From the IMG/VR virus record IMGVR_UViG_3300010379_000031, positions 1-31,244 of that record: DNA of 31,244 nucleotides; one strand, given 5' to 3'. The notes under the pieces are model-generated. The model saw only the letters and a program-made list of their open reading frames with translations. It was not told the DNA's origin and searched no databases. Below are positions 1 through 31,244 of this stretch, piece by piece. Made by a program: the position numbers and the translations under genes. The number at the start of each line of letters is the position of its first letter. Position 1 is the stretch's first letter. The DNA comes from a virus.

Positions 1-576
1 AGTGTAAAAACACCCACCGTTTTGAGTTTTGAACAATGCGATTAAATACTCCCACGTCAAATCAAACGGTAAGCTCTGCTTCTTTGCCGAGGATTTCAAG
101 GTGGAAGCCTTGTGTTTCATGTAAGCTTCCAGCGAACTGAGTCTCGTGTTCGTGTTTTTATACTCGCAAAACTTACACATAGGGCTACGCCGCAATCCGT
201 GGTACGTTGTCGGTCTTGCCATGAAATCTTTCTCATCTCGTCGTTCCCCACAACTGGCACAAGCTGCTTTACCATCAGAGCCTATTTGCAACTCAAACAG
301 GTGTCGCCCCCGCGCTGGCAACCCATATCTCCGTCTGATGCCCGAGACCGTACTTTTCGATAAAGACAACTGTCTCGATACATCCCTATCGTTGAGCCCC
401 GAAGCCAACAACTCCACAACTTTCAATTCACAATCACTACTCGTTCGATTGTGTGTCTTACCCCTCTTTTTTGCACAAGCATGACACACCCCGTTAACTG
501 CCACTACTCGATTGAAGTATACCCGATTCTTGTATTGCTTTTCTTCCCCACAAGAGGGACAAACTCGACTCCACAT
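1..576 (-). CDS. HNH homing endonuclease, partial (3' end off the window)
   Basis: This open frame starts at ATG 576-574 and runs off the left edge of the window. The translation has a Cys-pair zinc ribbon at residues 6-9 (CPSC) answered by CHAC, a helix-turn-helix around residues 60-85 (motif LSKSTVSGIRRRYG), a second Cys pair (CASC ... CKFC), and ends in LFKTQNGGCFYT, which is how phage HNH domains begin. The catalytic half is therefore cut off. The family comprises free-standing DNA endonucleases that spread their own gene. The start is supported by AGGAGG 7 nt upstream. That Shine-Dalgarno sits in a small hairpin (CTCCT/AGGAG, 584-597). Promoter P1 (645-674) lies upstream. The helix-turn-helix resembles the one ending the GIY-YIG protein at 1049-1798. 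Confidence 0.75.
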   Translation of the reverse strand, partial: MWSRVCPSCGEEKQYKNRVYFNRVVAVNGVCHACAKKRGKTHNRTSSDCELKVVELLASGLNDRDVSRQLSLSKSTVSGIRRRYGLPARGRHLFELQIGSDGKAACASCGERRDEKDFMARPTTYHGLRRSPMCKFCEYKNTNTRLSSLEAYMKHKASTLKSSAKKQSLPFDLTWEYLIALFKTQNGGCFYT

Positions 577-583
577 ATACAGC

Positions 584-597
584 CTCCTGTATAGGAG
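584..597 (-). promoter_or_regulatory. Hairpin covering the RBS of the HNH gene
   Basis: CTCCT and AGGAG pair perfectly around the loop ATAC on the - strand. The 3' arm is the Shine-Dalgarno of the HNH gene starting at 576. Folding would hide the RBS. The sequence shows the stem; its regulatory role is inferred. Confidence 0.45.
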
Positions 598-644
598 ACC
601 GATAGTTTGGAAAAATTTGTACTAGGGACAAGCCACACAGTATC

Positions 645-674
645 AGTATACCGAGAGGCTCTCGGATTTGGCTA
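645..674 (-). promoter_or_regulatory. Phage promoter motif P1 (TAGCCA-N17-GTATACT)
   Basis: On the - strand TAGCCA (674-669) is followed after exactly 17 nt by GTATACT (651-645). The spacer contains a 7-bp inverted repeat, CCGAGAG/CTCTCGG. It lies upstream of the partial HNH gene and overlaps the 3' codons of a broken reading frame. It is one of eight copies of this motif in the window. Confidence 0.65.
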
Positions 675-707
675 GTATTCCCCCGAATCTTCCAGCCGGT
701 GTTCTCT

Positions 708-749
708 CCCGGTTCTTCTGAGTCCCAGTACGGGATACTGAGAACCGGG
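708..749. terminator. Stem-loop, possible terminator or RNA structure
   Basis: CCCGGTTCT (708-716) pairs with AGAACCGGG (741-749), and CAGTA/TACTG inside forms a second stem around CGGGA, leaving a one-sided bulge of 9 nt. No clear U-run follows on either strand, so a terminator role is uncertain. It overlaps the broken reading frames of 643-1044. Confidence 0.35.
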
Positions 750-764
750 GTAAATTTGGTTGTC

Positions 765-785
765 TCCCCTCGAAGAACGAGGGGA
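765..785. terminator. Stem-loop with perfect 8-bp stem
   Basis: TCCCCTCG (765-772) and CGAGGGGA (778-785) form a perfect 8-bp stem around a 5-nt loop. It sits 16 nt from the hairpin at 708-749. The pair may be a tandem terminator or structured RNA, or may be incidental to coding sequence. There is no long U-run. Confidence 0.35.
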
Positions 786-1048
786 ATTTCTTGTGATGAA
801 CATTTTTTGTGCCAAGCCAGTCACCCCATGAGACCCATCTGTACGATTGGCATCGAATTCAGCGATGACTTGTGCGGTGAGCGTCTTTTGGTAATCGTAA
901 GATTTATCTTTCACAGGCTCGGTATGAGCATCTTCAACTCCACCAGAGTGAGATTTCGCTTTACCGCATTCGATTTGTAGCTGCACAACACCACCATAAA
1001 GGGCAAACGACAAACAGCATGAGGCGCACAAGGAGGGGTTTCATACCC

Positions 1049-1798
1049 TTAGTATACCAGACTTGCCGAGGTTTCGGCTAGTTTTAAGTGACTATTTACT
1101 GTACTTTTTCCTATTCCTAGTTCGTGTGCAATAGCCCTATGCGTCACCCCTTTTTGACGCAATTCAACGATTCTTGCGGTCAATGTATCCTCTTTCCTAT
1201 ACTTATCCCATCTTGCCACCCTTGCTGCGTCCAGCTTTTCTACCATTTTTGAACGATAGGCAGGTTCAGTCCACCGTTGTTTGCTAGTGTAGGCTATTTG
1301 AGCCCGGTAGTCGGGGTCTGTAGTATACCGCTCTGTTCTCTTAGCTACGACATCAGGGTCTTTCGCTCGTTTAAGATTGTTCAACTGAGCCTCACTCTTC
1401 GGAGCCGCCTTCATACGTGCGATAGCCTCTGGAGAGTACACCCGTCCCTTCATCATCGCACTATGATTCCTCTTCCACTCATCTGTATGCTTTCCTGTGA
1501 ATCCTTCCCCTCCCTTGCAGATGTTATAGCCGACTTCAGGATTACGGGTATCGTAGAGGGCGATGAGTAGGCGCTCTAGCCGGTCGAGTTCTTCTTTGGT
1601 TTCAACTTCCATGAGAGGTTCGATTGACCAAACCTCTTTTGAGTGTTTACGCATGGAGTTATAGAGGCGCGATTGACCTCCTCTAAATTTAGCTGCGTCA
1701 GACAGCTTAGTCTGAAGATACTTCTTCAGATTGTTTTTCTTGTGCTGACCGATGTAAATCTTACCTGTTGTGCTATTGGTAATGACGTAAATGAACAT
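1049..1798 (-). CDS. GIY-YIG homing endonuclease
   Basis: The 249-aa protein begins with a GIY-YIG nuclease domain: the first strand is FIYVITN (residues 2-8), the second IYIGQHK (14-20). YNICKGGEGFTGK follows near residue 95, then repeats of the NUMOD type (for example YSPEAIARMKAAP) and, at the C terminus, a helix-turn-helix (THRAIAHELGIGKSTVNSHL). These enzymes nick or cut DNA at a long site and spread their own gene. It lies just downstream of PNK on the same strand. Its start follows the PNK terminator hairpin directly, and the only plausible Shine-Dalgarno (AGGGAG) is the 3' arm of that hairpin. Its last codons (LAETSASLVY) contain promoter P2. Confidence 0.9.
   Translation of the reverse strand: MFIYVITNSTTGKIYIGQHKKNNLKKYLQTKLSDAAKFRGGQSRLYNSMRKHSKEVWSIEPLMEVETKEELDRLERLLIALYDTRNPEVGYNICKGGEGFTGKHTDEWKRNHSAMMKGRVYSPEAIARMKAAPKSEAQLNNLKRAKDPDVVAKRTERYTTDPDYRAQIAYTSKQRWTEPAYRSKMVEKLDAARVARWDKYRKEDTLTARIVELRQKGVTHRAIAHELGIGKSTVNSHLKLAETSASLVY
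1051..1080 (-). promoter_or_regulatory. Phage promoter motif P2 (TAGCCG-N17-GTATACT)
   Basis: TAGCCG (1080-1075) and GTATACT (1057-1051) are separated by 17 nt on the - strand, inside the 3' end of the GIY-YIG gene. The stop codon TAA overlaps the -10 box. It points into the broken gene at 643-1044. Confidence 0.65.
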
Positions 1799-1802
1799 AA
1801 AA

Positions 1803-1827
1803 ATGGCTCCCTACAAGAGGGAGCCAT
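1803..1827 (-). terminator. Terminator of the PNK gene, also covering the RBS of the GIY-YIG gene
   Basis: A perfect 10-bp stem (ATGGCTCCCT / AGGGAGCCAT, loop of 5 nt) is followed on the - strand by TTTT, a textbook intrinsic terminator 17 nt after the PNK stop. The 3' arm also provides AGGGAG, 8 nt before the ATG at 1798, so the folded RNA would block translation of the endonuclease. Confidence 0.75.
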
Positions 1828-1844
1828 AGTTGAATTTCCTGTCA

Positions 1845-2930
1845 CTAAAAATCCTCTAATGCGCTGCAAATTGGACAACGACGATACCCTTTTGACCCCT
1901 TAAACGTACAGGTCGCGGCGTGTTCGGTAGTTCCCGCAACTGGATAAACCTTTAACCCAACTTCCTTCCACGCTCGGATTACACGGGGCCGGTCATCAAT
2001 CACCCAAGCAATTTCATCTTTCCGTACGGTCGTAAGGATTTCGGAAAGTAACTCAGGCTTGATGATAGCATCGCTCCGATTATCCCCGGCTGAACGCATC
2101 ACTATAAAATCAAAAGGAATTTTATATCCATTCAACCAATCAACCGTGTCGGGGCAGCACCCTGCATGGCGTCCCGAAACAATGATGATGTTGTAGTGAG
2201 GGTACAACGCACGCACCCAGTTCGCCACAACCTCGTGTACGCCATCCAGCAGCACCTTGGACTCATCGAAGGGGCTACGGACACCCGTGTGGTCAGCCAG
2301 CGTTCCGTCGATGTCGCACAGGATGAATGGGGAATCCTTCAGCCGACGAGTGAACTCCCCTGTCCGAAAGTCCTCTCGGTCTGCCATGGCGCGATTGAGT
2401 ACGTCTGGATTAACTTCGTACATCTTGGGGGTCACGGTAGCCTCACACAGGGTCTTGTACTGACCCCGAACAACTTTCTCACCGACACACGCGGTGCCGG
2501 TACGCTTGGCGTCACGCTCGATGCACTCCTGAAGCGAAGTGGTCATGTTCACGATACGGAACTTGGCACGGGAGTCACGAGCGATTTCCTCCCACCCGTT
2601 CCGAGTGCGAAGAACACAGTTGGTGTCGTCCACGATAACGTCGGTCACGTGACCTGCACGGAGGGCAGACTTCACACCTTCCTGCTCATAGCGACGAACC
2701 AAATCCTCGTTACGCTTGCCACCGTTCTCCCACGTCACACCGGGGTAAAGCATCGCCCGGAGGTCGTCGCGGTTGAAGCGGAGCACACGACCGTAGCCGT
2801 TCAAAACCCACCCCTTGGTGAGTACAGACTTGCCAGAGCCGGAGAGACCGACCATCATCGTCAGGGTCGGAGCATCCTCACGCCCTGCACTATAATCCAC
2901 AAACTGCTCAGTATAACCACGGTCAGCCAT
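1845..2930 (-). CDS. pseT: Polynucleotide 5'-kinase / 3'-phosphatase
   Basis: This 361-aa protein has the two-domain layout of T4 PNK. The N-terminal kinase has the P-loop GLSGSGKS (28-35) and RFNRDDLR (51-58). The C-terminal HAD-type phosphatase has the nucleophile motif DIDGTLAD (206-213), IIIVSGRHAG (about 252-261) and the acidic motif WVIDDRPR (about 309). T4 PNK (301 aa) repairs nicked RNA and DNA ends so a ligase can rejoin them, for example after tRNA cleavage by host defences; no ligase is visible here. A Cys-rich tail (CTFK ... CPIC) is extra. The start is ATG 2930, placed 4 nt after AGGAGA; the longer TTG-started frame at 2942 would place that RBS inside the coding sequence. It is preceded by promoter P3 and flanked by homing endonuclease genes on both sides. 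Confidence 0.93.
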   Translation of the reverse strand: MADRGYTEQFVDYSAGREDAPTLTMMVGLSGSGKSVLTKGWVLNGYGRVLRFNRDDLRAMLYPGVTWENGGKRNEDLVRRYEQEGVKSALRAGHVTDVIVDDTNCVLRTRNGWEEIARDSRAKFRIVNMTTSLQECIERDAKRTGTACVGEKVVRGQYKTLCEATVTPKMYEVNPDVLNRAMADREDFRTGEFTRRLKDSPFILCDIDGTLADHTGVRSPFDESKVLLDGVHEVVANWVRALYPHYNIIIVSGRHAGCCPDTVDWLNGYKIPFDFIVMRSAGDNRSDAIIKPELLSEILTTVRKDEIAWVIDDRPRVIRAWKEVGLKVYPVAGTTEHAATCTFKGSKGYRRCPICSALEDF

Positions 2931-2948
2931 AGTTCTCCTCAAAGTATT

Positions 2949-2978
2949 AGTATACGAGTAGTGACAGGGGTTTGGCTA
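2949..2978 (-). promoter_or_regulatory. Phage promoter motif P3 (TAGCCA-N17-GTATACT), for PNK
   Basis: TAGCCA (2978-2973) and GTATACT (2955-2949) are 17 nt apart on the - strand. The -10 box ends 19 nt before the PNK ATG, with the RBS between, the expected geometry for a promoter. Confidence 0.7.
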
Positions 2979-3019
2979 CTTTTTGGGTAAGCTTTTGCAA
3001 ATAACGAGAATTACTCAAC

Positions 3020-3046
3020 TTTGGTATCCCTCATTAGGAGACCAAA
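3020..3046 (+). promoter_or_regulatory. Hairpin covering the RBS of the HNH gene at 3047
   Basis: TTTGGT (3020-3025) pairs with ACCAAA (3041-3046), and TCC (3027-3029) with GGA (3037-3039) after an A.G mismatch. The Shine-Dalgarno AGGAG is in the 3' arm and the ATG follows immediately. This would repress translation while folded. Confidence 0.5.
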
Positions 3047-3613
3047 ATGCCAGCATACAACTTTATTGACATCACAGGCCAGCCTTTCGGACGATGGACG
3101 GTAGTGAAAAGAGACCTAAACCGGGGTGCTACTCCCGACGACCAAAATGTGTATTGGCTCTGCCGCTGCCAGTGCGGAACCGAAAAATCGGTGATGGGGA
3201 TGACACTAAAAAGTGGTCGGAGCACTCAATGCCGCCGCTGTTGGGAACAAGGGCACAAACACAACTTAAACGCACGGGTGTGGGGTCGAATCATAAGAAA
3301 TGCAAAAATAAGGAACCTTTCACATCAACTGGGAACCCCAAAAGAGGGTAAGCAGTTTCTGTACGATTTGTTGCACAACAAACAGGCGGGTCGTTGTGCC
3401 CTATCCGGGCTTCCCATAAGCATATCCAACACCATCAAGGGGGACATGCATGGGGAATCCACCGCTTCCCTTGACCGCATTGATTCAAGCAAGGGATACA
3501 CCCGAGACAACGTGCAGTGGGTTCACAAGGATGTGAACAAAATGAAAATGGACTTGGAGCAGCCCGTGTTCATCGCCCTCTGTAAAACTATTGCTTCATA
3601 TAACGATGTTTGA
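3047..3613 (+). CDS. HNH homing endonuclease with N-terminal Cys-rich module
   Basis: The 188-aa protein starts with the Cys-rich DNA-binding module shared with four other proteins here (DITGQPFGRWTVV, then WLCRCQCG and LKSGRSTQCRRC, residues about 8-65). It continues into an HNH domain (about 105-165) with GRCALSGLPIS, LDRIDSSKGYTRDNVQW and a final helix. It lies on the opposite strand to its neighbours, between PNK and deformylase, and its last 26 nt overlap the 3' end of the deformylase gene in a convergent arrangement. That position fits insertion of a mobile gene at an intergenic junction. ATG 3047 follows AGGAG at a normal distance. Confidence 0.9.
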   Translation: MPAYNFIDITGQPFGRWTVVKRDLNRGATPDDQNVYWLCRCQCGTEKSVMGMTLKSGRSTQCRRCWEQGHKHNLNARVWGRIIRNAKIRNLSHQLGTPKEGKQFLYDLLHNKQAGRCALSGLPISISNTIKGDMHGESTASLDRIDSSKGYTRDNVQWVHKDVNKMKMDLEQPVFIALCKTIASYNDV

Positions 3614-4130
3614 TTTTTTCCCACTGACGTAGGAGGGACTTCTGTACCTGCTTGGACATGTGGCTGCGGTCGAAGAACATAATCCCGTCGAGATGCTCGG
3701 CCTCGTGGGTCGCGACCCGTGCATTCATGCCACTCAGTTCCATCTCTTTCTCTTCACCGAGCACTGTGAAGTACCGCATGGATGTGAATTGATGCCTTTC
3801 AACTTGCTCAAACAACGATGGAAGCGACAGACAACCTTCCTGTTCACAGACCAAAGGGCCACTAAACTTAAGGGTTGGATTGCACACCACAAGGGGTGGG
3901 GCAGTCAACTTTCCATCTTTGGCCGACTCAGGGAAATGCATGATAAAAACGCGACTGACTATCCCAACTTGGGGAGCAGCAAGGCCAACACCCTTGTGGG
4001 TGTTCATGGTAGCCAGTAGTTCACTGGCGAACTCTCTCAGTTTGGAGCCAAACTCGGTGCTTCGCACGGGTTCACAAACCTTGGATAACACGGGGTCATC
4101 CCAATATCTTAAGCCAAGAACTCGACTCAT
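3588..4130 (-). CDS. def: Peptide deformylase
   Basis: The 180-aa protein has all three deformylase motifs: GVGLAAPQVG (47-56), EGCLSLP (98-104) and HEAEHLDG (142-149). Cys100, His142 and His146 should bind the catalytic metal and Glu143 should be the catalytic base. The family usually has HExDH, so HEAEH is a small departure. The enzyme removes the formyl group from nascent proteins. Phage versions are known, mainly from marine phages, where they are thought to support translation of phage proteins. The ATG overlaps the stop of the upstream HNH gene (ATGA), so the two are probably translationally coupled. A second HNH gene abuts its 3' end. Confidence 0.95.
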   Translation of the reverse strand: MSRVLGLRYWDDPVLSKVCEPVRSTEFGSKLREFASELLATMNTHKGVGLAAPQVGIVSRVFIMHFPESAKDGKLTAPPLVVCNPTLKFSGPLVCEQEGCLSLPSLFEQVERHQFTSMRYFTVLGEEKEMELSGMNARVATHEAEHLDGIMFFDRSHMSKQVQKSLLRQWEKIKHRYMKQ

Positions 4131-4831
4131 CCCATCCCCAATCTGTGTATGGCAACCTGCCTAATCCAATTGAGAAAATCCTTTTCAGATTCCGCCTGTT
4201 TTCTGTAGTTGCACTTTTTACAAGCCGGTACAACATTACCGGCGATGTACCCCTTAGTGTTATCCAAGCGGTCAATGCCATTGCACATAAAAAATCCGTA
4301 CCCAGTCTTCAATTCCACTTTTCGTTGGGGTTCAGCCCCACAGTAAGCACAGTACCCTTTGATGAGTTTCAGAGTCTCCCCATCTGTCAAACTAAAAACC
4401 AGATGCCGAACCCTTGCACTCCTCCGGTATTCCTTAAGCACCGACCGCGCAGCGGAGGCTCCAAATTCCTTCCGTTCACCTTCCCGTGTCTTGGTGTACA
4501 GGCACCCACAACTTCTTGTACTACTGTGGGTCAATTTGTACCTACCAACGACTGTAGTTTTACCGCAGTCGCACAAACATTCGAAGAAAGTTTTCTGGCG
4601 TCTGGTCTCCTTCAACCGTAGCACGGTGAGGTAGCCAAATCGCTGACTCGTGATGTCCTCAACCCCGCGACAACCACAGCTAGTCCGAATGCCCCGCTTG
4701 AGCCTACTACCCTCCACCAAGCAGTCTGAACCACAGTCGCAACGGCACACCCACACTCGGTGTTTAGCTCCATCCCTGTGAACTGCGGTGAGGTAGCCAA
4801 ACTTTTGACCTGTTAAATCTCCAACTTTCAT
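4127..4831 (-). CDS. HNH homing endonuclease with two tandem Cys-rich modules
   Basis: The 234-aa protein carries the shared module twice in tandem: DLTGQKFGYLTAV ... VCRCDCG ... RTSCGC (about 5-54) and DITSQRFGYLTVL ... CLCDCG ... TRSCGC (about 59-107). An HNH domain follows (about 165-215: GYCAYCG, NGIDRLDNTKGYIAGNVVP, CKKCN). Two copies may extend the recognition site. ATG 4831 is preferred to the TTG-started frame at 4864, because the latter would run through a hairpin (4834-4854) that looks like an untranslated regulatory structure. The 3' end overlaps the deformylase start by 4 nt and supplies its purine-rich leader (GGGGATGGG). Promoter P4 lies upstream. Confidence 0.9.
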   Translation of the reverse strand: MKVGDLTGQKFGYLTAVHRDGAKHRVWVCRCDCGSDCLVEGSRLKRGIRTSCGCRGVEDITSQRFGYLTVLRLKETRRQKTFFECLCDCGKTTVVGRYKLTHSSTRSCGCLYTKTREGERKEFGASAARSVLKEYRRSARVRHLVFSLTDGETLKLIKGYCAYCGAEPQRKVELKTGYGFFMCNGIDRLDNTKGYIAGNVVPACKKCNYRKQAESEKDFLNWIRQVAIHRLGMG

Positions 4832-4833
4832 AA

Positions 4834-4854
4834 AGCCCCCATACTTAGGGGGCT
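4834..4854 (-). promoter_or_regulatory. GC-rich hairpin directly before the HNH start codon
   Basis: AGCCCCC and GGGGGCT form a perfect 7-bp stem with a 7-nt loop. The ATG at 4831 comes 2 nt after the stem, so the only G-rich RBS candidate is in its 3' arm. It could also act as a weak terminator for the gene at 4868-5305. Confidence 0.5.
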
Positions 4855-4867
4855 GATAGTTCAATCA

Positions 4868-5305
4868 CTAGAATAATACCGGACTCGACACGGGATTGGC
4901 TAGTTTTTCGTCAATTTTTTCTTCACGCCTGAGAAGGCATCGTTTGTGCCCGGTGAACAACTCACTCCAAACCTCGGGCTTGACCCCGGCTTGAAGCCAA
5001 TGTACCCACATACCGTCTACAACTTGCTGCTTCCATGACCGGCTGTTCACCAGCTTGCCTTTACGAATGACCTGTCGCGGTCTCAAGTTGATTTTCTTGT
5101 CCCACTTGATGGTGCCGTGCCAAAGTACACTACCATCTTCAGCGTACACGGTGAAGTCATCGCCCTCTTTGAGTTCACGGAGCCCTTCGTACTTCCAGTG
5201 GATACCGTCTTCGCACAGGAAGCCGTCTTCCTGCATAGCCCACCAGCCGCCCTCGGTGCCCGTCTCACTGAAAAGATGGGCTTCGCCCTTCATCTCTTTA
5301 ATCAT
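4868..5305 (-). CDS. Hypothetical phage protein, 145 aa
   Basis: Soluble, aromatic- and acid-rich protein with no motif I can name (for example GGWWAMQEDGFLCEDGIHW and FTVYAEDGSVLWHGTI, which look like short beta strands). ATG 5305 follows AGGAG and overlaps the stop of the upstream gene (ATGA), so it is part of the - strand operon. Its last codons (LANPVSSPVLF) contain promoter P4. It could be a small beta-barrel regulatory or DNA-modification accessory protein, but nothing decides this. Confidence 0.75.
   Translation of the reverse strand: MIKEMKGEAHLFSETGTEGGWWAMQEDGFLCEDGIHWKYEGLRELKEGDDFTVYAEDGSVLWHGTIKWDKKINLRPRQVIRKGKLVNSRSWKQQVVDGMWVHWLQAGVKPEVWSELFTGHKRCLLRREEKIDEKLANPVSSPVLF
4873..4902 (-). 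promoter_or_regulatory. Phage promoter motif P4 (TAGCCA-N17-GTATTAT)
   Basis: TAGCCA (4902-4897) and GTATTAT (4879-4873) are 17 nt apart on the - strand, inside the 3' end of 4868-5305. It would drive the HNH and deformylase genes. Confidence 0.6.
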
Positions 5306-6015
5306 TTCGTAACTCCTGACGCTTGAGCCCAGCGAAGGGCTCCGCGATGTCTGTCTTCACCCACCACATCAACCAACTCCTCAGCTTTGGCTTGAAGAAA
5401 TTGCATAATGGTCTTCACCCGTGCGAGGTCAACACGAAGGTGGGTTAGCCGGGATGTGCCGTCTATCAAGTCCACGAACGCTGTCGATGGAATAGATGTG
5501 TCGGCTCCACTCATGTATCGAGCGAGACGCCAGATAAAAGCGAACACACCATCCACAGGTTTGTCCGAGAGGAGCCGTTTATCGTACGTACAAAACTCTG
5601 CAAGCCTTTCGCGAGTAACATGACTCTCAAACGCCAACAGAATTTGAAATGCTTGGTCCTCGGTGGGTTCAGGGGCGTACGCATAGGAAAGCACACTACG
5701 AGGAACCCCGGTCGGTAGAGTGAACTTGTATCCGGCTGGAACTTCGGGGAGAGAACGACGAGTCTCTTTCAACCTCTTCTCAATGTCGCTATAAAGAATC
5801 TGACCGGGATAAGGCTGACGTGTCCTCGGGTCAAAAATAAGAAATGCGGTCGCCTGAGGGTTATTGGCAACTAGCTCATGTGTTGCGCGAAGTTCTGATT
5901 GTCGAGCCGAGGGCATACGGTTGAACACGTCAATGTCTTCAACCAAGTGGGGGAACTGACCCGCCCAATTCATCCGGAGTTCGTGGTCACCGTGAACTTT
6001 TACCTTGTTCGCCAT
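5302..6015 (-). CDS. Hypothetical phage protein, 237 aa
   Basis: Mostly helical, charged soluble protein without recognised motifs; no signal peptide or membrane segment. ATG 6015 (MANKVKVHGDHELR) is chosen over an upstream start at 6036 because GGAG lies 5 nt before it. It overlaps the upstream small gene by 29 nt and the downstream gene by the ATGA quartet, so all three are co-translated. Confidence 0.75.
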   Translation of the reverse strand: MANKVKVHGDHELRMNWAGQFPHLVEDIDVFNRMPSARQSELRATHELVANNPQATAFLIFDPRTRQPYPGQILYSDIEKRLKETRRSLPEVPAGYKFTLPTGVPRSVLSYAYAPEPTEDQAFQILLAFESHVTRERLAEFCTYDKRLLSDKPVDGVFAFIWRLARYMSGADTSIPSTAFVDLIDGTSRLTHLRVDLARVKTIMQFLQAKAEELVDVVGEDRHRGALRWAQASGVTK

Positions 6016-6223
6016 ACAACTCCAGCTTGGACCCAACCTTAAGTTTTATTTGAGAGGCGAGACGGTCCATATCGAAGTACGCACCCCGCACAGTGAAATT
6101 GTTTTGGTTCTTCGCCCACTTCTTCCTAATACGCTTTTTCTTGGAGCGCAAGTAAAGTTTCCACGCCGATTCGGATATAGGCACACGAATCTTACGTTTA
6201 GGCTCATCCCCGTGTTCGCACAA
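5987..6223 (-). CDS. Small basic protein with CxxC, start probably displaced by a frameshift
   Basis: The open frame encodes a Lys/Arg-rich protein (KLYLRSKKKRIRKKWAKNQ). Its only in-frame starts are weak (TTG 6223). Just upstream in another frame is a strong start, ATG 6279, with GGAG and a TGATG overlap with the preceding stop, but that frame soon becomes protein-unlike. Adding one base in the AAA of GGAAAGC (about 6260) would join MYKPIGK to ADYENIERRLCALCEHGDE, giving a coherent protein with a CxxC pair. So the real gene is probably 5987-6279 with either a -1 frameshift at A-AAG, a mutation, or a sequencing deletion. Function unknown; nucleic-acid binding is plausible from charge. Confidence 0.6.
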   Translation of the reverse strand: MCEHGDEPKRKIRVPISESAWKLYLRSKKKRIRKKWAKNQNNFTVRGAYFDMDRLASQIKLKVGSKLELYGEQGKSSR

Positions 6224-6278
6224 GGCACAAAGACGGCGTTCAATGTTCTCATAATCAGCTTTCCGATGGGTTTGTACA

Positions 6279-6713
6279 TCACTTCTCCAACTTTCTTACT
6301 CCGGCTCGAACCATTCGTTGCTCAAAGGTGAGAGGCTTTCGTATTTGTAGCTGTTGTTTTGGAACAACCTCCGGTAGTTGAAGTGCAGCAAGCAGCAACT
6401 TTTCCTTCCATGTTTCTACTGGTTCTGATTGACTGGTTCCAAGCGGTAGCATTTTGCTACCCGCAGTGGCGGCCTTTTGTTTGAGCCGCTTATTTCGTCG
6501 TGTGCCGGGTGCTCCTCGGTCCGGAGGATAGATGCCTAGCAAGCGTTTCAAATGAGCCAGAGCATTGTCATACGCAAGGGGGCACTCGGGCGTGCTGGCG
6601 ACTACAAACGTAGCCCCGTTGGGAAATCGGTAGACCTTGTGTTTCCGTTGTCGTACCAGTTTTCCACCATTCTGCTCAATCAACGACTCCATTGCAGTCT
6701 TTGGGTCTGCCAT
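6279..6713 (-). CDS. Small protein with possible HicA-like fold
   Basis: The N-terminal part (about 5-60: an initial helix, GGKLVRQRKHKVYRFPNG, TFVVASTP, then a helix) has the order helix-strand-strand-strand-helix and the His-containing basic strand typical of HicA/YcfA double-stranded-RNA-binding-like domains. Several phages encode such lone domains. No HicB partner is adjacent, so a toxin-antitoxin pair is not supported. The second half is basic and looks disordered. ATG 6713 is used (AGGAG at about 10 nt) rather than 6722. A terminator and a -10-like GTATACT lie upstream. Confidence 0.7.
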   Translation of the reverse strand: MADPKTAMESLIEQNGGKLVRQRKHKVYRFPNGATFVVASTPECPLAYDNALAHLKRLLGIYPPDRGAPGTRRNKRLKQKAATAGSKMLPLGTSQSEPVETWKEKLLLAALQLPEVVPKQQLQIRKPLTFEQRMVRAGVRKLEK

Positions 6714-6752
6714 AGAAGACACTCCTGCTGGTAGTATACATCACCCCAAAGG

Positions 6753-6784
6753 AAAACGACCTGAAATTTTTATCAGGTCGTTTT
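6753..6784. terminator. Bidirectional intrinsic terminator
   Basis: AAAACGACCTGA and TCAGGTCGTTTT form a perfect 12-bp stem with an 8-nt loop and A/T runs on both flanks. On the - strand it ends the transcript of 6806-7084. The hexamer GTATACT (6738-6732) 15 nt further on may be a -10 box for the next gene. Confidence 0.8.
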
Positions 6785-6805
6785 CGAAATTCTCTGTTTG
6801 TGCGT

Positions 6806-7084
6806 TTACTTCTCGGCTTCCTTCTTCACCGGCTTCCGACCCTTCTTGACTTCTACCGGCTTCTGGTGTTCGGTCTCCCGATACACGTTGGGCTCTCCCA
6901 TCGCGGTGTAGATAGCTGTGCGATAAGCACGGCGGCACGTAGTGAGAGGCAACTCCTCCACCAACGTGTGCTCAAAAACTGGAGTGCGGTCACCAAGCTT
7001 TTGCTTGATGAGTGGGAGGATGGCGTTGTACTCATCATACGGCTTGTCGGTGAGCGTGAGGATGGATTGTGTTTCGGGATTCAT
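6806..7084 (-). CDS. Hypothetical phage protein, 92 aa
   Basis: No recognised domain. The N-terminal two thirds look globular (helical), and the tail is Lys-rich (KPVEVKKGRKPVKKEAEK), suggesting nucleic-acid contact. ATG 7084 follows GGAGG. A long hairpin (7093-7137) ends immediately before this RBS, and a strong terminator follows the gene. Confidence 0.7.
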   Translation of the reverse strand: MNPETQSILTLTDKPYDEYNAILPLIKQKLGDRTPVFEHTLVEELPLTTCRRAYRTAIYTAMGEPNVYRETEHQKPVEVKKGRKPVKKEAEK

Positions 7085-7092
7085 ACGCCTCC

Positions 7093-7137
7093 AGAGTAAA
7101 GTAGCCGGTGTGAAACCGACCTACTTTGTAATACTCT
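7093..7137 (-). promoter_or_regulatory. Long interrupted hairpin next to an RBS
   Basis: Three stacked stems pair across the region: AGAGT/ACTCT, AAAGTAG/CTACTTT and CGGT/ACCG, with a 5-nt loop. It contains the stop codon of the upstream gene and ends right at CTGGAGG of the downstream gene. No U-run, so a processing site or translational control element is more likely than a terminator. Confidence 0.45.
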
Positions 7138-7309
7138 GAAATTCGCGTCTCATCTGTGTCACAGTGAGGTTGGCCGCGACCAAAAAGGCGTTCCGTGCCA
7201 TCAACCTGTCAGTAGCCGTAGGTCGCGTGTAGTTCTCGTCAACCCACTTGTCGGCAGCTTGAAGCAGTTCAATCGTGTCCATTGTTTTTTCGATGAGGTC
7301 ATTTGTCAT
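7121..7309 (-). CDS. Hypothetical small protein, 62 aa
   Basis: Short, probably all-helical protein (TIELLQAADKWVDENY). ATG 7309 is chosen because AGAGGA lies 7 nt upstream; the frame is open from 7351 without a better start. It overlaps the end of the upstream gene by 11 nt. Function unknown. Confidence 0.65.
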   Translation of the reverse strand: MTNDLIEKTMDTIELLQAADKWVDENYTRPTATDRLMARNAFLVAANLTVTQMRREFQSITK

Positions 7310-7748
7310 GGGTGTTCCTCTGATTATCCACCTTATTCTGACAGGTATCAATCACCTTCCTGAGTTGTTCAATCACATGCTCTTTCTTCGAGCGAGAGAG
7401 GTAGTTGGACTTCCCAACCAAAGCCCCGGCCTCAATGGAGGAAAGCATCGTCTGGCAGATGGAGATATGCCGCTTGGTCTCGTACATGGACATACTCTTC
7501 GTGCTGCCATACGTGTACGCGGTCGCAGCTTCGCAATCTGCGAAGTACAGAGCGATGTCTTCCCAACTCTCGTCGCCGGTAAAGGTATCGCTAATCGCCC
7601 TGACTTTGACAACAGCTTCCTTCAAGGCTTTCACCTTTGCCGGGTCAACGTAGGCTACGTTGTCGATGGAGTCCAGACTTGTGAAGAACTCTTCGAGAAG
7701 CATGTTCTCATAGTCGATGGCATGGAACAGGTCGCGGACTTTAGACAT
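7299..7748 (-). CDS. Hypothetical helical protein, 149 aa
   Basis: No recognised motif. The sequence alternates amphipathic helices (VKALKEAVVKVRAISDTF; HVIEQLRKVIDTCQNKV). It overlaps both neighbours (8 nt upstream, 11 nt downstream), so it belongs to the same translation-coupled operon. ATG 7748 has only a weak Shine-Dalgarno, consistent with coupling. Confidence 0.7.
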   Translation of the reverse strand: MSKVRDLFHAIDYENMLLEEFFTSLDSIDNVAYVDPAKVKALKEAVVKVRAISDTFTGDESWEDIALYFADCEAATAYTYGSTKSMSMYETKRHISICQTMLSSIEAGALVGKSNYLSRSKKEHVIEQLRKVIDTCQNKVDNQRNTHDK

Positions 7749-7935
7749 GGGGAGCCAACTTCACAAGAATGACAGGCTCACCTTGAAAAACCTTGTACCA
7801 CGACATGTGGTCCCAGCCTCCCTCATCGTTGCGTTGTTTCACGTTCACGCTGGTGTCGAAATCACGCACCACTTCGGCTTCATCGCCACAGAAGGAAACA
7901 ATGTCGCCGGGATTGAACTTGGGTAGGTCGCTCAT
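7741..7935 (-). CDS. Small SH3/KOW-like beta protein, 64 aa
   Basis: The pattern FNPGDIVSFCGDEAEVVRDF followed by VNVKQRNDEGGWDHMSWYKV resembles a small SH3-like barrel such as those in phage and plasmid accessory proteins. ATG 7935 follows AGGAGA and overlaps the upstream stop (ATGA). Function unknown. Confidence 0.65.
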   Translation of the reverse strand: MSDLPKFNPGDIVSFCGDEAEVVRDFDTSVNVKQRNDEGGWDHMSWYKVFQGEPVILVKLAPHV

Positions 7936-8117
7936 AGCTCGGTCTCCTGTTCAGGGGTCACCTTCGCGAAGAAGGTTTTGATAAGCCAGTCATCAGCGTC
8001 ATAGAGACCGAAGTGACGGGCAAGCTTCTGTAGCTCGACCATTTGGGCAGTCAAAGAGCCTTGGTGCTGCCCCGGACGAGCGGTGGTGGTAAGGATTCTT
8101 CGTGTGGCGTCTCTCAC
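7932..8117 (-). CDS. Hypothetical small protein, 61 aa
   Basis: No recognised motif. GTG 8117 overlaps the stop of the preceding gene (GTGA) and is preceded by AGGAG, which sits inside the palindrome TGAGGAGCCTCA. The same 12-nt palindrome precedes the start at 18991. Ends with the ATGA overlap into the next gene. Confidence 0.6.
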   Translation of the reverse strand: MRDATRRILTTTARPGQHQGSLTAQMVELQKLARHFGLYDADDWLIKTFFAKVTPEQETEL

Positions 8118-8380
8118 TGTTGAGGCTCCTCAAAAATCTGACGGCAGTACAGGCAGCAGTGGGTAAGGTGATGGGCGGTAATCTCCACGCTCAAATCCCA
8201 AGCCACGTCTTTTCCGCAAAGGGAGGGTGTGTCGGCTCCGCCGCCTAGCTTTCGGCCAGCAGGTCCGAGTTTCCGAATGTGCCATGGGGTAACTCCACTG
8301 GCGAACATCGTCTCACAGAAAGCATGAGTAAGCGGGGGTAATAGGGTGACCGGCTTTCGAAATGGGTTCCAGAATTTCAC
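8114..8380 (-). CDS. Small putative zinc-binding protein, 88 aa
   Basis: The C-terminal half has a Cys/His cluster: SLCGKDVAW ... TAHHLTHCCLYC. The spacing could bind one zinc ion. GTG 8380 follows GGGGGAG. Function unknown; it is co-transcribed with its neighbours. Confidence 0.65.
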   Translation of the reverse strand: MKFWNPFRKPVTLLPPLTHAFCETMFASGVTPWHIRKLGPAGRKLGGGADTPSLCGKDVAWDLSVEITAHHLTHCCLYCRQIFEEPQQ

Positions 8381-8389
8381 AACTCCCCC

Positions 8390-8548
8390 TTATAGCTCAT
8401 CGTTGTACCGTTCCCGCCGTTCGAGAAACTTGGTGTCGTACTCCCAATAGCGTCCATTGAGAATACCGAACTCGATGCGGGAGTGAATGTAGTGGGCTCC
8501 GATGATGTCGTCTTTATATCCACGGAGCCAGCGGGGTCTGTTATCCAT
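8390..8548 (-). CDS. Hypothetical small protein, 52 aa
   Basis: ATG 8548 (MDNRPRWLRGYKDD) is chosen because GAGGT lies 7 nt upstream; the frame extends to 8599 without an RBS. Rich in Arg, Tyr and Asp. The stop of the upstream gene overlaps. Function unknown. Confidence 0.6.
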   Translation of the reverse strand: MDNRPRWLRGYKDDIIGAHYIHSRIEFGILNGRYWEYDTKFLERRERYNDEL

Positions 8549-8663
8549 TGGTAACCTCGGTCTTAGCAGCACGATACGCCTTCCGGGCAGCTTTAGCAAG
8601 CTCGGGGTGAAAGGTCTGAATCACATAGGTTACGAAGTGGCGTTCTCCAAGTGTTGTTGCCAA
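8541..8663 (-). CDS. Small protein, about 40 aa, TTG start, first gene after promoter P5
   Basis: The open frame continues upstream to 8789 but promoter P5 lies within that extension, so translation must start after it. TTG 8663 preceded by GGAG at 11 nt is the best in-frame start, giving a short helical protein (ELAKAARKAYRAAKTEV). A competing 20-codon frame (ATG 8666) is less protein-like. Function unknown. Confidence 0.45.
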   Translation of the reverse strand: MATTLGERHFVTYVIQTFHPELAKAARKAYRAAKTEVTNG

Positions 8664-8684
8664 GCATAGACCATCTCCACAAAC

Positions 8685-8714
8685 AGTATACCAGCCAATT
8701 GGTCGATTTAGCCA
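8685..8714 (-). promoter_or_regulatory. Phage promoter motif P5 (TGGCTA-N17-GTATACT)
   Basis: TGGCTA (8714-8709) and GTATACT (8691-8685) are 17 nt apart on the - strand. The spacer contains CCAATTGG. It heads the small-gene operon that runs leftwards from 8663, back to back with the tail-fibre genes. Confidence 0.65.
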
Positions 8715-8813
8715 CATTTCTGGAAAATTTTTTACTTGGGGAAAATGTGACTTTCTTTTCCTCAATATAGAGACCCGTCCCAACCACAAGACGGCTCAAC
8801 TAGAAGACCCTTC

Positions 8814-9122
8814 ATGGTGCTACCAGCACCGTGCAAGCGTTCGTCTGCGGAGGCATGGATGGCAAACCAATCAGGGTTTCAGACGAACACTACCATTCAC
8901 GCGGCCTTCTGGTGGTACAAACCCGACCCCTCACTTGACCCCACTGGACGTGAAATCATGATTGAAGTCAATGGGATACAGAAAATCGAATCCAACCAAC
9001 AGCACTCCAAAGTGTGGCTCTACTACGCCGCCAACAACGTGTCAACCTCTTTAGAGCCTTACATTCTTGAAGGGTCGGTTGCCGTTGCCTTCATGTCAGA
9101 TATGGAGGCTTTGTTCGTCTAA
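8814..9122 (+). CDS. Small virion-associated protein, 102 aa (first gene of the tail cluster)
   Basis: No named motif. It is soluble, beta-rich in the second half, and precedes four tail-fibre genes with a TAATG overlap to the next, which suggests a structural or assembly role. ATG 8814 has only a weak RBS (AGAAGA). Upstream AT-rich DNA (8720-8770) may hold a late promoter, but no copy of the TAGCCA-N17-GTATACT motif faces this way. Confidence 0.6.
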   Translation: MVLPAPCKRSSAEAWMANQSGFQTNTTIHAAFWWYKPDPSLDPTGREIMIEVNGIQKIESNQQHSKVWLYYAANNVSTSLEPYILEGSVAVAFMSDMEALFV

Positions 9123-9589
9123 TGGCAACCATCTGGAGTGTCATCCTAAACAGAATCGACGACGCCCTCGGCAGCCCACCGTGGAAAGAATGGCGTGCAA
9201 ACATTGTCACCGCTTCAACTGGTCCGGCTGAAGCTGGGTCAATTCCGATGCTCAGTGCAACTGGAAAATTGGATGCATCCCTAATTCCAGCGTCTGGTGG
9301 GGGTGGGGGGAATTACCTACAAGTCTTAGTCGATTTTGGATTTGATACTGAACTCGAAGGTGATACTGCTCGAACTACACTGATAGGACAGCCTTGGGTG
9401 AACGCTGATAGTGTAATTCTTTGTAACCCATTCGGAGGAACCACCGTAGACCACGACCCCGATGATACTCTTGTGGAAGGTCTGGTTGCTTATGCAGAAA
9501 ATCTTGTAGCTGGAGTGGGCTTTGACGTTGTAGCCTATGCTCCCAATAACACATGGGGTCAATACCTCATTAACGTCGTAGGAGTGTAA
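9122..9589 (+). CDS. Tail-fibre-type protein, 155 aa
   Basis: Contains the linker STGPAEAGSIPMLSATGKLD, with LDASLIP following, common at the N-terminal side of phage tail-fibre and baseplate appendage proteins. A Gly run (SGGGGGN) comes next, then a compact beta domain ending in GFDVVAYAPNNTWGQYLI. That C-terminal part resembles a small domain found as a cap or repeat in several phage fibre genes. Starts by TAATG overlap with the preceding gene. Confidence 0.65.
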   Translation: MATIWSVILNRIDDALGSPPWKEWRANIVTASTGPAEAGSIPMLSATGKLDASLIPASGGGGGNYLQVLVDFGFDTELEGDTARTTLIGQPWVNADSVILCNPFGGTTVDHDPDDTLVEGLVAYAENLVAGVGFDVVAYAPNNTWGQYLINVVGV

Positions 9590-9592
9590 GCC

Positions 9593-12019
9593 ATGTCAAT
9601 CATCATTAAATCAGGAAGTGATGGGAACTTAGCCAACGTTGATTCTAATGGTAACTTGCAGGTACTGGTGTCAGAGAGCAACACAGTAAATGTTGCTGGT
9701 TCGGTGTCCGTGTCTAACTTTCCAACCAGTGTTGCAGTAACTGGCATGTTCTATCAAGCCACTCAACCCGTGTCAGGAACGGTGGCCGTATCTGGAGTAT
9801 CAGGTGTGGTAGAAGTATCAGCAACCAGTGCGGCGAACTCTTCCGGCAACCCTATTTTTGTTGAGACTATCAGTGGCTCAACTACGGTCGTAACTGGTTC
9901 GGTGACCGTATCAGGTACAGCAACGGTCGCTCAGGGCACAGCAACCTCTGCTTCAGGAGCGTGGCCTGTTTACGAAACGGTTTCTGGTACTGCTATCGAC
10001 CCACGTTTAATTCGTGCATTAACCTCCGCTGACCAGATTACCATTGCCAATGCTTCTATCGCTGTGACTGGAGCCTTTTATCAAGCCACCCAACCAGTAA
10101 GCGGGACAGTTGCTGTCTCGGGTGTTTCAGGTGTGGTTCAAATCTCTGCCACAAGCTCGGCCAACTCTTCTGGAAATCCAATCTACGTTGAATCTATAAG
10201 TGGTTCAACAACCACTGTAACGCAGGGCACAGCGGCTAACCTTAACGCTACTGTCATCGGTACAGGTACATTCGCGGTTCAGGCCGCTCAATCAGGTAAT
10301 TGGTCAGCCCGTATGCAAGACGGTTCTGGCAATGCTCTCACCAGCACCAGTAATGCTCTTGATGTCAACATCAAAACCTCCGCCATCACCCTTACTGCCA
10401 CGAGTAGCTCAGATGCAACAGCAGGGGCGAGTTCGCCTACAACGGGAACCCAAGTCGGTGGAACGGATGTAGAAGGTAAGTTCCGTTACACTGCGTCCGA
10501 TGTATATGGTGACCTTCAAACGCAAATTGGTGGAGCGCAAACCACCGCGTTTGGATGGGTGAGAGTAGCTGAACCTCAAACCCTATTCTCTATGTCAAAT
10601 CGCTATGACCTGAATTCCACAATCATGGCAATCGTGACCTCTGGTACAGGGTCTGTCACCAAAACTACAAACGTATCATCAGCAACCTTGAGCACGGGAG
10701 GAACCGTTGCCTCAGCTTCAGCCCTTTACCAATCCTATCAATACCACCGTTATGAACCGGGTAAGTCTCAACTCATTCTCATGACAGGGGTGCTTGGAGC
10801 CTACACTCGATACGTACGAAAGATGATAGGATATGGCGATACCAACGATGGTGTGTTTTTTGACATGGATGGAACCACCGCTGGAGCTAACGCCGGGGGT
10901 GCCTCCGGCGTTATAGCAGTTACTCTACGTTCCAGCACATCCGGGTCTCCTGTTGATACTCAGATTCTACAAACCAATTGGAACATTGACAAAATGGATG
11001 GCACTGGAGTTTCTGGAATCACGTTGGATTTCACCAAAACTCAAATTTTTATAATCGACCTCCAATGGTTAGGCGTTGGTCGTATTCGATTTGGTGTTGA
11101 TGTCAATGGCATAGTTTATTACTGTCATCAAATCGTATGGGCTAATGTTGCTGTGAGCACAGCCCCTTACATGAACACAGCAAATCTACCAATTCGTTGG
11201 TACATCGCAAACGACTCCGCACATGCGGCGGCGGGAACTACAACTATGTACTCCATCTGCGGCACGGTTCAATCAGAAGGGGGAAGCCAAGCACCCAATT
11301 CAACCATCTTTTCTGCGGACAATGGGGTCTCCACAACAAGCGTGGGAACTACTGCACTTATTCCACTCGTAGAAATTGCTCCGGCGTTAACTTATAGTGG
11401 TGTAAGTAATCGTACCATCTATAAGGCACTGTCAACGACCGTTATCAACACCAGCGATACAACAGGTAAGTGGGCGCTTCTTTACAACCCCTCATTGGTT
11501 GCTCCTTCTTTCGTAGCCATAAACAACTCAGGAGTAACATACGACACCTCAGCCTCAGGTCTGGCTCCAGTTATCACCGCAATCTCTACAACCGGAGGGG
11601 TTACTACAATAACATGGGCGGGAAACAGTATCGCTCAGGGGGCAAACAATCGCTGGCTCGGTTACTCCATAACCATAGCAGGGTTCACAGCCGGGAACGC
11701 TGGAAACAATGGCACCTTTACCATAACAGCTTCAACGAACATTACACTGACGTATGCCAATGCTTCTGGCACAAGTGCCGGAGCCGGAGGCGGCACCACA
11801 TTTACGGTTCTCGGTATCCAAGTTGCTTCGGGGTATTTCTCATCAACGGGAGGGTTCGGGGGAGGGAATAGCACCCCTGTGACGTACAGCTTAACTCAAC
11901 TAGACCTGCCGTTCACTATCAACGCTCAGGGTACAACATCAGATGTGTACTGTTTGGCCGCTATCGGTGTAGGAACAAGTGCTTTACTTGGTCAAATTAC
12001 TTGGAGTGAAGACCGCTGA
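9593..12019 (+). CDS. Large tail-fibre/adhesin protein, 808 aa
   Basis: The protein is rich in Ser, Thr, Gly and Val. A repeat of about 54 residues occurs at roughly 46-101 and 157-210 (FYQATQPVSGTVAVSGVSGV ... SSGNPI); the DNA copies differ mainly at synonymous sites, so the repeat is old and under protein selection. A central lectin-like region (about 270-560) follows. Near the C terminus is a module of the form ITIAGFTAGNAGNNGTFTIT (about 695-740) that recurs in the protein at 15308. Likely a trimeric receptor-binding fibre. ATG 9593 follows AGGAG in the end of the previous gene. Confidence 0.8.
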   Translation: MSIIIKSGSDGNLANVDSNGNLQVLVSESNTVNVAGSVSVSNFPTSVAVTGMFYQATQPVSGTVAVSGVSGVVEVSATSAANSSGNPIFVETISGSTTVVTGSVTVSGTATVAQGTATSASGAWPVYETVSGTAIDPRLIRALTSADQITIANASIAVTGAFYQATQPVSGTVAVSGVSGVVQISATSSANSSGNPIYVESISGSTTTVTQGTAANLNATVIGTGTFAVQAAQSGNWSARMQDGSGNALTSTSNALDVNIKTSAITLTATSSSDATAGASSPTTGTQVGGTDVEGKFRYTASDVYGDLQTQIGGAQTTAFGWVRVAEPQTLFSMSNRYDLNSTIMAIVTSGTGSVTKTTNVSSATLSTGGTVASASALYQSYQYHRYEPGKSQLILMTGVLGAYTRYVRKMIGYGDTNDGVFFDMDGTTAGANAGGASGVIAVTLRSSTSGSPVDTQILQTNWNIDKMDGTGVSGITLDFTKTQIFIIDLQWLGVGRIRFGVDVNGIVYYCHQIVWANVAVSTAPYMNTANLPIRWYIANDSAHAAAGTTTMYSICGTVQSEGGSQAPNSTIFSADNGVSTTSVGTTALIPLVEIAPALTYSGVSNRTIYKALSTTVINTSDTTGKWALLYNPSLVAPSFVAINNSGVTYDTSASGLAPVITAISTTGGVTTITWAGNSIAQGANNRWLGYSITIAGFTAGNAGNNGTFTITASTNITLTYANASGTSAGAGGGTTFTVLGIQVASGYFSSTGGFGGGNSTPVTYSLTQLDLPFTINAQGTTSDVYCLAAIGVGTSALLGQITWSEDR

Positions 12020-12039
12020 CCCATTTCTTGACTGCCGTT

Positions 12040-12058
12040 TTCCTTAGTAGACAAGGAA
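12040..12058 (+). promoter_or_regulatory. Small hairpin over the RBS of the 1079-aa fibre gene
   Basis: TTCCTT and AAGGAA pair perfectly around a 7-nt loop; AAGGAA is the Shine-Dalgarno for ATG 12063. A weak translational switch is possible. Confidence 0.35.
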
Positions 12059-12062
12059 CCTG

Positions 12063-15000
12063 ATGGCCCTTCAATTTCCATTACAACTTTACAGCGGGTT
12101 ACTGAAGAATATCTCAGGTGCGACAGCCGCTGTTCCCGGCATTCCCGCATGGACTAAAGACAGCCAAGAGCTATTTGTCTCAAATGGTTTGACTTACGTA
12201 CGCCCCGCTCCCAGTAATCAAATCTGGATAATGCCGCAAACTTCCCCCCCATCCAAGGGGGGTCTCCGTACACTTGTACAGGCGGCGGGTGGGTTAACCC
12301 TTGTTGGCGACTTCATTCTTGATGAAGTCAGCGGTACCACCTACCTTCTCAATGCTTACGCCAACAAAGTGTGGACGCCAGCCACAACCTATGCTCTTGG
12401 CGACACCATCATTGACTACAATGGAAACCTCCAAACGGTTATAGACGCTGGAATCTCTGGGGGTGTAGAGCCCACGTGGAGTACAAATTTCACCACGGTT
12501 GACAATGGTGTGATATGGATGGTGGGTGCGGGGTTTGTTCCCATCGCCGGGTCGGGGACTGTGGGCACTGTTTCCTCTGTCAATAATATCTACCCAGTAG
12601 CGGGAAACGTAACCCTTTATTTACACAATCTCCCCGATGTAGCGATTGTCACCTCCCCTCCCACAACAGCGGGGCAGGTTCTAACTTTCAACGGTTCGGT
12701 GTGGGTTGCAGAGACCCCTGTTGGTACCCTAGCTAATCTCAGCGATGTGAGCATTACCTCACCTCCCACAACGTCCGGGCAGGTTCTAACTTACAATGGC
12801 TCAGTATGGATTGCTGATACCCCTACTCTAGCTGGTCTCAGCGATGTGAGCTTCACCAGCCCACCCACATCTGGACAGCTTCTTTCTTTCAATGGCACAA
12901 AGTGGGTAAACACAGCGGCTCCCGTATCAGGCATCAACCAACTAACCGGAGATGTACTAGCTTCCGGCACGGGTATTGTAGTTGCTACTATAGTTGAGTA
13001 CGTTAATGCTCAAACAAATACGACCTATACGATTCAAACCGCCGACCGAAACCACTTCACCACATTTGAAAACGCACTGCCGATAGCTGTCATCTTGCCT
13101 CAGGCCGGGGCGAGTTTTCCTGACGGATGGTTCGCCGATTACTCGAACATTGGAATTGGAACGGTCACTATCACTGCAACCACCTCCCTCATTGATGGGT
13201 TGACACAAATAACCTTGGTTCAATATCAGGGCATCCGCATCGTGTCTGATGGTACAAACTACTTCACCATTCAGGGTCGAGGAGCAGCGGGTGGAAATAC
13301 CCCGCAGTCAGCTAACTTGGTCTTGGCCGGTCCTGCTTCGGGTTTTGCGGCTTTACCCTCTTTCCGTTCTCTTGTGGCAGCAGACCTTCCCCCGGCTCAA
13401 TCAGCCACGCTCGGTGCTGTGGTTCCCGATAACACCACGACCTCGGTTTCAGGCTTAACGGGAATCATAAGCGCCATTGTGGGTGGCTCTGCTATTGACC
13501 AACTGAATGGAGATGTGACCACTCCAGCCAACAGCACAGGCAACACCACAGCCACGTTGGCAACAGTGAACAGCAACGTCGGCACTTACTCATTCGCTCA
13601 CATCACGGTCAACGCCAAAGGTCTTATCACAGCAGCCTCTACAGGAACACCGGGCACGGTGAATAGCGTTGGGCTGTCCATGCCCGGTGAGTTCAGCGTG
13701 GCGAATTCTCCTGTCACAAGTTCAGGCACGCTCACTGTCAGTAAAACTAATCAGAGTGCCAATCGAGTTTACGCCGGTCCAACCACAGGGTCGGCTGCTG
13801 CCCCCGCTTTTCGTACTCTTGTTGGGGCTGACATACCGATTGCTCTTGCTCCAATTTCTAGTCCCCCGACCCCCGGAGTTCTTGGTGGCGTCATCCCGGA
13901 CGGGGACACCATTAGCATAGATGCCTACGGTGTCATCAGTGCTATCGCCGGTACGACTGGCATCAGTCAACTCACAGGCGACGTGACAGCCGGTCCGGGT
14001 TCGGGTTCTCAGGTTGCTACCCTCGCCTCCACTGGCGTCACTCCCGGCAGTTATTCATTCACCAATCTCACCGTAGACGCTAAGGGTAGAATCACTTCGG
14101 CTTCGAGCGGCTCCATCGGCGGCGGGACGGTCACAAGCGTGGACATGGCGGTTCCCTCGGGGTTCACTGTAAGCGGAAACCCCGTTACCACGTTCGGCAC
14201 TATCACAATTGGATTGTCATCTCAAAGTGCTCATGCCGTGTGGGCTGGTCCGACTTCAGGTTCTGCTGTTCCTACATTCCGTTCGCTGGTTGCAGGAGAC
14301 TTGCCAACAGCAACAGGTTCCTCATTGGGCATCGTACAACCAGATAACACAACCATCTCTATCTCCTCTGGTGTTATCAGCGTAGCTGGCGGTTCACTGG
14401 GTATCACCCAACTTACTGGTGATGTAACCGCAGGACCGGGCTCGGGTTCTCAGGCCGCATCCGTAGTCAATGTCAATGGTGCTGCTATACCCTTGAGTGC
14501 TGCGTTCGTTGCTACAAATAGTTCAAGGCAGTTCATAGCAACATCCGCAGTTACCAGTGTGGCATTGTCAGCCCCGGCAGAGTTCGTTGTTTCCGGTTCT
14601 CCCATCACAGGAACCGGAACTCTCACTTTAACCAAAGCCACGCAAGTCGCCAACGTAATTTATGCCGGTCCTACTTCGGGTACAGCAGCGGCTCCCACAT
14701 TCAGAAATCTTGTCTCAGCCGACATTCCGCTTGCGACTAACAGTTTGGTCGGCGGGGTAGTTCCTGATGGAACGACAACCACAGTAAGTGGGGGTGTTAT
14801 CAGCGCAATTTCCGGTGCGGCTGGTATTAACCAATTAACAGGTGATGTTCTCGCTGGTCCCAGTGTCGGAAGCACGTCAGCCGCTTTGTCAACCACGGGA
14901 GTAACCGCTGGCTCTTATGGGGCGGTTAACATCACTGTAGATGCAAAGGGGAGGTTGACTTCAGCCAAGTCTTCGGCTACAGCCATTTTCTATCTAAGTA

Positions 15001-15302
15001 GCGGTGCGGTCGCTAACCCAGCCGCGTGGGCATTGGCACCAAGAAGCAGCAATGTGATTACACAGTGCAAGGTGTACGTTGTTTCATCTGACCCCAGTGT
15101 CGCTTTGACATTCGACATCTATCAAAATGGGAGCCCCATTTTTACGTCGGCTATAACTATTGCTGCGGGGACGAGCAGTGGCACTGTAAGCACCTTTACC
15201 TCATTGGGCTCAAGCCCACTGCCTGTGATACAGGATGATAAATTCACCCTGGTGATTACAAGCGGAACATCAAGCTGGTCAGGAACAATTCAACTGGAGT
15301 AA
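12063..15302 (+). CDS. Long modular tail fibre, 1079 aa
   Basis: Two sets of internal repeats are visible. Near residues 190-285 there are three copies of LSDVSITSPPTTSGQVL, each followed by FNGSVW-type text, the repeat of many long phage fibres. From about 415 to 975 there are four larger modules, each opening with QSANRVYAGPTTGSAAAPAF and RTLVGADIP-type sequence and closing with ISQLTGDVTAGPGSGSQ or a variant, then ITVDAKGRLTSA-type text. The last about 100 residues form a different beta domain that may bind receptor. Such repeats typically build a long shaft. ATG 12063 follows AAGGAA. Confidence 0.85.
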   Translation: MALQFPLQLYSGLLKNISGATAAVPGIPAWTKDSQELFVSNGLTYVRPAPSNQIWIMPQTSPPSKGGLRTLVQAAGGLTLVGDFILDEVSGTTYLLNAYANKVWTPATTYALGDTIIDYNGNLQTVIDAGISGGVEPTWSTNFTTVDNGVIWMVGAGFVPIAGSGTVGTVSSVNNIYPVAGNVTLYLHNLPDVAIVTSPPTTAGQVLTFNGSVWVAETPVGTLANLSDVSITSPPTTSGQVLTYNGSVWIADTPTLAGLSDVSFTSPPTSGQLLSFNGTKWVNTAAPVSGINQLTGDVLASGTGIVVATIVEYVNAQTNTTYTIQTADRNHFTTFENALPIAVILPQAGASFPDGWFADYSNIGIGTVTITATTSLIDGLTQITLVQYQGIRIVSDGTNYFTIQGRGAAGGNTPQSANLVLAGPASGFAALPSFRSLVAADLPPAQSATLGAVVPDNTTTSVSGLTGIISAIVGGSAIDQLNGDVTTPANSTGNTTATLATVNSNVGTYSFAHITVNAKGLITAASTGTPGTVNSVGLSMPGEFSVANSPVTSSGTLTVSKTNQSANRVYAGPTTGSAAAPAFRTLVGADIPIALAPISSPPTPGVLGGVIPDGDTISIDAYGVISAIAGTTGISQLTGDVTAGPGSGSQVATLASTGVTPGSYSFTNLTVDAKGRITSASSGSIGGGTVTSVDMAVPSGFTVSGNPVTTFGTITIGLSSQSAHAVWAGPTSGSAVPTFRSLVAGDLPTATGSSLGIVQPDNTTISISSGVISVAGGSLGITQLTGDVTAGPGSGSQAASVVNVNGAAIPLSAAFVATNSSRQFIATSAVTSVALSAPAEFVVSGSPITGTGTLTLTKATQVANVIYAGPTSGTAAAPTFRNLVSADIPLATNSLVGGVVPDGTTTTVSGGVISAISGAAGINQLTGDVLAGPSVGSTSAALSTTGVTAGSYGAVNITVDAKGRLTSAKSSATAIFYLSSGAVANPAAWALAPRSSNVITQCKVYVVSSDPSVALTFDIYQNGSPIFTSAITIAAGTSSGTVSTFTSLGSSPLPVIQDDKFTLVITSGTSSWSGTIQLE
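13306..14990 (+). repeat. Four tandem fibre-shaft modules in the 1079-aa fibre gene
   Basis: Module starts (the SAN/AH-AGP motif) fall near 13306, 13750, 14220 and 14641. Units are about 115-155 codons. Protein similarity is clear, DNA similarity lower, so this is an old repeat rather than a recent duplication. Confidence 0.7.
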
Positions 15303-15307
15303 AAACT

Positions 15308-16465
15308 ATGGCAACGCAACAACTCAATCTCATCGCAGATAGTTCAACCTATGCCAACTACTGGCAGTGGGCTGCGCCCATCGACCAGTGGTTCGCAACT
15401 AACAGTTGGGTACAGTCAACCGATACTGGTCAGTGGATGCGAAGCGGTTTGACCATCTCCGCCGTGTCTGGCATCTCCGGTTCGTCGGCCAACTATACTT
15501 ACACGTTGGTTTCGGGTGCCGCGTTGCAGGTTGGTCAAGCATTAACCATCACCGCGTTAACGCACTCCATCAACAATGGTACGTTCGTCATCACGGCTCT
15601 TGGGGCGGGGTACTTCACTATTGTAAATCAGAACGGAACGCCGTTGGCTGAATCGGGTTCTTCGGGCGTAGTAACAGCAGCATCCACGGTTCCCGGTTCG
15701 GGTGCATTCTACTACTCTATTTGGCAACCCACCGATGGTATGAGCAATTTTTACGCCAAGGTAGAATACGGTAATGACTCCGGTCAAACTAACTCTCCCT
15801 CCATTCGCATAACCATCAGCACCTCTACAAATGGTGCCGGTGTTGCATCTGGGGTAGTCATGGGACCGTATCGTACACAGGCTAATGGTGCTTCACCTCC
15901 AAGTTCTTCAATTACATACGATTGTAGATTTAGCGCAAGGCCGGGGCAGATTTCGGTGCTGATGTGGCGTGGTTCAGCTTCTTTGGGGTCGAACGGTTTG
16001 CCTCAAGCCTTCGCTATCGAACGTAGCATTATCCCATCGGGGGGCACTTATGCCTATACTGGAACTCACGTCACAATGATGTTGAACGGGAGCGGCAATT
16101 CAAGCGTACAAGGGTATGTTCAACAGACTCTGGTTTTTGGCGTGGGTGTGGCCCCTCTTGTATCTAACAACAACGGCATCACAACGGGGGGCATTCCTTG
16201 CCGTTATTTTTGGCTAGGGAATGGTGGTGCCAATCCACTATTTCAAAATATGGTTCCTATGGATACGGCTTCTCCCTTTGTTGGACAGTTTGATTATCCT
16301 TTGACTTCTTTTGGAGTGTTGCCCCAGTACATAGGGGTTGAAGGTGCAACTTTTTCCATCAATCTTTATGGCGCATCACACACCTATATAGAAACAGCAT
16401 CGGGGTTGTTGGGCAGAAGCACACCCAACAATTACCAAGTATATTTCTGTATGAGATATGAGTAA
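15308..16465 (+). CDS. Tail-fibre or appendage protein, 385 aa
   Basis: The N-terminal region has a module (about 50-125) with VGQALTITALTHSINNGTF and VITALGAGYFTIVNQNG, the same pattern as the C-terminal module of the 808-aa protein. The rest looks like a beta-sandwich, carbohydrate-binding type domain (for example FYYSIWQPTDGMSNFYAKVE). ATG 15308 lies 5 nt after the previous stop, so the two are coupled. Role inferred from context and composition. Confidence 0.7.
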   Translation: MATQQLNLIADSSTYANYWQWAAPIDQWFATNSWVQSTDTGQWMRSGLTISAVSGISGSSANYTYTLVSGAALQVGQALTITALTHSINNGTFVITALGAGYFTIVNQNGTPLAESGSSGVVTAASTVPGSGAFYYSIWQPTDGMSNFYAKVEYGNDSGQTNSPSIRITISTSTNGAGVASGVVMGPYRTQANGASPPSSSITYDCRFSARPGQISVLMWRGSASLGSNGLPQAFAIERSIIPSGGTYAYTGTHVTMMLNGSGNSSVQGYVQQTLVFGVGVAPLVSNNNGITTGGIPCRYFWLGNGGANPLFQNMVPMDTASPFVGQFDYPLTSFGVLPQYIGVEGATFSINLYGASHTYIETASGLLGRSTPNNYQVYFCMRYE

Positions 16466-16470
16466 TAGTG

Positions 16471-17790
16471 ATGGCAATCTCACCAACCACAGGATCGACA
16501 GCAACCCTCGGCGGGTCGGCAAGTACGCTGGCATTTTCAGCGAACACGTTGACTAATGGTCAGTATGTGGTCGTTGCTGTTTCAATTCTTGACCCCACAA
16601 TCACTGTTATGGGCATCGCCGATACGGGGAGCGACGTCTATACCTTGTTAGCCGCCACTTCCGCAGGAGGAATTCGTTCTGAAATTTGGGGTGCTACGGT
16701 AACTGCACTTACTGCCAGTATCACTATCACCATTACCTTCAGCGGTGCTTTATCGACCGCTTCCGCAGCGTATGAAGAATATGCAGGACCGACGCTTGTT
16801 TCGCCAATCGGCAATACGAGCAGGAAAAGCAGCACAAGTTTCGACCCAACTGGCAGCGTCACCACAGAGGACACAGGTAACTGGGTTATATCATCCGTGG
16901 CTATTGCATCTTCGTCGGGGGATACCATCACACCCACGGCTGGTACAAAGCGGCAATATGTTATCCCGGCTGCAACTACAGCGGGGGTTGCTTTATTTGA
17001 TAATGGAATCACTGGAGGTCCGATTGCAACAATTCCCAATGCGGCGGTGCTCTCCACTTCTCGGGCGTGGGCAACTGCAACTGTTGAGCTAAGAACGGGA
17101 GCGACTGCTTCATACATTACAGAGACGGAAATCGTTGTGTTTGGGGGTGTGCCGGTATATGTGGGGGAAACGGAGATAGCTATAATCCCCAGATACTTTA
17201 ACCCCTTCCTCTCTGTTCAGCCACTACCACTTGGGACTGTGGGCGTCCCCTATTCTACCCTAATCGCTGTTTTTGGTGATAATATACCGGCCGACCCCTA
17301 TAAACTCTCTGTAGTATCGGGGGCGGGCGAGTTGCCTTTGGGGCTTAGTTTTAACACACTAACAGGTGTTATCAGTGGCACCCCCACTACAGAAGGAACT
17401 TCAACTTTCAAAATTTTGGTCGTTGACGATGCCGGGTATTTTGGAATACAGGAATTCTATATCATAATAACTTTTGTTCCGAGTTACTTTTCTCCTGTCC
17501 CAGTTGCGGAGAATTTGGCGGGGGCTGTAGTTGGTGTTTCGTACAACGAGACTATCTCTGTTCAAGGTGGAACCTCACCCTACACCTTCGCCGTCATATC
17601 GGGCTCGTTGCCCACTGGACTATCTTTGGGGAGTTCTACGGGAATTATCAGCGGCACAGCAACGGGGGCTGAGGTGTCCACATTCACCATTCAAGTGACG
17701 GATACGAACACATATACTGGGGAGCAGGTATTTCAAATTACTGTAACCACTGCAAGCAGTGGTGGGGGTAACTTCGGAATGTTCTACTAA
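16471..17790 (+). CDS. Tail/appendage protein with two putative Ig (He_PIG) domains, 439 aa
   Basis: The first about 215 residues form a beta-rich domain of unknown type. Two Ig-like domains of the He_PIG kind follow (about 245-335 and 340-427), each with the signature LPLGLSFNTLTGVISGTPT or LPTGLSLGSSTGIISGTAT. Such domains are common on phage surfaces and mediate weak carbohydrate binding. It ends in a Gly/Ser tail and FGMFY. ATG 16471 is used; GTG 16468 is an alternative. It is the last gene of the + strand cluster. Confidence 0.75.
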   Translation: MAISPTTGSTATLGGSASTLAFSANTLTNGQYVVVAVSILDPTITVMGIADTGSDVYTLLAATSAGGIRSEIWGATVTALTASITITITFSGALSTASAAYEEYAGPTLVSPIGNTSRKSSTSFDPTGSVTTEDTGNWVISSVAIASSSGDTITPTAGTKRQYVIPAATTAGVALFDNGITGGPIATIPNAAVLSTSRAWATATVELRTGATASYITETEIVVFGGVPVYVGETEIAIIPRYFNPFLSVQPLPLGTVGVPYSTLIAVFGDNIPADPYKLSVVSGAGELPLGLSFNTLTGVISGTPTTEGTSTFKILVVDDAGYFGIQEFYIIITFVPSYFSPVPVAENLAGAVVGVSYNETISVQGGTSPYTFAVISGSLPTGLSLGSSTGIISGTATGAEVSTFTIQVTDTNTYTGEQVFQITVTTASSGGGNFGMFY

Positions 17791-17802
17791 TCGAACAACA
17801 TC

Positions 17803-17850
17803 TCGCCGGGAAATCTAAAGGCCCTTGGGGGTTTCAATGCCCCTCGGCGA
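17803..17850. terminator. Hairpin between convergent genes, probable terminator
   Basis: TCGCCG (17803-17808) pairs with CGGCGA (17845-17850), and GGGG (17827-17830) with CCCC (17840-17843). It lies between the last fibre gene and the convergent HNH gene. No U-run, so efficiency is uncertain. Confidence 0.45.
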
Positions 17851-17872
17851 AATGCCATCACGACGCGGATGA

Positions 17873-18775
17873 TTAGAACACCCAAGCTTTGGAATTCATC
17901 TCTTGGTGGGGGCAAACCGCACCGTTCACACTCTTCCCCATGTTGCAATTCCAGCAGTTGGTCTGGAGTAAGTCGGGGAACTTATTCTTAATCGCCCACC
18001 GATATAGTGTGCTATTACCAATCTCTTTTCGATGAGCAGCACCGTCGTTATTCACGTGGTCTAAAGTAAGAAATCGTTCATCGAACTCAATGCCGCAGCA
18101 AGCACACATACGACCATAGTGGTCAAAGCAAATCTTCTTGTTCTGACGATGGTATTCTCGACCATCGGCTGCACAATTTTCGCAATTGACTTGGCCCTCA
18201 CAGGATGGCTCACGACCGCAGGTTACACACAGACCAAGTTGTTTACGTTTGGTGGCAATTTCCTTACTCTTTTTTGAACTCCTCTCTGAGCAGGATTTAC
18301 ACAAAGAGAGTCCGGGAATGGTTGGGTTTTGGTCAGAGCAGTAGGCGCAAACTCCCGCCATTTTCTTCTTGGCACGACCTGCGTTGGCGAGTTTTGAACA
18401 TGGGTCGCAATCCACTCGATTAGGCTTGGCTGGGGAGTTACCACAACGCATACACATACCAGTGGCCCTGCGCTCGGCTCGTCTAGTTTTTTGTCGTTCT
18501 AGTTGTCTCTGGTATTTTGCTTGGTCTTTCGGTTCTAGCATAACCACTTCTCCCGGAAATCTGAATTCAAAGGGGTCAATGCCGAGTCGATAGGCTACAA
18601 CTCGCCGATATTCTTCGAGTAGCAAATTCCCCTTACCCTCGTTGCAGGTTCTGCAAGCGTTAACCACATTGTGGGTTTCTCCCCCACCTTTAGACCGAGG
18701 CACAATGTGGTCCTTGGTGGCTTTTCGCCTAGATAGCCTATCCCCGCAGTAAAAGCAGTGGCGGATGTGAACCAT
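17873..18775 (-). CDS. Double-HNH endonuclease with three zinc ribbons
   Basis: This 300-aa protein joins two nuclease domains. Residues 1-80 form a complete classic HNH domain (CFYCGD, KDHIVPRSKGGGETHNVVN, CRTCNEGKGN). Three zinc ribbons follow (about 107-205: CMRCG ... CDPC, CAYC ... CKSC, CVTCG ... CENC). Residues about 220-290 form a second HNH-like domain (CACCG, LTLDHVNNDGAAHRKE, NCWNCNMGK). The ribbons and second HNH match the protein at 19114-19779. It lies 3 nt after 18779-18991, whose final codons hold its RBS (GAGGAG). Probably a homing endonuclease formed by fusion. Confidence 0.85.
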   Translation of the reverse strand: MVHIRHCFYCGDRLSRRKATKDHIVPRSKGGGETHNVVNACRTCNEGKGNLLLEEYRRVVAYRLGIDPFEFRFPGEVVMLEPKDQAKYQRQLERQKTRRAERRATGMCMRCGNSPAKPNRVDCDPCSKLANAGRAKKKMAGVCAYCSDQNPTIPGLSLCKSCSERSSKKSKEIATKRKQLGLCVTCGREPSCEGQVNCENCAADGREYHRQNKKICFDHYGRMCACCGIEFDERFLTLDHVNNDGAAHRKEIGNSTLYRWAIKNKFPDLLQTNCWNCNMGKSVNGAVCPHQEMNSKAWVF

Positions 18776-18778
18776 TCG

Positions 18779-18991
18779 TTAGTTCATCTCCTCAGTTATT
18801 GCATCACAATGCTCCATAACTGAATTCAGAGTCGCCACGAGTTCCCTCACGGCATCTACGGTGCCTTCGAGTTCGAAGTCGGCAGGGTCAGTGGAGTTGG
18901 GGTCATCACATACGCGGATGCGTACGTTGTCGCGAGTCTTTTGGAGATAGATTTCGCAATCACCTTTGATAGTGAACACCATTCTATACAT
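18779..18991 (-). CDS. Hypothetical small protein, 70 aa
   Basis: Acidic, mixed alpha/beta small protein (IKGDCEIYLQKTRDNVRIRV, then an acidic helix). ATG 18991 is chosen because GAGGAG is 5 nt upstream; the frame opening at 19003 would place that RBS inside the gene. The RBS lies in the palindrome TGAGGAGCCTCA. Function unknown. A weak promoter (TTGTAG-17-TACTAT) may lie just upstream. Confidence 0.65.
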   Translation of the reverse strand: MYRMVFTIKGDCEIYLQKTRDNVRIRVCDDPNSTDPADFELEGTVDAVRELVATLNSVMEHCDAITEEMN

Positions 18992-19113
18992 GAGGCTCCT
19001 CATAGTACGGGGGTTGGTTGCTATCTACAACCCTTTTGAAAAGCTGGGATTGTCTATTTATTGCTTGCTTGTGTGAAATTTACAATTTAGCTTCCTTGTA
19101 TATAGGGGTTACT

Positions 19114-19779
19114 ATGAACCAAAAAGAGGAAGCCCGGAAACGGGTTAGGGAGCGTTATATACGGTTGAAGGCAGCAGGTATCTGTACCTCCTGCGGAACA
19201 ACGAAGGTACTGGATGGGAAAATTACCTGTCCTGAATGTCGCATGAATCACAAGAGGTTTTATGTTGAAGCCAAACAGAAACCAGAGCACCGACCTAAAC
19301 ACAGGAGACAACTTAAGCAATGGAGAGACCAAAACCTCGCTTACTGTAACAACCAGAGGAGGGCGTACTTGAAGAAACTGCGGGACGAGGTTTTAACCCA
19401 CTATGGAGGGTTGTGCGTTTGCTGTGGTGAGCCTGAGTTTGTATTTTTGAGCATTGACCACATCAACAATGATGGAAAGGAAGATAGAGAGGATACAGGT
19501 GGGTGCGGCGGCGCTGTTTTCTATAGAAAAATTCAACGATTGGACTACCCCCTCACACTACAGATTCTCTGTCACAATTGTAATCAAGCGAAGCGGATTC
19601 TAGGGTACTGTCCTCATCATCCTGAGTGGTCCCACACCCATGTTTGGTATTCCACTCACTGTACCAATTGTGGATGTGAGAAATCCTCCGAAACCATTGG
19701 CACCGTCTGCATCCCTTTGGTGTTTACACCTAAACGCCAATCGAATTCTATCTCTATGGTCGGGGCTTCGGTGCCATAG
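19114..19779 (+). CDS. HNH homing endonuclease
   Basis: The 221-aa protein has an N-terminal zinc ribbon (CTSCG ... CPEC, about residues 28-48), a basic helical linker and an HNH-like domain (YGGLCVCCGEPEF, LSIDHINNDGKED, CHNCNQAKRILGYCPHH), homologous to the C-terminal half of the protein at 17873-18775. ATG 19114 is chosen over 19018 because upstream sequence is AT-rich and not protein-like; the RBS is weak (AGGGG). Its last 124 nt overlap, antisense, the 3' end of the peptidase gene; those residues are probably a run-on beyond the original C terminus. Confidence 0.85.
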   Translation: MNQKEEARKRVRERYIRLKAAGICTSCGTTKVLDGKITCPECRMNHKRFYVEAKQKPEHRPKHRRQLKQWRDQNLAYCNNQRRAYLKKLRDEVLTHYGGLCVCCGEPEFVFLSIDHINNDGKEDREDTGGCGGAVFYRKIQRLDYPLTLQILCHNCNQAKRILGYCPHHPEWSHTHVWYSTHCTNCGCEKSSETIGTVCIPLVFTPKRQSNSISMVGASVP

Positions 19780-20426
19780 TTTCCTGACACCATGATGTGA
19801 AAACACCGCTGGCGATATTCTTCTTCGACTTCAACCATCCCTTCGGCGTGAAGGGGAAGAAGATAAATCTCAACCCATTTCCCTTCTTCCACAGTCATAC
19901 GTCTCCGGGCGAGGTCAATCGTAGTTCCGGCCAAGTGAGAAGATGCCGTCTCGCCTTCAGCCGGTGCGGCGTTGCCGTTCCACCGACGCAGTTTCTTCTG
20001 GACCTCCACCGTGCGAACAGCGGAGTCCACCATGATGGGCTCATGGAACTGTGCGTAGAAGGCGTCACTCAGACGGGTAAGAAACTGAGCCGTCCATGGG
20101 CGGCAGTACCGGCGATTCTCAGGAAGGTGCGGGTCTACCGTCAAGTGACTGTTCAAAGGCAGAGGCACCAAGTCTCCCGACTTGATAAGGGATTCAAGTT
20201 CGCGGTCGTCCTTGATGCGAGGAAGGCCGAGGCGGTCAATCTCTTCATTCTGAGCCAATAAACTGGCTCTAGTTGGAGGAAACATCGGATGCCAAAAGGG
20301 ACGCCGAAGATTCTTCGGGACGCTGATGTAGCTGTAATGGCGACTACGATTATGCTTAAACTTAACACCGGAGCACGGCGTCACCAATACCAATAACAAT
20401 GTCATAACAAAAATTTGTTTGAGCAT
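19656..20426 (-). CDS. Secreted DUF5715/M15-like peptidase, probable cell-wall hydrolase
   Basis: The 256-aa protein has an N-terminal signal peptide (hydrophobic segment about 5-19) and a domain with the metal-peptidase pattern SSHLAGTTID (His164, Asp171) and CFHIMVSGNYG (His210), plus SAVRT (135-139). This His-x6-Asp ... His layout is that of the LAS/M15 D,D- or L,D-carboxypeptidase group. The segment VPKNLRRPFWHPMFPPTRAS and the rest of the layout resemble DUF5715 proteins, which I know mainly from Acidobacteriota. It may be an exported endolysin or an acquired host gene. GGAG precedes ATG 20426, within the 3' end of the HNH gene it overlaps by 25 nt. HNH genes flank it on both sides. Confidence 0.75.
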   Translation of the reverse strand: MLKQIFVMTLLLVLVTPCSGVKFKHNRSRHYSYISVPKNLRRPFWHPMFPPTRASLLAQNEEIDRLGLPRIKDDRELESLIKSGDLVPLPLNSHLTVDPHLPENRRYCRPWTAQFLTRLSDAFYAQFHEPIMVDSAVRTVEVQKKLRRWNGNAAPAEGETASSHLAGTTIDLARRRMTVEEGKWVEIYLLPLHAEGMVEVEEEYRQRCFHIMVSGNYGTEAPTIEIEFDWRLGVNTKGMQTVPMVSEDFSHPQLVQ

Positions 20427-20932
20427 GGTTTCAACTCCGGGAAGTTCTGAATGAGGTACAACATGTGCTCGTATGAAAGTGCTGCTCCTTTCATGTGGTT
20501 ATGTCGGGTGCAGCATCGAACACTGTTTTCTATCGTGTAACCTAGCCCTGCAACTTTTTGGTCTAAACCAGACCCCACACTCGGTGGTAGAACTTCACCA
20601 CCATAAACACAGGGTTGAGCCAAAAGAGCTTCATACTGATGCTTCGTGATAATACAGGGTACATTACGTACTTTGGACGAGTGTCGCAAAGCATGATAAC
20701 GGGCTACATACCTTGTTCTATCGTGCGGTCCACCTTCAAACGTTCTCGTCTTAATCAGACACGCTTTGCACTGAGTGCTTCCGCCCCGTCGCAGATTGGA
20801 ACCATGAACAGGGTGGATGTTTCCACAATCACATCGACACAGCCACATAGCTTGGCCGGTTGCAGAGGAAGTTGTTGCCGACAAAACAACCCATTTACCG
20901 AATCGTTTCCCCGTGATGTCTTTTCGAGGCAC
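20402..20932 (-). CDS. HNH endonuclease with degenerate zinc ligands
   Basis: The 176-aa protein has the shared Cys-rich module (DITGKRFGKWVVL, WLCRCDCG, STQCKAC; about 5-60). Its HNH-like domain (about 107-150) reads CVYGGEVLPPSVGSGLDQKV and CCTRHNHMKG. Relatives usually have CxYCG and CCxxCN, so one Cys is replaced by Gly, and another by His or Arg depending on alignment; the usual LDR is LDQ. It may be inactive. GTG 20932 follows AAGGAG. Promoter P7 is upstream. It overlaps the peptidase start by 25 nt. Confidence 0.8.
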   Translation of the reverse strand: MPRKDITGKRFGKWVVLSATTSSATGQAMWLCRCDCGNIHPVHGSNLRRGGSTQCKACLIKTRTFEGGPHDRTRYVARYHALRHSSKVRNVPCIITKHQYEALLAQPCVYGGEVLPPSVGSGLDQKVAGLGYTIENSVRCCTRHNHMKGAALSYEHMLYLIQNFPELKPCSNKFLL

Positions 20933-20948
20933 GGATGCTCCTTGGGAT

Positions 20949-20978
20949 AGTATACCAAACTGACCTGCAAAACGGCTA
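20949..20978 (-). promoter_or_regulatory. Phage promoter motif P7 (TAGCCG-N17-GTATACT)
   Basis: TAGCCG (20978-20973) and GTATACT (20955-20949) are 17 nt apart on the - strand. The TAG of the -35 element is the stop codon of the gene at 20976-21197. It would drive the HNH gene and the peptidase. Confidence 0.65.
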
Positions 20979-21197
20979 CCTGATGTGGTGTTTCAGGATG
21001 AAGGCCGCTACTTCTTCGGGGGCAATTCGCCCGTCCGAACTACCATTCTGGACTCTAAATCTGGGGTCCGACTGAACCCTGTGGATGGGGAACTTGTGCT
21101 TTTGCCCCGTATGTGTAATGATTCCAACGGTATGGTGGCTTGCCAAGTAGGTGTATTTCAAGCTTCCATGGGGGGTGTCGATTATCAGTCTGTGCAT
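20976..21197 (-). CDS. Hypothetical small protein, 73 aa
   Basis: ATG 21197 with AGAGGG 5 nt upstream opens a frame for a His- and basic-rich protein (LASHHTVGIITHTGQKHKF; C terminus EEVAAFILKHHIR). The same frame is open for another 650 nt upstream, but there it is antisense to the + strand gene at 21291 and past its promoter, so the short form is taken. Function unknown. Confidence 0.6.
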   Translation of the reverse strand: MHRLIIDTPHGSLKYTYLASHHTVGIITHTGQKHKFPIHRVQSDPRFRVQNGSSDGRIAPEEVAAFILKHHIR

Positions 21198-21240
21198 AAG
21201 CCCTCTACTATAGGAATCGTAAATTATTTTCCCAAAATAC

Positions 21241-21270
21241 TGGCTATTTCCGGGGTATTCCCGGTATACT
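21241..21270 (+). promoter_or_regulatory. Phage promoter motif P6 (TGGCTA-N17-GTATACT), + strand
   Basis: TGGCTA (21241-21246) and GTATACT (21264-21270) are 17 nt apart. The -10 box ends 20 nt before ATG 21291, with GGAGAG between. It is the only copy found on the + strand, and it sits in front of the only + strand non-structural gene that is not a homing endonuclease. Confidence 0.7.
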
Positions 21271-21290
21271 ATTGGTGGAGAGAAGACACC

Positions 21291-22268
21291 ATGAGCAACC
21301 AAATTGCAGACCCCGAAGTGGACGGAATCCTGACCCCCGGCTTGATGACTGACGCCAAGCAGGTTCTGGCCTTCATGCTTTCTGGCAACGCAACGCTCAC
21401 CTTCAAAGGCAAAACCTGCCGCTACACCTACAAAATCTCTAAGGGCGACGAGCCCACCGACGAGCAGAAGGCGAAAGGCTGGAGCCAAGCGTGGTTTGTG
21501 GCTCTCCTGACCGGCTCTGACAACGAGAGCGACTACACCTACATGGGCATCATCCGCACCGACCGCCGTACCGGCATCTTGTCCTTCTACACTGCCGGTC
21601 GCACCCGCTACAACATGCAGAGCCCTAACGTCGTGGCCTTTACATGGGCGTTCAACATCATGCTCCAAGGCCGGATGCCGGTTGGTATGGAAGTTTGGCA
21701 CGAAGGCCGCTGTGGCCGCTGTGGTCGCAAGCTGACGGACGACGTTTCCATCAAGAATGGTTTCGGTCCGACTTGCATCGAACTGATGGGCGGCATGGCT
21801 GCGGTTCTGGCAACCACCTACGCAGCACCGGCTCCCACGGTCGTCCACTCCATCACCCCCATTAACGGCAACATGGATGCCATGAAGCAGACATATCCCC
21901 CGGCTGACAACCGCCCGGTGTTCTCCAGCTTCACCCCACGTCCGGCTGTTCGTCCCACCCCGGCACAGATTGTGGCTGAGGTCGATGCGGCAATGGCTTC
22001 CAAGAAAATCGGTTTCTCAACACAGCAGCCGGTCAAGAACACCCCGGCAGCGGTCAAGTTTGTAGTCGCGGTCGCCACTGGCGATGCCGAGGCTCTGGCA
22101 GCGTCACAGGGTTGGACGGTAGCCGAAGCCACCGAAGCCCTCAGCAAGCGCAAGACGGTCAACCTGAACGCCACGAAGGCACCCTCCAAGGCCGAGGAAG
22201 CTATCGCCGAGGCCATGATTGCCGGTGTCAAAACCGAACCCCTCGTTGACGAGGCGTACAACTTCTAG
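21291..22268 (+). CDS. DUF6011-like zinc protein, 325 aa
   Basis: ATG 21291 follows GGAGAG and promoter P6; the frame is open upstream to 20985 but that part lies before the promoter. The N-terminal 130 residues look like a compact single-strand-DNA-binding-type or similar beta domain (RYTYKISKGDE ... WFVALLTGSDN ... YTYMGIIRTDRRTGILSFY). A zinc motif of the DUF6011 kind follows (about 138-168: GRCGRCGRKLTDDVSIKNGF, then GPTCIELMG). The rest is Ala/Pro/Thr-rich and probably flexible. GC-rich third positions suggest strong codon selection, so it may be highly expressed. Function unknown. Confidence 0.75.
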   Translation: MSNQIADPEVDGILTPGLMTDAKQVLAFMLSGNATLTFKGKTCRYTYKISKGDEPTDEQKAKGWSQAWFVALLTGSDNESDYTYMGIIRTDRRTGILSFYTAGRTRYNMQSPNVVAFTWAFNIMLQGRMPVGMEVWHEGRCGRCGRKLTDDVSIKNGFGPTCIELMGGMAAVLATTYAAPAPTVVHSITPINGNMDAMKQTYPPADNRPVFSSFTPRPAVRPTPAQIVAEVDAAMASKKIGFSTQQPVKNTPAAVKFVVAVATGDAEALAASQGWTVAEATEALSKRKTVNLNATKAPSKAEEAIAEAMIAGVKTEPLVDEAYNF

Positions 22269-22271
22269 GGC

Positions 22272-22895
22272 TTAAATTCCCACTTCCTCACCCTCTTCTA
22301 TTTCTCCATCCTCAAACAACCCACTCTCTCGTCTATCGAGAAAGTCAAGAGCCTCTTCGATGTGCGGGGTGTAACGCGAATCTTCGGCCACTTCCTCCAT
22401 CTGCATCTCTGCTGCCCCACCTTGAACGTGGGTAGGAGCCGCCCCGGCTTTAGCAAGCTGGTCAGCCGTTCTTTGGAATGTCTTGACGGTAGGAGCGGCC
22501 TGAGTGCGCGGTCGCACGGCAACTGGCTTGGCGACCTTAACGACACTTTGCACGTTCCCACCGACTGCAATTACGCCGCCCGTGTCGCCCTCTTCAATAC
22601 CGGGAACTGCGTACATGTGAGTGGGGATTGCAGGGGCTTTCTGAGCCTCGGCGACCGCTTCATCCAATCGTTCGCCGACAATGAACTGAAGCATGGACAG
22701 GCCAGCGTCCTTCTCATGGGTTGAACAAGCGTTGAATACTTTCAGATAAGTCTCACCCGACTGCTCCCCGTTGACAACGAGAGGAGATAGAGGAGTCTTG
22801 CATTGTGTATCCTTGAACTCGGCGTACATCCCACAGCCGCAGGACACGTCCACAGAGATACGGTGGATGGTTGATTTGTTGACCTTCATTGCCAT
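22272..22895 (-). CDS. Hypothetical protein with N-terminal Cys cluster, 207 aa
   Basis: The N-terminal third carries possible zinc ligands (CGCGMYAEFKDTQC, later CSTH). The middle is Ala/Val/Pro-rich and the C terminus is strongly acidic (FEDGEIEEGEEVGI). ATG 22895 follows AAGGGA. It is convergent with 21291-22268, with only 3 nt between stops. Function unknown. Confidence 0.65.
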   Translation of the reverse strand: MAMKVNKSTIHRISVDVSCGCGMYAEFKDTQCKTPLSPLVVNGEQSGETYLKVFNACSTHEKDAGLSMLQFIVGERLDEAVAEAQKAPAIPTHMYAVPGIEEGDTGGVIAVGGNVQSVVKVAKPVAVRPRTQAAPTVKTFQRTADQLAKAGAAPTHVQGGAAEMQMEEVAEDSRYTPHIEEALDFLDRRESGLFEDGEIEEGEEVGI

Positions 22896-22897
22896 AA

Positions 22898-23224
22898 CTA
22901 AATCCCTTCGTCATAGTCGCGGAGGAACTTGCTCTCATCGACATGACAATTCAAAACAGAATTCACAAACCGAACACCTGCTTCTGACAACGGTTTTGAC
23001 GGCTCCGGGAGAGTGTTTTCCTCTTGAATGCTGTACGCCTCTTGAATCGCCGCAAGAGCAAAAGCAAGAGTACGAGCAGCGATACCTTCCCTAACATAAT
23101 TGGAGAGGTCGCCGCCTAACTCGCGAGTACAGAACTCCAGCTTTAACATCGGAGCGTTGTCATCGCTGTCATCCCCGAGGTAGTAAAGCTTGCCGCCGAA
23201 AGTTGGACAGAAATTTAGCTTCAC
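22898..23224 (-). CDS. Hypothetical protein, 108 aa
   Basis: No recognised motif; mixed alpha/beta, with an Ala-rich helix (AARTLAFALAAIQEAY). GTG 23224 overlaps the preceding stop (GTGA), so translation is coupled to the upstream gene. Function unknown. Confidence 0.65.
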   Translation of the reverse strand: MKLNFCPTFGGKLYYLGDDSDDNAPMLKLEFCTRELGGDLSNYVREGIAARTLAFALAAIQEAYSIQEENTLPEPSKPLSEAGVRFVNSVLNCHVDESKFLRDYDEGI

Positions 23225-23520
23225 TGAATGGACGCCTTCTTCGCCTTCCGCTTTTTTCCTGTGCTGATGTCGGTTGGAACCGGCGGGACCGGGGCGGTAG
23301 GCACCGGGGTTGCTTCGCCAGCGGGAATTGGTTCCGGCTTGGGAGCCAAGGCAATCACAACCGGGTAGGTGATGAGGGGGCGGAGAAGTTCCTCGCCCTG
23401 CTCATTCTTACCCGCAGGAAGTACCAGACCCGCGAGGTACGGGGAAAGCTGCCGCAGTTGGAGTTCCTCTGGTGAGGAAACGATAATGGTTTGGTCGTCA
23501 AGTACAAAAATTACTTTCAC
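23221..23520 (-). CDS. Hypothetical protein, 99 aa
   Basis: The N-terminal part looks like a small beta domain (VKVIFVLDDQTIIVSS), the second half is Pro-rich (PVPTAPVPPVPTD) and ends in a Lys-rich tail (KKRKAKKA). GTG 23520 is used because AGGAG lies 6 nt upstream; the TTG-opened frame at 23541 would place the RBS inside. Promoter P8 lies 47 nt upstream. Confidence 0.65.
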   Translation of the reverse strand: MKVIFVLDDQTIIVSSPEELQLRQLSPYLAGLVLPAGKNEQGEELLRPLITYPVVIALAPKPEPIPAGEATPVPTAPVPPVPTDISTGKKRKAKKASIQ

Positions 23521-23565
23521 CTTGTTCTCCTGTTTATTCAATGGGGTTGTTGTACCCTACATAAG

Positions 23566-24381
23566 TTAAATACTGTGTCCCACAAAAATCCCGCTAAGAA
23601 ATCCGGTAATCAACCCCCACTTGAATCCCTTAAGATAGGCTTTCTTTGTATTGGTCTTTTCAATCTTGATTTGAGCCTGACAAGCGGCGTCCCCCTGAGC
23701 TATCTGTTTTTCGAGCAGCCCATTGTACTTATCCTGTGCATCAATGACCTTCTGTTGTGCGGTGGTCAAATTGCTCTGACTGTCCAACGCTTTTTGTGAT
23801 GAGACCAGCATGTCCTGCCCGTTCTTTACTTGCTGTTCGAGGTCGGTCTTATCCGCTTGTAGAGAAGGAACCAATTCCAGTTGAGCCACAGTCTTCTGTG
23901 CAGTATCCTGCCCGATTTGTGCTGTTACCCCATTCTCTGCAACCTTGATGTCAGCCGGGTTCAGGCCGGGAACCAGCGACTGAAATCTCTGAGCCAATTG
24001 CGGAATCGTGGAGTTCATATCCATAGTCTGCTGTTGCTGTGTCTGCTTGCTCCGCTGAACAATCTGATTCACAAGATTGGCGTTCTGCTGAGACAGAGCA
24101 CTAATCATGGCGGCGGATGCCGCCTTGTCCTGAGCCGCCTGTGTTGCCGATGCAACCGCTGCGTTCTTCGCATCTTGAGCCGACTGAGACGCGGCTGCTG
24201 CTTGCTGTTTTGTCTGATTTAGTTGCTGTTCGAGAGTGGTTAGCTTACCCTGCTCATACCCCTCGTAAATGTTCAAACCTTTGCTGGTTACCCAACCAGC
24301 GAGAGCCATCGCCAAGACCACAAGAATCAACTTCTCATGAGTCTTGACGTAGTTAGAAATCGAAGCTACCGTAAATGCCAT
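23566..24381 (-). CDS. Membrane-anchored coiled-coil protein, spanin-like candidate, 271 aa
   Basis: A hydrophobic segment lies near the N terminus (LILVVLAMALAGWVT, about 18-32), then a long Gln/Ala-rich coiled-coil region (about 45-235), then a second hydrophobic segment at the extreme C terminus (GLITGFLSGIFVGHSI). Two membrane ends separated by a periplasm-length helix are what a single-gene spanin (outer/inner membrane fusion at lysis) would need, though unimolecular spanins usually have an N-terminal lipobox, which is absent. It could instead be a structural or membrane-remodelling protein. GGAG precedes ATG 24381. Confidence 0.6.
   Translation of the reverse strand: MAFTVASISNYVKTHEKLILVVLAMALAGWVTSKGLNIYEGYEQGKLTTLEQQLNQTKQQAAAASQSAQDAKNAAVASATQAAQDKAASAAMISALSQQNANLVNQIVQRSKQTQQQQTMDMNSTIPQLAQRFQSLVPGLNPADIKVAENGVTAQIGQDTAQKTVAQLELVPSLQADKTDLEQQVKNGQDMLVSSQKALDSQSNLTTAQQKVIDAQDKYNGLLEKQIAQGDAACQAQIKIEKTNTKKAYLKGFKWGLITGFLSGIFVGHSI
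23567..23596 (-). promoter_or_regulatory. Weaker phage promoter motif P8 (TAGCGG-N17-GTATTTA)
   Basis: TAGCGG (23596-23591) and GTATTTA (23573-23567) keep the exact 17-nt gap of the other seven copies but differ at two positions in the -35 element and have a poorer -10. It overlaps the 3' end of 23566-24381. Confidence 0.4.
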
Positions 24382-24426
24382 GGTGATTCTCCTTCACCTA
24401 TCACATCTACGAGCTAAATCGGGGTG

Positions 24427-24448
24427 TAGTCCTCGGTTTCAGACTACA
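24427..24448 (-). terminator. Stem-loop downstream of HNH gene
   Basis: GTAGTC and GACTAC form a 6-bp stem (7 bp with flanking T-A) with a loop of 10 nt between the HNH stop (24476) and the next start. Weak; no U-run. The rest of 24382-24475 shows nothing else recognisable. Confidence 0.3.
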
Positions 24449-24475
24449 ATCGTCCCTCACCACAAGTTGTGTGCT

Positions 24476-25003
24476 CTAACCTCTAAAACGTTTTAATGCG
24501 GCGGTCATGCATTTCCATTCCTCATAAGAATACCTATCCGCCTTCGCATAATTACATGTCTTACAACAAACCACGCAATTTTCAAGTGAGTATCCCTTTG
24601 AATTATCTTTCCTGTCCAAGTTATACCGCTTCACACCAGTCGTTCTCTGAGGGGCGTACTCGGGCCATTTAATGGGTTCGCCACAGTAGTGACACTCTAC
24701 ATCCTTAGTGAAAAATACAAACTCCTCGTAACTCAAATTTATAGGCATCTCATAACTGGCGGCTGAGTGTAGGAATGATGTGTACAGAGCCCCAAATGGT
24801 CTTCCCCGGTTTGCCTGTAGCAGTCGTTTTTTTCGAATACAACCGCAGTTGGTTGACCTCCCGCTCTTTAAATGCTCAGTCCGTACCGGCGATGTCTTTC
24901 CGCATGAACATTTGCACACGGTTATCGAGCGTTTATCAACCGTTTTGGGTTCCTCAGCAACCACCCAATCCCCGAAGTTTTTACCAACAAAAATGCCCGT
25001 CAT
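24476..25003 (-). CDS. HNH homing endonuclease
   Basis: The 175-aa protein has the shared Cys-rich module at the N terminus (VGKNFGDWVVAEE, VCKCSCGK, LKSGRSTNCGC; about 5-57). It is followed by an HNH domain (about 107-160: VECHYCGEPI, NLDRKDNSKGYSLENCV, CCKTCNYAKAD) with complete metal ligands. ATG 25003 lacks a convincing RBS. It lies just downstream of the NusG-like gene on the same strand. Confidence 0.9.
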   Translation of the reverse strand: MTGIFVGKNFGDWVVAEEPKTVDKRSITVCKCSCGKTSPVRTEHLKSGRSTNCGCIRKKRLLQANRGRPFGALYTSFLHSAASYEMPINLSYEEFVFFTKDVECHYCGEPIKWPEYAPQRTTGVKRYNLDRKDNSKGYSLENCVVCCKTCNYAKADRYSYEEWKCMTAALKRFRG

Positions 25004-25046
25004 ATTTGAGGGTTTGGTAGTTGAAAAACTTTACACACCTGTGGGG

Positions 25047-26276
25047 TTATGCCCTCTTTTTGCCTTCGATGTTACGACGAGATGCGTGCCACTTCTTCAA
25101 GCCAGCAATCATCTTCGCTTTGTTCGCAGGGCTCAATACCCGCTTTTTCTTCTTCTTTTTGGTCTCCACAACAACAGGCGGATGAGTCTTTACCTTACGG
25201 GGGCGACCACGACGCTTGGGGGCTTCCTCACCCTTCTTGGGCTCTGGAATCTCCTCTTCACTACTTAATACCGGGATTTTCAAACTTGAGTCGATTTCTG
25301 CTATCTGTTGAGCAGAAAATTTGTACGGCTTGCCATACTTGTTGATGACATCCCGGTAGTTGCTGATGCTGGGGTCAATCTTGCGAAAATAATTCCGCAT
25401 GAGATTGTCCTTAACTATGCAGTAGATAATGAAGTAATTCTTGGGAATTTTGATGTCCCCCTGCTTGAGAGCCTCAACTACCAACTTGCAGATAGTCATG
25501 GGGTCATGGTGGTTCTCAATCAGAATGAGACGCTTAACCAAAGCGGTGACTGTCTTCTGCCGGGAGTGCCGCTTGGGCTCATGATGAATCTCTTCAGGGA
25601 GGTCAAGAGGAGCCGCACCATCTTCCAGCTTCAGGTCCTCTTCAATGAGACGAAGCCCTTCACCATCTCGTTCCCTGACAAGTTCGTCCACTAAGGGACA
25701 ATAGTAGTACACCCTGCGGTCGGCGGGGACTTGGGATATGTTGAGGAGATTGCGTAAAGGAGTTTCCAGTAATATGCTCTTGGTCTTGAGGTTAATTCGA
25801 ACAATTGCCTTGCCGTCACCGATAGCCTCCACCACACCACAATAATCGCGGGTCTCACCGTTCAATACACGCACGAATGAATCCACTTCAATACCGATAG
25901 CACGCTTGCGGAACTCTTCCTCGGCGTCGGCGATGACAGATTGAACATACTCGTCATCCACCTTGATAGCCTTGGAGGGTCGATTGGAGTCACCCTCAGT
26001 CACCAAGGATACAACGCCAGTGATGGTCTTGAGCCGCAGGAGACTTTGAAAACTCGTGCTGCGAACGAACACATAACAACCCGTCTTCATCTCAAACAGG
26101 TCAAGGTCGCGGTTGAAGACAGGAATGAAAATCTCTATCGGGTCACCGCGAAAGATGCTTGGAATGGCCTTACCAATTCTACGCATCGTAGGTTCAATGG
26201 TCTTTTCACTCCTCAACTCGACCATGTACCAAGGCTCGTTATTCAAAAGGGCGCAGTTTCCATATTCCAAAATCAT
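25047..26276 (-). CDS. NusG-like transcription factor with AT-hook tail, 409 aa
   Basis: Residues about 15-95 match the NGN fold (PWYMVELRSEKTIEPTMRR, IPVFNRDLDLF, GCYVFVRS), and about 132-175 match a KOW domain (FVRVLNGETRDYCGVVEAIG, VRINLKTKSILLETPL). NusG, RfaH and Spt5 bind RNA polymerase through NGN and modulate pausing and termination. The protein is more than twice NusG length. The extra 230 residues contain a helical region (about 250-330), an AT-hook (RRGRPRK, about 355-361), a poly-Lys run and a basic end. ATG 26276 follows AGGTGG and overlaps the stop of the upstream GIY-YIG gene (ATGA). Could act as a phage anti-termination factor; assignment rests on motif pattern only. Confidence 0.65.
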   Translation of the reverse strand: MILEYGNCALLNNEPWYMVELRSEKTIEPTMRRIGKAIPSIFRGDPIEIFIPVFNRDLDLFEMKTGCYVFVRSTSFQSLLRLKTITGVVSLVTEGDSNRPSKAIKVDDEYVQSVIADAEEEFRKRAIGIEVDSFVRVLNGETRDYCGVVEAIGDGKAIVRINLKTKSILLETPLRNLLNISQVPADRRVYYYCPLVDELVRERDGEGLRLIEEDLKLEDGAAPLDLPEEIHHEPKRHSRQKTVTALVKRLILIENHHDPMTICKLVVEALKQGDIKIPKNYFIIYCIVKDNLMRNYFRKIDPSISNYRDVINKYGKPYKFSAQQIAEIDSSLKIPVLSSEEEIPEPKKGEEAPKRRGRPRKVKTHPPVVVETKKKKKKRVLSPANKAKMIAGLKKWHASRRNIEGKKRA

Positions 26277-26995
26277 TGTGCCCACCTACGTAATGCGGCA
26301 TGACGCATTTTCTGTTTTGCCTCTTCAGACCGACTTTGGCCGAATCTGCTACACCCGCAACTCCGAGTACCTGTAGACTTTAGTAGGTTAGAAGTGGTGG
26401 GAGTTATCCTTCTCCCGCAGTCGCACTGACAATCCCAGTGGCCCCCGCCCACCCATTTCAAAACCAACAACTTTCCAATTCGGGTACCCAATAAGTCTTT
26501 AAAGTTATTATTTTTTGACCCCACCTGAGCCGCACTTTTCCGCTGTGACCACTCCGGTGTGAACCCACGCCCAATCAATGCCTGACTTATCTTCTTAGCA
26601 GTTTCAGAACCGGCCACCACTGGGTTCAACTTCCGGTAATCAGAAATCTTCTGCTTTGCAGATTCTGACTGCTTTGTTCCTAGTCGAATTTCAGGACCAC
26701 CATCACCACCGGGACTCATGTTGTATCCGAACCCTAACTTAGGTGGGAACGAACGATACTTGGCGATAAAGTACCGCTCATATTTATTTAGCTCATCCTT
26801 ATGCGGGACTTCCGTGACAACAGAGATTTCAAAGTTCTCAGACCCATATTTACGCAGAGCGGCGTGGAGCAAAAGGCGACTGTCTTTGCTAAAAGCAGAG
26901 ATTAAGTGCTGCTGCCACCGCCGAGAAAGGGAGTAGTTAGTCTTACCCACATACACTTTCCCGTTTATCTTGTTTGTAACTATGTAGATGAGCAT
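26273..26995 (-). CDS. GIY-YIG homing endonuclease with the HNH-family Cys-rich module
   Basis: The 240-aa protein has a GIY-YIG domain (LIYIVTN at 2-8, VYVGKT at 14-19, YNMSPGGDGG at 91-100), NUMOD3-type repeats (SESAKQKISDYRK, SETAKKISQAL), then the Cys-rich module (about 168-215: LLGTRIGKLLVLKW, WDCQCDCG, TRSCGC) otherwise found on the HNH proteins of this window, and a final repeat (SEEAKQKMRHAALRRW). The 3' codons provide the RBS of the NusG-like gene. ATG 26995 has no clear Shine-Dalgarno and lies 1 nt after a 5-bp hairpin (26997-27014). Confidence 0.9.
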   Translation of the reverse strand: MLIYIVTNKINGKVYVGKTNYSLSRRWQQHLISAFSKDSRLLLHAALRKYGSENFEISVVTEVPHKDELNKYERYFIAKYRSFPPKLGFGYNMSPGGDGGPEIRLGTKQSESAKQKISDYRKLNPVVAGSETAKKISQALIGRGFTPEWSQRKSAAQVGSKNNNFKDLLGTRIGKLLVLKWVGGGHWDCQCDCGRRITPTTSNLLKSTGTRSCGCSRFGQSRSEEAKQKMRHAALRRWAQ

Positions 26996-26996
26996 C

Positions 26997-27014
26997 CACA
27001 GGACTAATACTGTG
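26997..27014 (-). promoter_or_regulatory. Small hairpin next to the GIY-YIG start codon
   Basis: CACAG and CTGTG pair around an 8-nt loop, 1 nt before ATG 26995. It could block initiation. Only 5 bp, so weak. Confidence 0.3.
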
Positions 27015-27033
27015 TTTTTGGAGAAATTTTTCC

Positions 27034-28185
27034 CTAATCGTTGAAGAAACTCTCAATTGAATCGGCGGGGATGATGCCACCCATGGGCGGTGCAGAGGAT
27101 ATTCCACTTCCGCCCTTAGCCCGTGAAGTGGCGTTGGCGGGTACGTCCAGCGTATTCATGAGTTCGTAAACTACAAGAGGCAGGGCGTCTGCGGGTAGGT
27201 TGGTGTTGGACAACCACTTGATAAAGATGGAGTCCACTTCTGCGATATTGGGTAGCCGCGAGGCAATCTGGGCATAGAGGCTCCCCGGCTCCGCCCAAGG
27301 AGTTCGAGCATAGATGGAGAACATGACCTCGATTACCTTACCTGTACTATAGTTCCGGCCAGCCTCATCTATCCACTTGACGGCTTGTATCTGGTCACCC
27401 GTCGCAAGAGAGGCATAGCACTTGTTACAGAGGTCTTCGAGGGTATCATCAAGGGCGGCGATGACCAATTCTCTAGTGACCATTCCCATGGAAGCTACCA
27501 TACCCAACCAGAGAACGGCGTCACGAACGATGCCCTTAGACTTCCGAGCGATAATCTTTAACGCTTCGAGTTCGTATTGAATGTCTTTCTGGTTTGCGAT
27601 GTTCACCAAAAGGCCGAAGATGTTATCCGTGTGTACTCTCTCAAACGGGATGGGAACACACCGGCTGCTGATAGAGTAGGGAATCAAATCTGACCGGCTG
27701 GATGCGAACATGAAGACACTACCGTCTTCTTTGGTTTCAAGCGGCTTGAGAGCCACATCCCACGCCAACCCACTCAAGTCATGAGATTCATCAATGAGCA
27801 GCACCCGGCGTCTGGATTGGGCTGAGGGTGGGGAGTTCATGATGTCGAGCATAGAACGCATGTGTTCCGCACCTGAGTGCGAAGCTGCATCAACCTCCAT
27901 GAAGTCACCACAGAGATTAAGACCCTCTTCGATGCTGTCAGCTTGGTCGATGAACTTGCACGATGCACACTTGCCACAACCCAATGGGTCGTCGCCGGTA
28001 CACATGAGGGCTCTCGCCATCAAGTAGGCACACGTTGTTTTACCGACACCGATAGGTCCGCGAAAGATATAGCCCTTGGGCATGAACTTGGCGGTCGTAA
28101 GAATGCAGTGAAGAAGCCTTAGAGCCCGGTCCTGCCCCACAACCGCGTTCCAGTGTTCAGGGCGTGCTGAGGCTATCAGGTTCAC
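27034..28185 (-). CDS. dnaX: DnaX-like clamp-loader ATPase (Pol III gamma/tau type)
   Basis: The 383-aa protein begins like DnaX (ARPEHWNAVVGQ), with Walker A GPIGVGKTT (43-51), a four-Cys zinc site (Cys62, 70, 73, 76; GCGKCASC), Walker B VLLIDE (128-133), a sensor-1 region ending in SRC (174-176) and a sensor-2 RDA (221-223). The clamp loader opens the sliding clamp on DNA. The layout is that of bacterial DnaX, not of T4 gp44/62. The DHM-like Walker-B tail is ESHDL. The C-terminal tail after about 350 is short and Gly/Pro-rich, so it is gamma-like without a tau extension. GTG 28185 overlaps the stop of the upstream 48-aa gene (GTGA). Confidence 0.9.
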   Translation of the reverse strand: MNLIASARPEHWNAVVGQDRALRLLHCILTTAKFMPKGYIFRGPIGVGKTTCAYLMARALMCTGDDPLGCGKCASCKFIDQADSIEEGLNLCGDFMEVDAASHSGAEHMRSMLDIMNSPPSAQSRRRVLLIDESHDLSGLAWDVALKPLETKEDGSVFMFASSRSDLIPYSISSRCVPIPFERVHTDNIFGLLVNIANQKDIQYELEALKIIARKSKGIVRDAVLWLGMVASMGMVTRELVIAALDDTLEDLCNKCYASLATGDQIQAVKWIDEAGRNYSTGKVIEVMFSIYARTPWAEPGSLYAQIASRLPNIAEVDSIFIKWLSNTNLPADALPLVVYELMNTLDVPANATSRAKGGSGISSAPPMGGIIPADSIESFFND

Positions 28186-28328
28186 TTTATTCTCTTCATG
28201 GTTACATTGTCGAAGAAATGTTCATTACCCACATCCAGAAGAAACAGGTCGGGTGCGTAGCTGTCGTTATCCTTCCAGCCCTTCTTGACCTTCTTCCACG
28301 CCCGTCTGACGAAATCCTCGTTGTCCAT
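28182..28328 (-). CDS. Small protein, 48 aa, coupled to the clamp loader
   Basis: ATG 28328 with AGGAG about 10 nt upstream opens a 48-codon frame, basic at the start (FVRRAWKKVKKGWKDND) and acidic/aromatic later (LFLLDVGNEHFFDN). Both ends overlap neighbours (TAATG with the Nudix stop, GTGA with the clamp-loader start), the operon pattern used throughout this block. Function unknown; too small for routine gene calling. Confidence 0.65.
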   Translation of the reverse strand: MDNEDFVRRAWKKVKKGWKDNDSYAPDLFLLDVGNEHFFDNVTMKRIK

Positions 28329-28759
28329 TACGATTGCGCTCCTGACCTCGCCGCTGCCTGACTGAGAATCAAGCTAAACTTGTAGAAGGCATCCACAGCC
28401 TCGTCGGACATCTCATTCTGGATGTCACCAAGCTTGCGAACGTCCACCCACTGAGCCTCTGTCCAGAGCGGATTCTCTTCAGGGATGGTGATGGTTCCCT
28501 CGGTGTACTTGGCGTACAGATAAATGAGGATGCGGTGAAGCTCCTGCTCCGGCTTGATAACCTCGGAGACGAAGATGACGTTCTGCGGTTCCACAGAAAT
28601 TCCCGCGTGCTCGTAGACCTCGCGAATGGTGGCTTCCAGCAGGTGTTCGCACACACCAATTTGACCACCCGGTGTCTCCCACGGTTCGTTCTTCCAACGA
28701 CCGACTAGGACCTTGCCTTCGTGCATCGTAATGCACCGTACTTCTGTTGAAAGTTCCAT
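28328..28759 (-). CDS. Nudix hydrolase
   Basis: The 143-aa protein carries a Nudix box at 32-54: GQIGVCE, 7 residues, REVYEHAGI. The consensus G-x5-E-x7-REUxEExGU is met except that the last Glu of the EE pair is His. WETPGGQIG precedes it as usual. Such enzymes hydrolyse nucleoside diphosphates linked to another group (oxidised dNTPs, ADP-ribose, capped RNA); the substrate cannot be told. It is close to the clamp loader, so nucleotide-pool cleaning is possible. ATG 28759 follows AGGAGA. Confidence 0.85.
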   Translation of the reverse strand: MELSTEVRCITMHEGKVLVGRWKNEPWETPGGQIGVCEHLLEATIREVYEHAGISVEPQNVIFVSEVIKPEQELHRILIYLYAKYTEGTITIPEENPLWTEAQWVDVRKLGDIQNEMSDEAVDAFYKFSLILSQAAARSGAQS

Positions 28760-29002
28760 TTACTTCTCCTGTAGTTGTGTACACGACACCGACTTGAGAT
28801 TCCCGGTTGTATACCCATCGACGGATGAGGTTACCTCAGAGCAAAAGACCTCTTTCCCATCCGATGAATGATATACAACGACCTCCCTGTAGGCATCAAA
28901 CCGTTTGTAGTAAGACACCCACCAAGAGGTGCTACCTTGAGCGACGGCACCGACGACAATACCAACCAGCACCGCTATTACCACCAAAGTGGATTTACGC
29001 AT
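28760..29002 (-). CDS. Small exported or membrane-anchored protein, 80 aa
   Basis: The N terminus is a signal peptide or anchor (KSTLVVIAVLVGIVVGAVAQ), followed by about 55 residues with a possible disulphide (VFCSEV ... SVSCTQ). AGAAGGAA precedes ATG 29002. Function unknown; could act in the periplasm during infection. Confidence 0.7.
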   Translation of the reverse strand: MRKSTLVVIAVLVGIVVGAVAQGSTSWWVSYYKRFDAYREVVVYHSSDGKEVFCSEVTSSVDGYTTGNLKSVSCTQLQEK

Positions 29003-29005
29003 ACT

Positions 29006-29250
29006 CTATTCCTTCTCCCATCCGGGACAATTGCACCAATCTGAACCACTCCATCCAGCCGACGCAGAACATGCTTCGATAAGGTGGGCAGGGTAGCCCC
29101 GCTTCATCGGGTCGTTGTCTTTGACCACGGTGGGGTGTGGTGGATGCTAAAGACGTGACCGCAGTTCTTGCACTTGCTGTCTGGGTCAATGACCTCAGGA
29201 ACCACAACAACGTCGCCTTTGGCAAACCATGTTTTCGGTTTCCAGAACAT
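29006..29250 (-). pseudogene. Small Cys-motif protein split by a one-base frameshift
   Basis: ATG 29250 (GGAGG upstream, TAATG overlap with the previous stop) opens a 48-codon frame with a CKNCGHVFSIHH motif that stops at 29104. Reading one base further back from a CCCC run (about 29140) gives a continuation, TVVKDNDPMKRGYPAHLIEA, then ACSASAGWSGSDWCNCPGW, ending at TAG 29006, just before the next gene. Together they form an 81-aa protein with two Cys pairs (CxxC and CxC). Adding one C restores it. It is either a genuine frameshift lesion, a programmed -1 frameshift, or a sequencing deletion. Confidence 0.6.
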
Positions 29251-30563
29251 TACTCCTCCGTGACTTCTACTTCGCTGTCGCCGCTGAAGTCAGGGACGAC
29301 CAAGCCACCCTTGGACTTGTTCACTTCCAGAACATCGGTCACGTTGTCGATGAACTCCAGAATCGAAGTGTGGATTCCATCGAGCCACATGTACCAGAAG
29401 TCCCGAATCTCAATACGACCCTTGGCCTTGATGGCGGTCTTGACTTCCTTCTTGAACTGTGGAAGGTCGAAGCCACGCAGCATCGCCGCACCGGCATCCT
29501 GAAGATTCACGTTGTCATTGATGTCAATGGTAAACAGGTCGTTGCGATAGACCTTCTCCTCGCCCTTGCGAATCTTGGAAACCAGTTCCTGAAACACAAC
29601 GGAGGCGGTGGCAACTTCTGCATCGTTCGACATGTTGAGCAGCGAGAACGCCACAGATGGATTGGATACACCCACCGGGTCGAATGCCTTGTGAAGACGA
29701 ATACGAGCCGGGGTGGAAATACCAGCCCACAATTCACTGTCCAGCGGGGCCAACGCGAAGAAGTTGGACACAACCTTCTCCAACACCTTATCGTCCAGCT
29801 TGTCAATCAAGTCGGGCGGGAGCTTGGCAAGCTGGTCAGCACGTTCCTTGAAGGCCGATGCGAAGTGCGTGTTCTCGACAACCTTGTTCAGGAAGTCACT
29901 CGGCCAAGTCGCCTTACCGAAATCCCACACGAGGCTGAATGTCTTGACACCGAGCTTCTCCAGCAGTTCACGAACGGCGTTAACTTCATCCACATTGGAG
30001 GAGGCCGCATAGGCACGACCATTCTGGAAATCAACCAGAACTTGGAACTGACTACGGTTGAGAACGGCGGTCGCGGCGACCTTCTCTTCGACAGCCTTTT
30101 TCTCTTCCTTGATGAGGAACTTGAACGGGCGTTCCAACTCTTCGTAGGAAATCTGTTCTTTCTTTGAGTTGGGGTCTGTTGGGTCCTCATACTCGTTGTT
30201 GACCATCCAGAACCCATACTTGCTGTTGCCCAAGGACAGGTCAGCCTCGGAGCCCATGTATGGAAGATTGGTCTGAATCAGGAGAAGGTCTTCCGACGTT
30301 GGAAGGTGGTCGCTCTCATCCAGTTCCTTGAGCAAGTCGCCCAAGTCGGCGATGACTTCAGCGTCCACCAACTTCTCATCCAAGCGAGGAGCCCCGAAGG
30401 GGTTGATGCCGGTCTGAGCCTTATCCTGAAACTTGGTGGTGATGGAGGCCGCAAGCTGCGATACCTCGAAAATGGTGAACGGGTCTGACAGAGCCTTCTG
30501 GAAATTCACCAGAGTCTTTGTGTCCACGCCGAATACCGCCCACTGCCCACGTCCAAACAACAT
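29250..30563 (-). CDS. Possible RdgC-like protein, 437 aa
   Basis: No decisive motif. The start MLFGRGQWAVFGV and the central stretch VLVDFQNGRAYAASSNVDEV plus NAVRELLEKLGVKTFSL recall RdgC (recombination-associated, ring-shaped DNA-binding protein), which some phages carry, but the similarity is by eye and weak. The rest is mostly helical and the C terminus is acidic. ATG 30563 follows AGGT; the frame opening at 30617 overlaps the upstream gene without an RBS. Alternatively a phage-specific unknown. Confidence 0.6.
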   Translation of the reverse strand: MLFGRGQWAVFGVDTKTLVNFQKALSDPFTIFEVSQLAASITTKFQDKAQTGINPFGAPRLDEKLVDAEVIADLGDLLKELDESDHLPTSEDLLLIQTNLPYMGSEADLSLGNSKYGFWMVNNEYEDPTDPNSKKEQISYEELERPFKFLIKEEKKAVEEKVAATAVLNRSQFQVLVDFQNGRAYAASSNVDEVNAVRELLEKLGVKTFSLVWDFGKATWPSDFLNKVVENTHFASAFKERADQLAKLPPDLIDKLDDKVLEKVVSNFFALAPLDSELWAGISTPARIRLHKAFDPVGVSNPSVAFSLLNMSNDAEVATASVVFQELVSKIRKGEEKVYRNDLFTIDINDNVNLQDAGAAMLRGFDLPQFKKEVKTAIKAKGRIEIRDFWYMWLDGIHTSILEFIDNVTDVLEVNKSKGGLVVPDFSGDSEVEVTEE

Positions 30564-30574
30564 GTGATTACCTT

Positions 30575-31195
30575 TTACCTTTCGCCAAGATTCGTTTGGT
30601 TGTTCAACGGGATACACTGGCTATCCTCAGTGTCCCAAATCACGTAAGGCTTGTGCCCATGGGCATCCTTACCGTTGTCGGGGTTAAAGTCGTACCATAC
30701 CTCATAACGACGCCACCACCACGATGCCTCTTTATCAATACCGAGGCGGTAGGTATTATTGTCATCTCTGACGGCGATACAGGGATTCGGAGGATTACCA
30801 TCACGGTGGTCCTTCAACTCCCTCAAGCCATCTTCCAGATAAACATCCCAACCAAAATCACTGGGGCAGCGATAGCAATGAAAGTGGGTTGGACCGGGCT
30901 TTCCGCAGCGGTTGCATGGTTCTTCGTCCCGCCCGCCGTACTTAACCACGGTCTGTGTGTTATGGCACTTTGGGCATTCAATCAAATACAGGTCGCCATC
31001 ACGGTCAACCGCGTATACAGTGCGTGAGTACGACTTCTTCTTGCGACGGTCGATGAGCCGCCACACACGATAACGGTCGCGAATGCGACCGGGAATCAGA
31101 TGGGGACTGCCATGCCAGCGAAACCACCGCCACAAACCCTCAGCCAAACCAAACTGTTTGATTGCCCATACCAGATAAGTTGCACCTTCGCGCAT
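30575..31195 (-). CDS. Zinc-ribbon protein, 206 aa, unknown function
   Basis: The first about 60 residues are basic and aromatic (LWRWFRWHGS, RYRVWRLIDRRKKKSYS). The middle carries Cys pairs CPKC and CNRCG, then HFHCYRC (about 75-115), probably one or two zinc ribbons, and the C-terminal half is rich in Trp, Asp and Asn. ATG 31195 has AGGTG 7 nt upstream. Transcription or DNA-binding accessory is plausible from the ribbons, not shown. Confidence 0.65.
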   Translation of the reverse strand: MREGATYLVWAIKQFGLAEGLWRWFRWHGSPHLIPGRIRDRYRVWRLIDRRKKKSYSRTVYAVDRDGDLYLIECPKCHNTQTVVKYGGRDEEPCNRCGKPGPTHFHCYRCPSDFGWDVYLEDGLRELKDHRDGNPPNPCIAVRDDNNTYRLGIDKEASWWWRRYEVWYDFNPDNGKDAHGHKPYVIWDTEDSQCIPLNNQTNLGER

Positions 31196-31197
31196 GT

Positions 31198-31244
31198 TTA
31201 CACCTGTGCTAAGTCGGCTTCGATTCCATAGTTCCCATCGGGAG
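31198..31244 (-). CDS. C-terminal end of an upstream gene, partial
   Basis: Only the last 14 codons before TAA are in the window (PDGNYGIEADLAQV). The frame is open to the right edge. It ends 2 nt before the next start, matching the operon spacing here. Too short to identify. Confidence 0.45.
   Translation of the reverse strand, partial: PDGNYGIEADLAQV

Follow-up and report, generated by a model that had tools for sequence, protein, structure and literature searches.

A divergent NusG/Spt5-family protein with an additional helical domain in large phages

The question raised by this locus is whether a 409-aa protein encoded on a 31,244-bp viral metagenome record (the whole stretch of DNA analysed, called the window here) is a member of the NusG/Spt5 family, and what a phage could gain from it. 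The preliminary description had read an N-terminal NGN domain followed by a KOW domain in the protein, and a C-terminal extension with an AT-hook and a Lys-rich run. Scanned as a single sequence, the protein gave no match in Pfam and only a weak unrelated match in PHROG, with NusG in neither, so the NGN/KOW reading needed testing.

Relationship to the NusG family

The reading frame is open throughout, starting with the ATG at 26276 and ending with a stop at 25047 (Table 1). The ATG at 26276, and not the upstream GTG at 26285, was taken as the start because the N-termini of the relatives share M-[IL]-L-x-[YFW]-G at this same position. The 409-aa protein is under purifying selection across its three domains (NGN, KOW, and C-terminal domain), with dN of 0.06-0.23 and dS of 1.0-2.4 against the nearest relatives. 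The most conserved region is the KOW domain, for which dN was 0.06-0.08 and dS 1.9-2.4 against the closest relatives.

Table 1. Coordinates of the NusG-like gene, its parts, and neighbouring genes in the window.
Feature	Position	Strand	Basis or remark
NusG/Spt5-family protein, 409 aa	25047..26276	(-)	ORF, phage-contig family, profile and fold matches to NusG
NGN domain, residues ~13-124	25905..26240	(-)	AlphaFold model against PDB
KOW domain, residues ~125-190	25707..25904	(-)	TIGR00922 match, Foldseek, conservation
Conserved helical C-terminal domain, residues ~238-338	25263..25565	(-)	in all family members; pLDDT ~90; motif RQ[KR]TVTALVK
AT-hook-like motif RRGRPRK, residues 355-361	25194..25214	(-)	identical in L005/L006 and L008
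Basic tail, residues ~373-409: Lys run 373-378, then helix RVLSxxNKxKMIxGLKKWHASR	25050..25160	(-)	closest-relative comparison
Clamp-loader (DnaX/delta'-like) gene	27034..28185	(-)	Pfam DNA_pol3_delta2 3.6e-17, phrog_5846 3e-36
GIY-YIG homing endonuclease, lying between the clamp-loader gene and the NusG-like gene	26273..26995	(-)	PF01541 5.2e-14, phrog_314 2.5e-33
HNH/endonuclease VII-like homing endonuclease, downstream	24476..25003	(-)	phrog_1035 4.1e-17
Homing-endonuclease genes in the window	1049-1798, 4127-4864, 17873-18775, 20402-20932, 24476-25003, 26273-26995		

A profile built from the NGN-KOW part (first ~205 residues) of nine members was compared with the PDB, and 16 of the 17 sequences matched up to E = 10 were NusG (best E 0.0023). 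The NCBIfam models nusG and UpxY each matched eight of these nine members, with best values of 2.7e-5 and 1.7e-5, respectively. The window protein itself matched nusG (TIGR00922) at 1.7e-4 over residues 68-163, and hhalign with E. coli NusG gave 5.2e-5, covering the end of NGN and the KOW domain. Weak matches to the 'transcription antiterminator' profile phrog_6386 were found in 13 of 17 members (best 9.2e-5; 0.016 for the window protein). The TIGR00922 score of the window protein, 21.4 bits, is far under the curated equivalog cut-off of 135.7 bits, and it is therefore a relative of NusG and not the orthologous housekeeping NusG. The gathering cut-off of the Pfam NusG model (PF02357), which is a threshold of sensitivity and not a structural trait, was not reached by the single sequences or in five family genomes, so the NGN domain must be regarded as very divergent. 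The FPGY hallmark is partly kept and reads KTGCY in the window protein.

In the full-length AlphaFold model, the NGN domain was good and the parts outside NGN and the helical domain were poor (pLDDT ~25 for KOW), and thus the KOW and C-terminal domains were refolded on a deeper alignment. Foldseek gave no useful information when the first model was compared with viral structures. By comparing the NGN model with the PDB, the first 38 rows were all NusG, RfaH, or Spt5; the best match was 1m1g, with a Z of 9.2 and an rmsd of 3.4 over 103 residues, and the first unrelated row had a Z of 6.0. The refolded KOW domain matched NusG KOWs in Foldseek with a probability of 0.97-0.99 and an rmsd of ~2.2 over ~50 residues. 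For this small barrel, the Z values to NusG KOWs were only 4.2-4.8, and Tudor-like barrels reached the same level, so the KOW domain was identified by sequence and position. Profiles and predicted folds together support membership in the NusG/Spt5 family, and the proposed order of NGN then KOW was borne out, as both domains resemble the NusG family in the profile searches and in the structure prediction.

The same NGN fold followed by KOW is found in bacterial NusG, RfaH, UpxY, and LoaP. However, these proteins are ~160-250 aa long, whereas the window protein adds a helical domain and a tail past the KOW. The NGN fold is also shared with eukaryotic and archaeal Spt5 (Z 5.8-6.9), which likewise carries extra material past the first KOW, a likeness in general layout only: Spt5 is extended by additional KOWs and a repeat region, whereas the window protein has a helical domain. 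Another difference from bacterial NusG lies in the loop around F165 of the E. coli protein, the residue that makes contact with Rho and S10. The equivalent loop is without a Phe in every family member, which is consistent with a loss of Rho recruitment.

The C-terminal extension

The length of ~230 residues that had been given for the C-terminal extension was right, but the extension is not a single tail. It consists of a variable linker, a conserved helical domain of ~100 residues, and a tail of 70 residues. The helical domain opens with RQ[KR]T[VI]TAL and occurs in every complete member, and its high pLDDT comes from the model refolded on the deeper alignment. No counterpart in sequence was found in the PDB or Pfam. 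Coverage of this domain in the fold searches was poor, and we do not propose it as a new fold. A search with the helical domain alone retrieved the contigs of this family and three further contigs. Two relatives carry an intein with a LAGLIDADG endonuclease in this domain (L008, 3576-4667; L031, 8859-9938). Both inteins, which are 60% identical to each other, are inserted at the same codon, before the Cys equivalent to C286 of the window protein, and the two relatives sharing this site differ in tail type. The shared intein site in an extra domain suggests that the helical domain matters for function.

The tails are much more variable. The segment PKRRGRPRK and the helix that follows the Lys run are found in the window protein, L005/L006, and L008; the helix is kept among these closest relatives, and the Lys run is variable. 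Other, shorter tails were seen in L024, L026, L029, and L030, and the proteins of L010-L014, L035, and Tunturiibacter phage Tunturi_5 end soon past the helical domain. No match was obtained when the tail alone was searched in phages. The AT-hook that had been claimed does exist as a motif and is unchanged among the closest relatives, although it is lineage-specific, is replaced or absent elsewhere, and scores 12.4 bits with Pfam AT_hook (PF02178), under the cut-off of 17.4. Judging from its conservation in sequence, it is a real motif kept within its lineage, but an accessory one. The Lys-rich run is likewise present but not conserved as such. An AT-hook or poly-Lys stretch as the defining feature of the protein was thus rejected, since there are relatives without both.

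A separate observation concerns the sister lineage of L007, L009, L016, L022, and L031, in which the AT-hook tail is replaced by a Cys/His-rich tail of the type CGxCxHxRxxH...PCxCxRF, with a zinc-binding-like appearance (CGECxHxRxxH...PCWCKRF).

The basic AT-hook tail of one lineage and the divergent NGN would also fit a DNA-binding or nucleoid-associated protein in which the NGN/KOW fold has been put to a new use and RNA polymerase binding has been lost. We regard this as the least probable of the readings considered here, because the tail is missing in Tunturi_5 and others, whereas NGN and KOW are the conserved parts.

Phage family and probable role in transcription

In phage records, tblastn found one relative, gp25 (XOB77468.1) of Tunturi_5, a jumbo phage of 308,711 bp whose host is an acidobacterium. 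Iterated searches of viral contigs added ~16 more distinct proteins; the contigs that encode them reach 463 kb. Pattern-seeded searches covering 84,980 genomes of bacteria and archaea found no relatives, and neither did a search of plasmids. All members known here come from large phage contigs or from the jumbo phage Tunturi_5. Some 'phage' records with a NusG were not counted, as they look bacterial (e.g., MaAM05, with secE-nusG-rplK). The Tunturi_5 protein is a direct homolog of the window protein, with 46% identity over residues 1-338, and is already annotated as 'transcription antiterminator'. Unlike the window protein, it has 344 aa, ends past the helical domain, and has neither AT-hook nor Lys tail. 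The genome of Tunturi_5 has been described, and the main text mentions neither antitermination nor NusG (PMC11924767).

A phage-encoded NusG with an AT-hook had been considered unusual. The tail is real in one lineage; however, NusG proteins of phages are already known from PHROG 6386 and PHROG 25909, which have the NGN-KOW order, an antiterminator annotation, and a weak profile link to this family. One of them, g104 of cyanophage S-CRM01, has 193 aa and, unlike the window protein, no C-terminal domain. It is found by tblastn with E. coli NusG, and Tunturi_5 is not among the matches listed. Other phage NusG proteins are also on record. The new element here is a divergent and enlarged NusG family whose members share an additional conserved domain, have exchangeable tails, and are nearly always encoded near a clamp loader. 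Full-text literature searches on phage NusG found no paper on function, and phage NusG paralogues appear to be little studied.

A clamp-loader gene lies upstream of the NusG-like gene on the same strand, at 0 to ~2.4 kb, at every examined family locus but L018. The Tunturi_5 gene also adjoins its clamp loader (gp24). In L018, the adjacent clamp loader is absent and the homolog (8001-9022) is split across three reading frames by two frame changes, a result of assembly errors or of gene decay. The near-invariant adjacency could mean that the helical domain has a binding partner in the clamp, the clamp loader, or the sigma factor of the phage, in the manner of the T4 gp45/gp55/gp33 link of transcription to replication. 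The helical domain was found in this NusG-like family alone, and Tunturi_5 encodes a processivity factor (gp9) as well as two sigma factors, which is in line with such a coupling. The adjacency, on the other hand, may reflect a shared operon only, and we consider the coupling very unlikely. Slightly more doubtful again is the combined reading, in which this NusG paralogue links the host RNA polymerase to the clamp of the phage or to its clamp loader by means of the unique helical domain; if true, a NusG-type protein would make phage transcription dependent on replication.

The gene annotation of Tunturi_5 lists two sigma factors (gp3 and gp211) but does not list an RNA polymerase. A search of five family genomes for a multi-subunit RNA polymerase (PF00562) gave no match, whereas all 14 control genomes were matched; very divergent polymerases of the phiKZ type could, however, escape PF00562. 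Sigma region 2 was matched in two of the five genomes. The search for a T7-type RNA polymerase gave no match, but neither did its control, so it is uninformative. Given the sigma factors of Tunturi_5 and the failure to find a phage RNA polymerase, the NusG-like protein most likely acts on the host RNA polymerase, which is most likely redirected by phage sigma factors in the genomes that have them.

We hypothesize that the protein is a specialised phage paralogue of NusG that serves as a processivity or antitermination factor of the host RNA polymerase, with a probability of about 70%; the functions that we infer for it are binding to the polymerase, antitermination, and, for the tail, binding to DNA. 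The preliminary description had proposed a phage elongation or antitermination factor, and this is still the best inference, given that searches found no phage RNA polymerase and given the two sigma factors and antiterminator annotation of Tunturi_5, although a NusG carried by a phage is not in itself new. In the NusG family, binding of the NGN domain to the clamp helices and gate loop suppresses pausing, and NusG paralogues replace NusG on long operons (PMC7819879, PMC7593976). During elongation, the NGN of the phage protein would take the place of the host NusG on the clamp helices and gate loop of the host RNA polymerase and would keep the transcription of long phage operons free of pauses. 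Recruitment or contacts to partners could come from the KOW, from the phage-specific helical domain, and from the basic tail, which may also add affinity for DNA. The result would be antitermination or processivity of phage transcription, possibly via exclusion of the host NusG and so of Rho. Candidates for recruitment to phage genes are the helical domain, the tail, sigma factors, and replication proteins.

The protein could instead act as a host-takeover factor that occupies the NusG site and uncouples or slows host transcription without aiding that of the phage. An NGN-KOW architecture would be expected to compete with the host NusG, the extra domains could block partners of the polymerase, and the family is found in phages only; an inhibitor of host transcription would look the same as an antiterminator. 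However, in nearly all genomes the gene is part of a replication block and neighbours the clamp loader, and known NusG paralogues mostly activate long operons (PMC7819879), so we consider this role unlikely.

If the antitermination reading is right, large soil phages probably use a NusG-like protein to steer the host RNA polymerase onto their own genes. A large-phage family with a conserved extra domain and exchangeable tails is a natural test of how a NusG-type factor is redirected to phage genes, and since Tunturi_5, which encodes one member, is an isolated phage whose host is in culture, the question is open to bench work.

A family of promoter-like sequences, ASTAGCCRANNCC with GTAT-type -10 boxes ~20 bases on, was observed in the window at 664-676, 1070-1082, 2968-2980, and 4892-4904 (-). 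Four sites were found against 0.03 expected in shuffles, the pattern having been drawn from the same sites. A dedicated promoter family had been put forward in favour of a transcription factor, but it gives no specific support, because the four sites (664-4904) are 20 kb away and there is no copy at the NusG-like gene.

Mobile elements at the locus

Insertions similar to the GIY-YIG gene of the window were found between the clamp loader and the NusG-like gene in L008, L010-L012, and L024/L025, and a gene related to the downstream HNH gene directly follows the NusG-like gene in L031. With GIY-YIG and HNH genes and inteins, the NusG-like locus is a hot spot of mobile elements. The window as a whole carries a dense load, with six homing-endonuclease genes, two of them GIY-YIG and four of HNH types, in 31 kb. 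The helix of the tail (LSPANKAKMIAGLKKWHASRR, 25077-25142) is similar to a NUMOD3-like motif (RSEEAKQKMRHAALRRWAQ, 26276-26332) with which the adjacent GIY-YIG protein ends. From this resemblance in sequence, the tail of the NusG-like protein may derive from a DNA-binding module of a homing endonuclease.
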